Positions 1-64,000 of a stretch of 64,000 bases of DNA are shown piece after piece (position 1 is the first letter of the stretch; every line of letters begins with the position of its first letter). A program made the position numbers and the translations under genes. The notes under the pieces were generated by a model. The model was not told the DNA's origin. It made no database searches and worked only from the letters and a program-made list of their open reading frames with translations. The stretch spans positions 3,938,001 to 4,002,000 of the forward strand of contig NZ_CP146232.1 of assembly GCF_037040815.1 (NCBI RefSeq), written 5' to 3'. The DNA is from Pararoseomonas sp. SCSIO 73927. Its GTDB lineage: Bacteria > Pseudomonadota > Alphaproteobacteria > Acetobacterales > Acetobacteraceae.

Positions 1-563
1 ATCGACTTGTTGAGGTTGTGGATCATCATCGCGACGCCGCCGGTGGCGGGCATCGGGAACTCGCCGATCTCCTGCGGCTCACCGCCCTCCGGCACGTAGG
101 TCATCTTGACCTTGCCGGCGCCGGGGACCTTCATCTCGACCGAGCGGTAGATGTCGCCATAGGCGTGGCGGCCGACGACGATGGGCTTGGACCAGTGCGG
201 CACCAGGCGGGGCACGTTCTGGCAGATGATCGGCTCGCGGAAGATGGTGCCGTCCAGGATGTTGCGGATGGTCCCGTTCGGGGACTTCCACATCTTCTTC
301 AGGCCGAACTCCTTCACGCGGGCCTCGTCCGGCGTGATGGTCGCGCACTTGATGCCCACGCCGTACTGCTTCGTGGCGTTCGCGGCATCGACCGTGACCT
401 GGTCGTCGGTCTGATCGCGGTACTCGATGCCGAGGTCGTAGTACTTCAGGTCGACGTCGAGGTAGGGGAGGATCAGCTTCTCCTTGATGAAGCCCCAGAT
501 GATCCGGGTCATCTCATCCCCGTCCATCTCGACGACTGGGGTCTTCACCTTGATCTTGGCCAT
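1..563 (-). CDS. icd: NADP-dependent isocitrate dehydrogenase, N-terminal part (runs off the window)
   Basis: Oxidatively decarboxylates isocitrate to 2-oxoglutarate in the TCA cycle, making NADPH in the cytoplasm. The 187 visible residues match the N-terminal half of the homodimeric, eukaryote-like IDH type common in alphaproteobacteria. Visible marks are [10 protein letters not shown] at residues 11-20, the substrate-binding SPNGTIR at 94-100 and RHAYGD at 132-137. The ATG at 563 begins [10 protein letters not shown], the usual start of this family. The C-terminal part, with the NADP-binding residues, lies beyond base 1. No partner gene overlaps it, and it reads leftward as a separate unit from its neighbours. 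Confidence 0.95.
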
Positions 564-738
564 TCCGATCCTCGTGCGGTCAGGGGCGGGCCGGGCCCGC
601 CGGTCTTAGAACCATGGGCCGGGGGTGGCCCCCCCGGCGGCGGGCGGACATTCGCACCGGGGGCGGGACCGTTCAAGGCGGGGGCGGGGTTTTCGGTGCG
701 CGGCGCGGCACCAGATGGGGCTGAGAGCCGGAAGCGAG

Positions 739-761
739 CCCAGAGGTGAACCCAGAGGTGA
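739..761 (+). repeat. Tandem duplication of a ribosome-binding-site sequence
   Basis: The 11-mer cccagaggtga occurs twice with a 12-base period, directly in front of the small ORF at 764. Each copy holds AGAGGTG, a usable Shine-Dalgarno core. The second copy is correctly spaced for the ATG at 764. The first contains a GTG (746) that is in frame with the same ORF. Confidence 0.6.
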
Positions 762-763
762 CC

Positions 764-958
764 ATGGAACCGATCCGCGAGTGCCCGCATTGCGGGGAGC
801 CGACCGTGCCGAACCGGCTGGGGGACGGGGGCCTCGTCTGTTCCTGCGCCGCGGAGCGGGAACTGCCCGGGCCGAGGCCGGTGGGCGGTGCGCCGCAGCC
901 GGAGGGTACCCGGGCCGATGGGCTCAGCGCCGGGCCGCCGCGGCGCCCGTCGCGCTGA
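764..958 (+). CDS. Small Cys-motif protein of unknown function
   Basis: A 64-residue product with four cysteines in its first 30 residues: CPHC at about residues 7-10 and CSC at about 26-28. This could be a small zinc ribbon. The C-terminal half is Pro/Gly/Arg-rich and looks disordered. The start at 764 is chosen because AGAGGTG lies six bases upstream; GTG at 746 is an in-frame alternative. The 3' end overlaps the convergent cytochrome b561 gene by about 35 bases. I do not recognise a family. It could be a chance ORF in GC-rich DNA, but the Cys spacing and ribosome site favour a real gene. Confidence 0.5.
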   Translation: MEPIRECPHCGEPTVPNRLGDGGLVCSCAAERELPGPRPVGGAPQPEGTRADGLSAGPPRRPSR

Positions 959-1553
959 GGGTGGGTGCCGGCGCCCCCAGGCGGCCGGCCATGCGCGGCA
1001 GCACGTCGTGGCCCCGTGCGAAGCGGTGGATAAGGACCATCCCCACGTGCCCGGCCACCACGGCGAGCAGGAACCAGCCCAGCTCGCCATGGGCGGCGTT
1101 CCCTGCTTCCACCAGCGCCGGGATCTTCGCCTCCCGCGCGTCCCAGAGAGGAAGGCCGAAAGGGGCGAAGGCTCGGCCGGACCCGTACTGCCGCAGAAGG
1201 GCAAGGCTGGGGACGGCGATCATCAGGGCGTAGATCGCGAGATGGCCGAGCCGTGCGGCCCATCCCAGAAGGCCCGGGCCGTGTGGCGGGCGGTGCCGCG
1301 CGCTGAACAGCCCCCAGGCGCCGCGCAGGAGGACGAGCACGAAGAGCAGCGTGCCGACCCCGTAATGCGTGCCGACGAAAAAGGAGGAGAGGGGATGACG
1401 GCCCAGGGCCAGTTTGATCCCCATCCCCGCGAACTGCCAGGCGAAGAGGGCCGCCATGCCCCAGTGCAGCGCCCGGCTGACGAGGCCGTAGCGGTCCGGT
1501 GAGTCGAAGAGGGGACCTCGGGACACCGGCGACTCTCCATGGGGCCGAGACAT
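924..1553 (-). CDS. Cytochrome b561 family protein
   Basis: Inner-membrane di-heme cytochrome of the bacterial CybB type, passing electrons from ubiquinol or another small donor. The 209-residue product has about four hydrophobic helices. Histidines are placed as haem ligands in this family: ALHWGM near the N terminus, GTHYGV in the second helix, and AAHGELGW and VGMVLIHRF in the later helices. The ATG at 1553 (MSRPHGE) is preferred over the one at 1595, which would add an Arg-rich stretch unlike the family. The last 15-20 residues are Ala-rich. The gene stands alone, convergent with the small Cys-motif gene. Confidence 0.85.
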   Translation of the reverse strand: MSRPHGESPVSRGPLFDSPDRYGLVSRALHWGMAALFAWQFAGMGIKLALGRHPLSSFFVGTHYGVGTLLFVLVLLRGAWGLFSARHRPPHGPGLLGWAARLGHLAIYALMIAVPSLALLRQYGSGRAFAPFGLPLWDAREAKIPALVEAGNAAHGELGWFLLAVVAGHVGMVLIHRFARGHDVLPRMAGRLGAPAPTLSATGAAAARR

Positions 1554-1612
1554 GGAGGCGATGTTAGCCCGGCGCCTGCCGCGCCGCACCGCCATCCTTG
1601 TTCTGAAGCGTT

Positions 1613-2014
1613 TCAGTCCGGGATGATCGCCGTGGCCTCGATCTCCAGCCGCGCCTCGGGCTCGGCCAGCGCCACCACCTGCACCAGCGCCATGGCCGGG
1701 AAGTTCCGGCCCATCACGGCGCGGTAGGCACGGCCGAGATCGGGCAGGCAGCCCCGGTACTCCTCCATGTCCACCACGTACCAGGTGAGGCGGCCGATAT
1801 GCTCCGGGCCGGCGCCGGCCTCCTGCAGCACGGCGAGGATGTTCCGCAGGGCCCTCTCCGTCTGGGCCACGAAGCCCTGGGCGAAGCGCCCCGCCTCGTC
1901 CCAGCCGACCTGGCCGCCGACGAGCACCACCCGGCCGCGGCCGGCCATGCCGTTCGAATAGCCCTTCGGGGCGGGCCAGCCGGGGGGCTGGAGGTTCTGG
2001 AGCGGGGCGCTCAT
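1613..2014 (-). CDS. RidA family protein (enamine/imine deaminase-like)
   Basis: A 133-residue RidA/YjgF/UK114-type protein. Family members are small trimers that hydrolyse reactive enamines and imines to ketones and ammonia. Visible signatures are VVLVGGQVGWD near residue 30, QTERALRNI near 51 and a C-terminal ARLEIEATAI strand. It is the last gene of the leftward aromatic-acid operon, and its ATG overlaps the stop of the thioesterase gene. That placement suggests a pathway role, perhaps removing the amino group of an aminocyclohexene-CoA intermediate. This role is inference. The conserved Arg of canonical RidA seems to be represented by the Arg in EARLEIE. Confidence 0.85.
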   Translation of the reverse strand: MSAPLQNLQPPGWPAPKGYSNGMAGRGRVVLVGGQVGWDEAGRFAQGFVAQTERALRNILAVLQEAGAGPEHIGRLTWYVVDMEEYRGCLPDLGRAYRAVMGRNFPAMALVQVVALAEPEARLEIEATAIIPD

Positions 2015-2496
2015 GCCGGGATCTCCTGGCCTGCCATGGGGCCGCACTCCAGCTGGTAGCGCAGCAGGGCGGCGCGCAGCTCGGGCGGGACGGGGGTGCT
2101 GGTGCGGGTGGCGAGGTGGTTGGTGGCGGTGACGAGGTCCAGCCGGGCCAGCTCCTCCTCCCCGCGGTGGACGTGCATGTCGAGCGCGTAGGAGGCGTTG
2201 CCGAGGCGGCGGAGCAGCGGCGTCAGCAGCACTTCGTCCCCCATCATGGCCGGGCGCATGAACTCTCCGCCGGCATGGACGAAGCCGGTGCCGATGCCGC
2301 GCTCCGCGTGCAGGGCGTGGAAATCGATCCCGAGGCGCAGGCGGAACAGGTCCTCCACCGCCGCGCTCGCCATGATGAACCAGTTCGGGAAGAAGAGGAT
2401 CCCGGCCGGGTCGCAATCGCCGAAGCGCACGCGGAAGGGCGCGCGGAAGGCGGACCGGGGCAGCGAGGAGGCCAGGACCGGCTCGGGGCGGCTCAT
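2011..2496 (-). CDS. Acyl-CoA thioesterase, 4-hydroxybenzoyl-CoA thioesterase (hot-dog) family
   Basis: A 161-residue hot-dog-fold thioesterase. The RFGDCDPAGILFFPNWF motif near residues 24-40 carries the Asp of the 4-HBA-CoA thioesterase active site. The helix and sheet following it fit a tetrameric 4-HBT enzyme. It would hydrolyse an aryl- or alicyclic-CoA ester, freeing CoA from dead-end intermediates or editing the ligase's products. The gene overlaps both neighbours by four bases (ligase upstream, RidA downstream), so it is translationally coupled inside the aromatic-acid operon. Confidence 0.87.
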   Translation of the reverse strand: MSRPEPVLASSLPRSAFRAPFRVRFGDCDPAGILFFPNWFIMASAAVEDLFRLRLGIDFHALHAERGIGTGFVHAGGEFMRPAMMGDEVLLTPLLRRLGNASYALDMHVHRGEEELARLDLVTATNHLATRTSTPVPPELRAALLRYQLECGPMAGQEIPA

Positions 2497-4151
2497 CCGG
2501 CCGCCATCTTCCGCAGGGCGAAGCGCTGGAGCTTGCCGGACTCGGTGCGCGGCATGGCCTCCAGGAACTCGATGGCGCGCGGGGACTTGAAGGGCGCGAT
2601 CTCGGCCTTCACGTGGTCCTGCAAGGCCTTCGCGAGCGCGTCGCTCGGCAGGTGCTCGGGTTTCAGGGAGACGTAGGCCTTCACGATCTGGCCGCCCTTG
2701 CCGTCCGGCGCGGCCACCACGCCGCATTCCCGCACGGCGGGGTGGGTGAGGAGGGCGCCCTCCACCTCCGGGCCCGCGATGTTGTAGCCGGCGGCGATGA
2801 TCATGTCGTCGCCGCGGCCCTGGTAGCGGAAGAAGCCGTCCTCCTCCTGCACGTAGACGTCGCCAGGGATGTTCCAGCCGTGGCGGACGTAGTCGGTCTG
2901 CCGGGGGTCGTCGAGGTAGCGGCAGCCGATAGGACCGCGCACCGCCAGCCAGCCGGCCGTGCTGCGGGGAACCTCGTTCCCGTCGTCATCGACTACCTTC
3001 GCCTGGTAGCCGGGGACGGGAAGGCCGGTATAGCCGGGGCGCAGCGTCTCCTCCGGCGCGGCGAGGTAGATGTGCAGCATCTCCGTTCCGCCAATGCCGT
3101 CCATGAGGCGGAGGCCGGTTGCCTTCTCCCAGGCGTCGAAGATGGCCTTGGGCAGGGTCTCCCCGGCGGAGACGCACTTGCGGAGGGAGGAGAGATCGAA
3201 GGCGTCGGCCTTCTGCGCCATCACGCGGTAGGCGGTGGGGGCGGTGAAGCAGACCGTGGCGCGGTACTTCTCGATCGCCTGCAGCAACTCGTCCGGCCCC
3301 GCCTTCTCCAGCACGATGCCGGTGGCGCCGATACGGAAGGGGAAGAGGGCAAGGCCGCCGAGGCCGAAGGTGAAGGCGAGGGGGGCGGAGCCGATGAACC
3401 GGTCGGACGGCTCGGCGCGGAGGACGTGGCGCGCGTAGCCGTCGCAGATGATCAGCATGTCCCGGTGGAAGTGCATCGTCCCCTTCGGCCTGCCCGTGGT
3501 GCCGGAGGTGAAGCTGATGAGGCAGACATCGTCCGCCGCCGTGTCGCAGGCGGTGAAGTCCGGCGAGGCGGCTTCGCAGCGGGCCTCGAGGTCGCCGCTC
3601 CCCCAGTAGACGAGGTGCCGGAGATGGCTCGCCTCGGTCGCGGCCTTCTCCATTTCCTCCCGCAGCTTGACGTCGCAGAGGGCGTGGGTGATCCGCGCCT
3701 TCTCCAGCATCTGGCCCAACTCCTTCGCGCGGAGGAGGGGCATGGTGGCGACGACCACGCCGCCCGCCTTCAGCACGGCGAGGTAGGTTGCGACCATCCA
3801 GTTGTTGTTTGCGCTGCGGAGCATGACGCGGTTGCCCGGCACCATGCCGAGGTCCCGCACCAGCACGTTGCAGATGCGGTTCACCCGGTCCAGCAGATCC
3901 GCGTAGGTGAGCGTCTCCTCCGGGGAGATGAGGGCAATGCTATCGCCGCGGCCCTCCTCCACGTTGCGATCCAGGAACTCCGCCGCGCAGTTCAGGCGGT
4001 GCGGGTACTTGTAGTCGTCCAACTCGAAGGAGAGCTCGGGCCAGAGGTGGCGCGGGGGTAGGTTGTCCCGCGGAAAGGTGTCGGTGTGCCCGCTCGGGGC
4101 GAAGTCCGGTGTGGCGCCGGAGAACTCGGCCACTACGATCTCGGTTTGCAT
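2493..4151 (-). CDS. abmG: Aryl-CoA ligase, probable 2-aminobenzoate-CoA ligase
   Basis: A 552-residue ANL-superfamily adenylate-forming ligase that would activate 2-aminobenzoate (or a related aromatic acid) to its CoA ester at the cost of ATP to AMP. Visible motifs are the phosphate loop TSGTTGRPKGT at residues 215-225, GIGGTE at 352-357, the hinge region RGDDMIIAAGYNI at 446-458 and the C-terminal catalytic Lys in SGKLQR (Lys540). The N-terminal segment (PRDNLPPRHLWPE) is of the benzoate/2-aminobenzoate-CoA ligase type. The neighbouring monooxygenase/reductase fusion supports the anthranilate reading; benzoate or salicylate are alternatives. The gene overlaps the acyl-CoA dehydrogenase stop by 19 bases. 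Confidence 0.85.
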   Translation of the reverse strand: MQTEIVVAEFSGATPDFAPSGHTDTFPRDNLPPRHLWPELSFELDDYKYPHRLNCAAEFLDRNVEEGRGDSIALISPEETLTYADLLDRVNRICNVLVRDLGMVPGNRVMLRSANNNWMVATYLAVLKAGGVVVATMPLLRAKELGQMLEKARITHALCDVKLREEMEKAATEASHLRHLVYWGSGDLEARCEAASPDFTACDTAADDVCLISFTSGTTGRPKGTMHFHRDMLIICDGYARHVLRAEPSDRFIGSAPLAFTFGLGGLALFPFRIGATGIVLEKAGPDELLQAIEKYRATVCFTAPTAYRVMAQKADAFDLSSLRKCVSAGETLPKAIFDAWEKATGLRLMDGIGGTEMLHIYLAAPEETLRPGYTGLPVPGYQAKVVDDDGNEVPRSTAGWLAVRGPIGCRYLDDPRQTDYVRHGWNIPGDVYVQEEDGFFRYQGRGDDMIIAAGYNIAGPEVEGALLTHPAVRECGVVAAPDGKGGQIVKAYVSLKPEHLPSDALAKALQDHVKAEIAPFKSPRAIEFLEAMPRTESGKLQRFALRKMAAG

Positions 4152-5329
4152 GGGGACGTTTCCTCGGACCGTGCGCGCTCGGCGCGGGCGATGTCGCGCT
4201 CGGAGCGCGCGATAATGATCCGTTGAACTTCGCTGGCGCCCTCGTAGACGCGCAGCGCGCGAACCTCCCGATAAAGCTTTTCTGCGGGGTGGTCGCGGAC
4301 GACGCCGTGCCCCCCGTGTATTTGCACGCAGCGATCGGCCACGCGCTGCGCGGCCTCCGTGGCGTGGAGCTTGGCCATGGACGCCTCTCGCGAGACGCGG
4401 GGCGTGCCGGAATCCTTGAGCCAGGCGGCGCGGTAGACGAGGAGGGCGGAGGTCTCCACGTCCACGGCGCTCTCGGCGATGGCCGCCTGGGTCATCCCCT
4501 GCTCGAAGAGCGGGCCGCCGAAAAGATGGCGGCTGCCCGCGCGCGCCACGGTGAGGTCCAGGGCGTGGCGGGCAAAGCCGAGGGCGGCGGCGCCGACGGT
4601 CGCGCGGAACACGTCCAGCGTGGCCATGGCGACCTTGAAGCCGTCGCCGGGCGCGCCGAGGCGATGGCTGTCCGGCACGCGCATGCCCTCGAAGCGCAGC
4701 GTGGCGAGGGGGTGGGGGGCGGAGACCTCGATGCGCTCGGCGATGTGAAGACCGGGCGTGTCGGCGGGGACCAGGAACGCGGTGAGGCCCTTGGCGCCGG
4801 CCGCCTCGCCGCTGCGGGCAAAGACGACGTAGGTGGCGGCGATGCCGCCGTTGCTGATCCAGGTCTTGGTGCCGTCGATGACCCAGTCGTCGCCGTCCCG
4901 GCGCGCGATGGTGGCGAGGGCCGAGACGTCGGAACCGGCCTCGGGCTCGCTGAGGGCGAAGGCGGCCAGGGCGGTGCCGGCGCGAGCGGCGGGGAGATAG
5001 CGGGCCTTCAGCTCATCGCTGCCGAAGAGGGTAAGGGAGCCGGTGCCCAGCCCCTGCATGGCGAAGGCGAAGTCCGCCAGGCCGGAGAAGCGGGCCAGCG
5101 TCTCCCGAGCGATGCAGAGGGCGCGGACATCCAGCCTGCCGTTCTCCGGCACGGCCATGCGGAGCAGCCCGGCCTCGCCCATGGCGCGGGCGAGGTTGCG
5201 GCAGGCCTCGTCCGTACCGCCTTCGGACAGGCGCTCGGCGTTGGCGGCAGCCCATTCCTCCACCTCTGCCGCCCATTCCCTGTGGCGAGGTTCGAGGAAG
5301 GGCCAGTTCAGGAAGTCGCGGTCAGCCAT
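4133..5329 (-). CDS. Acyl-CoA dehydrogenase
   Basis: A 398-residue FAD-dependent acyl-CoA dehydrogenase. The FAD/substrate motif [13 protein letters not shown] is in the middle domain. The C-terminal signature [19 protein letters not shown] runs into [14 protein letters not shown]. In this cluster it probably oxidises a ring-reduced or ring-opened CoA intermediate downstream of the monooxygenase/reductase, passing electrons to ETF. The ATG at 5329 overlaps the stop of the enoyl-CoA hydratase (ATGA). An in-frame start at 5461 would extend it far into that gene and is rejected. Confidence 0.9.
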
Positions 5330-6138
5330 CAGTCGCCCTCGAACACCGGGCGGCGCTTGGCGGCGAATGCCTCGTAGGCGCGGCGGAAATCCTTTGTCGT
5401 CATGCAGAGGGCCTGGGCGACGGCCTCGGCCTCGATCGCCTGCTCCACTGACATGGACCACTCCATGGCGAGCATCCGTTTTGTCATGGCGTTGGCGAAG
5501 CCGGGGCCTTCCGTGATCTGGCGGGCGAGGTCGGCAGCGGTCTCCGTTAGTGCGTCCGGCTCGACGGCGCGGGAGAAGAATCCCCAGTCCAGTCCTTCCT
5601 GCGCGCTCATCGAGCGACCGGTGTAGAGGAGCTCAGAGGCGCGGCCCTGGCCGATGATGCGGGGCAGGATGGCGCAAGCGCCCATGTCGCAGCCGGCGAG
5701 GCCAACGCGGTTGAAGAGGAAGGCGACCTTCGCGCGCGGGGTCGCGATGCGGATGTCGGAGGCCATGGCGATGATGGCGCCGGCCCCGGCCGCGATGCCG
5801 TCCACGGCGGAGAGGATGGGCTGCGGGCAGGCGCGCATGGCCTTCACGAGGTCGCCCGTCATGGCCGTGAACCTCATTAGGCCCTTGGTGTCGCGGTCCA
5901 GCAGCGGGCCGATGATCTCGTGCACGTCGCCGCCGGAGCAGAAATTGCCGCCGGCGCCGGAGACGACGAAAGCCCCCACGCTGTCGTCCTGCACCGCTTC
6001 CCGGAACAGGCGGACGAGCTCGGCGTAGGATTCAAAGGTCAGCGGGTTCTTCCGCTCCGGCCGATCCAGCAGGATGGAGGCGACCTTGCCCTCCACCGTC
6101 AGCCGTACGTGCTGCGCGTTGAAGTCCTTCAGGCTCAT
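5329..6138 (-). CDS. Enoyl-CoA hydratase/isomerase family protein
   Basis: A 269-residue crotonase-fold protein. The oxyanion-hole segments are visible as [15 protein letters not shown] and [20 protein letters not shown], which polarise the thioester carbonyl of a CoA substrate. It would hydrate, isomerise or hydrolytically open the alicyclic ring intermediate of the aerobic CoA pathway. The [12 protein letters not shown] segment, where crotonases carry a catalytic residue, has Cys/Asp rather than the usual Glu of true hydratases, so a ring hydrolase or isomerase is possible. It is coupled by ATGA overlaps to the MarR gene upstream and the acyl-CoA dehydrogenase downstream. Confidence 0.88.
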
Positions 6139-6638
6139 GCGCCTGCCTCCGAGATGGCGGCGCGCACGCCGCGGCGGGTACGGTCCAGCAGGCGCAGCAG
6201 CGCGGCGCGATCCGTGGCGGAAAGGCCGCCGAGGAGTTCCGCCACCCAGTCCTCGTGCGCCTCCGTCTGCCGGGCGAACTCGCGGCGGCCTTGCGGGGTC
6301 AGGCGCAGCGTGACGGCGCGGCGGTCCTGCTCCACGACGCGGCGTTCGATCAGCCCTTCCTCCTCCAGCCGCGCGGCGAGGCCGGTGACGTTGCCGCCCG
6401 TGACCATCATGCGGCGGCTGATCTCGCCGGGGGTCAGGCCGTCCTCGGCGCGCTCCAGCTGGGCGAGGAAGTCGAAGCGGGGGAGGGTGGTGTCGAAGTT
6501 GGCGCGCAGGCGGCGGCGGATCTCGGCCTCGATCAGGCGGGCGCAGGAGAGCATGCGGAGCCAGAGGCGGAGATTGTCCTTGTGGCCGGCAGGGGCATCG
6601 GCGAGTGCGGTCTCGGCGTCTATGTGGGGGCTCACGGG
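6135..6638 (-). CDS. MarR family transcriptional regulator, probable repressor of the aromatic-acid operon
   Basis: A winged-helix MarR-type dimer of 166 residues. The helix-turn-helix and wing lie around [35 protein letters not shown] and the [14 protein letters not shown] wing. Proteins of this class in aromatic CoA pathways are usually repressors released by the aryl-CoA intermediate. The gene is the second of the operon, and its start overlaps the SDR stop. It would control the two TTGAAGCCTAAA dyads between the SDR and the monooxygenase/reductase; this link is inferred from position, not shown. Confidence 0.88.
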
Positions 6639-7384
6639 ACTTCGCCCCCATCGACGGCCAGGGCGCGGCCGTTCACGGCGCTGGCTGCGTCGCTACAAAG
6701 GAAAAGGACGGCGGCGGCCACCTCCTCCGGCTGCACCAGGCGGCCCTGGGGGTTGTGCCTCGCCAGTTCCGCGCGGGCCTCGGCCTCGCTGCGGCCGGTC
6801 TTGGACACGATGCGGGCGACGCTCTCGGCCACGATGTCGGTTTCCGTGAAGCCGGGGCAGACGGCATTCACGGTCACGCCCTTGGCGGCCACTTCCAGCG
6901 CCAGGGCGCGCGTGAGGCCGAGGACGGCGTGCTTGGAGGCGACGTAGGCCGAGACGTAGGGGTAGCCGCGCATGGCCGCGGTAGAGGCGATGTTCACCAC
7001 CCGCCCCCAGCCCCCGCCCAGCATGCCGGGCAGGGCGGCGCGGGTGGCGGAAACCGCGCCGAGCAGGTTCACCCGCAGCATCCGTTCCCAGAGGGGGGCG
7101 TCGGTCTTCAGGAAGGGGGCGCTCTCGGCGGCGCCGGCCGCGTTGACGAGGATGGCCGGGGAACCCGCGCGGGCGATGGCGGCGGCCATGGCGCCCTCCG
7201 CTGTCACGTCCGCCACCTCGAAGCCCGCGGCCTTGCCGGCGGCCAGGGCGGCCCGCAACGGCCCTTCCCGCCGGCCGAGGACGGTTACGCAGGCGCCGGC
7301 GGCGGTCAGCGCGGCCGCGACGGCAAGGCCGATGCCCGTGCCGCCCCCCGTGACCATCGCGTGCCGACCGGTGATGCCGTCCAT
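6632..7384 (-). CDS. Short-chain dehydrogenase/reductase
   Basis: A 250-residue classical SDR. It has the cofactor motif TGGGTGIG at residues 12-19, NAAG at 81-84, the catalytic Ser134 in NIAS, and Tyr147/Lys151 in YVASK. The C-terminal CPGFTETDI and DGGEVP segments are typical of 3-hydroxyacyl-CoA or cyclic alcohol dehydrogenases. It is the first gene of the leftward operon and probably oxidises a hydroxyl on the alicyclic CoA intermediate with NAD(P). Its start codon lies six bases from one copy of the operator-like dyad. Confidence 0.88.
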
Positions 7385-7389
7385 GATGC

Positions 7390-7403
7390 TTGAAGCCTAA
7401 AAT
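7390..7403. promoter_or_regulatory. Operator-like dyad, copy 1 (TTGAAGCCTAAA)
   Basis: Imperfect palindrome of the form TTnAnGCnTnAA, sitting immediately upstream of the SDR start codon. The same 12-mer recurs 55 bp away, close to the divergent monooxygenase gene. Size, symmetry and placement suit a dimeric MarR regulator. That the MarR protein of this operon binds here is inference. Confidence 0.6.
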
Positions 7404-7444
7404 GTTTTCCCGGCGGCCCGCAAGCGTGTTGAAAGCGCCAATAG

Positions 7445-7458
7445 TTGAAGCCTAAATT
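7445..7458. promoter_or_regulatory. Operator-like dyad, copy 2 (TTGAAGCCTAAA)
   Basis: Second identical 12-mer, 31 bases upstream of the ATG of the monooxygenase/reductase fusion gene and in the same orientation as copy 1. The flanking AATTATT is AT-rich for this genome, as expected near a promoter. Each copy would serve one of the two divergent transcripts. Confidence 0.6.
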
Positions 7459-7488
7459 ATTCGGGTTCGGGTACCCAGGAGGCTCTCC

Positions 7489-9792
7489 ATGCGGATCGCG
7501 GTCATCGGCGGCGGGCCGGCCGGCCTCTACTTCGCCATCCTGATGAAGCGCGACCGGCCGGAAGCCCGGATCACGGTGGTGGAGCGCAACCGGTCCGACG
7601 ATACCTTCGGCTTCGGCGTGGTGTTCAGCGACCAGACCCTGGACACCTTCGAGAGGGCGGACCGCCCCTCCTACGAGGCGATCCGGGACGCCTTCGCCTA
7701 CTGGGACGACATCGAGATCAACGCCAAGGGCGAGACCCACCGCATCGGCGGCAACGGGTTCTGCGGCTGCTCCCGCCGGACCCTCCTGCTGCTGCTGCAA
7801 CAGCGCGCACGCGAGTTGGGGGTAGAGCTTGCCTTCCAGCGGGACGTGACGCCGGCCGACTTCCCGGACGCGGACCTGATCGTGGCCGCGGACGGCATCA
7901 ACAGCGCCGTGCGGAACAGCGATCCCGCGCATTTCGAGCCCTCGGTGGACCTGCGGCCGAACCGCTTCACCTGGATGGGCAGCACGCGGCCCTTCGACGC
8001 CTTCACCTTCTTCTTCAAGGAGCGGCGCGAGGGCATCTTCATCGCCCATTGCTACCAGTACGAGGCGGGGGCGAGCACCTGGGTACTGGAGACGGACCCG
8101 GAGACCTTCGAGCGGGCCGGGCTGGAGGGCAAGAGCGAGGCGGAGAGCGCGGCCTTCCTGGAGGAGGTCTTCGCTGAGGAACTCCAGGGCCACCGGCTGA
8201 TCACCAACCGCTCCATGTGGCGGCAATTCCCGATGATGCGCTGCAAGCGCTGGTCCAAGGGGAACGTGGTGCTGCTGGGCGATGCCAAGGCGACGGCGCA
8301 CTTCTCCATCGGCTCCGGCACGAAGCTGGCGATGGAGGATGCCATCGCGCTGCACGGCGCATTCACGCAGGGCGGAACGGTCGAGGAGGCCCTGCGCCGC
8401 TTCGAGACCGGCCGGCGCGAGGACGTGGAGAAGATCCAGCACGCGGCCGACGTCTCGCTGGTGTGGTTCGAGCACGTGGACCGGTTCTGGCACATGCCCG
8501 CGACACGCTTCGCCTTCGGCGTGATGACGCGGGCCAAGGCGATTACCTGGGACAACCTGGCGCTGCGCGCGCCGGAGTTCGTGGAGGAGTCGCGCGAGCT
8601 GTTCGAGGAGGAGGTGCGCGCCGAAGGGCTCTCACCCGCCGCGGGTGCGCCGCCGATGTTCCAGCCCTTCAGGCTGCGCAACATGACCGTGCCGAACCGC
8701 GTGACCGTCTCCGCGATGTGCCAGTATTCCGCCAAGGACGGCATGCCCGACGACTGGCACCTCATGCACTACGGCGCCCGCGCCACGGGCGGGGCGGGGC
8801 TGATCTTCACGGAGATGACCTGCGTTTCCCCGGAGGCACGGATCACGCCGGGCTGCGCGGGCATCTGGAACGACGCGCAGGAGGCGGCCTGGAAGCGGAT
8901 CGTCGATTTCTGCCACGCGCACGGGGCGGGGAAGATCGCGCTGCAGCTCGGCCATGCCGGGCAGAAGGGTGCCTCCAAGCTGATGTGGGAAGGGATGGAC
9001 CAGCCGCTTGAGGAGGGGGGCTGGCCAATCGTCTCCGCCAGCGCGATCGCGTACTTCCCGAACAGCCAGGTGCCGCGCGAGATCACCCGGGCGGAGATGG
9101 ACGGCGTGCGGGACGATTTCGTTGCGGCCGCGCGGCGCGGGGCGCGCGCGGGCTTCGACATGCTGGAGTTCCACTGCGCGCATGGCTACCTGATGGCGAG
9201 CTTCCTCTCGCCCCTGACGAACCACCGAACGGACGAGTACGGCGGCGTCCTGGAGAACCGGCTGCGCTACCCGCTCGAGGTTTACCGCGCCATCCGGGCC
9301 GCGTGGCCGTCGGACCGGCCGATGAGTGTGCGCGTCTCCGCCACCGACTGGGCGGAGGGCGGCACGACGGACGAGGATACAGTGGCTATTGCCCGGGCCT
9401 TCGCGGAGGAGGGCTGCGACCTGCTGGACGTCTCCACCGGCCAGACGGTGGCGCGCAGCGCGCCCCAGTACGGGCGCATGTTCCAGGTGCCCTACTCCGA
9501 CATGATCCGGAACGAGGCGAAGGTCGCCACCGTGGCGGTGGGCAGCATCACCAGCGCGGACCAGGTGAACACCATCCTGGCCGCCGGGCGCGCCGACCTG
9601 GTGGCTCTGGCGCGGCCCCACCTCGTGGATCCCTCCTTCACCATGGAGGCGGCGGCCCGCTACGGCGTGCGGACCTTCTGCCCGCCGCAGTACCGGTGGG
9701 GGCAGGAGGCGCTGCTGCGCAACGCGGCGCGGGAGGAGGCGGATCTGATGGAGCTCCGGCGCAAGGCCCGCCCGAAGCGCCACGCCAGATAA
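7489..9792 (+). CDS. abmA: 2-aminobenzoyl-CoA monooxygenase/reductase-type fusion (FAD monooxygenase + Old Yellow Enzyme)
   Basis: A 767-residue two-domain flavoprotein. Residues 1 to about 370 form a group A aromatic monooxygenase: dinucleotide motif GGGPAG at 7-12 and the flavin motif GDAKATAHFSIGSG from 264. Residues from about 389 form an NADH:flavin oxidoreductase of the Old Yellow Enzyme family, with MCQYSA near 410 and HCAHGYLMASFLSPLTN at 562-578 (His562/His565 as the substrate-binding pair). This architecture is that of AbmA, which hydroxylates and then reduces the ring of 2-aminobenzoyl-CoA; databases also call it salicylyl-CoA 5-hydroxylase/oxidoreductase. The divergent ligase operon supports the first reading. 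AGGAGG lies just before the ATG. Confidence 0.88.
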   Translation: MRIAVIGGGPAGLYFAILMKRDRPEARITVVERNRSDDTFGFGVVFSDQTLDTFERADRPSYEAIRDAFAYWDDIEINAKGETHRIGGNGFCGCSRRTLLLLLQQRARELGVELAFQRDVTPADFPDADLIVAADGINSAVRNSDPAHFEPSVDLRPNRFTWMGSTRPFDAFTFFFKERREGIFIAHCYQYEAGASTWVLETDPETFERAGLEGKSEAESAAFLEEVFAEELQGHRLITNRSMWRQFPMMRCKRWSKGNVVLLGDAKATAHFSIGSGTKLAMEDAIALHGAFTQGGTVEEALRRFETGRREDVEKIQHAADVSLVWFEHVDRFWHMPATRFAFGVMTRAKAITWDNLALRAPEFVEESRELFEEEVRAEGLSPAAGAPPMFQPFRLRNMTVPNRVTVSAMCQYSAKDGMPDDWHLMHYGARATGGAGLIFTEMTCVSPEARITPGCAGIWNDAQEAAWKRIVDFCHAHGAGKIALQLGHAGQKGASKLMWEGMDQPLEEGGWPIVSASAIAYFPNSQVPREITRAEMDGVRDDFVAAARRGARAGFDMLEFHCAHGYLMASFLSPLTNHRTDEYGGVLENRLRYPLEVYRAIRAAWPSDRPMSVRVSATDWAEGGTTDEDTVAIARAFAEEGCDLLDVSTGQTVARSAPQYGRMFQVPYSDMIRNEAKVATVAVGSITSADQVNTILAAGRADLVALARPHLVDPSFTMEAAARYGVRTFCPPQYRWGQEALLRNAAREEADLMELRRKARPKRHAR

Positions 9793-9809
9793 CGGCCGCC
9801 ACTCCCGCG

Positions 9810-9834
9810 GCAACCCCTCCGCGACTCGGCCGTT
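9810..9834 (+). promoter_or_regulatory. Candidate EcfG-type general stress promoter
   Basis: GCAAC, a 16-base spacer, then CGTT, starting 53 bases before the first DUF2382 gene. The alphaproteobacterial EcfG consensus is GGAAC-N16/17-CGTT, so there is one mismatch. The downstream genes are of a family linked to stress, which makes the assignment plausible. It is a pattern match only. Confidence 0.45.
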
Positions 9835-9862
9835 TTTAGGCCGGGTCCACGACGAGGGTGAC

Positions 9863-10264
9863 ATGACGGACGAGGCTGCCGCCGAGACCGTGCTTCCCCT
9901 CGTCGAGGAAGCGCTCCGCGTCGAGAAGCGTGCCGTGGAAACCGGGCGTGTCCGCGTCACCCTCTCCACCGAGACGGTGGAGGAGGTGCTGCGGGAGACG
10001 CTGCGCACGCGCACGGCCGAGGTGGAGCGACGGCCGGTGGGACAGACCGTCACCGAAGTCCCGAAGGTTCGCCAGGACGGAGACGTCCTCATCATTCCCG
10101 TCGTCGAGGAGGTCCTCGTCGTCGAGAAGCGGCTGGTCCTGCGGGAGGAGATCCATCTCCGGCTGACCGACACTGAGCGCAGCGTGGAGCAGCCGGCCAC
10201 GCGGCGCGTGCAACACGCCGCGGTGGAGCGCGTCCAGCCCGCGGCCGAGGCCCCCGAAGGCTAG
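9863..10264 (+). CDS. DUF2382 domain protein (stress-associated)
   Basis: A 133-residue cytoplasmic protein that is essentially one DUF2382 (YsnF/AvaK) domain over residues 10-118: VVEEVLVVEKRLVLREEIHLR and a TAEVERRPVGQ segment, rich in Glu, Arg and Val. The biochemical function of DUF2382 is unknown; members are often stress-induced. It is followed 38 bases later by a second gene with the same domain, probably co-transcribed from the EcfG-like site upstream. The weak stop-proximal tail is Ala/Glu-rich. Confidence 0.8.
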   Translation: MTDEAAAETVLPLVEEALRVEKRAVETGRVRVTLSTETVEEVLRETLRTRTAEVERRPVGQTVTEVPKVRQDGDVLIIPVVEEVLVVEKRLVLREEIHLRLTDTERSVEQPATRRVQHAAVERVQPAAEAPEG

Positions 10265-10302
10265 CGTACCCCTTCCTCCCCACCCCCCTAAGGAGAGCAC
10301 GC

Positions 10303-11298
10303 ATGACCCGCACCATCACCGGCCTGTTCGATTCGCGCGCCGAGGCCGATGCCGTGGCCGAGCACCTGCGCCAGCATGACCGCGTGAACCCCTCCAGGAT
10401 CTCCGTGCACGGTGCCGGCACGACCGCCACCGGGACCGGCGCTGCCGAGGATCGCGGCTTCTGGGCCTCGCTGCGCGACCTCTTCATCCCCGACGAGGAC
10501 CGCTACGCCTACTCCGAGGGCATTCGCCGCGGTGGCTTCGTCGTGACGGCCGAGGTGGATGAGGGCCTCGTGGACCATGCCCTCGACATCTTCGAGCAGC
10601 ACGGCGCCGTGGACCTGGACGCCCGCGAGGCGGAGTGGCGCGCGGGCGGCTGGAGCGGCTACCGCGCCGATGACTCCGAGGGCACGGGCATGCCGATGAA
10701 CACCTCCGCCGCCATCGGCGCGGCGACGATGGGCGGCACCTCCACCCCGGCCGTGGGCGGCACCCCGCTGCCGGTGGCGGGCGCCTCGACGGCTGGCACT
10801 GCGGGCGTGGGCACGTCCGGCCTGGGCACGTCCGCCACGGGCGCCGCTGCGGCCGGCGCCATGGGCGCGGGCGAGACGCGGGAGGAGCGCATCCCCGTCG
10901 TGGAGGAGCAGCTCCGCGTGGCCAAGCGCGAGACGGATCGCGGCCGGGTGCGCGTGCGCTCCTACGTCGTCGAGACCCCGGTGAGCGAGTCCGTCACGCT
11001 GCGCGACGAGCGCGTGCAGGTGGAGCGCCGCCCGGTGGACCTGCCCCTCTCCGCCGCGGACGACGCCTTCCGCGAGCGCACCATCGAGGCGACCGAGCAC
11101 GCCGAGGAGGCCGTGGTCTCCAAGGAAGCGCGGGTGAAGGAGGAACTGGTCATCCGCAAGCAGGTGGAGGAGCGTCAGCAGAATATCTCCGACACGGTGC
11201 GCCACACCGAGGTGGAGGTTGAGGACGACCGGAACGCCGGCACGACCGTGAGCGGCACGGCGGCGACCACGGGCAAGGGCCGTATGCCCGGCGTCTGA
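10303..11298 (+). CDS. Stress protein with N-terminal 17M-like domain and C-terminal DUF2382 domain
   Basis: A 331-residue protein in three parts. Residues 1-110 resemble the general stress protein 17M/YflT domain (TITGLFDSRAEADAVAEHL). Residues 130-190 are a Gly/Ala/Thr-rich flexible linker with repeated GTS and GLGTS units. Residues 195-305 form a DUF2382 domain (RIPVVEEQLRVAKRE, RRPVDLPLS, VIRKQVEERQQNISDTVR). AAGGAGAG precedes the ATG. It follows the single-domain paralogue and is likely in the same transcript. A strong hairpin follows before the convergent lpxB. Function unknown beyond the stress association of both domains. Confidence 0.82.
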   Translation: MTRTITGLFDSRAEADAVAEHLRQHDRVNPSRISVHGAGTTATGTGAAEDRGFWASLRDLFIPDEDRYAYSEGIRRGGFVVTAEVDEGLVDHALDIFEQHGAVDLDAREAEWRAGGWSGYRADDSEGTGMPMNTSAAIGAATMGGTSTPAVGGTPLPVAGASTAGTAGVGTSGLGTSATGAAAAGAMGAGETREERIPVVEEQLRVAKRETDRGRVRVRSYVVETPVSESVTLRDERVQVERRPVDLPLSAADDAFRERTIEATEHAEEAVVSKEARVKEELVIRKQVEERQQNISDTVRHTEVEVEDDRNAGTTVSGTAATTGKGRMPGV

Positions 11299-11319
11299 TC
11301 CGCCGCTGAAAAGGGGGAG

Positions 11320-11350
11320 GGGGCCGTGGCTGGAGCCGCGGCCCCTTCTT
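11320..11350 (+). terminator. Intrinsic terminator after the DUF2382 pair
   Basis: An 11-bp stem (11320-11330 with 11335-11345, one G.T pair) with a TGGA loop, followed by TTCTT. It sits between the convergent DUF2382 gene and lpxB and may serve mainly the rightward transcript. Confidence 0.7.
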
Positions 11351-12525
11351 CATGCCAGCGCCGCGGCGTCCAGCACGGCGCGGGCGGCCGCCTCGCTGGG
11401 GCTGCCGCCGCCCGGGGGGGCGAGCAGGTGCATCACCTGCCCGAAGCCCTCGCGCTGGGCGGTTGCCTCGGAACCATCCGCGAGCAGGGCCTCCATCCTC
11501 GCGGCCAGCGCCTCCGGGCGGCAATCCTGCTGGATGAATTCGGGGATGACGGGAGCCTCGGCCAGCAGGTTCACGATGCTGGCGTACTTCACCTTGACCA
11601 GCCGCCGCACGATGGCGGCGGTGACGGGATTCACCTTGTACCCCACCACCATGGGCACCCCGGCCAGGGCCACCTCCAGGGATGACGTGCCGGACTTGAT
11701 GAGACCGACGCGGGCGGCGGCATAGGCGTCGTGCTTCTCCGCCACGTCCCGCACCAGGATGGGGCCGGGCGTCCAGCCCCTTGCCGCCTCGCGCACCGCC
11801 TCCTCCACCGGGCCGGCGAGCGGCACCACCGGGCGAAGGCCGGGCACGCGGGCGGAGAGCTGGCGCAGCGCCTCGCCGAAGATGGGAAGGAGGCGCCGGA
11901 TCTCCGTCCGGCGGCTGCCGGGCATCACCAGCACCACCCGCTCCTCCGGCCGCAGCCCATGGGCGGCGCGGAATCGGGCGGCATTGCCCCCGTCCGCGCC
12001 GCTCTCCAGCACGGGGTGGCCGACGAAGGTCACGGGGATGCCGGCCCTCTCGAAGAAGGGCGGCTCGAAGGGCAGCAGGGCGAGGATGCGGTCCAGTCGG
12101 TGCGCCATCTCTTTTACCCGGCCCTGGCGCCAGGCCCAGACCTGGGGGGCGACGTAGTGGATGACGGGGATGCCCAGCGGCTTCACGCGTTTGGCCAGCC
12201 GCAGGGCGAAGCCGGGGCTGTCGATCGTCACCAGCGCGGCGGGGCGGCGGGCCGTGATGTCCGCCACGGTCTGGTCCATGCGGCGGGCAAGGCTGCGGAG
12301 GTTCGGCAACACCTCCAGCAGCCCCATCAGCGCCAGCTCCCGCATCGGGAACAGGCTCTCCACCCCCTGCTCCTCAATGCGGGCGCCGCCGATTCCGGCG
12401 AAGGCGAGGTCCGGCCGCACCCGACGCAGCGCCGCGATCAGGCGGGCGCCGAGCACGTCGCCGGAGGCCTCTCCGGCAACGACGTAGAGGAGGGGGGAGG
12501 TGCTCTCCGGCATGGCCCGCTGCAT
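11350..12525 (-). CDS. lpxB: Lipid-A-disaccharide synthase
   Basis: A family GT19 glycosyltransferase that joins UDP-2,3-diacylglucosamine and lipid X to form lipid A disaccharide at the inner face of the inner membrane. The 391-residue length is typical. The N-terminal AGEASGD motif, GIGGARIEEQGVES, HYVAPQVWAWRQGR and LIKSGTSSLEVALAGVPMVVGYK are family signatures. The start at 12525 and the one at 12513 are both possible; neither has a clear ribosome site. It stands apart from other lpx genes, about 40 bases after a GPP34-type gene on the same strand. Confidence 0.95.
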   Translation of the reverse strand: MQRAMPESTSPLLYVVAGEASGDVLGARLIAALRRVRPDLAFAGIGGARIEEQGVESLFPMRELALMGLLEVLPNLRSLARRMDQTVADITARRPAALVTIDSPGFALRLAKRVKPLGIPVIHYVAPQVWAWRQGRVKEMAHRLDRILALLPFEPPFFERAGIPVTFVGHPVLESGADGGNAARFRAAHGLRPEERVVLVMPGSRRTEIRRLLPIFGEALRQLSARVPGLRPVVPLAGPVEEAVREAARGWTPGPILVRDVAEKHDAYAAARVGLIKSGTSSLEVALAGVPMVVGYKVNPVTAAIVRRLVKVKYASIVNLLAEAPVIPEFIQQDCRPEALAARMEALLADGSEATAQREGFGQVMHLLAPPGGGSPSEAAARAVLDAAALA

Positions 12526-12566
12526 AGGCGGGCCCGACCGCCGGCGCGAGCCCCTTTATGCCCCGC

Positions 12567-13241
12567 CTACATGATGGGCGTGTAGCGGGCCATCTCGACG
12601 AAGATGTCGCGCACGGCGTTGCCGAGCGAGCGGCTGAGCTCCTCCATGTTCGCCACCTGCCGGATCCGGGGCTCCGCCCCCTCCAGCGCTTCCCCGGACA
12701 GGATCAGGGGCAGCAGCCCGGCGGCACGGCAGAGACCGATGAGGAGGGCGTCGCGCGGCTCGGGGATGTCGTCGTTGAAGATCACGCCCGTCAGGCGCGC
12801 CTTCACCTCCCGCTCCTCCTTGTCGGAGATCACGGGGTAGCGGCGCTCCGGGAAGATCCAGAGGAAGCGGCCCTGCTCCTCCCGCAGGATGCCGTGGGCG
12901 ACCAGGCGGGCGAAGATCGCCTCCCGGTAGGTCTCGGCCTCCCGCCCCAGCGTCTCGATCCAGTAGCGGCTGTCATGCGGCACGTCGCCTTCCCCCGCGC
13001 CCGGGCCGGTATCGGCGGCGATGCGGGAGAGGACGGGATCGAGGATCGAATCACCGGTCGGGGCCGGGTCCGCCACGAAGAGGCGCTGCGGGTCCGTGTC
13101 GATCCGGTTCCGCAGGGCCAGCTCCGCCAGGATCGCGCCCGCCACCGCGTAGCCCGAGGCGGGGCCGGCGGTCTCGTGCAGGCGGCCGCTGCGGTCGTCG
13201 AGCATCAGGAGGATCAGTTCCTCCGGCATGGTGAGCGGCAT
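12567..13241 (-). CDS. GPP34 (GOLPH3/Vps74-like) family phosphoprotein
   Basis: A 224-residue protein with the GPP34 fold signature: LPEELILLMLDDRSGRL-like N terminus, then AGAILAELALRNRI and a C-terminal LIGLCRAAGLLPLILS helix. In eukaryotes GOLPH3/Vps74 binds phosphatidylinositol-4-phosphate and retains Golgi enzymes. Bacterial homologues, best known in actinobacteria, have no settled function. The ATG at 13241 is chosen because GGAAGG sits eight bases upstream and the family begins at this point. It lies between hisI and lpxB on the same strand. A lipid-related role beside lpxB is only a guess. Confidence 0.8.
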   Translation of the reverse strand: MPLTMPEELILLMLDDRSGRLHETAGPASGYAVAGAILAELALRNRIDTDPQRLFVADPAPTGDSILDPVLSRIAADTGPGAGEGDVPHDSRYWIETLGREAETYREAIFARLVAHGILREEQGRFLWIFPERRYPVISDKEEREVKARLTGVIFNDDIPEPRDALLIGLCRAAGLLPLILSGEALEGAEPRIRQVANMEELSRSLGNAVRDIFVEMARYTPIM

Positions 13242-13294
13242 GCGGCCTTCCTTCCCGTCGGACGGGGGAAGGAAGCCCCCGCCGCCGGAAGGCG

Positions 13295-13759
13295 TCAACC
13301 GGGGCGGCCGTAGAGGGCCTCGGGATCGGCGCGGACAGGTTCCAGCGGGCGGACCTCCTCACCCTGCAATCCCCAGGAGAAGCAGGAGCGGCGGCCGGTG
13401 TGGCAGGCCACGCCGTCCTGGTGGACCGTGGCGAGCAGCGCGTCGCCGTCGCAGTCCAGCCGCAGGTCGATCAGGTGCTGCACCTGGCCGGAGGTCTCGC
13501 CCTTCCGCCACAGCCCCTTGCGGGAACGGCTGTAGTAGGTGACGCGGCCCGTCCGCAGGGTCTCCTCCACCGCCTCGCCGTTCATCCAGGCGAGCATCAG
13601 CACCTCGCCCGTGCCATGGACCTGGGCGATCGCGGCGACGAGGCCGTTCGAATCGGGCTTCAGGGCGGCAAGGAAGCGGGACCGGGCCTCCGGGGAGGGC
13701 GGGTTCCAGGCGGGAAGTGCGGCGGGGCGCTCGGGCGCGCGGTTGGGCGGCGTGGTCAT
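13295..13759 (-). CDS. hisI: Phosphoribosyl-AMP cyclohydrolase
   Basis: Third step of histidine biosynthesis: opens the adenine ring of phosphoribosyl-AMP, using zinc and magnesium. The 154-residue single-domain form (no HisE fusion) shows MLAWMNGEAVEETLRTG, YYSRSRKGLWRKGETSG, and the zinc/magnesium ligands in LDCDGDALL (Cys103) and CHTGRRSC (Cys119, Cys126). The N-terminal 20 residues are Pro-rich and extra to the core. A perfect palindrome CCCTATATAGGG lies four bases upstream of its start, shared with the divergent Zur-type gene. Confidence 0.95.
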   Translation of the reverse strand: MTTPPNRAPERPAALPAWNPPSPEARSRFLAALKPDSNGLVAAIAQVHGTGEVLMLAWMNGEAVEETLRTGRVTYYSRSRKGLWRKGETSGQVQHLIDLRLDCDGDALLATVHQDGVACHTGRRSCFSWGLQGEEVRPLEPVRADPEALYGRPG

Positions 13760-13762
13760 GCC

Positions 13763-13774
13763 CCCTATATAGGG
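13763..13774. promoter_or_regulatory. Perfect palindrome CCCTATATAGGG between hisI and the Zur-type gene
   Basis: A 12-bp perfect inverted repeat with a TATATA core in a 52-bp divergent intergenic region. It could act as a -10 element for either direction or as a regulator site. It sits too close to hisI to leave room for an untranslated leader there, so for hisI it may overlap the start region as an operator. Confidence 0.45.
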
Positions 13775-13811
13775 CCGGCGCCCGCGGAAGGCCCGCGCGC
13801 CCGAGGACCGG

Positions 13812-14297
13812 ATGCCCCACGGCGAGCACGACCACCACCACGCCCCTTCGGACCCTGCCGGCGCCCTGCGCGAGGCGGAGGCGGCCTGCCTGCGCCGCGG
13901 CGCCCAGCTGACCCCGCTGCGGCGGCGGGTGCTGGAGATGGTGCTGGAGGCCCCGCAGCCCGTCGGCGCCTACGCGCTGCTGGACCGGCTGCGGGCGGAG
14001 CGGCCCGGCGCGGCGCCCCCCACCGTGTACCGGGCGCTGGACTTCCTGATGGCCCAGGGGCTGATCCACCGGATTGAGCGGCTGAACGCCTTCATTCCCT
14101 GCACCGAATCGGCGCACGCGCACGGCGAGGAGCACCCGCACCAGTTCCTCATTTGCCGGAACTGCGGTCGGACGGAGGAGCTGTCCGACGACAGCGTGGC
14201 GGCCGCGGTGGCGGCGGCCGCCCGGGCGGCGGGCTTCCAGCCCGCGCGGGCGACGGTGGAGGTGGAGGGCACCTGCGAGGCCTGCGCGGCCGCTTGA
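13812..14297 (+). CDS. zur: Fur family regulator, Zur-type
   Basis: A 161-residue metal-sensing repressor. The winged helix contains APPTVYRALDFLM (residues 68-80) as recognition helix, and the C-terminal part has CRNCG (Cys115/118) and CEAC near the end as the structural zinc site. The LTPLRRRVLEMV and NAFIPCTESAHAH segments place it closer to zinc-sensing Zur than to iron Fur. The N terminus is His-rich (HGEHDHHH). It is divergent from hisI across a palindromic promoter region. No zinc transporter gene is adjacent. Confidence 0.83.
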   Translation: MPHGEHDHHHAPSDPAGALREAEAACLRRGAQLTPLRRRVLEMVLEAPQPVGAYALLDRLRAERPGAAPPTVYRALDFLMAQGLIHRIERLNAFIPCTESAHAHGEEHPHQFLICRNCGRTEELSDDSVAAAVAAAARAAGFQPARATVEVEGTCEACAAA

Positions 14298-14555
14298 GTC
14301 TCGGCCCGCCGCGCGGCCCCGTAAGCTTCGTTCCGTTCCGGTCATCAACAACCCGTGCGCGGCACGGTCGCTGGTCCGGTTGACCGCAGCGCTCGGCGGC
14401 GCTGCCCCTCCGGCTACGTTCCAGGATCGCCGCGTCCGGCGTGCCAGGGGCATTCCTGCGTCTTCCGTTTCGCGCAACAATCCCCATTCAGAGGCCACGA
14501 CGCCGTTCCGCGCCGCATCCCGCGGCGGCGGGGGTCCTTCCGGGGAGACGACGCC
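14298..14555. other. Non-coding stretch before the aldo/keto reductase
   Basis: 258 bases with no convincing ORF. I see no strong hairpin, repeat or promoter beyond a purine-rich GGGGAGACGACGCC directly before the ATG at 14556. Some short ORFs cross it but lack ribosome sites and family likeness. Confidence 0.5.
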
Positions 14556-15482
14556 ATGCATGCCACCCGCCGCACCATCCTTGCCCTTTCGGGCGCCGGC
14601 CTCGCCGCCACGGCCCTGCCCAGGGCGGCAGGGGCACAGCAGCCAGCCGCGGGCACCCTGATCCGCAAGCCCATTCCTTCCTCCGGCGAGATGATCCCGG
14701 TGGTCGGGCTCGGCTCCGCCCGGCGCTACGAGGAGGTGAAGCCGGGCGAGGACGTGGCGCCGCTGCGCGACACCTTCCGCCGCTTCCAGGAACTGGGCGG
14801 CACGGTGGTGGACACCGCTCCCTCCTACGGCCAGGCCGAGGCGATCATGGGCGGGCTGATGGATGACCTGAAGATTCGGCCCTCCCTCTTCGTCTGCACC
14901 AAGGTGGGGGTGGACAACATCGAGCAGGGGCGGGCGCAGATCGACGCCTCCTTCCGGAACCTGCGGACGGACCGGATCGATCTCATCGCCGTGCACAACC
15001 TGCGCGACATCACGAACGAGCTGGCCTACTTGCGGGAGCTGAAGCAGGGCGGGCGCATCCGCTACGTCGGCGCGACCACGAGCTTCGATCGGCAGTACGA
15101 GGCCTTCGAGGCGATGATGCGCCGGGAGCAGCTCGACTCCATCCAGATCGACTACGCGCTGGACAACCGCAACGCCGCGGAGCGGATCATCCCGCTGGCC
15201 CGGGAGCGCGGCATGGCCGTGTTCATCAACCTGCCCTTCGGCCGCGGCAGCGTGTTCCGCGCCACCCAGGGCAAGCCCCTGCCGGAATGGGCGGCGGAGA
15301 TCGACGTGACGAGCTGGGCGCAGTTCATGCTGAAGTACCTCGTCAGCCACGAGGGCGTGACCTGCGCGATCCCCGGCATGGCCCAGGCCCGCTACGTGGA
15401 CGACAACCTGAAGGCGGCGCAGGGCCGGATGCCGGATGCGGCGATGCGCCGGCGGATGGAGCAGTACGTCGATGGTCTCTGA
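14556..15482 (+). CDS. Exported aldo/keto reductase family protein
   Basis: A 308-residue aldo/keto reductase, NAD(P)-dependent carbonyl reductase fold. The first about 28 residues look like a signal peptide of twin-arginine style (ATRRTILALSGAGLAATALP, cleavage near AGA-QQ), suggesting periplasmic location. The core shows VVGLGSARRYEE, VVDTAPSYGQAEAIMG (Asp-x4-Tyr) and FVCTKVGVDN (catalytic Lys), and a His in DLIAVHNL. The substrate is unknown. The stop lies inside the start region of the downstream membrane transporter, so the two are coupled. Confidence 0.85.
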   Translation: MHATRRTILALSGAGLAATALPRAAGAQQPAAGTLIRKPIPSSGEMIPVVGLGSARRYEEVKPGEDVAPLRDTFRRFQELGGTVVDTAPSYGQAEAIMGGLMDDLKIRPSLFVCTKVGVDNIEQGRAQIDASFRNLRTDRIDLIAVHNLRDITNELAYLRELKQGGRIRYVGATTSFDRQYEAFEAMMRREQLDSIQIDYALDNRNAAERIIPLARERGMAVFINLPFGRGSVFRATQGKPLPEWAAEIDVTSWAQFMLKYLVSHEGVTCAIPGMAQARYVDDNLKAAQGRMPDAAMRRRMEQYVDGL

Positions 15483-16857
15483 CGCCCCTCGGGGGGCGAT
15501 GGCCTCTGACGCCCCCAGGGGGGCGATGGCCTCTGAGGCGGCCGCGCCCTTGCGCCCGGAGGATCGCGGTTGGATCGGACGGCTGCTCGTCGCCGGGCCG
15601 GGCGAGCTTCTCCCGGTCCTGATGGGCTTCCTGCTCTTCTTTCTTGTGTTTGCCAGCTACTTCATGCTCCGCCCGGTGCGGGAGACCTTCGGCATCGCCG
15701 GCGGCGTGAACAACCTGCAATGGCTGTTCCTCGCCACCTTCCTGGCGACGCTGGTGGTGCTGCCGGTCTACGGCTGGCTCAGCAACCGCGTTCCCCGCAG
15801 GCGGCTGCTGGCCGTGTGCTACGGCGCGTCGGCGGTGACCCTGATCGGCTTCGGCTTCGTGCTGCTGTTTGACCCGGAGGATGTCTGGGCCGGCCGGGTC
15901 TTCTACGTGTGGCTCTCCGTCTTCAACCTCTTCGTCATCTCGCTGGCGTGGAGCCTGATGGCGGACGTGTTCCAGCCGGAACAGGCGAAGCGACTGTTCG
16001 GGCAGATCGCCGCCGGGGCCAGCCTCGGCGGCCTCGCCGGGCCGCTGCTCAGCACGGCGCTGGTAGCGCCGCTGGGGTTGGCGGGGCTGCTGTTCCTCTC
16101 GGCGGCGATGCTGCTGGGCACTCTGCTCTGCGCCGCCTGGCTGTTCCGCTGGCGTGACCGGCAGGGCTGGACGGCGACGCCGACCGGAGAGAGCGCGGAC
16201 CGGGCCATGCGCGGCAGCGTCATCGCCGGGCTGACGCTGGTGCTGCGCTCGCCCTACCTGCTGGGCATCGCGCTGTTCGTGATCCTGCTCGCCTCGGTTT
16301 CCACCTTCCTCTACTTCGAGCAGGCGCGGCTGGTTCGCGCCACCTTCCCCAGCCGGGTCCAGCAGACCCAGGTCTTCGGCACCATCGACGCGGTGGTGCA
16401 GACGCTGACGATCCTGATCCAGGTCTTCGTCACCGGGCGGCTGACGCGCCGGCTCGGCGTCGGCGTGCTGCTCACGGCGGTGCCGCTCGGCATGGCCGTC
16501 GGATTCGGCGCACTGGCGCTGGCACCGACCTTCGGCGTGCTGGTGGCGGTGATGGTGCTGCGCCGCGTCGGCGAGTACGCGCTGGTGCGGCCGGGGCGGG
16601 AGATGCTGTTCACCACCGTCGACGCCGAGACGAAGTACAAGGCGAAGAACGCCATCGACACCGTGGTCTACCGCGGCGGGGACGCGGTCAGCTCCTGGAT
16701 CAAGACGGCGGTGGACGCGGTGTCGAGCAGCCCGGTCGCGGCGATGGTGGTGGGCGTCGCGATCGCGGCGGGCTGGGCCGCCACCGGCTACGCCCTGGGG
16801 CGCGGGGCCGAGCGCGGGGAGAGGGCGTCAGCGCGACCGGAGCAGGCCGCCGCCTGA
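15472..16857 (+). CDS. Nucleotide-transporter-like membrane protein of the major facilitator superfamily
   Basis: A 461-residue polytopic protein with 12 predicted membrane helices. The segment MLRPVRETFGIAGGVNNLQWLF and the later YALVRPGREMLFTTVDAETKYKAKNAIDTVVYRGGD match the Npt1/Npt2 and ATP/ADP-carrier-like MFS group. In free-living bacteria the substrate of this group is not established. Three in-frame ATGs are possible (15472, 15499, 15526), each in a copy of a 27-bp tandem repeat. The first overlaps the aldo/keto reductase stop. Convergent metC follows beyond a strong hairpin. Confidence 0.8.
   Translation: MVSDAPRGAMASDAPRGAMASEAAAPLRPEDRGWIGRLLVAGPGELLPVLMGFLLFFLVFASYFMLRPVRETFGIAGGVNNLQWLFLATFLATLVVLPVYGWLSNRVPRRRLLAVCYGASAVTLIGFGFVLLFDPEDVWAGRVFYVWLSVFNLFVISLAWSLMADVFQPEQAKRLFGQIAAGASLGGLAGPLLSTALVAPLGLAGLLFLSAAMLLGTLLCAAWLFRWRDRQGWTATPTGESADRAMRGSVIAGLTLVLRSPYLLGIALFVILLASVSTFLYFEQARLVRATFPSRVQQTQVFGTIDAVVQTLTILIQVFVTGRLTRRLGVGVLLTAVPLGMAVGFGALALAPTFGVLVAVMVLRRVGEYALVRPGREMLFTTVDAETKYKAKNAIDTVVYRGGDAVSSWIKTAVDAVSSSPVAAMVVGVAIAAGWAATGYALGRGAERGERASARPEQAAA
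15481..15534 (+). repeat. 27-bp tandem duplication carrying start codons of the transporter gene
   Basis: Two adjacent copies (15481-15507 and 15508-15534) differing at one position, each ending in GGGGGGCGATGGCCTCT. A degraded partial copy (GATGGTCTCT) precedes them. In the transporter frame each encodes DAPRGAMAS, so copy number changes would move the start codon in 9-residue steps. Confidence 0.85.
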
Positions 16858-16862
16858 CGGAC

Positions 16863-16888
16863 GGCGCCGGCGCCCACGCGCCGGCGCC
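16863..16888. terminator. Bidirectional hairpin between the transporter and metC
   Basis: A perfect 11-bp stem (GGCGCCGGCGC with its complement) and a CCAC loop, in the 48-bp gap between two convergent genes. There is no T-run on either side, so termination strength is uncertain. Confidence 0.6.
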
Positions 16889-16905
16889 CCCGCTGGCCCC
16901 ACGCC

Positions 16906-18102
16906 TCAGCGCGGCAGCCGGTCCATCGCGCCGGCAAGGTCCGCGATCAGATCTTCGGTGTCCTCCAGCCCGATATGCAGGCGGATGATGGGGCCGCCGA
17001 AGTCCCGGGGGTTCGTCACCGTTCGGCTGATGGAGGGCGCGGTGGGCAGGGCGAGGCTCTCGTAGCCGCCCCAGGAGGCGCCGATCCCGAAGAGCTTCAG
17101 CGCGTCCACCACCGCCTCCGCATCCCCGTCCGAGTAGCGGGGCTGAAGGACCACGCCGAAGAGCGAGCAGGTGCCGGAGAAGTCTCGCTGGAACAGCGCG
17201 TGCTGCGGGTGGGAGGGCAGGGCGGGGTGCAGCAGGCGCAGCACCTCCGGCCGCTCCTCCAGCCAGCGCGCCACCGCCAGCCCGTTCTCCGCCTGCTGCT
17301 TGAGGCGCACCGGAAGGGTGCGGATGCCGCGGAGACAGAGCCAGCAATCATCGGGGCTGGCGAACTGGCCGAGCTGGGTCGCCGCGCCCTTCACGGCGTG
17401 CCAGTCCTCGGGGCTGTTCACCGTCACGCTCCCCAGCAGCACGTCCGAGTGGCCGCCGGCGTACTTGGTGAGGGCCTGGATGGAGACGTCCACGCCGTGC
17501 TCGAAGGGCTGAAAGGTGTGGAAGCCCCAGGTGTTGTCCATCAGCACCTTCGCGCCTGCCGCGTGAGCGGCGCGCGCGATGGCTGGGATGTCCTGCAGCT
17601 CGAACGTGTGGCTACCCGGGCTCTCGGTATAGACCACCTTCGTGTTGGGACGGATGAGCGCGGCCATGCCGGCCTCGTCCACCATCGGGTCGTAGTACGT
17701 GGTCTCGATCCCGAAGCCGCGCATCAACCCATCCGCCAAGTTGCGGACCGGGCCGTAGACGCTGTCGGGGACGAGGCAGTGATCGCCGGCCTTCAGGAAC
17801 GCGAAGAGCGGGACCATGCAGGCCGCGAGGCCGGTGCCGACGATGAGGGCGCGGGTGCCGCCCTCGATCTCCGCTACCATGTCCTCCAGCATGTGGTGCG
17901 TGGGGCCGCCGGCGGTGCCGTAGGTCAGCACCTGCTCGTAGCGCTGCGCCGCCGCGGACTTGCGGGACCCGCAATCCGGGAAGAGCACGGTGGAGCCGCG
18001 GTGGACGGGCGGGTTGACGAAGCCGTGCTCCCTGGCCCCCGCGCGCCCGTGATGGGACATGCGGGTGGAGAAGCCGAGGCCGGTATCCTTATTAACGGCC
18101 AT
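16906..18102 (-). CDS. metC: Cystathionine beta-lyase (Cys/Met metabolism PLP enzyme)
   Basis: A 398-residue trans-sulfuration enzyme that cleaves cystathionine to homocysteine, pyruvate and ammonia. The PLP lysine lies in SIQALTKYAGGHSD. The cofactor Tyr and phosphate segment is in RYEQVLTYGTAGGPTH, and VYTESPGSHTFELQDIPAIA is a family signature. The Trp-rich ASWGGYESL near the C terminus is typical of the MetC branch. The ATG at 18102 overlaps the stop of the sulfurtransferase gene. It closes a four-gene coupled operon. A cystathionine gamma-lyase activity cannot be excluded. Confidence 0.9.
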   Translation of the reverse strand: MAVNKDTGLGFSTRMSHHGRAGAREHGFVNPPVHRGSTVLFPDCGSRKSAAAQRYEQVLTYGTAGGPTHHMLEDMVAEIEGGTRALIVGTGLAACMVPLFAFLKAGDHCLVPDSVYGPVRNLADGLMRGFGIETTYYDPMVDEAGMAALIRPNTKVVYTESPGSHTFELQDIPAIARAAHAAGAKVLMDNTWGFHTFQPFEHGVDVSIQALTKYAGGHSDVLLGSVTVNSPEDWHAVKGAATQLGQFASPDDCWLCLRGIRTLPVRLKQQAENGLAVARWLEERPEVLRLLHPALPSHPQHALFQRDFSGTCSLFGVVLQPRYSDGDAEAVVDALKLFGIGASWGGYESLALPTAPSISRTVTNPRDFGGPIIRLHIGLEDTEDLIADLAGAMDRLPR

Positions 18103-18986
18103 CAGGCGGAAGCCTTTCCAGCGCCGGGCGTCACCTTCGGCGTCTCCGGCCGTAGCCCCCACTCGGTCCAGGAGCCGTCATAGACGGATCCCTCGGGCAG
18201 GCCGGCCTGGACGAGGCCGAGGGCGAGGACGGCGGCGGTGACGCCGGATCCGCAGGAGAGGATCACGGGCTGCTCCCGCTCCACCCCTGCCTTCTCGAAG
18301 CGGGCGAGGAGCTGTTCGGGCGGCAGCATCGTGCCGTCCTCCGCGAGCAGTTCGGTGAAGGGGATGTTCGCGGCGCCGGGGATGTGGCCGGCGACGAGGC
18401 CGGGGCGCGGCTCCGGCGCGGTGCCCTGGAAGCGCGCAGCGGCGCGGGCGTCGATGATGAGGGCTTCGCCGCCGCCCTGGCGGACGATCCGCTTGATGTC
18501 GCCGATGCCGCGCAGGCGATCGGCGCGGAAATCCGGGACGAAGGTGGCGCCGGGGGCAGGGGCGGCCTCGCCGGACTCCACCGGGCGGCCTTCCCGCTTC
18601 CACTTCGGCAGGCCGCCATCGAGGACGAAGGCGTTCTCATGGCCCATGAGGCGCATCAGCCACCAGCCGCGGGCGGCGGAACGCAGCCCGTGCGCCCCGT
18701 CGTAGAACACCACGCGGCTGTCGTTCGAGATGCCGAGGTCGCCCGCCAGCTTCGCGAAGCGCGCGGGGGTGGGCACCATGTGCGGCAGGGTGCTGTCGGG
18801 ATCGGCGAAGAGGTCGATGTCGAACAGCCGCGCGCCGGGGATGTGCGCCTCCGCGAAGGCGGCCTTCTTGTCGCCGGGTTCGCCGGGCAGGACCAGGGAG
18901 CAGTCCAGGACGACGAGGTCCGGCTTGCCGAGCTCCCCGGCCAGCCAGTCCGTGGAAACCAGGGTGTTCTTCGCTTCGGTCGTCAC
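18102..18986 (-). CDS. sseA: 3-mercaptopyruvate sulfurtransferase (two-domain rhodanese)
   Basis: Transfers sulfur from 3-mercaptopyruvate to a thiol acceptor. The 294-residue protein has two rhodanese domains: an inactive N-terminal one (VVLDCSLVLPGEPGDKKAAFAEAHIPGA region) and a catalytic C-terminal one with the loop CGSGVTA, Cys245 as persulfide carrier. That loop is of the mercaptopyruvate rather than thiosulfate type. It begins with GTG at 18986, in a GTGA overlap with the stop of the AlaX-like gene. An upstream in-frame ATG would run through that gene and is rejected. Confidence 0.92.
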   Translation of the reverse strand: MTTEAKNTLVSTDWLAGELGKPDLVVLDCSLVLPGEPGDKKAAFAEAHIPGARLFDIDLFADPDSTLPHMVPTPARFAKLAGDLGISNDSRVVFYDGAHGLRSAARGWWLMRLMGHENAFVLDGGLPKWKREGRPVESGEAAPAPGATFVPDFRADRLRGIGDIKRIVRQGGGEALIIDARAAARFQGTAPEPRPGLVAGHIPGAANIPFTELLAEDGTMLPPEQLLARFEKAGVEREQPVILSCGSGVTAAVLALGLVQAGLPEGSVYDGSWTEWGLRPETPKVTPGAGKASA

Positions 18987-19711
18987 TTCTCGTCCTCCGC
19001 CAGCACGATGTGGATGCGCCGGTTCTGCTTGCCCTTGCTTTCCATCTTCGTCACCTCCACCCGGCCGATCTCGCCGGTGCGGCGGACATGGGTGCCGCCG
19101 CAGGGCTGGAGGTCCACCGGCGCGTCCTCCGCGCCGATCCGCACCAGCCGGACCTGGCCCGCGCCGCGCGGGGGCTGGACGGAGAGGGTGCGGACGAGGC
19201 CGGGATTCGCGTCCAGCTCGGCCTCCGTGATCCAGCGCTCCCCGATCTCGTGGTCGCCGGCGATCAGCGCGTTCAGCCGCTCCGTCACCCACTCCTTCGT
19301 CGGGGGCTCGGGCAGGTCGAAGTCCAGGCGGGACTTGTCGGCGCCGATCTGGTTGCCGGTGGCGTAGATGCCGGGCATGGCCGCGCAGAGGAGGTGGAGC
19401 GTGGTGTGCATCCGCATGTGGCGGTGGCGGCGGTTCCAGTCGAGGCGCGCGGTTACCTTGGTGCCGGCGGGCGGGACCGGGGCGCCGGGGGCCGGCACGT
19501 GCAGGGCGGAGCCGTCCGGGCCCTTCACCGTGTCAGCCACCCCCATCTCGCCGCCCTCCCATACCAGGGTGCCGGTGTCGCCGGGCTGGCCGCCGGCGCG
19601 GGGGTAGAAGACGCTGGCATCGAGGATCACCCCGGCCTCGGAGCTCTCCAGCACGGTGGCCGGGTTCTCCGCCGCGTAGGCATCGTGCCGGAACAGGGCT
19701 TCTGTGGGCAT
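18983..19711 (-). CDS. AlaX-type alanyl-tRNA editing protein
   Basis: A free-standing trans-editing hydrolase related to the editing domain of alanyl-tRNA synthetase, removing Ser (or Gly) from mischarged tRNA-Ala. The 242 residues hold both zinc motifs: HTTLH at 102-106 and CGGTH at 204-208, plus SVFYPRAGGQPGD near 33-45. The ATG at 19711 overlaps the Nudix stop in an ATGA; an in-frame ATG four codons upstream is the alternative. Sitting next to a sulfurtransferase is a recurring pairing whose meaning is unclear; I infer co-regulation only. Confidence 0.87.
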   Translation of the reverse strand: MPTEALFRHDAYAAENPATVLESSEAGVILDASVFYPRAGGQPGDTGTLVWEGGEMGVADTVKGPDGSALHVPAPGAPVPPAGTKVTARLDWNRRHRHMRMHTTLHLLCAAMPGIYATGNQIGADKSRLDFDLPEPPTKEWVTERLNALIAGDHEIGERWITEAELDANPGLVRTLSVQPPRGAGQVRLVRIGAEDAPVDLQPCGGTHVRRTGEIGRVEVTKMESKGKQNRRIHIVLAEDEK

Positions 19712-20385
19712 CAGCGGGTCCATTCGTCGCGCAGCCGCGCGTGGTTCACCTGGAGCCAGAGGAGGGCCAGGGCGGTGGGGGCGTTGCGGATGCGGTTCTC
19801 CGCGACCATGGTGAAGGCCTCGGCGGCGGGCACTACCAGCACCGCCGTCTCCTCCTCCTCGCTCGCCAGGCCGCGCGTGGCGGCGGGGCCCGCTTCCAGC
19901 GAGACGGCGGCGAGGTGGAAGTGCACCCGCTCATCCGCGTAGCCCTGGTGGAGCATGAAGGTGCCCATCGGCTTCATGCGGGTGGGGCGGAGGCCGGCCT
20001 CCTCCTCCAGCTCGCGCCGGGCGGTGTCGGGCACGCTCTCGCCCGGCTCCACGAGGCCGGCGGGCAGCTCCATCATGCGCGGCTCCTCCCCGGCGGCCAG
20101 GGCGGGGAGGCGGAACTGCTCGATCAGGGCGATGCGGTCGGTGGCGGGGTCCCAGGGCAGGATCATCGTGGCCTCGCCGCGCCGCGCCAGTTCCCAGGTG
20201 AGGGGGCCGGAGAGGGTTCCGTCGCGGCGGCGGTAGCGGAAGCGCACGCGCTGCAGGGGGAAGCGGCCGTTCCAGACCACCTCGTCCGATTCGGGCTGAT
20301 AGAGCGGGTGGGGCGGCAGGGGCGGGGCCGTTTTGGGCCGTTCAGGGGGCCGTTCGGGAACGGTCGAGCCGTCGGTCTCGGTCAT
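19711..20385 (-). CDS. Nudix hydrolase, ADP-ribose pyrophosphatase-like
   Basis: A 224-residue Nudix enzyme. The Nudix box reads GLVEPGESVPDTARRELEEEAGL, fitting GX5EX7REUXEEXGU, and the preceding IALIEQFRLPAL and MMELPAG segments are typical of ADP-ribose or nucleoside-diphosphate-sugar pyrophosphatases. The N-terminal 35 residues are Pro-rich and probably disordered. It is the first gene of the coupled nudix-alaX-sseA-metC operon and is divergent from the DMT transporter gene. Confidence 0.87.
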   Translation of the reverse strand: MTETDGSTVPERPPERPKTAPPLPPHPLYQPESDEVVWNGRFPLQRVRFRYRRRDGTLSGPLTWELARRGEATMILPWDPATDRIALIEQFRLPALAAGEEPRMMELPAGLVEPGESVPDTARRELEEEAGLRPTRMKPMGTFMLHQGYADERVHFHLAAVSLEAGPAATRGLASEEEETAVLVVPAAEAFTMVAENRIRNAPTALALLWLQVNHARLRDEWTR

Positions 20386-20508
20386 GCGGGGCGGAGGCTA
20401 CAGCGGATCGGCGGTGGGCGAAATCACCCCTGGCGGAGGGCTTGCCGGCCGCGGCCACGGGCGGGAAGAGAGGGGCTGAGGCCGCGTGACGGCCCTTGGA
20501 GGTCCGCC

Positions 20509-21420
20509 CTGGACGAGCGCCCGACGAACCCCGCCCCTTCGGTGCGCGCCGTGCGGCTGCGGGCGATCCTCTACGTCACGGGCTCGGCCGGGTTCTTCGC
20601 GCTCGCGGCGGCGGCGATCAAGGCGCTGCAGGGCGGCGTCCCGCTGGCGGAGACGGTGTTCTTTCGGAACGCGCTGACCCTGCCCTTCCTGCTGGCGCTG
20701 GCCCACTGGACCGCGCCGGGCGGGCTGCGGCGGGCCTTCCGCACCCGCCACCCGCGCCGGCACCTGGAACGCTTGGTGGGCGGGCTGACCGGGATGTTCG
20801 GCTCCTTCTACGGCTACGTGCACCTTCCGCTGGCCACCGTGACGGCGCTGAACTTCACCATGCCCCTGTTCCTGATCCTGCTTTCCGTGCTGCTGCTGCG
20901 GGAAAGGGTGGGGGCGGGGCGGGTGGCGGTGATCCTCGTCGGCTTCCTCGGGGTGCTGCTCATGGTGCAGCCCGGCGGCGGGGGCGGGCTGCACCCCGGC
21001 GCGGTGGCGGCGGTCCTGGCAGGGGCGCTGGGCTGGGCCTACGCCATGGTCTCCATCCGGATGATGGGGGAGGCGGGGGAGGCGGGGATCACCATCGTGC
21101 TCTGGTTCGCGATCGGCGCCGCGATCGTCTCCGGCCTGATGGCAATCCCGGACTGGGTCGCGCCGACGGCTTGGCAGTGGGGGATGCTGCTGGTGGTGGG
21201 CCTGCTCTCGGTCGTGGCCCAGCTCCTCATGACGGCGGCCTATCGCGCGGCGGAGACGACTCTCCTTGCGCCCTTCGAGTACTCCGCGATCCTCTGGACG
21301 ACGGCGCTCGGCCTGCTTCTCTGGAGCGAGGTGCCGGACGGGTGGGACCTGGCCGGCTTCGCGCTGCTGGTCGGGGCGGGGCTGGCGATCTGGCGCATGG
21401 AGCTGGCCGGAAAGGGGTGA
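20509..21420 (+). CDS. EamA/DMT family transporter with probable CTG start
   Basis: A membrane protein of about 300 residues with ten predicted helices and two EamA repeats (FFRNALTLPFLLALA, MFGSFYGYVHLPLATVTALNFTMPLF, then AYRAAETTLLAPFEYSAILW). Such proteins export metabolites; the substrate cannot be read. No in-frame ATG exists. The only good Shine-Dalgarno, GGAGG at 20498-20502, lies six bases before a CTG at 20509. GTG codons at 20542 and 20551 are possible but lack a ribosome site. The adjacent ParA-like gene is convergent. Confidence 0.83.
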   Translation: MDERPTNPAPSVRAVRLRAILYVTGSAGFFALAAAAIKALQGGVPLAETVFFRNALTLPFLLALAHWTAPGGLRRAFRTRHPRRHLERLVGGLTGMFGSFYGYVHLPLATVTALNFTMPLFLILLSVLLLRERVGAGRVAVILVGFLGVLLMVQPGGGGGLHPGAVAAVLAGALGWAYAMVSIRMMGEAGEAGITIVLWFAIGAAIVSGLMAIPDWVAPTAWQWGMLLVVGLLSVVAQLLMTAAYRAAETTLLAPFEYSAILWTTALGLLLWSEVPDGWDLAGFALLVGAGLAIWRMELAGKG

Positions 21421-21490
21421 GCGGCGGGGCGGCAGCCACTCGGCGCCACTCCGCCCGGCTCTCAAAGGGGACCCCGGAGGGGCAGCTCCC

Positions 21491-22114
21491 CTATGCGGCC
21501 TCCCGCCGGATCGCCTCCGCCAGCGCCCGCGCCTCGGCCGCCGCCTGGCCGCGGGGCGCGGATTCCACCACGCCCAGCCCCTCCGCGAAGGCGGCGGCGA
21601 AGGCGGTGCGGTTGCCGAAAGGGGCGGGGAGGAGGGGCAGCTTCCGCTCGGCCAGCGCGGCAGCCACCTCCTGCGCCGCCCGGCCCTGGGCGGGGACGCG
21701 GTTGAGCATCAGCGCGACGGCCCGGCCCTCCGCCGCGGCCACCTCCAGCGTGGCCTCCATGGCCCAGACATCGGGCATGGAGGGCTGCAGGGGGATGAGG
21801 ACGAGGTTCGCGGCGCGCATGGCCAGGCGGCTGTCCGTGTCCGCGTGGGGCGGGGTGTCGAGGATGAGGAAGTCCGCCTCCTTCCCCAGCCGGGCCACGG
21901 CCTGGGGCACGCGCCAGCCGGCGCCGCTCTCGAAGGCAAGGGGTGCCGCGCCCTTCGGCCGTAGCCCGTGCCAGCGGGCGAGGGTGGCCTGCGGGTCCGT
22001 GTCGGCCAGGGCCACGCGGGCGCCGCCCTCCGCCAGGGCCACAGCCAGGTTGGCCGCGACGGTGGACTTGCCGGCCCCGCCCTTGCGCTGCGCCACTGCC
22101 ACCACGAAGGCCAT
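21491..22114 (-). CDS. ParA/MinD-like partition ATPase
   Basis: A 207-residue deviant-Walker P-loop ATPase with KGGAGKST at residues 11-18, LADTDPQATLARWH (Walker A' region) and ILDTPPHAD (Walker B). The protein is close to the short ParA group that acts on chromosome- or protein-localisation cargo. No ParB or centromere-like repeat is visible nearby, so the cargo is unknown. GGAGGG lies seven bases before the ATG at 22114; the in-frame ATG at 22204 would add a Pro-rich leader and is rejected. Confidence 0.85.
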   Translation of the reverse strand: MAFVVAVAQRKGGAGKSTVAANLAVALAEGGARVALADTDPQATLARWHGLRPKGAAPLAFESGAGWRVPQAVARLGKEADFLILDTPPHADTDSRLAMRAANLVLIPLQPSMPDVWAMEATLEVAAAEGRAVALMLNRVPAQGRAAQEVAAALAERKLPLLPAPFGNRTAFAAAFAEGLGVVESAPRGQAAAEARALAEAIRREAA

Positions 22115-22296
22115 GTCACGCCCTCCGACCGCCTCCGGGGCGATTCCCGGCAGCGGCGGGGAGCATGGCACGGGGCGCGCCCGCGGTCGCGCGTCGGGCT
22201 GCACCCAACCATGCCCCTACAGTTGCCCAGCCCATGCCCTTGCGCCATCGCGCCGGGTCGCGCGTTGCTTGCCGGCTGTCCCCGCGGAGAGGTTCG

Positions 22297-22836
22297 ATGC
22301 GCGTTGCGATCCGGCCCCACCCCGTTCTGCCGAGCACGGCGGAGCTGGAGGCCTTCGAGGCGGAACTCGGCTTCCGCCTGCCAGATGACTACCGGGCCTT
22401 CCTCCTGACCTTGAATGGTGGGCCTCCCCTCCCTCCGGCGGGGGCGCGGCCGGGCGAGGCGGTGCTCGGATTCCCGGCCGAGGCCTCCCCTCCGCTGCCC
22501 GAAGACCAGGGATGGATCGCGCCCGGCGGCTTCTGGGACGTGGCCCTGTTCCACGGCCTGTCCCGCGCGCCGGGGGAGTATGGCGACCTGCGGGAGATCG
22601 TCCCGGTGATGCGGGACTGGGGCCATCCGGCCGCGCTGCTGCCCTTCGCGAGCCAGGAGGGGAACGCGAAGTACTTCCTGTGCCTGGAAGCCCCGGGGCG
22701 CGGGGAGGTCCTGGTCCCCGGCGAGGCCTGGCTGGAGGCGCGGGACGCGGGGCGGCCCCCGACGGCCGCCGTCTACCACCGGCTGGCCGGAAGCTTCAGC
22801 GAGGTGCTGGACGGGCTGGAGTGGCGGGATGCGTGA
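22297..22836 (+). CDS. SMI1/KNR4 family protein
   Basis: A 179-residue SMI1/KNR4 (SUKH-like) protein. The motif PSTAELEAFEAELGFRLPDDYRAFLLTLNGG in the first 45 residues is the family hallmark, followed by GDLREIVPVMRDWGHPAALLPFAS. Family members often act as immunity proteins in toxin systems or as binding scaffolds. No toxin gene is adjacent, so the role is unknown. GGAGAGG precedes the ATG. The 3' end overlaps the next gene by eight bases, suggesting co-translation with the NAD(P)HX repair enzyme. Confidence 0.82.
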   Translation: MRVAIRPHPVLPSTAELEAFEAELGFRLPDDYRAFLLTLNGGPPLPPAGARPGEAVLGFPAEASPPLPEDQGWIAPGGFWDVALFHGLSRAPGEYGDLREIVPVMRDWGHPAALLPFASQEGNAKYFLCLEAPGRGEVLVPGEAWLEARDAGRPPTAAVYHRLAGSFSEVLDGLEWRDA

Positions 22837-24352
22837 CCACGGGTCGGCGCCTCCGGCGCCGGGGCGCGCCGCGCGTTGGGCCGGCATGAGGCTTCCCGCC
22901 CCGCGCCGCGCCGAATGGCCGCTCGAGCTTCTCACCCCCGCCGCCATGGCGCGGGCGGACGCGGCCTCCGTCGTGCCGGTGCCGGCGCTGATGCTGGCGG
23001 CGGGGCGGGCCGTCGCGCGGGCCGCGATGGCAGGGTGGCGGCCCTGCCGCACCCTGGTTCTGGCAGGGCCGGGCAACAATGGCGGGGACGGCTACGTGGC
23101 GGCGCGGCTGCTGGCGGAGGCGGGGTGGCCCGTGGCGGTCGCGGCCCTGGCCGCGCCCCGGCCGGACGGGCCGGCGGCGGAGGCGGCGCTCCGCTGGCGG
23201 GGGCCGGTGGTGCCCCTCCGCCCGGAGGAGGCGGCGCGGGCGGGGCTGGTGATCGACGCGCTGCTCGGCGCCGCGCCCTCCCGCCCTCTCCCCGGGGAGG
23301 CGGTGGCGGTGCTCCGCGCGGCGGGCGGGCGGATCCTGGCCGTGGACGTGCCGAGCGGGCTGGACGGCGGCACGGGGCAGCCGCTGGGGGAGGTGGCGGG
23401 AGCGGCCCTGACCGTGACCTTCGCCCGGCTGAAGCCGGGGCACCTGTTGATGCCCGGACGCCTACTCTGCGGGGAGCTGCGCCTGGCCGATATCGGGATG
23501 CCGGACGCAGCGCTGAGGGCGGGGCTGGCGGGGGAGGCGGGGCAGTGCTTCCGGAACGCCCCCGGTCTCTGGAGCCTGCCGGTTGAGGACGTGGCCGGCC
23601 ACAAGTACCGGCGCGGGCACCTGGTGGTGGCGGGCGGCGCGATGCCCGGGGCGGCGCGGCTGGCCGCATCGGCCGCGCGCCGGGCCGGGGCGGGGCTGGT
23701 GACCCTGGCCGCGACCGCGCCGGAGGCGGCATCGGCCTTCCGGACCGGGGAGCCTGGGGTGATCGTGGCCGGGCCGCCGGCGGAGCCCCTGCTGGAGGAC
23801 GGGAAGCGCGGCACCTGGGTCATCGGGCCCGGACTGGCGCCGGACGAGGTGACGCGCTCCCTTCTCCGCGGCGCGCTCGCGGCCGGGCGGGCGGTGGTGG
23901 CGGATGCTGGGGCGCTCGGCGCCTTCGCGGGGGCGCCGGACGGGCTGCGGGGCGTGGCGGCGCTGACGCCGCACGAAGGGGAGTTCGCCCGGCTCTTTGG
24001 GCCTGTGGGGGAGGACCGGCTGGCGGCGGCGCGGGGCGCGGCCGCGCGGCTGGGGGCCGTGGTGGTGCTGAAGGGGCCGGACACGGTGATCGCGGCGCCG
24101 AACGGGCGGGCCGCGATTAATCACAACGCCCCGCCGAGCCTGGCCACCGCCGGGACGGGCGACGTGCTGGCGGGGATCCTGGGCGGGCTGCTCTCCGCGG
24201 GGATGGCGCCCTTCGAGGCGGCGTGCGCCGCGGCCTGGCTGCAGGGCGAGGCGGCGCCGGAGGGGCCGGGGGTGGTGGCGGAGGACGTGGTGGCCGGCCT
24301 GCCGGCCGCCCTGCGCGCGGCCAGGGCGGCGGCGGAGCGGGGAAGGGGATGA
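22829..24352 (+). CDS. nnr: Bifunctional NAD(P)HX epimerase / ADP-dependent NAD(P)HX dehydratase
   Basis: Metabolite-repair enzyme restoring hydrated NAD(P)H. Residues to about 230 are the epimerase (YjeF_N) domain with GPGNNGGDGYVAARLL. The rest is the ribokinase-like dehydratase domain with GHLVVAGGA, ALTPHEGEFARLFG and the nucleotide loop LATAGTGDVLAGILGG. The 507-residue length fits the fused bacterial form. GGAG seven bases before the ATG at 22829 supports this start, which overlaps the SMI1 gene; ATG at 22886 is an alternative. Confidence 0.92.
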   Translation: MRDHGSAPPAPGRAARWAGMRLPAPRRAEWPLELLTPAAMARADAASVVPVPALMLAAGRAVARAAMAGWRPCRTLVLAGPGNNGGDGYVAARLLAEAGWPVAVAALAAPRPDGPAAEAALRWRGPVVPLRPEEAARAGLVIDALLGAAPSRPLPGEAVAVLRAAGGRILAVDVPSGLDGGTGQPLGEVAGAALTVTFARLKPGHLLMPGRLLCGELRLADIGMPDAALRAGLAGEAGQCFRNAPGLWSLPVEDVAGHKYRRGHLVVAGGAMPGAARLAASAARRAGAGLVTLAATAPEAASAFRTGEPGVIVAGPPAEPLLEDGKRGTWVIGPGLAPDEVTRSLLRGALAAGRAVVADAGALGAFAGAPDGLRGVAALTPHEGEFARLFGPVGEDRLAAARGAAARLGAVVVLKGPDTVIAAPNGRAAINHNAPPSLATAGTGDVLAGILGGLLSAGMAPFEAACAAAWLQGEAAPEGPGVVAEDVVAGLPAALRAARAAAERGRG

Positions 24353-24413
24353 GCGCGCCGCTTGGAAACCGGGCGCCCATGGGGTAAGGGCGCGCAATTC
24401 GGCGCTGCGCGAC

Positions 24414-24497
24414 GCGGGCGTGGTGGAATGGCAGACACGCTGGATTTAGGTTCCAGTGGCGCAAGCCGTGGGGGTTCAAGTCCCTCCGCCCGCACCA
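24414..24497 (+). tRNA. tRNA-Leu (anticodon UAG)
   Basis: An 84-nt tRNA with acceptor stem GCGGGCG paired with CGCCCGC, anticodon loop TTTAGGT (anticodon TAG) in a CTGGA/TCCAG stem, a long variable arm as in class II tRNAs, T-loop GTTCAAGTC and an encoded CCA end. Confidence 0.97.
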
Positions 24498-24543
24498 ACC
24501 GGCCCGGCGCCGACCTGAACGATCTTGATGTGGAACTGAGCGA

Positions 24544-26340
24544 ATGCAGGTGACGGAGCTCTCGGCCGAGGGGCTGAAGCGGTCCTTCTCGGTGGTGGTG
24601 CCGGCGGCGGAGATCGAGGCGACGCGCGACAAGCGGCTCGCCGCGCTGGGCCGCGACCTGCGGATCCCGGGCTTCCGGCCGGGCAAGGTGCCGATGTCCG
24701 TGGTGAAGAAGCGCTACGGCACGGCCGTGACGGGCGAGGTGCTGGAGGAGCAGGTGCAGACCGCCACGCGGGACCTGCTGACCGAGCGCGGCCTGCGCCC
24801 GGCGCTGCAGCCGAAGGTGGAGCTGGTCGGCGATTTCGCCGACGGCGCCGACCTGGCCTTCAACATCGAGATGGAGGTCCTGCCGGAGATCCCGATGCCG
24901 GACTTCTCGGGGATCGAGGTGGAGCGCCCGCGCGCGGAGGTCTCCGACGAGGAGGTCCAGAAGGCCGCCGACGGCCTGGCCGCGCGGAACGCCAAGCTGG
25001 AGGACGTGGCCGAGGAGCGCCCGGCGCAGAAGGGCGACGTGGTGGTGTCCGACTTCGTGGGCCGGCTGGTCTCGAACAGCGGGGCGAACCTTCTTCCGGA
25101 GGGCACGGTCCTGGTCGAGTCCAATCCGCCCGGCGCCGCCACGCTGGCCGGCGAGGGCGAGGAGGGCGGCGCGCGCTACCTCGACGCCCGCGTCAAGGTG
25201 AGTGAGGGGTTGAACGCGATCCGCATCGACCTCTCGCGGACGATGCTGCCCGTGACCGGTGGGCAGGACTACCGTCTCTCGGCCGAGTGGCAGGTCGTCG
25301 AGGGGTCGCTGCCCGAGGGTGCCGTGGCGCAGGCCTTCCTGACCGCGCAGCAGAGGGGCCCCTCTGCGGCCGCCGAGCGCAAGACCGTGGCGCTGCCCGG
25401 CGCCGGGCCGATCGCGGCGGAGTGGACGGCCGAGGCCGATGGCACCGGCCGCGTCGGGCTGAGGCTGGACTTCGGCGCGCCGGTGGCCGCCGACTTCACC
25501 CTGCGGGTCCGCTCGGCCCGCTTTGAGGGGCCGGGGGACGGGGAGTCCGTCGGCGAGCCCTTCCCGGGCGGCACTGCGAGCGACATGCCGATCGAGGTGG
25601 GCGGCGAGGGCTTCATCCCCGGCTTCACCGAGGGGCTGGAGGGCATCCGCCCCGGCGAGACCCGCAAGGTGCGGGTGAGCTTCCCCGAGAGCTACGGCTC
25701 GGCCGAGCTGGCGGGCAAGCCGGCGGAGTTCGAGATCACCGCCAAGGCGCTGAAGACCCGCGCCCCGGCCCCCGCGGACGACGAGTTCGCGAAGTCTCTC
25801 GGCCTGGAGAGCGCGGAGAAGCTGCGCGAGGAGCTGCGGAACTCCATCCAGGGCGAGTATGACGGGCTGGCGCGCCTGCGCGTGAAGCGCGCCCTGCTGG
25901 ACCAGCTGGCCGACCGCGCCAGCTTCGCCGTGCCCGAGGGCATGGTGGAGGCCGAGTTCGGCCAGATCTGGGGCCGCGTGGAGGAGGACCGCAAGGCGGG
26001 CCGCCTCGACGCCGAGGATGCCGGCAAGGACGAGGAGACGCTGCGGGCCGAGTACCGGAAGATCGCCGAGCGGCGCATCCGGCTGGGCCTCCTGCTCTCC
26101 GAGATCGGGCGGACGAACAACATCCAGGTCGGCCAGGACGAGCTGTTCCAGGCGATGCGCCGCGAGGCGTCCCGCTACCCCGGGCAGGAGAAGCAGGTCT
26201 TCGAGTTCTTCCAGAAGAACCCGCAGGCGCTGGAGAACCTGCGCGCCCCGATCTTCGAGGAGAAGGTCGTGGACTTCATGCTGGAGCTGGCCAAGGTGAC
26301 GGACCGGACCGTGACCGCGGAGGAGCTGCAGGCCGCCTGA
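24544..26340 (+). CDS. tig: Trigger factor with a large insertion in the PPIase domain
   Basis: Ribosome-associated chaperone and prolyl isomerase. The ribosome-binding domain is residues 1 to about 120 (GFRPGKVP at 43-50 as signature loop). The FKBP-type PPIase domain starts at KGDVVVSDFVGRLV (163-176) and resumes at GESVGEPFPGGTASDMPIE (333 on) through ITAKALK. The C-terminal helical chaperone domain follows. The protein is 598 residues where the family is usually 430-490. The excess is about 155 residues inserted after the first PPIase strand, rich in alternating beta strands and reminiscent of a jelly-roll carbohydrate-binding-like fold (NLLPEGT, YRLSAEWQV, DFTLRVRSARFE). Reading frame and codon use are intact throughout. 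Confidence 0.95.
   Translation: MQVTELSAEGLKRSFSVVVPAAEIEATRDKRLAALGRDLRIPGFRPGKVPMSVVKKRYGTAVTGEVLEEQVQTATRDLLTERGLRPALQPKVELVGDFADGADLAFNIEMEVLPEIPMPDFSGIEVERPRAEVSDEEVQKAADGLAARNAKLEDVAEERPAQKGDVVVSDFVGRLVSNSGANLLPEGTVLVESNPPGAATLAGEGEEGGARYLDARVKVSEGLNAIRIDLSRTMLPVTGGQDYRLSAEWQVVEGSLPEGAVAQAFLTAQQRGPSAAAERKTVALPGAGPIAAEWTAEADGTGRVGLRLDFGAPVAADFTLRVRSARFEGPGDGESVGEPFPGGTASDMPIEVGGEGFIPGFTEGLEGIRPGETRKVRVSFPESYGSAELAGKPAEFEITAKALKTRAPAPADDEFAKSLGLESAEKLREELRNSIQGEYDGLARLRVKRALLDQLADRASFAVPEGMVEAEFGQIWGRVEEDRKAGRLDAEDAGKDEETLRAEYRKIAERRIRLGLLLSEIGRTNNIQVGQDELFQAMRREASRYPGQEKQVFEFFQKNPQALENLRAPIFEEKVVDFMLELAKVTDRTVTAEELQAA
25072..25539 (+). other. Inserted beta-sandwich-like domain within trigger factor (residues about 177-332)
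   Basis: The encoded segment lies between the first strand and the bulk of the FKBP domain, starting SNSGANLLPEGT and ending RVRSARFEGPG. It has the layout of galactose-binding-like or CBM_4_9-type jelly rolls: NLL near the start, a mid-domain Y-x-L-S-x-x-W strand, an E-W-T-A-E strand and a final R-x-x-x-A-R-F-E strand. That fold assignment is pattern recognition, not a search result. Confidence 0.6.
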
Positions 26341-26373
26341 GGCCCGCAGCCATTTCCTGGCGCTAAATCCCGG

Positions 26374-26403
26374 GCCGCCCCCCTTTCCGAGGGGGGCGGC
26401 TTG
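26374..26403 (+). terminator. Hairpin after trigger factor gene
   Basis: A perfect 10-bp GC stem (26374-26383 with 26391-26400), loop TTTCCGA, followed only by TTGG. The stem is very strong but the T-tract is weak. Confidence 0.6.
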
Positions 26404-26523
26404 GCCCATCTTGGTTGGGTATTGCCGGCTGAGGGAGCCGGAGGGGTGCTGCGGCAGGGCCGGGCGCCCGTCCGGGCGGTGCCATCGGGGACGCGCCTCT
26501 CCGCCGGTGGGGAAGGACAAGCT

Positions 26524-27201
26524 ATGACCCGTTCCGTATTCGTCGACCGCGACCCGGTTGAACTCTACAACAACTCGCTGGTCCCCATGGTCGTCGAGCA
26601 GACGGCCCGCGGCGAGCGCGCCTTCGACATCTACTCCCGCCTGCTGAAGGAGCGGATCATCTTCCTGACGGGCCAGGTCTTCGACCAGGTCTCGTCCCTG
26701 ATCTGCGCCCAGCTGCTGTTCCTGGAGAGCGAGAACCCCAACAAGGACATCGCCTTCTACATCAACAGCCCGGGCGGCGTGGTCTCGGCCGGCCTCGCGA
26801 TGTACGACACGATGCAGTACATCCGCTCCCCCGTCTCCACCGTCTGCCTGGGCATGGCGGCCTCCATGGGCTCCCTGCTGCTGACGGCCGGGGAGAAGGG
26901 CAAGCGCTTCGCCCTGCCGAACAGCCGGATCATGGTCCACCAGCCCTCCGGCGGCGCCCAGGGACAGGCGACGGACATCGAGATCCAGGCCCGCGAGATC
27001 CTGGACCTGCGCAAGCGCCTGAACCAGATCTACGTCCACCACACCGGCCAGCCGGTGGAGGAGATCGAGCGCAAGCTCGAGCGCGACACCTACATGTCCG
27101 CCGAGGAGGCGCAGGCCTTCGGGCTGATCGACCAGGTGGTGGCGAAGCTGCCGGCGGGGGCCGCCGTGGCGGCGCCGGCGGTGGAGGGGCCGCGCCCCTG
27201 A
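26524..27201 (+). CDS. clpP: ATP-dependent Clp protease proteolytic subunit
   Basis: Serine protease barrel that degrades proteins fed by ClpX or ClpA. The 225-residue product has the catalytic triad Ser114 (GMAASMGS), His139 (IMVHQPSGG) and Asp188 (LERDTYM). [17 protein letters not shown] and the [10 protein letters not shown] helix are family marks. The last 20 residues are an Ala/Pro-rich tail beyond the usual core. GGAAGGA precedes the ATG. It is followed by clpX and lon in the conserved alphaproteobacterial tig-clpP-clpX-lon order. Confidence 0.97.
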
Positions 27202-27370
27202 TGGGCGCGGGCCCTTCCGGACCCGCTGCGGGGAAGGCCCTGTTCCCGGGTCCGGTCGCCCTTTTGTCACAAATTCCGGCCCATCCTTCCCCCACGGGGG
27301 GAGGGGGGCTATCTTGCCCCCTTGACGCCCCGGATGGGCCGTGTTGCCCGGCCAGGGGCGAGGAGCGCGC

Positions 27371-28627
27371 ATGAGCAAGTCCGGCGATTCCAAGAATACC
27401 CTTTACTGCTCGTTCTGCGGCAAGTCGCAGCACGAGGTCCGCAAGCTCATCGCCGGCCCGACGGTGTTCATCTGCGACGAGTGCGTCGAGCTGTGCATGG
27501 ACATCATCCGCGAGGAGCACAAGACGCACCTCGTGAAGACCCGCGACGGGGTGCCGACGCCGAAGGAGATCTGCAAGGTCCTCGATGATTACGTCATCGG
27601 GCAGGAGCACGCGAAGAAGGTGCTCTCCGTGGCCGTGCACAACCACTACAAGCGGCTGGCTCACGGCGCGAAGAACGGCGAGGTGGAGATCGCGAAGAGC
27701 AACATCATGCTCGTCGGCCCCACGGGCTCGGGCAAGACGCTGCTGGCGCAGACCCTGGCCCGCATCCTCGACGTGCCGTTCACGATGGCGGACGCGACCA
27801 CGCTGACGGAGGCGGGGTATGTCGGCGAGGACGTGGAGAACATCATCCTCAAGCTGCTGCAGGCCGCGGACTACAATGTGGACCGGGCGCAGCGCGGCAT
27901 CGTCTACATCGACGAGGTGGATAAGATCAGCCGCAAGTCGGACAACCCCTCGATCACGCGCGACGTGTCGGGCGAGGGCGTCCAGCAGGCGCTGCTGAAG
28001 ATCATGGAGGGCACGGTCGCCTCCGTCCCGCCCCAGGGCGGCCGGAAGCACCCCCAGCAGGAGTTCCTGCAGGTGGACACCTCCAACATCCTCTTCATCG
28101 TGGGCGGCGCCTTCGCGGGGCTGGAGAAGATCATCGCGGCCAAGGGCAAGGGCTCCGGCATCGGGTTCGGCGCCGAGGTGAAGGGGCCGGACGAGCGCCG
28201 GCAGGGCGCCATCCTGCGCGAGGTGGAGCCGGAGGACCTGCTGAAGTTCGGGCTGATCCCCGAGTTCATCGGCCGCCTGCCCGTCATCGCGACGCTCGAG
28301 GACCTGGACGAGAAGGCGCTGATCGAGATCCTCACTAAGCCGAAGAACGCGCTGCTGAAGCAGTATCAGCGCCTCTTCGAGATGGAGGGGACGAAGCTCA
28401 CCTTCACGGAGGACGCGCTGAAGTCGGTGGCCAACCGTGCCATCCAGCGCAAGACCGGCGCCCGCGGCCTGCGCTCCATCATGGAGGGCATCCTGCTCTC
28501 GACCATGTTCGACCTGCCTGGTCTGGACGAGGTCGAGGAGGTGGTGGTGAACAAGGAGGTGGCCGAGAACCGGGCGCAGCCGCTGTTCATCTACGGTGAA
28601 CGGCCGGCGGAGCAGACTAGCGCCTGA
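27371..28627 (+). CDS. clpX: ATP-dependent Clp protease ATP-binding subunit
   Basis: AAA+ unfoldase delivering substrates to ClpP. The 418 residues begin with the C4 zinc-finger domain (CSFCGKS near 12-18, CDECVELC near 36-43). Walker A is GPTGSGKT, Walker B is [10 protein letters not shown], and the tyrosine pore loop and arginine sensors lie in conserved positions. The start at 27371 ([10 protein letters not shown]) is the family start. The 169-bp gap from clpP may hold its own promoter: CTTTTG, 14 bases, CCATCCTT resembles a heat-shock site, weakly. Confidence 0.97.
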
Positions 28628-28635
28628 ACCGGTGG

Positions 28636-28680
28636 CTCAGCCCCGGGCTTCCCAGAACGGGACGGGGCTGAGGCATTTTT
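28636..28680 (+). terminator. Intrinsic terminator after clpX
   Basis: A 10-bp stem (CTCAGCCCCG at 28636-28645 with its complement at 28663-28672) with a 17-base loop, followed by GCATTTTTATT. It separates clpX from lon, so lon probably has its own promoter in the remaining 140 bases. Confidence 0.8.
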
Positions 28681-28820
28681 ATTGCATGGCCCCATCCGTC
28701 CGGGGCGCCCCTCCGCCGTTGTGGGAGAGGCGCCCCGGCACCACATAGGGCTTCTTCCCGTGGCGACGGGAACGTGCCCGATCGGGGCGTTTCCGCGCCG
28801 ACTGTCTGAGCGAGGTCCCC

Positions 28821-31250
<2,430 letters not shown>

Positions 31251-31269
31251 CGGGCGGCGATTGACGGGG

Positions 31270-31300
31270 AAGGGGCGTCGGCGCGGGCCGGCGCCCCTTC
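31270..31300 (+). terminator. Hairpin terminator after lon
   Basis: A 13-bp stem with one G.T pair (31270-31282 with 31287-31299) and a GCGG loop, followed by CTCGTTC. The T-tract is weak. Confidence 0.65.
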
Positions 31301-31382
31301 TCGTTCGGGCCGCGCGCAGGGGTGTTGTTGACGGAGGCGGGGGCGGCCCGGCATAGGTCCGCCGGCCCGGCCGCGGGGGTGG

Positions 31383-31454
31383 GGGCGCTTAGCTCAGCGG
31401 TAGAGCGCCTCGTTTACACCGAGGATGCCGGGGGTTCGAATCCCTCAGCGCCCA
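31383..31454 (+). tRNA. tRNA-Val (anticodon UAC)
   Basis: A 72-nt tRNA with acceptor GGGCGCT/AGCGCCC, D-arm AGCTCAGCGGTAGAGC, anticodon stem CCTCG/CGAGG around loop TTTACAC (anticodon TAC), T-arm GGGTTCGAATCCC and discriminator A. The CCA end is not encoded. Confidence 0.97.
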
Positions 31455-31597
31455 TTCCCTGACGCGTTCCACAGGATGAAATCAGACCGCGCCCGCAGCG
31501 GGCCGGAACGTTACGCAAGGTTGCGGTAACCCGAGGGGGATGAATAATCCCCATGGCCGGCCTGATTCCGGCCGTCTGCTCCGAGGGAAGCCGTTTC

Positions 31598-32392
31598 ATG
31601 AAGTTTCGCCATGGCCTGCTGGCCGCCGCCTCCGCCTTCGCGCTCGCCGGTTGCCTCCAGCAGGGGACGGCCAGCGGGCCGGTGACCGGCGCCGCCGCTG
31701 GCGGCACCAGCGTCGGCGCGACCAGCCTGGTGCGCTGCCCGGAGACCCTCGGCACAATCGCAGTCGATGACGGCCGCGCGGCGAGCTGGTTCGGGCCCTT
31801 CACCCGCGCCACGCAGATCACGACCATCGAGCCGATGGTGCGGCTGATCATCCAGCAGTCCAACTGCTTCGTCATCACCGCGATGGGGAATGACCGGCTC
31901 GAGGGCCGGATGCGCGGCATGGTCGGCGACATGCGGAACAGCGGCGAGTTCCGGGCCGGGTCCAACATGCAGCGCGGGCAGCGCGTGGCGGCAGACTACT
32001 ACATGGAGCCGGCCATTCTCTTCTCGAACCAGGACATGAGCGGGCTCGGCGCGGGAATCGGTGGCTGGGGTGGGCTGGCGGCCGGCCTGGCGGGGGCTGC
32101 CATGTCCACCTCCGGGACCCAGGTCACGCTTTCCGTCTTCGATATCCGGGCCGGCGTGCAGATCGCGGCCTCGGAGGGCTCCTCCACCGCCTCCAACTTC
32201 GGTGCGGTGCTGGCCGGCTTCGGCGGCGGCGCGGCGGGGGCGCTGGGCGGCTACCAGCGCACGCCGGCCGGCCAGGCGACGGTCGCGGCCTTCGTCGACT
32301 CGTACAACAAGATGGTCGTGGCGCTGCAGAACTACCGGGCCCAGGAGGTGCGGGGCGGGCTCGGCACCGGCGGCCGACTGCGCGTGCGCTGA
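31598..32392 (+). CDS. CsgG-like outer-membrane-associated lipoprotein
   Basis: A 264-residue lipoprotein: signal peptide with lipobox LAGC at residues 15-18. The fold resembles the CsgG/HfaB group: TIEPMVRLIIQQSNCFVITAMG, RVAADYYMEPAILF and SVFDIRAGVQIAASEGSST. CsgG forms curli secretion pores, but many paralogues occur without curli genes, and none are visible here. The Gly-rich segment GAGIGGWGGLAAGLAGAAMSTSG could be a membrane-inserting hairpin. The gene is closely followed, five bases after its stop, by a Sel1-repeat lipoprotein, and both sit between two tRNA genes. Confidence 0.75.
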   Translation: MKFRHGLLAAASAFALAGCLQQGTASGPVTGAAAGGTSVGATSLVRCPETLGTIAVDDGRAASWFGPFTRATQITTIEPMVRLIIQQSNCFVITAMGNDRLEGRMRGMVGDMRNSGEFRAGSNMQRGQRVAADYYMEPAILFSNQDMSGLGAGIGGWGGLAAGLAGAAMSTSGTQVTLSVFDIRAGVQIAASEGSSTASNFGAVLAGFGGGAAGALGGYQRTPAGQATVAAFVDSYNKMVVALQNYRAQEVRGGLGTGGRLRVR

Positions 32393-32396
32393 GGCC

Positions 32397-32972
32397 GTGA
32401 AGGCGATCCGCGGGGCCGCGCTGGCGGCCATGCTGGGCCTGGGTGCCTGCGCCCAGACCCAGCCCATGATGGCCCAGCCGGACGTGGTGGTTTGCCATCC
32501 CGGCATGCCCTGCCACGTCCAGCCAATCGGGGCCGTGACGGCCGAGTTGGACGGGGACCGGAGCGGCCCCTCGATGGAGGCGCCCGAATCCGCTCGGGGC
32601 CTCGTCGCGGCGGCCGAAGGGGGATCGCCGAACGCGCAGTACCGGCTGGCCACCCTGCTGTTCCGGGGCGGGGAGGGATTCCGGCGCCAGCCCTACGCCG
32701 CGCTGCAATGGATGCGGCGAGCCGCGGAGAGCGGCGACGTTCGCGCGCAGCGCGCCGTGGGCCGCCTCTACATGACGGGGCTGGAGGAGATGGGCCAGGA
32801 CCCGCGGGAAGCGCGGAACTGGCTCTCGATGGCGGCGTCGCGCGGCGATCGTGCGGCCGCGCGCGACTTGGCTGAGATGGATCGCGCCGAACGGGCGGAG
32901 CGGGACTTCCTTCGGGCGCTCGCGCTGCGGCAGGCCGAGACGCGCGTGTTGTGGGTCGTGGTGGTTCGGTGA
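32397..32972 (+). CDS. Sel1-repeat lipoprotein
   Basis: A 191-residue lipoprotein starting at GTG 32397, five bases after the CsgG-like stop. Its signal peptide ends in LGAC. Residues 70-150 hold about two Sel1-type TPR repeats (AEGGSPNAQYRLATLLF, AAESGDVRAQRAVGRLYMTG, AASRGDRAAARDL), which usually mediate protein-protein contact in the periplasm. An ORF reading from much further upstream is in the same frame but runs across the CsgG-like gene and is a shadow. The two lipoproteins are probably partners in one operon. Confidence 0.75.
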   Translation: MKAIRGAALAAMLGLGACAQTQPMMAQPDVVVCHPGMPCHVQPIGAVTAELDGDRSGPSMEAPESARGLVAAAEGGSPNAQYRLATLLFRGGEGFRRQPYAALQWMRRAAESGDVRAQRAVGRLYMTGLEEMGQDPREARNWLSMAASRGDRAAARDLAEMDRAERAERDFLRALALRQAETRVLWVVVVR

Positions 32973-33038
32973 TGCTTCGGTGAAGGCGGCGCATTGACAG
33001 GGGGTGCTGCAGCCCGTAAACGCCCGTCCACGTCGCGA

Positions 33039-33115
33039 GCGGGTGTAGCTCAGTCGGTTAGAGCGCCGGCCTGTCACGCCGGAGGTCGCGGGTTCGAGCC
33101 CCGTCACTCGCGCCA
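33039..33115 (+). tRNA. tRNA-Asp (anticodon GUC)
   Basis: A 77-nt tRNA: acceptor GCGGGTG with CACTCGC (one G.T pair), anticodon stem around CTGTCAC with anticodon GTC, T-arm GGGTTCGAGCCCC and encoded CCA. Confidence 0.97.
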
Positions 33116-33130
33116 CGACGCGAAACAGAG

Positions 33131-33157
33131 CGCCGCCCTTCGGGGCGGCGTTTTGCG
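33131..33157 (+). terminator. Terminator after tRNA-Asp
   Basis: A perfect 8-bp stem CGCCGCCC/GGGCGGCG with a TTCG tetraloop (33131-33150), followed by TTTTGCGTTT. Confidence 0.85.
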
Positions 33158-33212
33158 TTTCAGGGGTGTCCCGGGCTGCGGTCCCGGCGTACCGCCCCCG
33201 CGGGTGCGACCC

Positions 33213-33233
33213 GCTTGCGAACGGCTCGCAAGC
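33213..33233. promoter_or_regulatory. Inverted repeat GCTTGCGA-N5-TCGCAAGC in the nuo leader region
   Basis: A perfect 8-bp dyad with a 5-base centre, in the 240-base gap between the tRNA-Asp terminator and nuoA. The following 70 bases are unusually AT-rich for this genome (TTGATTACG, GATCTATATGTAG), consistent with the operon's promoter. Whether the dyad is an operator or an RNA hairpin cannot be told from sequence alone. Confidence 0.5.
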
Positions 33234-33394
33234 ATTGATTACGCTGCATTCATTGTGCGAAGCTGGGGCAGGGGCCCTATGGCGAACCACCGCTCCGATC
33301 TATATGTAGCGCGTTGCGCTGCGGCATGGCCTCGGCGCCAATGGGCGCATCCGGCGGTCGCCTCCGGTCCCGGATGCCCATAGCTCCGAGGGGC

Positions 33395-33766
33395 ATGATG
33401 ACCCAGCCGCTGCTGGCCAACTACTTTCCGATCCTCGTCTTCCTGGGCATCGCCGCGGCGATCAGCGTTGCCATGGTGGGCGGGTCCGTGCTGGCCGCGC
33501 GGCAGAAACCGGACGCCGAGAAGAACTCGACCTACGAGTGCGGATTCGAGCCCTTCGAGGACACGCGGCACCGCTTCGACGTGCGGTTCTACCTCGTCGC
33601 GATCCTCTTCATCATCTTCGACCTGGAGGTCGCCTTTCTGTTCCCCTGGGCCGTGTCGCTCGGCGGGATCGGCTGGCTCGGCTTCCTCTCGATGATGGGG
33701 TTCCTGGGGCTGCTGACGATCGGCTTCGTGTACGAGTGGCGCAAGGGCGCGCTGGACTGGGAATGA
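33395..33766 (+). CDS. nuoA: NADH-quinone oxidoreductase subunit A
   Basis: Small membrane subunit of complex I at the junction of the peripheral and membrane arms. The 123 residues have three helices and the conserved loop [35 protein letters not shown]. The ATG at 33395 has GAGGGG just upstream; an adjacent ATG at 33398 is equivalent. It is the first gene of the 14-gene nuo operon. Its stop overlaps the start of a 27-codon mini-ORF that leads into nuoB. Confidence 0.96.
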
Positions 33767-33846
33767 GCCGCGGCATTCGCGGCGAGACGGGCCGGATGGC
33801 CCGCAACGAGATGACGCGCGGCGACGCGCGGAGGGTGATGCGATGA
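33763..33846 (+). CDS. 27-codon mini-ORF bridging nuoA and nuoB
   Basis: A short ORF whose ATG overlaps the nuoA stop (ATGA) and whose TGA overlaps the nuoB ATG (ATGA). The product would be a basic peptide ([20 protein letters not shown] and seven more residues). It may serve only to carry ribosomes from nuoA to nuoB by translational coupling. It could be a chance reading frame; the double 4-base overlap is the only support. Confidence 0.35.
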
Positions 33847-34445
33847 GCGGCACCGGCAGCGAGATCTTCGGCCACCCCCACGTGGCCGACGTGTCGGCGA
33901 ACGAGAAGGTGGCCTGGAACAAGCAGGCGCTCCCGCCCGGGCCTGATCAGGACGCGGTCCTGAAGGGCGTGACGGGGGAGATCGAGGAGAAGGGCTTCGT
34001 TGTCGCCAACCTCGACAAGGTGGTGAACTGGGCCCGCACGGGCAGCCTCTGGCCGATGACCTTTGGCTTGGCCTGCTGCGCCGTGCCGATGATCCACGCC
34101 TATATGGCGCGCTACGACCTGGACCGCTTCGGGGTGATCCCGCGCGGATCGCCGCGCCAGTCGGACGTGATGATCGTGGCGGGCACGCTGACCAACAAGA
34201 TGGCCCCCGCGCTGCGCAAGGTCTACGACCAGATGAGCGAGCCGCGCTGGGTCATCTCCATGGGCAGCTGCGCCAATGGCGGCGGCTACTATCACTACTC
34301 CTACAGCGTGGTGCGGGGCTGCGACCGAATCGTGCCGGTGGACATCTACGTGCCGGGCTGCCCGCCGACGGCCGAGGCGTTGGTCTACGGCATCCTGCAG
34401 CTCCAGAAGAAGATTCGGCGGACGGGGACGATCCTTCGTGGCTGA
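33843..34445 (+). CDS. nuoB: NADH-quinone oxidoreductase subunit B
   Basis: Carries the terminal iron-sulfur cluster N2 that reduces ubiquinone. The 200 residues include the tandem cysteines in GLACCAVPM, plus GSCANGGG and [11 protein letters not shown] as the other ligands. The N-terminal 35 residues ([21 protein letters not shown]) extend beyond the conserved core. The 3' end overlaps nuoC by eight bases. Confidence 0.97.
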
Positions 34446-35112
34446 CCTTTCGCACCTCGGCGCGCAGGTCGCCGCCAGCCTGCCGCCTGGCGCCGTCACC
34501 GAGGCCTATGTGGCCCGGGGCCTCGAGCTGGTGATCCGAATCCGGCGCGATCAGGTGCGCACGGTGATGGCCATCCTGCGGGCCGACCCGCGCTTCGCCT
34601 TCGAGCAGATGATGGACGTCTGCGGCGTGGACTTCCCGGAGCGCAAGGAGCGCTTCGAGGTGGTGTGGAACTTGCTCTCCCTCACGCATAACCACCGCAT
34701 CCGCGTGGTGACGACCACCGACGCCGAGACGCCGGTGGCGAGCGTGACCGCCATCTGGCCCGTGGCCGGCTGGTGGGAGCGCGAGGCCTGGGACATGTAC
34801 GGCATCGCCTTCGAGGGCAATGAGGACCTGCGCCGGATCCTGACGGATTACGGCTTCCAGGGGCATCCGCTGCGCAAGGACTTCCCGCTCACCGGCCATG
34901 TCGAGGTCCGGTACGACGAGGAGCGGCGCGAGGTGATCTACGAGCCGGTGAACCTGGCGCAGGACTTCCGCAACTTCGACTTCCTCTCCCCGTGGGAGGC
35001 CATGACCACCCTGCCGGGCGACGAGAAGGTGCACCTGAACCGCATCGCGCCGCCGCCGGCATCGCTCTTGGAAGAGCAGAAGGCTCTCCCGGACGCGGAG
35101 AAGCAGCCATGA
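34438..35112 (+). CDS. nuoC: NADH-quinone oxidoreductase subunit C
   Basis: Peripheral-arm 30-kDa subunit that stabilises the quinone-binding module. A 224-residue protein starting at GTG 34438, within the last codons of nuoB. Signatures are [29 protein letters not shown] and [19 protein letters not shown]. The C terminus is a Pro/Glu-rich tail. NuoC and NuoD are separate here, as in other alphaproteobacteria, not fused as in E. coli. It overlaps nuoD by four bases. Confidence 0.96.
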
Positions 35113-36344
35113 GCCTGACGACAGGCGATGCCATCCCCGTGGACACCAGCACCGCCGACGCGCAGACGCGCCGGGTGGAGCTGGACAGCCACACCCTCAA
35201 CTTCGGCCCGCAGCACCCGGCCGCGCACGGCGTGCTGCGCCTCATTCTCGAGATGAAGGGTGAGGTGGTGGAGCGCGCCGATCCGCATATCGGCCTGCTG
35301 CACCGCGGCACCGAGAAGCTGATCGAGTACAAGTCCTACCTGCAGGCCAACCCGTACTTCGACCGGCTCGACTACGTCAGCCCGATGTGCATGGAGCATG
35401 CCTTCGCGCTCGGCACCGAGCGGCTGCTGGGCATCACGGTGCCGGAGCGGGCGCAGTACATCCGCGTGATGTTCAGCGAGATTACGCGTCTCGCGAATCA
35501 CCTGCTGAACATCACGACCTACGCGCTGGACTGCGGCGCCATCACGCCTTCCCTCTGGGGCTTCGAGCAGCGCGAGCACCTGCTGGAGTTCTACGAGGCG
35601 GTGTCGGGCAGCCACTATCACGCGAACTACTTCCGCGCGGGCGGCGTCTCCCGTGACCTGCCGCCCGGCCTGGCGGAGCGGATCCGTGCCTGGGCCAACC
35701 AGTTCCCGAAGTTCATCGACGAGCTGCACGGGCTGCTGACGGACAACCGCATTTTCAAGCAGCGCACCGTCGACATCGGCGTGATGTCGGCCGAGCAGGC
35801 GATGGAATGGGGCTTCTCCGGCCCGTGCTTGCGCGCATCCGGCGTGGCGTGGGACCTGCGCCGGCAGCAGCCCTACGACGTCTATGACCGGATGGAATTC
35901 GAGGTGCCCGTCGGGCGCCACGGCGATTGCTACGACCGCTACCTCGTCCGCATGGCCGAGATGCGGGAGAGCCTGAAGATCATCCACCAGTGCCTGGACC
36001 AGATGCCGGCCGGGCCGATCAAGGTGGACGACAACAAGATCGCGCCGCCGAAGCGCGGCGAGATGAAGCGCTCGATGGAGTCGCTGATCCACCACTTCAA
36101 GCTCTATACCGAGGGGTACCACGTGCCCCCCGGCGAGACCTACACGGTGGTAGAGGCGCCCAAGGGCGAGTTCGGGGTATATCTCGTGTCCGACGGAACC
36201 AACCGGCCCTATCGCTGCAAGATCCGCGCGCCGGGCTTCGCGCATCTCCAGGCGATGGAGGTGCTGACCAAGGGCCACATGCTGGCGGACGCGGTTTCCG
36301 TGATCGGCAGCCTGGACATCGTCTTCGGGGAGATCGACCGGTGA
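35109..36344 (+). CDS. nuoD: NADH-quinone oxidoreductase subunit D
   Basis: The 49-kDa quinone-binding subunit, related to the large subunit of [NiFe] hydrogenases but without the nickel cysteines. The 411 residues include [33 protein letters not shown] and [20 protein letters not shown] C terminus ([15 protein letters not shown]). Histidine and tyrosine residues of the quinone chamber lie in the PQHPAAHG segment and in [12 protein letters not shown] at 35109 overlaps the nuoC stop; its own end overlaps nuoE. Confidence 0.97.
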
Positions 36345-36997
36345 CGGACGGCGCGAAGGACCACCTGGACTCCAATCCCGACAACCCTCGGGAGGAGCCG
36401 ACGAGCTTCGAGTTTGACGCGGAGAGCGAGGCGCAGATCGCCAAAATTCTGGCGCGCTACCCGGAGGCGAAGAAGGCCTCCGGCGTGATCCCCGTGCTCT
36501 ACGTCGCGCAGAAGCAGATGGGGCGGCAGACCGGTTCTGCCTGGGTGCCGCGGATCGCTATGGACCGCGTAGGCGAGCGTCTGGGAATGGCACCGATCCG
36601 CGTCTACGAGGTCGCGACCTTCTACTTCATGTTCAACACCAAGCCGATCGGGCGGTTTCACCTCCAGGTCTGCGGGACGACGCCTTGCATGCTGCGCGGC
36701 TCGGACGACGTGCTGCGCGCCTGCAAGACGGCGGGCGGCCTCAAGGGCTACGGCGACACCAGCGCGGACGGGCTGTTCACCCTCTCCGAGGTGGAGTGCC
36801 TCGGGGCCTGCGTGAACGCGCCGATCCTGCAGGTGGACGACGACTACTACGAGGACCTGGACTACGACCGCACCGTCCAGCTCATCGAATCGCTCAAGCG
36901 CGGAGAGCGTCCGCAGCCCGGCAGCACCATCGGCCGCGAGACGAGCGCGCCGGAGGGTGGCCGCCTCACGCTGCTCGACGTTCCCGGAGGGGATTGA
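36341..36997 (+). CDS. nuoE: NADH-quinone oxidoreductase subunit E
   Basis: The 24-kDa subunit with the [2Fe-2S] cluster N1a in the NADH dehydrogenase module. The 218-residue protein starts at GTG 36341 (GTGA overlap with nuoD). Cluster cysteines lie in [10 protein letters not shown] and [24 protein letters not shown] is also conserved. The N-terminal 25 residues are acidic and variable, and the C-terminal 30 residues extend past the core. Three bases separate it from nuoF. Confidence 0.96.
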
Positions 36998-37000
36998 AGC

Positions 37001-38311
37001 ATGGCGCTTCAGGACAAGGACCGCATCTTCACCAACCTCTACGGGACCCAGCACTGGGGCCTGGAGGCGGCGCGGAAGCGCGGCAACTGGGACCGTACGG
37101 CGGAGCTGATCGCCAAGGGGCGGGACTGGATCATCGAGGAAGTGAAGCAGTCCGGCCTTCGTGGCCGCGGCGGCGCCGGCTTCCCGACCGGCCTCAAGTG
37201 GTCCTTCATGCCGAAGGCGAACGCGGACGGGCTGCCCTCCTACCTTGTCGTGAACTGCGACGAGTCGGAGCCGGGCACCTGCAAGGACCGCGACATCATT
37301 CGGCATGACCCGAGCACGCTGATCGAGGGCTGCCTCTACGCGGCTGTCGCGATGAATGCCTCGGCCGGCTACATCTACTGCCGCGGCGAGTACTTCAACG
37401 AGCAGAACATCCTCCAGGCGGCGATCGACGAGTGCTACGCGGCCGGGCTGCTGGGGAAGAACGCGGCGGGGTCGGGGTACGACTTCGACCTCTACGTCCA
37501 TCGCGGCGCCGGTGCCTATATCTGCGGCGAGGAGACGGCGCTCATCGAGTCCCTCGAGGGTAAGAAGGGCATGCCGCGGCTGAAGCCGCCGTTCCCCGCC
37601 GCCGTGGGCCTCTACGGCCGCCCGACGACGGTGAACAACGTCGAGACGATCGCGGTGGTGCCGGAGATCCTGCGGCGCGGCGCGAGCTGGTTCGCGGGCT
37701 TCGGCCGGCCGAAGAACTCGGGCACGAAGATCTTCTGCATCCAGGGCCACGTGAACAAGCCCTGCAACGTTGAGGAGGAGATGAGCATCCCGCTGCGGGA
37801 GCTCATCGAGCGCCATGCCGGCGGCGTGCGCGGGGGCTGGGACAACCTGCTCTGTGTGATCCCCGGCGGGTCCTCCACGCCGCTGCTGCCGAAGCACATC
37901 TGCGACGACGTGCTGATGGACTTCGACGCGCTGCGCGAGCACAAGTCGGGCCTTGGCACGGCGGGGGTGATCGTGATGGACAAGTCCACGGACCTGATCC
38001 GCGCCATCGCCCGCCTGTCCAAATTCTACAAGCATGAGAGCTGCGGCCAGTGCACGCCCTGCCGCGAGGGCATGGGCTGGGTCAGCCGCATGATGGATCG
38101 CATGGTCGAAGGACGCGCCGAGCTCGACGAGATCGACGTGCTGGAGAACGTGACGCGACGCATCGAGGGGCACACGATCTGTGCCCTGGCCGATGGTGGC
38201 GTCTGGCCGGTGCAGGGACTGATCCGGCACTACCGGCCGATGATGGAAGAGAGGATCGCCGCCTATAAGCGCGATCATGCCGCGCGGGTGTACCCGATGG
38301 CGGCGGAGTGA
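37001..38311 (+). CDS. nuoF: NADH-quinone oxidoreductase subunit F
   Basis: The 51-kDa subunit that binds NADH and FMN and holds cluster N3. The 436 residues contain the nucleotide/FMN loops [16 protein letters not shown] and [15 protein letters not shown]. The four-cysteine cluster motif [15 protein letters not shown] lies near residue 350, with the fourth Cys in [10 protein letters not shown]. The start ATG at 37001 follows GGAGGGG. Confidence 0.97.
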
Positions 38312-38315
38312 AGCC

Positions 38316-40376
38316 ATGAGCGACGTGAAGCTCATCAAGGTCACGGTGGACGACATCGAGCTGGAGGTGCCGCTCGGCGTCACCGCCCTGCAGGCAGCGG
38401 AACTGGCGGGGAAGGAGATTCCCCGCTTCTGCTACCACGAGCGCCTGTCCATCGCCGGCAATTGCCGCATGTGCCTCGTCGAGGTGGAGAAGGCGCCGAA
38501 GCCTGTCGCTTCCTGCCACTTCCCGGCGGCGGACGGCATGAAGATCATCACGGACAGCCCGGTGGTGCGGAACGCGCGCCGGGGCGTGATGGAGTTCCTG
38601 CTGATCAACCACCCGCTGGACTGCCCGATCTGCGACCAGGGCGGCGAGTGCGACCTGCAGGACCAGGCGATGGCCTACGGGTCCGACACCACGCGGTTCC
38701 ACGAGAATAAGCGGGCGGTGAAGGACAAGTATCTCGGCCCGCTGGTGAAGACGATCATGACGCGCTGCATCCAGTGCACGCGCTGCGTCCGCTTCGCGAC
38801 CGAGGTGGCGGGCGTGCCGGAGCTCGGCGCGGTCGGCCGCGGCGAGGGAATGGAGATCACCACCTACGTCGAGAAGGCGCTGTCCACCGAGCTGTCGGGC
38901 AACCTGATCGACATCTGCCCGGTGGGCGCGCTGACCAGCCGGCCCTACGCCTATGTCTCCCGCCCCTGGGAGCTGGCGAAGACGGACAGCGTGGACGTGC
39001 TGGACGCGACGGGCACGAACATCCGCGTGGACAGCCGCGGTCCGGATATCCTCCGCATCATCCCGCGCGTGCATGAGGACGTGAACGAGGAGTGGATGGC
39101 CGATCGCGGCCGCTTCTCCTTCGACGCGCTGAAGAAGCGCCGCCTGGACCGGCCGTGGATCCGCGAGAGCGGCAAGCTGCGCGCTGCGACCTGGCCTGAG
39201 GCCTTCGCGGTGATTGCCGAGCGAATGAAGGGCATCCCGGGCGAGCGGATCGGCGCCGTGGCCGGTGGGCTGGCGGATGCGGAGAGCATCCTGGCCCTCA
39301 AGGACCTGATGACCGGGCTGGGGTCGCGGAACCTGGACTGCCGAGAGGACGGCGCGGCGCTGGATGGCTCCGACCGCGCCTTCTACCTGTTCAACACCAG
39401 CATCGCCGGGATCGACCAGGCGGATGCGGTGCTGATCATCGGCAGCAACCCGCGCGTCGAAGCGCCGGTGCTGAACGCGCGCATCCGCAAGCGGGCCATG
39501 GTGCGCGTGCCGGTCGGGGTGATCGGGCCGGACGTGGATCTGACCTATCCATCCCAGCACCTCGGAAACGGCCCGGATGCGCTGAGCGGCGTGCTGGACG
39601 GCGCCTTCGGCGACGTGCTGCGCAACGCCAAGCGTCCGCTGATCCTGCTGGGGCGCGGTGCCCTGGCGCGGCCGGACGGTACGGCGGTGCTGGCCGCAGC
39701 CTGGGGGCTGGCGCAGTCGATCAACGCCGTCACGGCGGAGTGGAACGGCTTCAACCTGCTTCACCTGCAGGGCGGCCAGGTTGCGGCGCTCGATCTCGGC
39801 TTCCTGCCGGGGCAGGGCGGCAAGGACCTGGGAGCGATGCTCGGCGGCGGCGTGGACGCGCTGTGGCTGCTGGGTGCGGACGGGTTCGACCCCGCCCTGA
39901 TCGCCCCGGGCACCTTCGTGGTCTACCAGGGCCACCACGGCGACCGCGCCGCGGCCCGGGCCGACGTGATCCTGCCGGGCTCCACCTACCTGGAGAAGGA
40001 CGGCACCTACGTGAACACGGAGGGTCGCGTGCAGCGCGGCCGCCGGGCCGTCTTCCCGCCGGGCGATGCGCGGGAGGACTGGCGTATTCTGCGCGCCGCC
40101 AGCGAGGTGCTCGGCGCGGCGCTGCCCTATGACGACCTGCTGGCGCTGCGCGCGCGGATGCAGGAGGCGAACCCCGTCTTCCAGCGCCTGGACGAGACGC
40201 CGGCCCCGGCGCCGGTCTCCGCCGCCCCGGCGGGGGATGCCGGCGCGCTTGGCGGCGCCTTCTTCCACTCTCCCATCACGAACTACTGGCAAGCCGACGC
40301 GATCAGTCGCGCCAGCGAGGTGATGGCCGAGTGCGCACGCACCCACGCACCCACCCCTGCGATGGCGGCCGAGTGA
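38316..40376 (+). CDS. nuoG: NADH-quinone oxidoreductase subunit G
   Basis: The 75-kDa subunit, 686 residues, carrying clusters N1b, N4 and N5. Visible ligands are [15 protein letters not shown] for the [2Fe-2S] site, then [14 protein letters not shown] and [16 protein letters not shown] for the [4Fe-4S] sites. The C-terminal two thirds is the molybdopterin-enzyme-like fold (no cofactor), with [19 protein letters not shown] and a long Ala/Pro-rich tail. The stop overlaps the nuoH ATG (TGATG). Confidence 0.97.
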
Positions 40377-41386
40377 TGGCGGACTTCCTGAACACCCCGG
40401 TCGGCATCCTGGCGCTGACCGTCGCGCAGGCACTGGCGCTGCTGGTGCCGCTGCTGATCGCGGTGGCGTTCATGACGCTCGCCGAGCGCAAGATCATGGC
40501 CGCGATGCAGCTGCGGAAGGGGCCGAACGTCGTCGGGCCTTTCGGCCTGCTGCAGCCCTTCGCCGATGCCGGCAAGATGCTGATGAAGGAGACCATCGTG
40601 CCGGCGGGCGCGAGCAAGGTGCTCTTCATCATGGCGCCGATGCTCACCTTCGTGCTCGCGATGATCGCCTGGGCGGTGATCCCGGTGAACGAGGGCTGGG
40701 CGATCGCCGACATCAACGTGGGCGTGCTGTATCTCTTCGCGATCTCCTCGCTCGGCGTGTACGGCATCATCATCGCGGGCTGGGCGTCGAACTCGAAGTA
40801 CGCCTTCCTCGGCGCGCTGCGTTCCGCGGCGCAGATGGTGTCCTACGAAGTCTCGATGGGCTTCGTGATCGTCACCGTGCTGCTCTGCGTTGGATCGCTG
40901 AACCTGACGGACGTAGTGTTGGCGCAGAAGAACCTGTGGTTCTTCATCCCGCTCTTCCCGATGTTCGTCATCTTCTTCATTTCCACCCTGGCGGAGACGA
41001 ACAGGGCGCCCTTCGACCTGCCCGAGGGTGAGTCGGAGCTGGTGGCGGGGTTCTTCGTGGAATACTCCGCGATGACCTTCGCCCTCTTCTTCCTCGGCGA
41101 GTACGCGAACATGTTCCTCATGTCCGCGCTCACCTCCACCCTGTTTCTGGGTGGGTGGCTGCCGCCGCTGGACATGGCACCGTTCAACCTGGTGCCGGGG
41201 CCGATCTGGTTCATCCTCAAGATCTGCTTCTGCATGTTCGTCTTCGTCTGGGTCCGGGCCACCTTGCCGCGCTACCGCTATGACCAGCTCATGCGGCTGG
41301 GCTGGAAGGTGTTCCTGCCCTTCAGCCTCGTCTGGCTGGTCCTCACGGCTTTCACGCTGAAGGTCTTCGGGTGGCTGCCGGCATGA
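40376..41386 (+). CDS. nuoH: NADH-quinone oxidoreductase subunit H
   Basis: Membrane subunit forming the entrance of the quinone channel, 336 residues, about eight helices. Conserved stretches are [29 protein letters not shown], the acidic loop [26 protein letters not shown], and [10 protein letters not shown]. The ATG at 40376 overlaps the nuoG stop. The gene is followed 37 bases later by nuoI. Confidence 0.97.
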
Positions 41387-41423
41387 CCCGACCCAACACC
41401 GCAATCGGAAAGGTCCGTCCCTG

Positions 41424-41912
41424 ATGGCGACGCTCGACCGAGTGGCGCGCAGCTTCCTCCTCGGGGAGATCATCTCCGGGCTGGGGCTGACGCTGAAGGC
41501 CTTCTTCTCCAAGAAGGCGACGATCAACTATCCCTACGAGCGCGCTCCGCTGAGCCCGCGCTTCCGGGGCGAGCACGCGCTGCGCCGCTACCCTAACGGG
41601 GAGGAGCGCTGCATCGCGTGCAAGCTCTGTGAGGCGGTCTGCCCGGCCCTGGCCATCACGATCGAGGCCGAGCCGCGCGAGGACGGGTCCCGGCGGACCA
41701 CGCGCTACGACATCGACATGACAAAGTGCATCTACTGCGGCCTCTGCGAGGAGGCCTGCCCGGTGGATGCCATCGTCGAAGGGCCGAACCTGGAGTTCGC
41801 CACGGAGACCCGGGCCGAGCTGATCTACCAGAAGGACAAGCTCCTCGATAACGGCGACCGGTGGGAGCCGATCCTGGCCGCGCGCCTCCAGGCGGATGCG
41901 CCCTTCCGATGA
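41424..41912 (+). CDS. nuoI: NADH-quinone oxidoreductase subunit I
   Basis: Ferredoxin-like subunit with clusters N6a and N6b that pass electrons to NuoB. Its 162 residues show the two motifs [16 protein letters not shown] and [18 protein letters not shown]. The N-terminal helix ([17 protein letters not shown]) contacts the membrane. It overlaps nuoJ by four bases. Confidence 0.97.
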
Positions 41913-42619
41913 TCACTGATTCCGCAATCGCGGGCCTCGCCTTCTATGCCTTCTCGGCGGTGCTGATCGCCTGCGCCGTGATGGTCGTCACCAGCCGGAA
42001 CCCCGTGCACAGCGTGCTGTTCCTGATCCTGGGCTTCTTCAACGCCGCCGCGCTCTTCCTCATCGCCGGTGCCGAGTTCCTGGCGATGATCCTCGTCATC
42101 GTCTACGTCGGCGCCGTCGCGGTGCTGTTCCTCTTCGTCGTGATGATGCTGGACATCGACTTCGCCCGGCTGCGCGAGGGCTTCCAGCGATACGCCCCGA
42201 TCGGCGCGGTGATCGGCGGCATCCTGTTCCTGGAGCTCGTCTTCGTCCTTGCCACCTGGCAGTCCAGTGGTGAGGCCGGCGGGCTGCGGCCGAACCCGAC
42301 ACCCTCGGCAGTGAGCAACACCCAGGCAATCGGCCAGGTGCTCTACACGGACTACGTGTTCCTGTTTCAGGGTGCAGGCCTGATCCTGCTGGTCGCCATG
42401 ATCGGCGCCATCGTGCTGACGCACCGCGACCGCGCGCGCAGCCGGCGCCAGGACATCCAGGCTCAGATCCACCGCCGCACGCAGATCGAGATGGCCTCCG
42501 TCCCGGTCGGCGCCACCATCGGCCAGATGGGCATTCTCCGCCCGCTGCCGCCTGAGGAGCCGAAGCCCAAGGCGGTTGCGCACGGCCATGGGCACGGACA
42601 TGGGGGAGGGCACCACTGA
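41909..42619 (+). CDS. nuoJ: NADH-quinone oxidoreductase subunit J with His-rich tail
   Basis: Membrane subunit with five helices, 236 residues. The core ([51 protein letters not shown]) is typical. The tail after residue 170 is longer than usual and ends in [12 protein letters not shown], eight histidines in the last twelve residues, which could bind metal or simply be a low-complexity extension. Its stop overlaps nuoK by one base. Confidence 0.95.
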
Positions 42620-42930
42620 TGCTCACCATCGGGCTGTCCCACTACCTGACCGTGGGCGCGATCCTTTTCGTGCTCGGGGTGTTCGGCATCTTCCTGAACC
42701 GGAAGAACATCATCGTTATCCTGATGTCGGTGGAGCTGATCCTTCTCTCGGTCAACATCAACCTGGTGGCCTTCTCCTCCACCCTGGGCGACCTCACCGG
42801 GCAGATCTTCGCCATGTTCATCCTGACCGTCGCGGCCGCCGAGGCCGCGATCGGGCTGGCCATCGTCGTCATCTACTTCCGCAACCGCGGCAGCATCGAG
42901 GTGGAAGACGTGTCCACCCTGAAGGGTTAG
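42619..42930 (+). CDS. nuoK: NADH-quinone oxidoreductase subunit K
   Basis: MrpC-like membrane subunit of 103 residues and three helices. The two buried glutamates of proton translocation lie in [17 protein letters not shown] and in [20 protein letters not shown]. Its ATG overlaps the last base of nuoJ. Confidence 0.97.
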
Positions 42931-42936
42931 GGCGCC

Positions 42937-44853
42937 ATGTTCGTCGGTGCCGTCTTCTTCCCGCTCCTGGGCGCGACCCTCGCGGGCTTCTTCGGCCGCT
43001 GGCTGGGCGACCGGCTCTCCATGTGGGTTTCGGTCGGCTGCATGGTGCTGGCCGCCATCTGCGGCGTCTCGGCCTTTGTCGAGGTCGGGCTGAACCATCA
43101 GCCGCAGACCATCACCATCCTCAACTGGATGGATGTCGGCGGGCTCACTGTTGACTGGGCCCTCCGCTACGACACGCTGAGCGCCATGATGGTGGGGATG
43201 GTGACCTTCATCTCCACCTTCATCCACATGTACAGCGTCGGCTACATGTCTCATGATGAGACGCCGCCGCGCTTCTTCGCCTATCTCGGCCTCTTCACCT
43301 TTGCCATGCTGATGCTGGTGACGGCGGACAACCTGGTCCAGCTCTTCTTCGGCTGGGAGGGTGTCGGTCTCGCGAGCTACCTGCTGATCGGCTACTGGTA
43401 CGAGCGCGAGAGCGCGAACCGGGCCGCGATGAAGGCCTTCATCGTGAACCGCGTCGGCGACCTCTTCTTCATGCTCGGCATGGCGCTGACCTTCTGGACC
43501 TTCGGCGCGCTGAACTTCAACGACATCTTCCCGCGCGTGGCGGAGATGAGGGGCGTGACCTTCGCCGGCCTGCCGGTGCTGGAGGTGATCGCGCTGCTCC
43601 TGTTCCTCGGCGCCTGCGGCAAGTCGGCCCAGCTCGGCCTGCACACCTGGCTGCCGGACGCGATGGAGGGCCCGACCCCGGTGTCCGCCCTCATTCACGC
43701 GGCAACGATGGTGACCGCCGGCGTCTTCCTGCTGGCGCGCATGTCGCCGGTCTTCGAGTACGCGCCGAACACGCTGACCCTGGTAACGATCGTCGGTGCC
43801 TCCACCGCCATCTTTGCCGCGACGATCGGCTGCGTGCAGAACGACATCAAGCGGGTGATCGCCTACTCCACCTGCTCGCAGCTCGGGTACATGTTCTTCG
43901 CCCTTGGCGTCGGCGCCTATCAGGCGGCAGTGTTCCATCTCTTCACCCACGCCTTCTTCAAGGCGCTGCTGTTCCTCTCCGCCGGGTCCGTGATCCACGC
44001 GATGTCGGACGAGCAGGACATCCGGAAGATGGGAGGGATCTGGAAGAAGATCCCCGTCACCTACGCGGTAATGTGGATCGGCAGCCTGGCCCTGGCCGGC
44101 GTGCCCTTCTTCGCCGGCTACTACTCCAAGGACATGATCCTGGAGAGCGCTTTCGCCGCCCATACGGGAGCGGGGATGTACGCCTTCGCCATGGGCCTGC
44201 TCGCCGCCTTCCTGACGGCCTTCTACTCCTGGCGGCTCCTCATCCTCACCTTCCACGGCAAGCCGCGGGCGGACCACCACGTGATGGAGCACGTGCACGA
44301 GAGCCCGGCGGTGATGCTGATCCCGCTGCTGGTGCTGGCCGTGGGCGCCATCTTCACCGGCGCGGTCTTCTACGAGCACTTCGTTGGCCACGACCAGCAG
44401 GCCTTCTGGAACGGGGCGATCTTCACGGCGGAGCACAACCACGTGCTGCACCACGCGCACGAGGTGCCGTCTTGGGTGCCGCTGGCGCCGACGGTGATCG
44501 GCATCGCCGGCATCCTGCTGGCCTACCTGTTCTACATGTTCTTCCCCTCCATCCCGGCCCGCATCGCCGCGGCCTTCCCGGGCGTCCACAAGTTCCTGCT
44601 GCACAAGTGGTACTTCGACGAGCTGTATGACCTGCTCTTCGTCCGGCCCTTCCGCCGCCTCGCGCAGGTGTTCTGGAAGACCGGCGACGCCGCCATCATC
44701 GACGGCGTGCCGAACGGCGTGGCCGCGCTCACGGTCGACGCGGCGCGCGGCGCCGCGCGGTTCCAGACCGGGCGCGTGGCGAACTACGCCTTCACCATGA
44801 TCGCGGGCCTCGTGGTCTTCGTCTCGGTCATTTTCCTGGGCTTCACCCGATGA
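42937..44853 (+). CDS. nuoL: NADH-quinone oxidoreductase subunit L
   Basis: Largest antiporter-like proton pump subunit, 638 residues, with 14 core helices and the long lateral helix at its C terminus. Key segments are [20 protein letters not shown] (Glu), [34 protein letters not shown] (Lys/His channel) and [16 protein letters not shown]. It overlaps nuoM by four bases. Confidence 0.97.
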
Positions 44854-46361
44854 ACGCCGCCGGCTTCCCGCTGCTCTCCCTTCTCACCTTCCTGCCGCTG
44901 GCGGGGGTGGTGGCGATCCTCTGCGTCCGTGGCGACGAGGCGACCGTCGCCTCCAACGCCCGCTGGACGGCGCTCTGGACCAGCCTGATCGTCTTCGTCC
45001 TCTCGCTCATTCTGTGGTTCCAGTTCAACGCCTCCAGCGCGGAGCCGCAGTTCGTCGAGAGGCTGAACTGGCTGCCCGATTTCGGCGTGAACTACCACAT
45101 GGGCGTGGACGGCATTTCCGTGCTGTTCGTACTGCTCTCGACCCTGCTGACGCCGATCTGCATCCTCGCCTCGTGGGAGGCGGTGCAGACGCGCGTGAGG
45201 GAGTACATGATCGCCTTCCTCGTCCTGGAAACGATGATGGTGGGCATGTTCTGCGCGCTTGACCTCATCATCTTCTACGTCTTCTTCGAGGGCGTGCTGA
45301 TCCCGATGTTCCTGATCATCGGGATCTGGGGCGGGCAGCGGCGGGTCTATGCGGCCTTCAAGTTCTTCCTCTACACGCTGCTCGGCTCCGTGCTGATGCT
45401 GCTGGCCATCCTCGCGCTCTGGTACAACGCCGGCAGCACGGACATTGCGGCGCTGATGCAGAAGGCGGTCCCGTCCTCCTGGCAGTACTGGATGTTCCTG
45501 GCCTTCTTCGCCTCCTTCGCCGTGAAGGTGCCGATGTGGCCGGTTCACACCTGGCTGCCGGACGCCCACGTGGAGGCACCGACCGCCGGCTCCGTCATCC
45601 TGGCGGGCGTGCTGCTGAAGATGGGAGGCTACGGCTTCCTTCGCTTCTCCATCCCGCTCTTCCCCGAGGCGTCGCAGTTCTTCGCGCCGATGATGTTCGC
45701 GCTCTCGGTCGTGGCGGTGATCTACACTTCCATGATCGCCTTCGCGCAGCAGGACATGAAGAAGCTGATCGCCTACTCCTCCGTCGCCCATATGGGCGTG
45801 GTCACGGTGGGGCTGTTCACCTTCAACCAGCAGGGAATCTCCGGCGCGATCTTCACCATGCTGGCCCATGGCGTGGTCTCCGGCGCGCTTTTCCTCTGCG
45901 TCGGCGTGGTTTACGACCGGCTGCACACGCGCGAGATCGCCCGCTACGGCGGGGTGGCGAAGGTGATGCCGGCCTACGCGCTGGTCTTCATGCTCTTCAC
46001 CATGGCGAGCGTCGCGCTGCCCGGCACCGCCAATTTCCCGGGCGAGTTCCTGGTCATCACCGGCGCCTGGAGGTCCAACGGCTGGGTCGCGCTCGGCACC
46101 GGCATGGGCATGATCCTCGGCGCGGCCTACATGCTCTGGCTCTACCGGCGCGTCGTCTTCTCCCGCATCACGCGGGACGAGGTGCGCGGCATGCTGGACC
46201 TCTCTCCGCGCGAACTGGCGATCTTCGCGCCGCTGATCGTCCTCACCCTCTGGATGGGGATCTATCCTTCCTCCTTCACCCATGTCTGGGAGGCCTCCGT
46301 CGCCGCGCTGATCGAGCGACACGAGGCTGCCCTGGCGGTACCGCGCGTGGCGGGGCTCTGA
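44850..46361 (+). CDS. nuoM: NADH-quinone oxidoreductase subunit M
   Basis: Second antiporter-like pump subunit, 503 residues, 14 helices. Conserved motifs are [21 protein letters not shown] (Glu), [34 protein letters not shown] (Lys) and [13 protein letters not shown]. The ATG lies within the nuoL stop region. Four bases separate it from nuoN. Confidence 0.97.
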
Positions 46362-46365
46362 GACG

Positions 46366-47787
46366 ATGAACTGGACCCTCGCCCTTCCCGAGATCCTCCT
46401 GGCGGTCTCGGGCCTCGTGCTCCTGCTCGTCGGCGTCATTCCCAAGCGGGACACGACCTTCCCTGTCACCATGGGCACGCTCGGCGCGCTCCTTGTTACG
46501 GCGGTGCTGGTGATGGCCGCGCCCGACGGCATGGCTTTCAACAACCAGTTCGTCTCGGACAGCTTCGCGCGCTTCGCGAAGGTGCTGATCCTGCTCGGCG
46601 CCGCCTCCGGCCTGATGCTGGCGCTGGACTGGAACGAGAGGCAGGGCATCGCCCGGTTCGAGTTCCCGGTCCTCGTGCTGTTCAGCACGGTGGGCATGCT
46701 GGCGATGGTCTCGGCCGCCGACCTCATCACCCTCTACCTCGGGCTCGAGCTGCTCTCGCTGTCGCTCTATGTCATCGCGGCCTTCGACCGCGACAACGCG
46801 CGCTCCGCCGAGGCCGGGCTGAAGTACTTCGTTCTCGGCGCCCTGGCCTCCGGCCTCTACCTTTATGGCGCGAGCCTGACCTACGGCTTCTCCGGCTCCA
46901 CGAACTTCGCGGCGATCGCCAGCGCGGTCTCCACGACGGAGGGAACCTCGCTCGGGCTCGTCGTGGGCGTCACCTTCGTGGTCGCCGCCCTGGCCTTCAA
47001 GATTTCGGCCGTGCCCTTCCACATGTGGACGCCCGACGTCTACGAGGGCGCGCCGACCCCGGTCACCGCCTTCTTCGCCTCGGCGCCGAAGGTGGCGGCA
47101 GTGGCGCTGCTCGTGCGGGTGCTGGCCGATCCCTTTGTGGACCTCGCGGAGCAGTGGCAGGGCGTGATCTGGCTCGCCTCGCTCGGCTCCATGCTGCTCG
47201 GCTCCTTCGCCGCCATCCGGCAGAACAACATCAAGCGCCTGATGGCCTACTCGTCCATCGGCCATATCGGCTACGCGCTGATGGGCCTGGCGGTGGCCAC
47301 CGATGTCGGACTGCGCGGCGTGATGCTGTATATGGCGATCTACATCGCCATGAACGCGGGCGTCTTCGCTGTGCTCGTCTCCATGCGCCGCCAGGGCCGG
47401 TCGCTGGAGCAGGTGGACGACCTCGCCGGGCTCGGCCGCACCGATCCCGGCATGGCGGCTGCCATGACGATCTTCATGTTCTCTATGGCCGGCATTCCGC
47501 CGCTCGCAGGCTTCTTCTCGAAGCTCTACGTCTTCCTGGCAGCGGTGCAGGAGGGCTTCTGGGTGCTGGCCGTGGTGGGCGTGCTGACCAGTGTCGTAGG
47601 TGCCTATTACTACCTACGCATCATCAAGGTGATGTACTTCGACAGCTCCGCAGGGGCGCTGGACCCCCGTCCGGCTGCCGTGTCCATGGTGCTGGCGGGG
47701 GCAGGGCTGTTCAATGTGCTCTTCTTCCTCTTCCCGGCCCCGATCGTCGCGGCGGCGGCGGCTGCGGTGGCCGCGCTGACGGGATGA
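46366..47787 (+). CDS. nuoN: NADH-quinone oxidoreductase subunit N
   Basis: Third antiporter-like pump subunit, 473 residues, next to the NuoJ/K module. It has LGLELLSLSLYVIAAFDRDN (Glu), AVPFHMWTPDVYEGAPTPVTAFFASAPKVAAVALLVR (Lys) and SSIGHIGYALMGL. Its TGA overlaps the ATG of birA, which extends the operon beyond complex I. Confidence 0.97.
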   Translation: MNWTLALPEILLAVSGLVLLLVGVIPKRDTTFPVTMGTLGALLVTAVLVMAAPDGMAFNNQFVSDSFARFAKVLILLGAASGLMLALDWNERQGIARFEFPVLVLFSTVGMLAMVSAADLITLYLGLELLSLSLYVIAAFDRDNARSAEAGLKYFVLGALASGLYLYGASLTYGFSGSTNFAAIASAVSTTEGTSLGLVVGVTFVVAALAFKISAVPFHMWTPDVYEGAPTPVTAFFASAPKVAAVALLVRVLADPFVDLAEQWQGVIWLASLGSMLLGSFAAIRQNNIKRLMAYSSIGHIGYALMGLAVATDVGLRGVMLYMAIYIAMNAGVFAVLVSMRRQGRSLEQVDDLAGLGRTDPGMAAAMTIFMFSMAGIPPLAGFFSKLYVFLAAVQEGFWVLAVVGVLTSVVGAYYYLRIIKVMYFDSSAGALDPRPAAVSMVLAGAGLFNVLFFLFPAPIVAAAAAAVAALTG

Positions 47788-48509
47788 GCTCATTCCCGGT
47801 GGGCTGGCGGCTGCTGGTCCACGACCAGCTTCCCAGCACCGCCGACCTGATCCGAGAACGTGCCGAGGACGGCGAGGCGGAGCGCCTGGCCGTCCTTGCG
47901 CATCGTCAGACGGCCGGGCGCGGCACGCATGGGCGGGCCTGGGAGTCTCCGGCCGGCAATCTCTACCTCTCGGTCCTCCTCCGCCCGGCGTCGCCGGCGC
48001 GTGAGGTGCCGCAATGGTCCCTGCTGGCGGCCGTAGCCTTGCACGATGCGCTGACGCCCTGGGCCGGCCCGGGCTTGGCGCTGAAGTGGCCGAACGATCT
48101 CCTGCTGAAAGGCGCGAAATGCGCCGGCATTCTCGCGGAGGCGAGCCTGAGTACGGCCGGTGGGCTGGACTGGCTTGCCTTAGGCTTCGGCGTGAACCTC
48201 GCCCATGCCCCGGCCGTGCCGGGCCGCCGTACGGCATCACTACCGGCGCCGGCGCCCGGGCCGGAGGAGGCCGCTGCCGCGGTCCTGGCCGCGCTGGACC
48301 GCTGGCGGGCTCTCCGGGAAGCGCAGGGGTTTGCCCCCGTCCGGGCCGCCTGGCTCGCGCGAGGCCACCTACCCGGCGCGGCCCTCACCGTCACGGCTGC
48401 CGGTGCTCCGTTGAAGGGGTTGTTCGAGGGGCTGGACGATACGGGCGCCCTACGGCTCCGAACGGCCCGGGGACTTGAGACCGTCACGGCAGGGCAGGTC
48501 GAGGCCTGA
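47784..48509 (+). CDS. birA: Biotin-[acetyl-CoA-carboxylase] ligase
   Basis: Attaches biotin to carrier proteins of acetyl-CoA carboxylase and related enzymes via biotinyl-AMP. The 241-residue form lacks the N-terminal DNA-binding domain of E. coli BirA, so it is monofunctional. The biotin-loop GRGTHGRAWESPAGNLYLS and KWPNDLLLKGAKCAGILAE are catalytic signatures. It is coupled to nuoN by an ATGA overlap. RNase J follows after about 200 bases, the usual alphaproteobacterial order. Confidence 0.92.
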   Translation: MSSFPVGWRLLVHDQLPSTADLIRERAEDGEAERLAVLAHRQTAGRGTHGRAWESPAGNLYLSVLLRPASPAREVPQWSLLAAVALHDALTPWAGPGLALKWPNDLLLKGAKCAGILAEASLSTAGGLDWLALGFGVNLAHAPAVPGRRTASLPAPAPGPEEAAAAVLAALDRWRALREAQGFAPVRAAWLARGHLPGAALTVTAAGAPLKGLFEGLDDTGALRLRTARGLETVTAGQVEA

Positions 48510-48710
48510 CCGCAACGGCGCCGGAGCGGAGTGACCGGAAGGTGATCGCCCGCCCCCGTTCTGCCTCTTGTTCCCCGGCGCCCCGCCCGGCATTCGAAGC
48601 TTTGCATCCGATCAAGCCGCCGGGCCGGGACGCCCCCTGTTGGCGACCCGCGGCGCACCCCCCATCTGTCCTGCAACGATAGACCCTGACTTAGTCAAGA
48701 ACGAGAACGA

Positions 48711-50363
48711 ATGACCTTCGATACGACCGACGACCTCGCCTTCCTCCCGCTCGGGGGGACGGGGGAGATCGGCATGAACCTCAACGTCTACCGCCTGGAC
48801 GGACAGCTCCTCGCGGTGGATTGCGGAATCGGCTTCGGCGGCGCCGAGGCGCCCGAGGCCGAGATCCTCGTCCCCGATCCTGCCTGGCTTTCCGAGCGGC
48901 GGGACCGCCTCGTGGGGCTGGTGATCACCCACGCGCATGAGGACCACCTCGGCGCCGTGGCGCATCTCTGGACCCAGCTGCGCTGCCCCCTCTATGCCAG
49001 CCCCTTCGCCAGCGCGGTGCTGCGGCGCAAGCTCGGTGAGGCGGGGCTGCTGCACGAGGTGACTATCCACACCGTGCCGCTCTCCTCCCGCGTGAAGATC
49101 GGGAACTTCGATCTGCAGTTCTTGCGAGTGGCGCACTCCGTGCCCGAGTCTCAGGCCCTCGCCATCCGCACGCGGCACGGCACCGTTCTGCACACGGGCG
49201 ATTGGAAGCTGGACCCTGATCCCCTGATCGGCCCGCCCACGGACGAGGCTGCCTTCGCCCGTCTCGGCGAGGAGGGGGTGCTGGCGATGGTCTGCGACAG
49301 CACCAACGCCCTGGTGGACGGGCATTCCGGCAGCGAGGCCAGCGTGCTCGAGGCGCTGACGGCGCTGATCGCGACGCTGAAGGGCCGGGTGGCCGTCTCC
49401 TGCTTCGCGACGAACATCGCGCGCGTGGATTCGATCACGCGCGCCGCCATGGCCGCCGGCCGGCGCGTGGCGCTCTTCGGCCGCTCCCTCCGCAATGCCG
49501 ACGCGGCGGCGCGGGAGACGGGCTACTTTAAGGACCTGCCGCCCTTTCTCGACGAGGAGGAGGCCGGCTACCTTCCCGATGACGAGCTGCTGATCATCTG
49601 CACGGGCAGTCAAGGCGAGCCTCGGTCCGCGCTGGCGAAGATCGCGACGGACACCCATCCGCAGATCTCCCTGGGTGAGGGGGACACGGTGATCTTCTCC
49701 TCCCGCATGATCCCCGGGAACGAGAAGGCGATCATGAACGTGGAGGCCGCGCTCTACCGCGCCGGATGCCGCGTGATCACGCCGGACTCGGAGCACCCCG
49801 TGCACGTCTCCGGCCATCCGGCCAAGGACGAGCTCCGGCGGCTTTACGACCTGGTGAAACCCCGCCACGCCGTGCCCGTGCACGGGGAGTGGCGCCACCT
49901 GCAGGAGCACGCGGCTCTCGCCCGCGAGTTCGGCGCCGAGCCGCACCTGATCGAGGACGGCGACATGCTCCGGCTCGGGGGCGGGCCCGTCGAGGTCTGC
50001 GAGACCGTGCAGAGCGGCAAGTTAGCCGTGGACGGCACGCGCCTGCTGCCGCTCGACGGCGGCGTTCTCGGTGCGCGGAGGCGGATGCTGTTCAACGGCG
50101 TGGTCGTCGGCTCGCTCGCGGTGGACGACAGCGGCCGGGTGCGGGGCACACCTCAGGTCTCAGCCCCTGGCCTGTTCGAGCAGGGCGAGGACGCTACGGC
50201 GCAGATCGCGGCCGACCTCGTGCGGCTGGTGAACGACCTGCCCGCGCCGCTGCGGCGTGAGGACTCGGCCCTGCGGGAGGCGGCGCGGACCGCCCTCCGC
50301 AAGGCTATCGGGCGCCGCGTCCGCAAGCGCCCCCTGGTGGAGCTCCACCTGCTCCGGGTCTAG
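48711..50363 (+). CDS. rnj: Ribonuclease J
   Basis: Metallo-beta-lactamase/beta-CASP ribonuclease with endonuclease and 5'-3' exonuclease activity in RNA maturation and decay. The 550 residues include GGTGEIGMNLNVYRLDG, the zinc motif THAHEDH at 73-79, HTGDWKLDPDP and VHVSGHPAKDELRRL, and a C-terminal domain. The 200-base gap before it contains no ORF; TTAGTCAAGAACGAGAACGA precedes the ATG, without a strong ribosome site. A perfect hairpin overlaps its stop codon. Confidence 0.94.
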   Translation: MTFDTTDDLAFLPLGGTGEIGMNLNVYRLDGQLLAVDCGIGFGGAEAPEAEILVPDPAWLSERRDRLVGLVITHAHEDHLGAVAHLWTQLRCPLYASPFASAVLRRKLGEAGLLHEVTIHTVPLSSRVKIGNFDLQFLRVAHSVPESQALAIRTRHGTVLHTGDWKLDPDPLIGPPTDEAAFARLGEEGVLAMVCDSTNALVDGHSGSEASVLEALTALIATLKGRVAVSCFATNIARVDSITRAAMAAGRRVALFGRSLRNADAAARETGYFKDLPPFLDEEEAGYLPDDELLIICTGSQGEPRSALAKIATDTHPQISLGEGDTVIFSSRMIPGNEKAIMNVEAALYRAGCRVITPDSEHPVHVSGHPAKDELRRLYDLVKPRHAVPVHGEWRHLQEHAALAREFGAEPHLIEDGDMLRLGGGPVEVCETVQSGKLAVDGTRLLPLDGGVLGARRRMLFNGVVVGSLAVDDSGRVRGTPQVSAPGLFEQGEDATAQIAADLVRLVNDLPAPLRREDSALREAARTALRKAIGRRVRKRPLVELHLLRV

Positions 50364-50375
50364 TCCCGGAGCAGG
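50348..50375. terminator. Hairpin across the rnj stop codon
   Basis: A perfect 11-bp stem CCTGCTCCGGG/CCCGGAGCAGG with loop TCTAGT; the rnj TAG stop is in the loop. It lies between convergent genes and may limit read-through from both sides. No T-tract is present. Confidence 0.55.
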
Positions 50376-50383
50376 CCGGGTGC

Positions 50384-50680
50384 TCAGCGGAACGGGATGG
50401 CGATGGTCACCCCGGGCTGCGCGTAGGCCACCGGCGGGCCGTAGCCGTAGCCGTGTCGGTAGCCGCGGCGGTAGGCGTGGCGTTCCTCCTGATGGCGCCG
50501 CCAGGCCTGCTCCCGCCGCCACTCGCGGCGCTCGTGCCGGCGCCAGGCCTGCTCGCGGCGCCACTCGTGGTGGCGGTAGGCCCGCTCGCGCTCCCAGCGG
50601 CCGCCATGGGCCTCAGCGGTCTGCGGGATCGCCGGGATGGCTGCGAGGGCAAGCCCGGCGAGAAGGATGAGGCGTCGCAT
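50384..50680 (-). CDS. Small exported Arg/His/Trp-rich repeat protein
   Basis: A 98-residue protein with a signal peptide (MRRLILLAGLALAAIPAIPQ, probable cleavage after AEA at residue 24). The mature part is strongly basic: residues 39-52 and 53-66 are tandem 14-residue units (EWRREQAWRRHERR, EWRREQAWRRHQEE), then a Gly/Tyr-rich stretch and a Pro-containing C terminus (AQPGVTIAIPF). Such periplasmic proteins are common in alphaproteobacteria and have no known function. GGGAG eight bases before the ATG at 50680 sets the start. It interrupts the otherwise rightward rnj-proS gene order on the opposite strand. Confidence 0.7.
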   Translation of the reverse strand: MRRLILLAGLALAAIPAIPQTAEAHGGRWERERAYRHHEWRREQAWRRHERREWRREQAWRRHQEERHAYRRGYRHGYGYGPPVAYAQPGVTIAIPFR

Positions 50681-50776
50681 CTTCGTCTCCCTTCGGATCG
50701 ACATGGCGTAGAAACGCAGGGGATCGCGCCGGGATTACGGCCGATCCCGGGCAAGTGAGGGCAAGGTTGGGGCAGG

Positions 50777-51037
50777 ATGGGCTGGGCCGCGGGAATCGTC
50801 GTCTTCTTCCTCGTGTGGTGGACGGTGCTCTTCGCCGTGCTGCCGCTGGGCATCAGCCCCGATCCGGAGGCCGCCGAGGCGGGAGGGTGGCGCGGGGCCC
50901 CGCGCCAGGTCCGCGTCGTCCGGGTGGTCCTGCTGACTACGCTGGTTTCCGTCCTCGTCTGGCTCATCATCGAGTGGCTGGTGACGGCCGACTGGCTGTC
51001 CTTCCGCGAGGGATGGCTGGCGATGCCCAATGATTAG
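50777..51037 (+). CDS. DUF1467 family membrane protein
   Basis: An 86-residue inner-membrane protein with two helices (VVFFLVWWTVLFAVLPLGI and VVLLTTLVSVLVWLIIEWLV) and a conserved WWT...PLGI motif of the DUF1467 family. Function is unknown. Its position between rnj and proS is the conserved one in alphaproteobacteria, which supports a real gene. Gene start ATG at 50777 is preceded by GGGGCAGG. Confidence 0.85.
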   Translation: MGWAAGIVVFFLVWWTVLFAVLPLGISPDPEAAEAGGWRGAPRQVRVVRVVLLTTLVSVLVWLIIEWLVTADWLSFREGWLAMPND

Positions 51038-51119
51038 TCGTTATGCAGCGCTAGGCGGCAGCTATGCCGAGGAATACGTCGTTCTGTGTCGTGGAAGCCT
51101 ATTTTCTTGGCGTTCGATG

Positions 51120-51252
51120 TTGGATTTTTCTTCGTCCCGGGGCCGCACTGCAGCATGATCGGGACATGGAAGAGGGCTCTTCCTCTTCCGCCGTGTGACT
51201 GGCGTTTCCTCCCTAAACTCGGGCCGTCCCTTCGGGGCGGCCCTTCTTTTTT
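51120..51252 (+). ncRNA. Candidate small RNA upstream of proS
   Basis: An AT-richer intergenic stretch ends in a clear intrinsic terminator, and no coding gene is served by it except, distantly, the DUF1467 gene. Two internal hairpins precede the terminator. The 5' end is uncertain; I see no convincing promoter. The simpler alternative is a long 3' untranslated region of the DUF1467 transcript. Confidence 0.3.
51221..51252 (+). terminator. Strong intrinsic terminator before proS
   Basis: Stem GGGCCGTCCC with its complement GGGGCGGCCC (one T.G pair; 51221-51230 with 51234-51243), a TTC-centred loop, then TTCTTTTTTGC. This is the best T-tract in the window. It ends transcription ahead of proS, so proS must have its own promoter within the next 80 bases. 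Confidence 0.9.
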
Positions 51253-51329
51253 GCGCGCCCGCCGGGCGGATTGCGCGGCCCGCCCCATGCTCTAGGTTGC
51301 CCCCCTCTTCCCTTCCGGAGCCCTCCGCC

Positions 51330-52646
51330 TTGCGCCTCTCCCGCGCCTTCCTGCCCACGCTGAAGGAAACCCCCGCCGAGGCGCAGATCGTCTCCCACCG
51401 GCTGATGCTGCGCGCGGGCATGGTCCGCCAGACCAGCGCCGGCATCTACGCCTGGCTGCCGCTGGGCCTGCGCGTGCTGCGCAAGGTCTCCGATATCGTG
51501 CGGCAGGAGCAGGACCTGGCCGGGGCGCAGGAGATCCTGATGCCGACCATCCAGGCCGCCGAGCTCTGGAAGGAGAGCGGGCGCTACGACGGCTACGGCA
51601 AGGAGATGCTGCGCATCATCGACCGGCACGACCGGGAGATGCTCTACGGCCCGACGAACGAGGAGATGGTCACCGACCTCTTCAAGACCTACGCGAAGTC
51701 CTACCGGGACCTGCCCCGCAACCTCTACCACATCCAGTGGAAGTTCCGGGACGAGATCCGCCCGCGCTTCGGCGTGATGCGCGGCCGCGAGTTCCTGATG
51801 AAGGACGGCTACTCCTTCGACCTGGACGCGGAGGCGGCGCGCCAGTCCTACCGGCAGATGTTCCGCGCCTATCTCCGCACCTTCGCGCGGATGGGGCTGA
51901 AAGCCATTCCGATGCAGGCGGATACCGGCCCGATCGGCGGCAACCTCTCCCACGAGTTCATCATCCTGGCGGAGACGGGCGAGAGCGTCGTGTATCTGCA
52001 CAAGGATCTGCTGGAGTTCGACGTGCTGGAGCAGGACGGGACCGGCACGGGTGACCCCTCGCCGGTGGTGGATTTCTGGACCAGCCGCTACGCCGCGACG
52101 GACGAGAAGCACGACGAGGCGGCCTGGGACGCCATCCCCGCCGAGAGCCAGATCACCGCACGCGGGATCGAGGTGGGCCACATCTTCTACTTCGGGACGA
52201 AGTACTCCAAGTCCATGGGGCTGACCGTGGCGGGGCCGGACGGCACCCCCGTGAACCCGGAAATGGGCTCCTACGGCATCGGCGTGTCCCGCCTGCTCGG
52301 CGCCATCATCGAGGCGAGCCACGACGAGGAGGGCATCATCTGGCCGGACGCGGTGGCGCCCTTCGCCTGCGCGATCCTCAACCTCAAGCCCGGCGACGCG
52401 GCGGCGGACGCGCTGTGCGAGCAGGTCTACGCCGCGCTTCCGGGCGAGGCGGTGTACGACGACCGGCCCGAGCGCGCCGGCGCGAAGTTCGCCGATGCCG
52501 ACCTGATCGGCTATCCCTGGCAGGCCATCATCGGCCCGCGCGGCGCCGCGAAGGGCATTGTGGAGCTGAAGCGCCGCGCCACCGGCGAGCGGCTGGAGCT
52601 GCCGCTGGACGAGGCGCTGGCGAAGATCAAGGCCACCCTCTCCTGA
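51330..52646 (+). CDS. proS: Prolyl-tRNA synthetase
   Basis: Class II aminoacyl-tRNA synthetase charging tRNA-Pro, in the short form without the INS editing domain, as usual in alphaproteobacteria (438 residues). It shows [37 protein letters not shown], motif 2 in [32 protein letters not shown] and motif 3 in [16 protein letters not shown]. The start is TTG at 51330 ([12 protein letters not shown] is the family's N terminus), with GGAG nine bases upstream; no ATG lies in a plausible position. Its TGA overlaps the next gene. Confidence 0.95.
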
Positions 52647-53899
52647 TGTTCTCGCCCTTCGAGCGCGCCGTCGCCTTCCGCTACCTGCGCGCCCGCAAGG
52701 GCGAGCGCTTCGTCTCCGTCATCGCGATCTTCTCCCTGGTGGGGATCGCGCTGGGCGTGGCGACCCTCATCATCGTCACCTCCGTGATGAACGGCTTCCG
52801 GCACGAGCTGTTGGGCCGCATCCTCGGGCTGAACGGGCATCTCGGCGTCTACTCCCAGACGAACGAGGGGTTGCGCGACTTCGACGACATTGCCGTCCGC
52901 GTGCGGGGTCTGCCGGGCATCGTCTCCGCCACGCCGATCGTGGAGGGGCAGGTGCTCTTCACCAGCGAGGGCGGCGGCGCCACCGGCGGCCTCGCGCGCG
53001 GCATCCGTCCGGAGGACCTGCGCGCCCGGCCGCTGATCGCGGACAACATCCGCGCCGGCAGCCTGCAGCGCTTCGGGGAGCAGGACACGATCGTGGTCGG
53101 CAACCGCCTCGCGCGACGCCTGGGGCTGCGGATCGGGGACCGGATCACCCTCGTCTCGCCCCAGGGCCGCGCCACCGTCGTCGGCACCGTACCGCGTCTC
53201 AAGGCCTATGAAGTGGTGGCGATGTTCGAGGCGGGCATGCAGGAGTACGATTCCAGCTACGTCTTCCTGCCGCTGGACGCCGCCCAGGTCTACTTCCAGC
53301 ACCGCGACACGGCGACGCAGGTCGAAGTGTTCGTCCAGAACCCGGACCGGGTGGGCGACGCGACGCGGGCCATCTACGCGGCGCTCTCCGGGCGCCCCGT
53401 GCGCGTGCTGGATTGGCAGGCCAGCAACTCCTCCTTCTTCGCGGCGGTGCAGGTGGAGCGGAACGTGATGTTCCTCATCCTCACCCTGATTATCATCGTG
53501 GCCGCTTTCAACATCATCTCGTCCCTCATCATGCTGGTGAAGGACAAAGGGCGGGACATCGCGGTGTTGCGCACGGTGGGCGCCACCAGCGGCGCCATCC
53601 TGCGCATCTTCCTTCTCGCTGGCGCCTCCATCGGCGTGGCGGGCACGCTGATCGGCTTCGCCATCGGCCTCACCTTCTGCCTGAACATCGAGAGCATCCG
53701 GCAGGTACTTCAGTCGCTCACCGGCACGGAGCTGTTCAACGCGGAGGTCTACTTCCTCACCCGGCTGCCCGCGGTGGTGGAGCCGATGGAGGTGGCCCAG
53801 GTGGTCGGGATGGGCCTCGGTCTCTCGCTGCTCGCCACGATCTACCCGGCCTGGCGCGCGGCGCGGCTGGACCCGGTGGAGGGCCTGCGCAATGGCTAA
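52646..53899 (+). CDS. lolC: Lipoprotein-releasing ABC transporter permease
   Basis: Inner-membrane permease of the LolCDE system, which extracts outer-membrane lipoproteins and hands them to LolA. The 417 residues have an N-terminal helix, a large periplasmic domain (about residues 45-265) and three C-terminal helices of the FtsX/MacB type. [24 protein letters not shown] and [23 protein letters not shown] are family signatures. As in other alphaproteobacteria one permease probably serves for both LolC and LolE. It overlaps proS by a TGATG and lolD by eight bases. Confidence 0.93.
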
Positions 53900-54587
53900 C
53901 TCCCTGCTCTCCTCTCCCGTGCTGGCCCTTCAGGGCGTGGAGCGCCGCTACCGCACGGAGGCCGGGGAGCTGCCCGTGCTGCGCGGCGCGGCGCTGGAGC
54001 TGCGCGCGGGCGAGATCGTCGCCCTCGTCGCCCCGTCCGGCACCGGCAAGTCCACGTTGCTACACGTCGCCGGACTGTTGGAGAAGCCGGATGCCGGCGC
54101 CGTGCTGGTCGAGGGGCGGGACTCCGGCGGCCTCGGCGACGACGCCCGCACCGCCCTGCGGCGGGAGACGATCGGCTTCGTCTACCAGTTCCACCACCTC
54201 CTGCCGGAGTTCACGGCCGAGGAGAATGTGGTGCTGCCCCAGCTCGCGGCCGGGAAGCCTCGGCGCGAGGCGGAGGCGCGGGCGCGGGAGCTGCTCGGCT
54301 CCTTCGGCCTGGAAGATCGGCGGGACCACCGCCCCAGCCGCCTCTCCGGCGGGGAGCAGCAGCGGGTAGCCATCGCGCGGGCCCTCGCCAATGCGCCGAA
54401 GGTCCTGTTGGCCGATGAGCCCACGGGCAACCTGGATGCCGGCACGGCGGACCGCGTCTTCGCGGAGCTGCTGGCGGCGGCGCGGGGCAGGGGGCTCGCC
54501 GCCCTCATCGCCACCCACAACCCGGATCTGGCGGCGCGGATGGACCGCACCGTGACGCTGCGGGAGGGGATGGTGGTCCCGGGCTAG
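53892..54587 (+). CDS. lolD: Lipoprotein-releasing system ATP-binding protein
   Basis: ABC ATPase of the Lol transporter, 231 residues. Walker A is APSGTGKST, the signature is [18 protein letters not shown], Walker B is [12 protein letters not shown], and the H-loop is IATHNPDLA. It overlaps the permease gene by eight bases, and its own 3' end overlaps the convergent clpS stop by four bases. Confidence 0.95.
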
Positions 54588-54889
54588 TTCTCCGGCTCGG
54601 TCGTGAAGCGCAGCGGGTAGCCCTCCCGCCCGGCCATGTCGGTGGCGCGGGCGGCCTTCTCCTCCGCGATCTCCCGCGTGAAGACGGCCACCACGCAGGA
54701 CCCCCTCTGGTGGGCCGTCAGCATCACCCGCGACGCCCCGCCCTCATCCATGCGGAACTCCGCTTTCAGCACGCGCACCACGAAGTTGCGGGGCGTGTAG
54801 TCGTCGTTCAGCAGAATCACCTTGTGCAGGGGCGGCCGCGCGGGCTTCACCACCTCCTCCACGCGCGGGGGGCTCACGGTTTCCGGCAT
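54584..54889 (-). CDS. clpS: ATP-dependent Clp protease adaptor
   Basis: N-end-rule adaptor that delivers substrates to ClpA. Its 101 residues hold the core [24 protein letters not shown] and [25 protein letters not shown]. The first 18 residues are a flexible Pro/Val-rich arm. clpA is not adjacent here. The gene runs against lolD on its 3' side, and its 5' end is close to the divergent dnaE. Confidence 0.95.
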
Positions 54890-54956
54890 GTCCGCAACCT
54901 CCTTCGCGGTCCCGGAATCTGCTGCGGCGGGGCGGGAGAGCGCCTATATCTCCCCC

Positions 54957-57900
54957 ATGTCCGGCAGCTTCGTCCATCTCCACGTCCACTCCGCCTACTC
55001 CCTGGCGGAGGGCGCCATCAAGGCCGACAAATTGCCTGGCCTGGCGAGGAAGGCGGGGATGCCCGCCCTGGCGCTGACGGACACGGCCGTGATGTTCGGC
55101 GCCCTGGAGTTCAGCCAGTACGCCGTGAAGGAGGGGGTGCAGCCCATCGTCGGCTGCCAGCTCTGGCTGGCCCGGCAGAAGGAGCCGGAGCGGCCGGAGG
55201 CCGCGCGCCTGCCGCCCGACCCGGTGGTGGCGCTGGCGATGGACAGGCCGGGGCTGGAGAACCTTCAGCGCCTCTCCTCCCTCGGCTGGCTGGGGGAGGA
55301 CCCCTCGGGCAAGCCCGCCATCTCCCTGGACCAGTTGCAGGCCAACGCGTCCGGCATCTTCCTGCTGACGGGCGGCACTCTGGGCCCGCTCGGCCGGCTC
55401 CTGGCCGAGGGCCGCCGCGCCCAGGCCGAAGCGCTGCTGGCGGCGCTGCGCGAGGCCTATGGCGACAACCTGGCGGTCGAGCTGACCCGCCACGGCACTG
55501 AGCGGGACCGGGCGGTGGAGCCGGGGCTGCTGGCCATCGCCGATGCCGCCGCCCTGCCGATCGTCGCGGCCAATGACGTGTACTTTAAGGACGCCGCCGG
55601 GCACGAGGCGCACGACGCCCTGCTCTGCATCGCCGAGAGCCGCACGCTGGCCGAGCCGGATCGCCGCCGCCTGACGCCCGAGCACTGGTTCAAGCCGCCC
55701 GCCGCCATGCGGGAACTGTTCAAGGACCTGCCGGAGGCCTGCGACAACACCCTGGCCATCGCCCGCAAATGCGCCGTGATGGCGGAGACGAAGAAGCCGG
55801 AGCTCCCCATCAGCCGCAAGGTGCAGGAAGGGCTGACCGAGGCCGACATCGTGCAGGACATGGCCCGCAAGGGGCTGGACAAGCGCCTGGACGCCCAGGG
55901 GACGCCCGAGGAGGCCCGGCCCGCCTACCGCGAGCGGCTGGATTTCGAGCTCGGCATCATCGAGAGGATGGGCTTCTCCGGCTACTTCCTGATCGTGGCG
56001 GACTTCATCCAGTGGGCGAAGGCGCACGACATCCCCGTGGGCCCCGGCCGCGGATCGGGCGCCGGGTCGGTGGCCGCCTGGGCGCTGACCATCACCGACC
56101 TCGACCCCATGCGCTTCGGCCTGCTGTTCGAGCGCTTCCTGAACCCCGAGCGCGTCTCGATGCCGGATTTCGACATCGACTTCTGCCAGGACCGGCGCGA
56201 GGAGGTGATCGAGTACGTCCGGCAGGAGTACGGGCCGGAGCAGGTGGGCCAGATCATCACCTTCGGCCGCCTGCAGGCGAAGGCGGTGGTGCGCGACGTC
56301 GGCCGCGTGATGGGCATGCCCTTCGGCCAGGTGAACAAGATCGCGGAGCTCATCCCCTTCAACGCCGCCAAGCCGCCCACCCTGCAGGAGGCGCTGGACG
56401 GCGAGCCGCGTCTGCGGGAGATGCGCGAGACGGACGAGAACGTGGACCGCCTGATGGAGACGGCGCTGCAGCTGGAAGGGCTGTACCGCAACGCCTCCAC
56501 CCACGCCGCCGGCGTGGTGATCGGGCGCAGGCCGCTGATCGAGATCGTGCCGCTCTACCGCGACCCGCGCTCCGAGATGCTGGTGACCCAGTACTCCATG
56601 AAGTACGTGGAGAGCGCGTCGCTGGTGAAGTTCGACTTCCTCGGCCTCAAGACCCTTACGGTGATCCAGCGCGCGCTGGACATTCTGAAGGGGCAGGGGG
56701 TGGAGATCGACATCACCACCATCCCGCTGGACGACGCCCGATCCTACGAGATGCTCGCGAAGGGCGACGCGGCCGGCGTGTTCCAGTTCGAGAGCCAGGG
56801 CATGCGGGACGTCCTCCGCATGATGCGGCCGGACCGGTTCGAGGACCTGATCGCGGCGGTGTCGCTGTATCGCCCGGGCCCGATGGCGAACATCCCCGCC
56901 TACTGCGCCCGCAAGCACGGCCAGGCCTGGGAGCCGGTGCACCCGGCCATGCGGAGCCTGGTGGAGGAGACCTACGGCATCCTGGTCTACCAGGAGCAGG
57001 TGATGCAGATCAGCCAGGAGCTGGCGGGCTACTCGCTCGGCGGCGCCGACCTGCTGCGCCGTGCCATGGGCAAGAAGATCCGCTCCGAGATGGAGGCGCA
57101 GCGCAAGATCTTCACCGAGGGCGCCGTGAAGAACGGCATTCCCCAGGACAAGGCGGGCGAGATCTTCGACCTGATGGAGCGCTTCGCGGAGTACGGCTTC
57201 AACAAGTCGCACGCCGCCGCCTACGCGCTGGTGTCCTACCAGACCGCCTGGCTGAAGGCGAACCACCCGACCGAGTTCCTGGCCGCCATCATGTCGCTCG
57301 ACATGACGAACACGGACAAGCTTGCCTCCCACCTGCAGGAGGCCTCGCGCCTCGCCATCAAGGTGCTGCCGCCGGACGTGAACCGCAGTGATGCCGAGTT
57401 CGCGGTGGAGGTGCAGGAGGACGGCAAGAAGTCCATCCGCTTCGCCCTCGCTGCCGTGAAGCGCGTCGGGCAGGGCGCCATGCAGGACCTCGTGCGCGCG
57501 CGGAAGGAGGGCGGGCCGTTCAAGTCCCTCACGGACTTCGCGGATCGCGTGGACCCGAAGCTGCTGAACAAGATGCAGGTGGAGAACCTGGCCCGCGCCG
57601 GCGCCTTCGAATGCCTGGACCCGAACCGGGCGAAGGTGACGGAGGGGGCGGAAGCCATCATCCGCCGGGCCCAGGCCGCGGCCGAGGACCGGTCCAGCGC
57701 CCAGATCGGCCTCTTCGGCGCGCCCGGCGCCTCCGCCGACATGCCGCCGCTGCGCCTGCGCGACATGCCGGACTGGCCGCAGCTGGAACGGCTGGAGCGC
57801 GAGGCGGAGGCGATCGGTTTCCACCTCTCCGGCCACCCGCTGGACGCCTACAAGGACGCCCTGGCGAAGCTGAAGGTCTGCCCCATCGCCCGCATGACGG

Positions 57901-58406
57901 AGCGCGCCCAGGCCGGCGCCGCGCGGCTGAAGCTCGCCGGCACGGTGATCGGCACGAAGGAGCGCACGACGAAGACCGGCAGCCGCATGGCCTGGATCCG
58001 GATCTCCGACTTCTCCGGCAGCACGGAGGTGACCTGCTTCTCCGAGGTTCTCGGCAAGTGCCGGGACATGCTGACAGAGGGCAACGCCGTGCTCTTCAGC
58101 GCCGAGGTGAAGGTGGACGGGGAGGCGGTTCGGCTCACGGCGATGGACTGCGAGCCGCTGGAGGCGGCCGCGCAGTCCATCCCCGCCTCCCTCCGGATCG
58201 AGTTCGCCTCGATGGAGGTGCTGGACACCCTGCACGGCATCCTGGAGCGGGAAGGGCGGGGCAGGGGGGAGGTGGTGCTCATCCCCCGCACCGGTCCGGG
58301 GCAGGAAGTGGAGCTGGCCCTCCCCGGGCGCTGGAACGTCTCCCCCCGGCTCGCCCAGGCGCTGAAGGTGCTGCCCGGCATCGAGGCGGTGGAGATCGCG
58401 GCCTGA
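54957..58406 (+). CDS. dnaE: DNA polymerase III alpha subunit
   Basis: Replicative polymerase core, 1149 residues. The N-terminal PHP domain begins HLHVHSAYSLAEGA; the palm carries the catalytic aspartates in PDFDIDFC near residue 404, and PGRGSGAGSVAAWAL is a conserved polymerase signature. The helix-hairpin-helix and OB-fold regions (IPVSRMTERAQ-like segment RMTERAQAGAARLKLAGTVIG) follow. The start at 54957 matches the family start MSGSFVHLHVHS; the longer ORF start lies over clpS and is rejected. Confidence 0.97.
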   Translation: MSGSFVHLHVHSAYSLAEGAIKADKLPGLARKAGMPALALTDTAVMFGALEFSQYAVKEGVQPIVGCQLWLARQKEPERPEAARLPPDPVVALAMDRPGLENLQRLSSLGWLGEDPSGKPAISLDQLQANASGIFLLTGGTLGPLGRLLAEGRRAQAEALLAALREAYGDNLAVELTRHGTERDRAVEPGLLAIADAAALPIVAANDVYFKDAAGHEAHDALLCIAESRTLAEPDRRRLTPEHWFKPPAAMRELFKDLPEACDNTLAIARKCAVMAETKKPELPISRKVQEGLTEADIVQDMARKGLDKRLDAQGTPEEARPAYRERLDFELGIIERMGFSGYFLIVADFIQWAKAHDIPVGPGRGSGAGSVAAWALTITDLDPMRFGLLFERFLNPERVSMPDFDIDFCQDRREEVIEYVRQEYGPEQVGQIITFGRLQAKAVVRDVGRVMGMPFGQVNKIAELIPFNAAKPPTLQEALDGEPRLREMRETDENVDRLMETALQLEGLYRNASTHAAGVVIGRRPLIEIVPLYRDPRSEMLVTQYSMKYVESASLVKFDFLGLKTLTVIQRALDILKGQGVEIDITTIPLDDARSYEMLAKGDAAGVFQFESQGMRDVLRMMRPDRFEDLIAAVSLYRPGPMANIPAYCARKHGQAWEPVHPAMRSLVEETYGILVYQEQVMQISQELAGYSLGGADLLRRAMGKKIRSEMEAQRKIFTEGAVKNGIPQDKAGEIFDLMERFAEYGFNKSHAAAYALVSYQTAWLKANHPTEFLAAIMSLDMTNTDKLASHLQEASRLAIKVLPPDVNRSDAEFAVEVQEDGKKSIRFALAAVKRVGQGAMQDLVRARKEGGPFKSLTDFADRVDPKLLNKMQVENLARAGAFECLDPNRAKVTEGAEAIIRRAQAAAEDRSSAQIGLFGAPGASADMPPLRLRDMPDWPQLERLEREAEAIGFHLSGHPLDAYKDALAKLKVCPIARMTERAQAGAARLKLAGTVIGTKERTTKTGSRMAWIRISDFSGSTEVTCFSEVLGKCRDMLTEGNAVLFSAEVKVDGEAVRLTAMDCEPLEAAAQSIPASLRIEFASMEVLDTLHGILEREGRGRGEVVLIPRTGPGQEVELALPGRWNVSPRLAQALKVLPGIEAVEIAA

Positions 58407-58412
58407 GGAGGG

Positions 58413-59240
58413 CTACTTAAGCGGAAAGCCCATCGCCCGCAGCGTCTCCGCCATGGTGTGGCGGCCGCTGAGGGACTCCGGGCCGGCCACGCGCTTCAGC
58501 ATCCGCCCCGTCCAGTCTGCCCGGCCCATGCCGTTCGCCTCGGAGAACCCGGCCAGCACCCGGTCGTAGGCCGCCACGGCCGCCTCCTCGCCCGCGGTGC
58601 CGTAGGTCTCGCGGTGCAGGACCAGGGATTGCGGCAGGCGGGGCTTCACTTCCGCCCGCGCCTCCGTGTCGGGCCAACCGACCGCCAGGCCGAAGGCGGC
58701 GAAGGCCCTGGGCGGCAGGGCCAGCTCCGCCGCCACCTCCGGCGGCCGGTTCCGCAGCGCCCCGACATAGACCCCGCCGAGCCCGATCGACTGCGCCGCG
58801 AGCAGCGCGTTCTGGGAGGCGAGCGCGGCGTCCACCAGCGCGACCATGAAGCTCTCCAGGTAGTCCAGCCCGGCCAGCTGTTGCTGGTGCGCCTGCCCCA
58901 TCCGGTCCAGCCGCGAGAGATCGGCGATCCAGCACAGGAAGAGCGGCGCCTGCCGGATGAAGCCCTGGTTCCCCGCCAGCGTTGCCAGCCGGTCCTTCCA
59001 GGCGGGATCCTCCACCGCCACCACGCTCCAAGTCTGCATGTTGGAGGAGGAGGGGGCGGAGGAGGCGGCGGCCACGATCGTCTCCAGCGCCCCCGGCTCC
59101 AACGGCCGGTCGAGGAAGTTCCGGTAGGAGCGGTGGGCAAGCATCGCCTCGATCATCGGGCTGCTCGGCCCCGGCGGCAGGCCGGGGATGCCGTAACGGA
59201 GATCCGGGGCGGAGAGAGGGGCCTCGGCGGAGTCGGTCAT
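58413..59240 (-). CDS. NADPH-dependent oxidoreductase of the nitroreductase family
   Basis: A 275-residue flavoprotein of the NfsA/FRP type that reduces quinones, nitro compounds or flavins with NADPH using FMN. Visible are MLAHRSYRNFLDRPLEPGALETI (FMN phosphate binding), ASSAPSSSNMQTWSVV, and AAQSIGLGGVYVGALRNRP, and FGLAVGWPD. The C-terminal 90 residues form the extension of the FRP group. It is convergent with dnaE with six bases between stops. Substrate not predictable. Confidence 0.87.
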   Translation of the reverse strand: MTDSAEAPLSAPDLRYGIPGLPPGPSSPMIEAMLAHRSYRNFLDRPLEPGALETIVAAASSAPSSSNMQTWSVVAVEDPAWKDRLATLAGNQGFIRQAPLFLCWIADLSRLDRMGQAHQQQLAGLDYLESFMVALVDAALASQNALLAAQSIGLGGVYVGALRNRPPEVAAELALPPRAFAAFGLAVGWPDTEARAEVKPRLPQSLVLHRETYGTAGEEAAVAAYDRVLAGFSEANGMGRADWTGRMLKRVAGPESLSGRHTMAETLRAMGFPLK

Positions 59241-59386
59241 GGGGGCTTGGTCCTGTCGGCGCGTGTCGCGGCGCAGACTGCCACCGGCCCCCCTTGCGGC
59301 CCACCCATTGGAACCGGCCCCGCCCGCGCCCAACCTCTCCTTTGTTCTGGGTGCCCCGGAGGGGTGCCCGCCACGAGGAGGATCGC

Positions 59387-59944
59387 ATGAGCAGGGACTT
59401 CCTGGACGACCGTCGCCGCGCGCTGGAGGAGGCGTTCTTCGCCCAGCAGAGCGACGAGCTGATCCGCCGCCTCCGCGCGGCCGATCCCGGGAGGCCGGAG
59501 CGCGACCAGCTGGCCGAGGTCTCCGGCCTGCGGGACCCGGCGCTGCTGGACCGGCTCGTCTCGCTCGGCATCGGCAGCGGCACCGTCGCGGCCCTGTCCA
59601 TCGTGCCGCTGGTGGTCGTCGCCTGGGCGGACGGGATGATGGGGGACCGGGAGCGCCGGGCGGTCCTGGACGCCGCCCATGCCGTGGGGCTGGATGCCGG
59701 CAGCGACGGGCAGGCCCTTCTCTCCCGCTGGCTCTCGTCGCCGCCTCCCGCGGAACTGGTTTCTGCCTGGACCGACACCGTCCACGCCCTGGGCACGGAG
59801 GCGCGGGGCGCGCTGCGGCACCGCGTGATGGAGCGCGCGGTGCAACTCGCCGAGGCCAAGGGCGGCCTGCTCGGCCTGCTGGGCGGGATTTCCGCGCCCG
59901 AGAAGGCCGCGCTGGCCCGGCTGGAGGCCGCCCTGGCCTCCTGA
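59387..59944 (+). CDS. TerB-like domain protein of unknown function
   Basis: A 185-residue, mostly helical, cytoplasmic protein. The central segment VVVAWADGMMGDRERRAVLDAAHAVGL has the acidic-helix pattern of TerB/tellurite-resistance-like domains (AWADG then an E/R-rich helix). The C-terminal AVQLAEAKGGLLGLLGGISAPEKAAL also fits. The ribosome site GAGGAG is clear. It lies alone between a divergent nitroreductase and rpsB, with a structured 200-base gap behind it. The TerB call is a pattern match. Confidence 0.6.
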   Translation: MSRDFLDDRRRALEEAFFAQQSDELIRRLRAADPGRPERDQLAEVSGLRDPALLDRLVSLGIGSGTVAALSIVPLVVVAWADGMMGDRERRAVLDAAHAVGLDAGSDGQALLSRWLSSPPPAELVSAWTDTVHALGTEARGALRHRVMERAVQLAEAKGGLLGLLGGISAPEKAALARLEAALAS

Positions 59945-59959
59945 ACCACTTGCCCGGCC

Positions 59960-60087
59960 GCGCGCCGCGTGCGATATGCGGCCCCGCCGGGCGAGGGACC
60001 TCCCACGCCCGGCAAATCCGCACGCGGCGCGCCCTTCCGAGATAAGCGGCAGGGTCCGGTCCCCCGGGTTTTCCGAAGGAAAATCCC
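59960..60087 (+). promoter_or_regulatory. Structured leader upstream of rpsB
   Basis: A perfect 14-bp long-range stem (59960-59973 with 60019-60032) encloses a second perfect 8-bp stem (59986-59993 with 60006-60013) that itself tops into GGGA/TCCC. A further hairpin GGGTTTTCC-GAA-GGAAAATCCC with one bulge lies at 60066-60087, then a GGAAGGAAGGA ribosome site. The arrangement suggests a ribosomal-protein leader controlling rpsB-tsf. It could also end the upstream TerB-like transcript, though no T-tract follows. Confidence 0.5.
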
Positions 60088-60144
60088 GAGGGCACAGCAC
60101 CGCGGAGGCCCAACCGGATCATATCGGAAGGAAGGACACGCCCG

Positions 60145-61068
60145 ATGGCGATGCCTGAGGTTACCCTGCGCGGCCTGCTCGAGGCCGGCGTCCACTTCGG
60201 CCACCACACCCGCCGGTGGAACCCGAAGATGGCCCCCTACATCTTCGGCGTGCGCAACCAGGTGCACATCCTGGACCTGCAGCAGACCGTGCCGCTGATG
60301 GACCGCGCGCTCCGCACCGTGCGCGACGTGGTGGCCGGCGGCGGCCGCGTGCTCTTCGTCGGCACGAAGAAGGCGGCGGCGGACTACGTGGCCGAGGCGG
60401 CGACCCGCTGCGGCCAGTACTACGTGAACCACCGCTGGCTGGGCGGCATGCTCACCAACTGGAAGACCATCACCGGCTCCATCAAGCGCCTGAAGCAGAT
60501 GGACGAGCAGCTGGCCGGCAACACCACGGGTCTCACCAAGAAGGAGATCCTGATGCTGACCCGCGAGCGCGAGAAGCTGGACCGGGCGCTGGGCGGCATC
60601 CGCGAGATGGGCGGCCTGCCGGACGTGATCTTCGTGATCGACACGATTAAGGAGAAGCTGGCGATCGAGGAGGCCAACAAGCTCGGCATCCCCGTCATTG
60701 CCGTCTGCGACTCCAACGCGGATCCCTCCGGCGTGGCCTTCCCGATCCCGGGCAATGACGACGCCATCCGCGCCATCAACCTGTACTGCGACATGATGGC
60801 CGCGGCCGTGTTCGACGGCATCTCCGCCGAGCTCTCCGCCTCCGGCATGGATGTCGGCGCCCAGGCCGACCTCCCCTCCGAGGTGCTTCCGGACGAGGAC
60901 GGCCTGCCGGGCGCCGGCGCCATCCCCGAGGCCCTCGGCGGTGCCGAGCTGGCCGATGCCCCGGCTCTCGAGGGCGCCGTGCAGTCCAGCCCCACCTCGG
61001 GCATGGGCGCGGGCGAGATGGAGACGATGGTCCAGGCCAACCGCGACGACGGCAACAACGCCGGCTGA
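60145..61068 (+). CDS. rpsB: 30S ribosomal protein S2, with extended C terminus
   Basis: Small-subunit ribosomal protein S2, 307 residues. The core ([79 protein letters not shown]) ends near residue 230. The last 75 residues form an acidic, Gly/Ala-rich tail ([21 protein letters not shown]) that is longer than in most S2. GGAAGGAAGGA lies eight bases before the ATG. It is followed by tsf. Confidence 0.97.
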
Positions 61069-61082
61069 TCGCCCGCGGGCCG

Positions 61083-61148
61083 GGGCGGGGCTTCCCGCCC
61101 GGGCTCGCAATGACATGAACGCGCCGGGGTGGCCTTGCTGCCCCGGCG
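61083..61148 (+). promoter_or_regulatory. Two hairpins in the rpsB-tsf spacer
   Basis: GGGCGGG/CCCGCCC with a GCTT loop (61083-61100) and CGCCGGGG/CCCCGGCG with an 11-base loop (61122-61148). Neither is followed by a T-run, so they look like attenuation or RNA-processing structures rather than full terminators. Confidence 0.4.
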
Positions 61149-61224
61149 TGTCGCATACAGCGGCGGCACGAATCGCCCGGGGCCAGCCCTGGGTCACGCC
61201 GCCCCAAGGACGGGAAGACGAGAG

Positions 61225-62139
61225 ATGGCCGAGATCACGGCAGCCATGGTCCGCGACCTGCGCGAGAAGACCGGCGCGGGCATGATGGATGTCAAGAAGG
61301 CCCTGGTGGAGAGCAACGGCGACGCGGAGGCCGCGATCGACTGGCTGCGCAAGAAGGGCCTGTCCGCCGCCGCCAAGAAGTCCGGCCGCGTGGCCGCCGA
61401 GGGGCTGATCGGCGTCGTCGCCGCCGGCACGAAGGCCGCCATGGTCGAGGTGAACGCCGAGACCGACTTCGTGGCCCGCAACGAGCAGTTCCAGGGCCTG
61501 GTCGAGACGGTGGCCAAGGTCGCCCTCGAGGTCGGCGAGGACGTGGAGGCCATCAAGGCCGCCCCGTACCCCGGCGCCGGCCACACGGTGGCCGACGAGG
61601 TCACCCGCCTGATCGCGACCATCGGCGAGAACATGTCGATCCGGCGCGCCAAGGTGCTGTCGGTCTCCTCCGGCGCCGTCGCCACCTATGTCCACTCCGC
61701 CGTGAAGCCGGGCCTGGGCAAGATCGGCGTGCTCGCCGCCCTCGAGGCCCCGGACGGCGGCGATGCGGTGCTGATGCTCGGCCGCCAGATCGGCATGCAC
61801 GTCGCCGCCGCCCGTCCGGAGGCACTCGACATCTCCGTGGTGGACAGCTCCGCCCTGGACCGCGAGCGCGCGGTGCTGACCGAGCAGGCCCAGGCCTCCG
61901 GCAAGCCCCCCGCGGTCATCGAGAAGATGGTCGAGGGCCGGATCCGCAAGTACTACGAGGAGGTGGTGCTGCTGGAGCAGGTCTGGGTGCATGACGGCGA
62001 GAGCCGCGTGAAGGCCGTGGTCCAGAAGGCCGGCGCGGAGCTGAAGGGCTTCGCGCGCTTCCAGCTCGGCGAGGGTATCGAGAAGGAGGCCTCGGACTTC
62101 GCCGCCGAGGTGGCCGCCGCCGCGGGCACGGCGGGCTGA
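61225..62139 (+). CDS. tsf: Elongation factor Ts
   Basis: Guanine nucleotide exchange factor for EF-Tu. The 304 residues start [27 protein letters not shown] with the EF-Tu-contacting [10 protein letters not shown] near residue 80. GGAAGACGAGAG provides a weak ribosome site; the ATG at 61225 is the family start and the upstream in-frame ATG is rejected. It follows rpsB by 156 bases. Confidence 0.97.
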
Positions 62140-62143
62140 CCGG

Positions 62144-62218
62144 CCGGCCGGGCCCCGTGCCCGGCCGGTTGCCCCGGCCCGCCGGGGCTTCCTTCGCCGG
62201 GCGCTCTCTCGCCCGGCG
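62144..62218 (+). promoter_or_regulatory. Three consecutive perfect hairpins between tsf and pyrH
   Basis: CCGGCCGGGC/GCCCGGCCGG (62144-62168), GCCCCGG/CCGGGGC (62171-62188) and CGCCGGGCG/CGCCCGGCG (62195-62218), with loops of 5, 4 and 6 bases. The second is followed by TTCCTTC, the only hint of a T-tract. They probably weaken read-through from rpsB-tsf into pyrH. Confidence 0.5.
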
Positions 62219-62295
62219 ATCGCCTGCCGGTCCGGTGCTTGCCGCGGCCGGCGGCGCCTTCTAATTTCGCCAGCCGCCCGGGACCGCAGAGAAGA

Positions 62296-63015
62296 ATGAC
62301 CTCCCCTCGCTATAAGCGCGTCCTGCTGAAGGTTTCCGGGGAGGCCCTGATGGGCTCCGGCCAGTACGGGCTGGACAGCACGACCGTGAACGCGATCGCC
62401 GAGGACATCGCGGCCGTCACCCGGCTGGGGATCGAGGTCGGGCTCGTGATCGGCGGGGGCAACATCTTCCGCGGCGTCTCGGGCGCCGCTGCCGGGATGG
62501 ATCGCGCCCAGGCCGACGGCATGGGCATGCTCGCCACCGTCATCAACGCCCTGGCGATGCAGAACGCGCTGGAGAAGGCGGGCGTGCCGACCCGCGTGCA
62601 GTCCGCCATTCCCATGGCCAGCCTCTGCGAGCCCTTCATCCGTCGTCGCGCCGTGCGGCACATGGAGAAGGGGCGGGCGGTGATCTTCGCCGCCGGCACG
62701 GGCAACCCCTTCTTCACCACCGACACCGCGGCGGCCCTGCGGGCCGCCGAGATGGGCTGCGACGCCCTGCTGAAGGGCACGCAGGTGGACGGCGTCTACA
62801 CCGCCGACCCCCGCAAGAACCCGGAGGCGGAGCGCTACGAGGTGCTGACCTACCTGGACATGCTCTCGCGCGACCTGGCGGTGATGGATGCTGCCGCAAT
62901 TTCGCTCGCCCGCGAGAACAAGCTGCCGATCATCGTCTTCAACATCCACGAACCCGGTGCCTTCACCGCCGTCATGAAGGGCGAGGGCAAGTTCACGACG
63001 GTTCACGAGAGCTGA
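62296..63015 (+). CDS. pyrH: UMP kinase
   Basis: Phosphorylates UMP to UDP at a key point of pyrimidine nucleotide synthesis. The 239 residues show KVSGEALMG (nucleotide binding), [21 protein letters not shown], and [17 protein letters not shown]. The amino-acid-kinase fold gives a hexamer. ATG at 62296 matches the family start [18 protein letters not shown]; the earlier in-frame ATG adds an unlike leader. It is followed ten bases later by frr. Confidence 0.97.
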
Positions 63016-63025
63016 GGGACACGCC

Positions 63026-63598
63026 ATGGCCGCCCCGCCGAACTTCCCCGACCTGCGCAAGGACCTGGTGCGCCGCATGGACGGTGCGATGGAGACCCTG
63101 AAGAAGGAGTTCTCCGGCCTGCGCACCGGGCGCGCCAGCCCGGCCCTGCTGGAGCCGATCCGGGTGGAGGCCTACGGCACGAACCAGCCGCTGAACCAAG
63201 TGGCCGGCATCTCCGTCGCCGGCCCCGGGCTGCTCTCCGTGCAGGTCTTCGACCGCTCCATCACCAAGCAGGTGGAGGTGGCCATCCGCGACGCCAATCT
63301 CGGGCTGAACCCCCAGGCCGAGGGACAGGTGATCCGCGTGCCCCTGCCGCCGCTGACGCAGGAGCGCCGCAACGACCTCGCCAAGCAGGCCGCCCGCTAC
63401 TCCGAGGCTTCGAAGGTCTCCGTCCGCGGCGTGCGCCGCGACGGGATGGAGACGATCAAGGGCTGGGAAACCAAGTCCGAGATCTCCAAGGACGACGCCA
63501 AGCGCTGGTCCGACGACGTGCAGAAGCTGACGGACGAGTACGTCAAGAAGGTGGACGCGGCGCTGTCCGAGAAGGAAAAGGACATCAAGGCCGTCTGA
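63026..63598 (+). CDS. frr: Ribosome recycling factor
   Basis: Splits post-termination ribosomes with EF-G. The 190 residues, slightly longer than E. coli's 185, include MDGAMETLKKEFSGLRTGRASPALLEPI, QVFDRSITKQVEVAIRDANLGLNPQAEGQVIRVPLPPLT and RRDGMETIK. Two long helices and a small beta domain are expected. It lies in the conserved pyrH-frr-uppS order. Confidence 0.97.
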   Translation: MAAPPNFPDLRKDLVRRMDGAMETLKKEFSGLRTGRASPALLEPIRVEAYGTNQPLNQVAGISVAGPGLLSVQVFDRSITKQVEVAIRDANLGLNPQAEGQVIRVPLPPLTQERRNDLAKQAARYSEASKVSVRGVRRDGMETIKGWETKSEISKDDAKRWSDDVQKLTDEYVKKVDAALSEKEKDIKAV

Positions 63599-63611
63599 GC
63601 CGTCCACCTCC

Positions 63612-64000
63612 ATGAGCGCCGCGACACAGCCCGTCATCACCGCCGGGGGCACCGCCCCGCCCGCGCCCGTCCATGTCGGGATCATCATGGACGGCAACGG
63701 GCGCTGGGCCGCGGCCCGGGGCGTGCCGCGCGCCCTCGGCCACAAGGCCGGGGCGGAGGCGACGCGCCGCGCGGTGGAGGCGGCGGGCCAGCAGGGCGTC
63801 TCCTGGCTCACCCTCTTCGCCTTCAGCAGCGAGAACTGGCGCCGCCCGGCCGACGAGGTGCGGGACCTGACGGGGCTGATGCGCCACTACCTCCGCCACG
63901 AGGTGCGCCAGCTCGTCGAGAACGGGGTCCGGCTGCGCATCATCGGTGACCGCGCCGCCTTCGGGCCGGGGATGATGGCCGAGATCGAGCGGGCCGAGGC
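63612..64000 (+). CDS. uppS: Isoprenyl transferase, undecaprenyl diphosphate synthase (runs off the window)
   Basis: Cis-prenyltransferase that builds the lipid carrier for peptidoglycan and LPS synthesis. The 129 visible residues contain the catalytic Asp in GIIMDGNGRWAAARG, HKAGAEATRRAVEAA and LTLFAFSSENWRRP. The first 20 residues are a flexible Ala/Pro-rich arm. The start at 63612 is preceded by CCACCTCC, no good ribosome site; translation is probably coupled to frr, 13 bases upstream. The C-terminal half lies beyond base 64000. Confidence 0.95.
   Translation, partial: MSAATQPVITAGGTAPPAPVHVGIIMDGNGRWAAARGVPRALGHKAGAEATRRAVEAAGQQGVSWLTLFAFSSENWRRPADEVRDLTGLMRHYLRHEVRQLVENGVRLRIIGDRAAFGPGMMAEIERAE

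Follow-up and report, generated by a model that had tools for sequence, protein, structure and literature searches.

Trigger factors of Roseomonas-type Acetobacteraceae patchily carry a predicted beta-sandwich insert with kin in phage tail proteins

Among FKBP proteins, SlyD and SlpA carry an inserted chaperone domain, which in SlyD lies in the flap loop of the FKBP domain, according to PMC11013033. Here we analyzed a 64,000-nucleotide stretch of the genome of Pararoseomonas sp. SCSIO 73927 (hereafter, the window), in which tig encodes a trigger factor with a domain-sized insert in its FKBP domain. To our knowledge, nearly all bacteria have a trigger factor, as a rule of one and the same architecture. 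A first-pass annotation of the window had remarked that a sugar- or ligand-binding module on this ribosome-associated chaperone would be new; no description of a module-bearing trigger factor was found in the literature searched, where most subscription journals are absent, and the available parts of PMC11013033, PMC9287376, PMC8185961 and PMC8573040 mention none. To that annotation, sequence comparisons add the kinship of the insert with phage tail proteins, its repeated gain or loss, and its fast evolution. The features of the locus are as follows.

24414..24497, + strand: tRNA-Leu gene just 5' of tig (ARAGORN)
24544..26340, + strand: tig, trigger factor of 598 aa (ORF without internal stop; Pfam, TIGR00115)
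24544..24972, + strand: Trigger_N, the ribosome-binding domain, residues 1-143 (Pfam 137.4 bits, cut-off 22.2)
24670-24693, + strand: signature GFRPGKVP, residues 43-50 (translated ORF)
25039..25071, + strand: first FKBP strand VVVSDFVGRLV, residues 166-176, leading into the insert (predicted strand 166-178)
25072..25524, + strand: inserted module, a predicted beta-sandwich, residues 177-327 (alignment with insert-free relatives, structure predictions, fold matches, profile homology)
25525..25551, + strand: EGPGDGESV, residues 328-336, counterpart of the nine-residue loop in insert-free kin of the window's group (alignment)
25552..25761, + strand: rest of the FKBP domain, residues 337-406, the end at 406 chosen by us (Pfam FKBP_C)
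25813..26286, + strand: Trigger_C, the C-terminal chaperone domain, residues 424-581 (Pfam 128.1 bits, cut-off 22.7)
26524..27201, + strand: clpP, name and start assigned by us (ORF list; species-tree marker)
27371..28627, + strand: clpX, name and start assigned by us (ORF list; species-tree marker)
28821..31250, + strand: lon, name assigned by us (ORF list; species-tree marker)

The protein scored 388.6 against TIGR00115 (cut-off 180.2) and was the sole trigger factor match in the window's genome (22 of 31 candidates scored). FKBP_C matched residues 337-399 (44.4 bits, cut-off 21.1) and only from profile position 22 onward (positions 22-92), because the first strand of the domain lies about 160 residues upstream; F340 and GFIPGFTEGLEG are intact in the rest of the domain. 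For comparison we used the window and 79 named trigger-factor loci, the best 79 of 186 by similarity to P0001, a set that leans to close kin; fragments (L137 and L144) and partial genes (L103 and L106) were left out, and 76 were kept. GFRPGK[VI]P, matching the motif GFRxGKxP that we take to be the ribosome-binding signature of trigger factor, was shared by all rows, whether insert-bearing (36 of 36) or insert-free (40 of 40); the IPGF stretch was retained in the insert-bearing proteins, indicating that ribosome docking and the FKBP fold should work in them. As in the window, tig of E. coli precedes clpP, clpX and lon. The gene seems to stand apart from this cluster in L073 and other Neoroseomonas and freshwater loci: none of the three was found on tig's strand within the fetched flanks of these loci, or on either strand of L073.

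The first-pass annotation had placed the insert at residues 177-332. Its presence was confirmed by the ORF, by the split Pfam match and by alignment with insert-free relatives, and the bounds were correct to within five residues. The nearest insert-free relative, L112 (Pararoseomonas indoligenes), has a core 97% identical to that of the window protein and a nine-residue loop, EGEGDDAVV, the whole of which lines up with EGPGDGESV of the window; relative to L112, the 151 residues at 177-327 are extra. The insertion point lies between DFVGRLV and EPFPGG, aligned to DFTGS/VDGEEF of the E. coli protein (L112 versus 1w26), and we take it to be just ahead of the FKBP-pocket phenylalanine. Among the 76 trigger factors, 36 had a segment of 153-179 residues at the same site (counting the residual loop; 160 in the window), 20 had a loop of 5-9 residues and 20 had a single residue. 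The unusual length of the protein, and nothing else that we found, would favor an artifact, whether a misassembly, a frameshift or a spliced-out intein-like element. Since the insert is in frame in separately sequenced genomes, an assembly or gene-calling error was rejected; the ORF is continuous, and codon usage of the insert is near that of the core (GC3 0.938 versus 0.988). An intein was likewise rejected, as 37 members matched no intein family or domain in Pfam or NCBIfam. The probability of an artifact is thus close to nil.

In structure predictions of the insert alone, the closest structural matches were CBM22, CBM4 and CBM16, suggesting a jelly-roll-like beta-sandwich of the CBM4/16/22 type. 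The module is predicted to fold on its own and would stand on a hairpin beside the prolyl-isomerase pocket; inter-domain geometry is unsure in the full-protein model (pTM 0.48). The jelly-roll, carbohydrate-binding-like fold proposed at first sight is borne out by these predictions and fold matches, and the motifs quoted for it (NLLPEGT, YRLSAEW and RVRSARFE) are present in the translation. A simple extension of the FKBP domain, or disorder, was rejected by the structure prediction of the insert.

Given such a fold, the insert might have kept the glycan binding of carbohydrate-binding modules. Besides the structural matches, this reading is favored by a CBM_4_9 match of one of the 10 related modules (E 1e-4, under the Pfam cut-off) and by two aromatic columns, one retained in 83% of 30 trigger-factor-type inserts and the other, which holds Y212 in the window, in 87%. 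However, the PxxW aromatic that most relatives retain is absent from the window insert, and none of the 30 trigger-factor-type inserts has an aromatic residue in a column where 7 of the 10 adhesin/phage modules have one. In Pfam, neither the window protein nor its insert matched a CBM family at E up to 10, and 37 members matched none at E up to 1; searches of PHROGs, Pfam and NCBIfam gave no firm family for the insert. Trigger-factor-type inserts contain less serine, threonine and asparagine than adhesin/phage modules (14% versus 23%) and more charged residues (18% versus 10%; 37 versus 10 sequences), which suits a cytosolic protein, as trigger factor is. The same fold also occurs in proteins for which we know of no sugar binding, for example a chain of 7zkq, a complex I assembly intermediate. 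The sugar binding suggested by the first-pass annotation is therefore not supported, and we regard it as very unlikely.

Kin of the insert were found in phage tail and adhesin-type proteins. A tblastn search of 50,697 phage records with a Neoroseomonas insert matched one phage (two records), at the tail protein gp49 of Azospirillum phage Cd (29.5% identity, E 2e-6), and a search of plasmids matched five, the weakest at E 0.02. When 60 genomes were scanned with a profile built from 17 trigger-factor inserts (A2), module-bearing proteins of about 415 residues came up in relatives besides trigger factors (E 3.5e-25 to about 2e-9, with a few weaker); we call these tail-like because one, aligned over half of its length, is 40.8% identical to phage Cd gp49 (E 5e-20). 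For alignment-based scans of contigs, A2 offered no sufficiently conserved stretch. A second profile (A4) combined nine stretches from these proteins with phage Cd; 12 had been fetched, from which L063 (no spanning ORF) and L065 and L066 (both resembling L054) were left out. In hhalign, A4 matched a profile of 27 trigger-factor inserts (A5) with a probability of 99.7% (E 4.7e-26, 169 columns), and the window insert alone with 95.6% (E 1.3e-8, 125 columns, the N-terminal part not covered). Scanning viral contigs with A4 confirmed 69 of 219 candidate stretches, which correspond to 66 distinct loci. Among the 50 matches listed from a viral structure library, names denoting a tail, minor tail or tail fibre protein accounted for only 13 and CenC-type carbohydrate-binding names for three; the remainder have other or uninformative names, and many of the 50 alignments overrun the insert. 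When the Neoroseomonas insert was searched against a protein collection, where the 8000 candidates sharing most words and of lengths near the query's were scored, 45 of the 46 matches listed, query included, were trigger factors or their fragments; the other, P0150, is a 982-residue protein that we read as tail-like. The whole trigger factor, searched by tblastn against phage and plasmid records (32 and 28 matching), gave no insert-bearing copy among the matches listed, all of which were below 60% identity with no single place covering 80% of the query. The proteins of about 408-425 residues at L055-L060 in relatives consist of NPRxEGAxxG, a CBM-like module and a second conserved region; when four proteins of this family were scanned whole with Pfam, one matched CBM_4_9 under the cut-off and three matched nothing.

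The adhesin/phage modules were split from the trigger-factor inserts with an SH-aLRT of 98 in a quick tree. This split fits one family of trigger-factor inserts better than many captures, and on it we rejected repeated separate captures from adhesins, although a quick tree is not proof of one origin. Recent copying from the cell's own adhesin was also rejected, as no second copy was found in the window's genome (A2, E 0.01; 59 of 123 candidates scored). Because the module is widespread in viral contigs and narrowly spread in trigger factors, we infer that trigger factor received it from phage-type proteins rather than donating it to them.

Of 249 genomes drawn from the family, 230 yielded a trigger factor, and at least 16 of these, among the matches listed, had one match spanning the whole query including the insert; 16 of 230 is a lower bound, as a very diverged insert may split the match. 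These genomes belong to the window's genus (2 of 6) and to genera g16 (3 of 5), g87 (3 of 3), g126 (4 of 4), g52 (3 of 3) and g5 (1 of 1). Among the rows of the core tree, the insert was present in 26 of 26 from the clade formed by Neoroseomonas and the freshwater lineage. An earlier suspicion that the insert is lineage-restricted holds: it occurs, patchily, in Roseomonas-type Acetobacteraceae. Two genomes of g126, G140 and G195, encode second insert-bearing trigger factors beside the main copy (L146:7755-9623, + strand, and L147:7167-9719, - strand), which are 39-42% identical and retain the GFRPG stretch. In G013, a 665-aa ORF (L064:7175-9172, - strand) encodes a degenerate, insert-bearing, trigger-factor-like paralog with Trigger_C at 46.7 bits, Trigger_N under the cut-off, no FKBP match and no GFRxGKxP; the other trigger factor of this genome (L014) has no insert. 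The paralog was not found in 150 family genomes at E 1e-60, in a search run with no positive control. Two public trigger factor entries, P0109 (392 aa, Neoroseomonas eburnea) and P0100 (416 aa, N. marina), start at residue 219 of a 610-residue ORF and at residue 194 of a 609-residue ORF, respectively; both start inside the insert, and the ribosome-binding domain is consequently missing from them.

On the core tree (insert removed), the presence of the insert needs 9 changes, each of which may be a gain or a loss and 7 of which are forced by well-supported branches; a single gain on the midpoint-rooted tree would entail 15 losses. Four sister pairs differ in the insert (window/L112, L068/L104, L070/L117 and L072/L124). 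In DNA trees of 14 rows (11 from the window's group and three as outgroup), the core and clpP-clpX-lon each required 4 changes, and a single clade of the group's four insert-bearing rows was rejected (p-AU 0.00082 and 6e-50, respectively). The 7 insert-free rows of the group all have the nine-residue loop pattern EG[ED]G[DE][DE]A[TVK][VA]. Separate deletions would hardly all leave this pattern; three gains are simpler here than five to seven losses, as counted by hand on the core and 14-row trees. In view of the clustering of the group's inserts (SH-aLRT 90), the likeliest route of gain appears to be recombination with relatives' insert-bearing alleles. Flank identity between the sister pairs gave no long imported tract; it dips to 79-87% just 5' of the insert in three of the four pairs, over few aligned bases. 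The dS of the insert exceeds that of the core in several pairs (0.67 versus 0.20 in L069/L071), which would suit allele replacement, but the alignment at 35% identity is too unsure to use. L083, whose sisters L129, L138 and L139 show a single-residue loop, bears the insert, perhaps through a separate gain.

In 20 pairs chosen by us, dN of the insert was 1.8 to 30 times that of the core. Its dN/dS was 0.07-0.12 in three pairs of the freshwater lineage, where the sequences indicate strong purifying selection, and 0.23-0.85 in eight Neoroseomonas pairs. Five pairs of the window's group gave 0.73-1.13, with inserts 29-58% and cores 89-92% identical; these NG86 values, close to saturation, do not establish relaxed or positive selection. 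In nine pairs of the Muricoccus and Pseudoroseomonas groups (inserts 22-65% and cores 84-96% identical), dN/dS was 0.3-1.2, several values being near saturation, and selection on the insert is not measurable because the inserts are too diverged. Constraint on the insert was not measurable in the fastest lineages, the window's included. Over very large divergence, the insert has kept its predicted fold together with a few positions occupied by glycine, proline, leucine or arginine.

These data bear on the main rival to a functional role, namely that the insert is a near-neutral passenger, a decoration tolerated in a loop of a sparable domain, persisting because it folds and is harmless, and drifting in and out. 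Its patchy distribution, for which the core tree forces at least 7 changes, and the dN/dS near 1 in several pairs fit a passenger, which would likewise show the values and divergence seen in Muricoccus and Pseudoroseomonas. Less easily explained are the retained fold and residues, the purifying selection in the freshwater lineage, and the occurrence of the insert throughout the clade of Neoroseomonas and the freshwater lineage and in the second trigger factors of two genomes. A passenger is the strongest alternative, and we entertain it tentatively.

The kinship with phage tail proteins, the very high amino-acid change, and the gain and loss between sisters would also be expected of a recognition module in an arms race, binding changing partners such as same-fold phage proteins leaving the ribosome, or offering a surface exploited by phage. 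No partner is known, though, and fast change is equally expected of a passenger. Moreover, among genomes of the genus, a copy of the module outside trigger factor was present in 2 of the 4 that bear the insert (G001 and G007, with none in G000 and G002) and in 8 of the 11 that lack it (G003, G004, G008-G012 and G014; weak in G010), with 59 candidates scored per genome. An arms race is therefore quite improbable. The idea that such adhesins are clients of the insert was rejected, as the insert and the module outside trigger factor do not co-occur in these 15 same-genus genomes. We also considered, as an unlikely reading, that the insert is an exchangeable phage-tail-derived recognition cassette, spreading from species to species by recombination via conserved codons that flank the FKBP loop and diversifying with changing partners. 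If so, a variable recognition head, comparable to an antibody, would sit on the first chaperone of the ribosome, and its partners might include phage proteins made on the same ribosomes.

Taken together, we favor, with a probability of about 50%, a captured phage-tail-type module, repeatedly gained or lost, that acts as an accessory client-contact surface of trigger factor. In Roseomonas-type Acetobacteraceae, the loop that follows the first FKBP strand would have captured a module related to those of phage tails or tail-like adhesins, and this module would since have been gained or lost several times at this loop of tig. Placed beside the isomerase pocket, it would most likely touch client chains or restrict access to the pocket, while ribosome docking and the C-terminal cradle would function as in any trigger factor. 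The insert is not needed for the basic work of trigger factor, because close sister species lack it; its presence in one species and absence in a sister amounts to a natural domain-insertion experiment on this chaperone. The insert further suggests that a core housekeeping protein can take up adhesin modules of the phage type. The proposed contact with clients would be analogous to the help that the inserted domain of SlyD gives its FKBP domain.

Compared with described systems, the window protein shares with trigger factors (TIGR00115; E. coli 1w26) the domain order, ribosome signature, FKBP motif and C-terminal domain, and differs by 151 extra residues in the loop that reads DFTGS-VDGEEF in E. 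coli. Like SlyD and SlpA, it is predicted to hold a folded domain near the prolyl-isomerase site of an FKBP. The insertion in SlyD is in the flap, whereas that of the window follows the first strand, and the modeled fold of the latter is a CBM-like sandwich with phage-tail kinship; the flap is, as we understand it, a different loop. CBM families 4, 16 and 22, Pfam CBM_4_9 and LtfC have only about 8-15% identity to the insert, whose sequence reaches no CBM family and lacks part of the aromatics of its relatives. With the module of phage Cd gp49 and the tail-like proteins (NPRxEGAxxG...TLRI...PQLE), the insert shares profile homology, a similar length and the fold class. The window insert has neither NPRxEG, for which the consensus of trigger-factor inserts has NGxxLGAxPGxPG, nor the C-terminal PxLP linker, and is therefore a diverged relative of the gp49-type module rather than a member; it also differs in lacking the PxxW tryptophan, in being more charged and in residing within a cytosolic chaperone.
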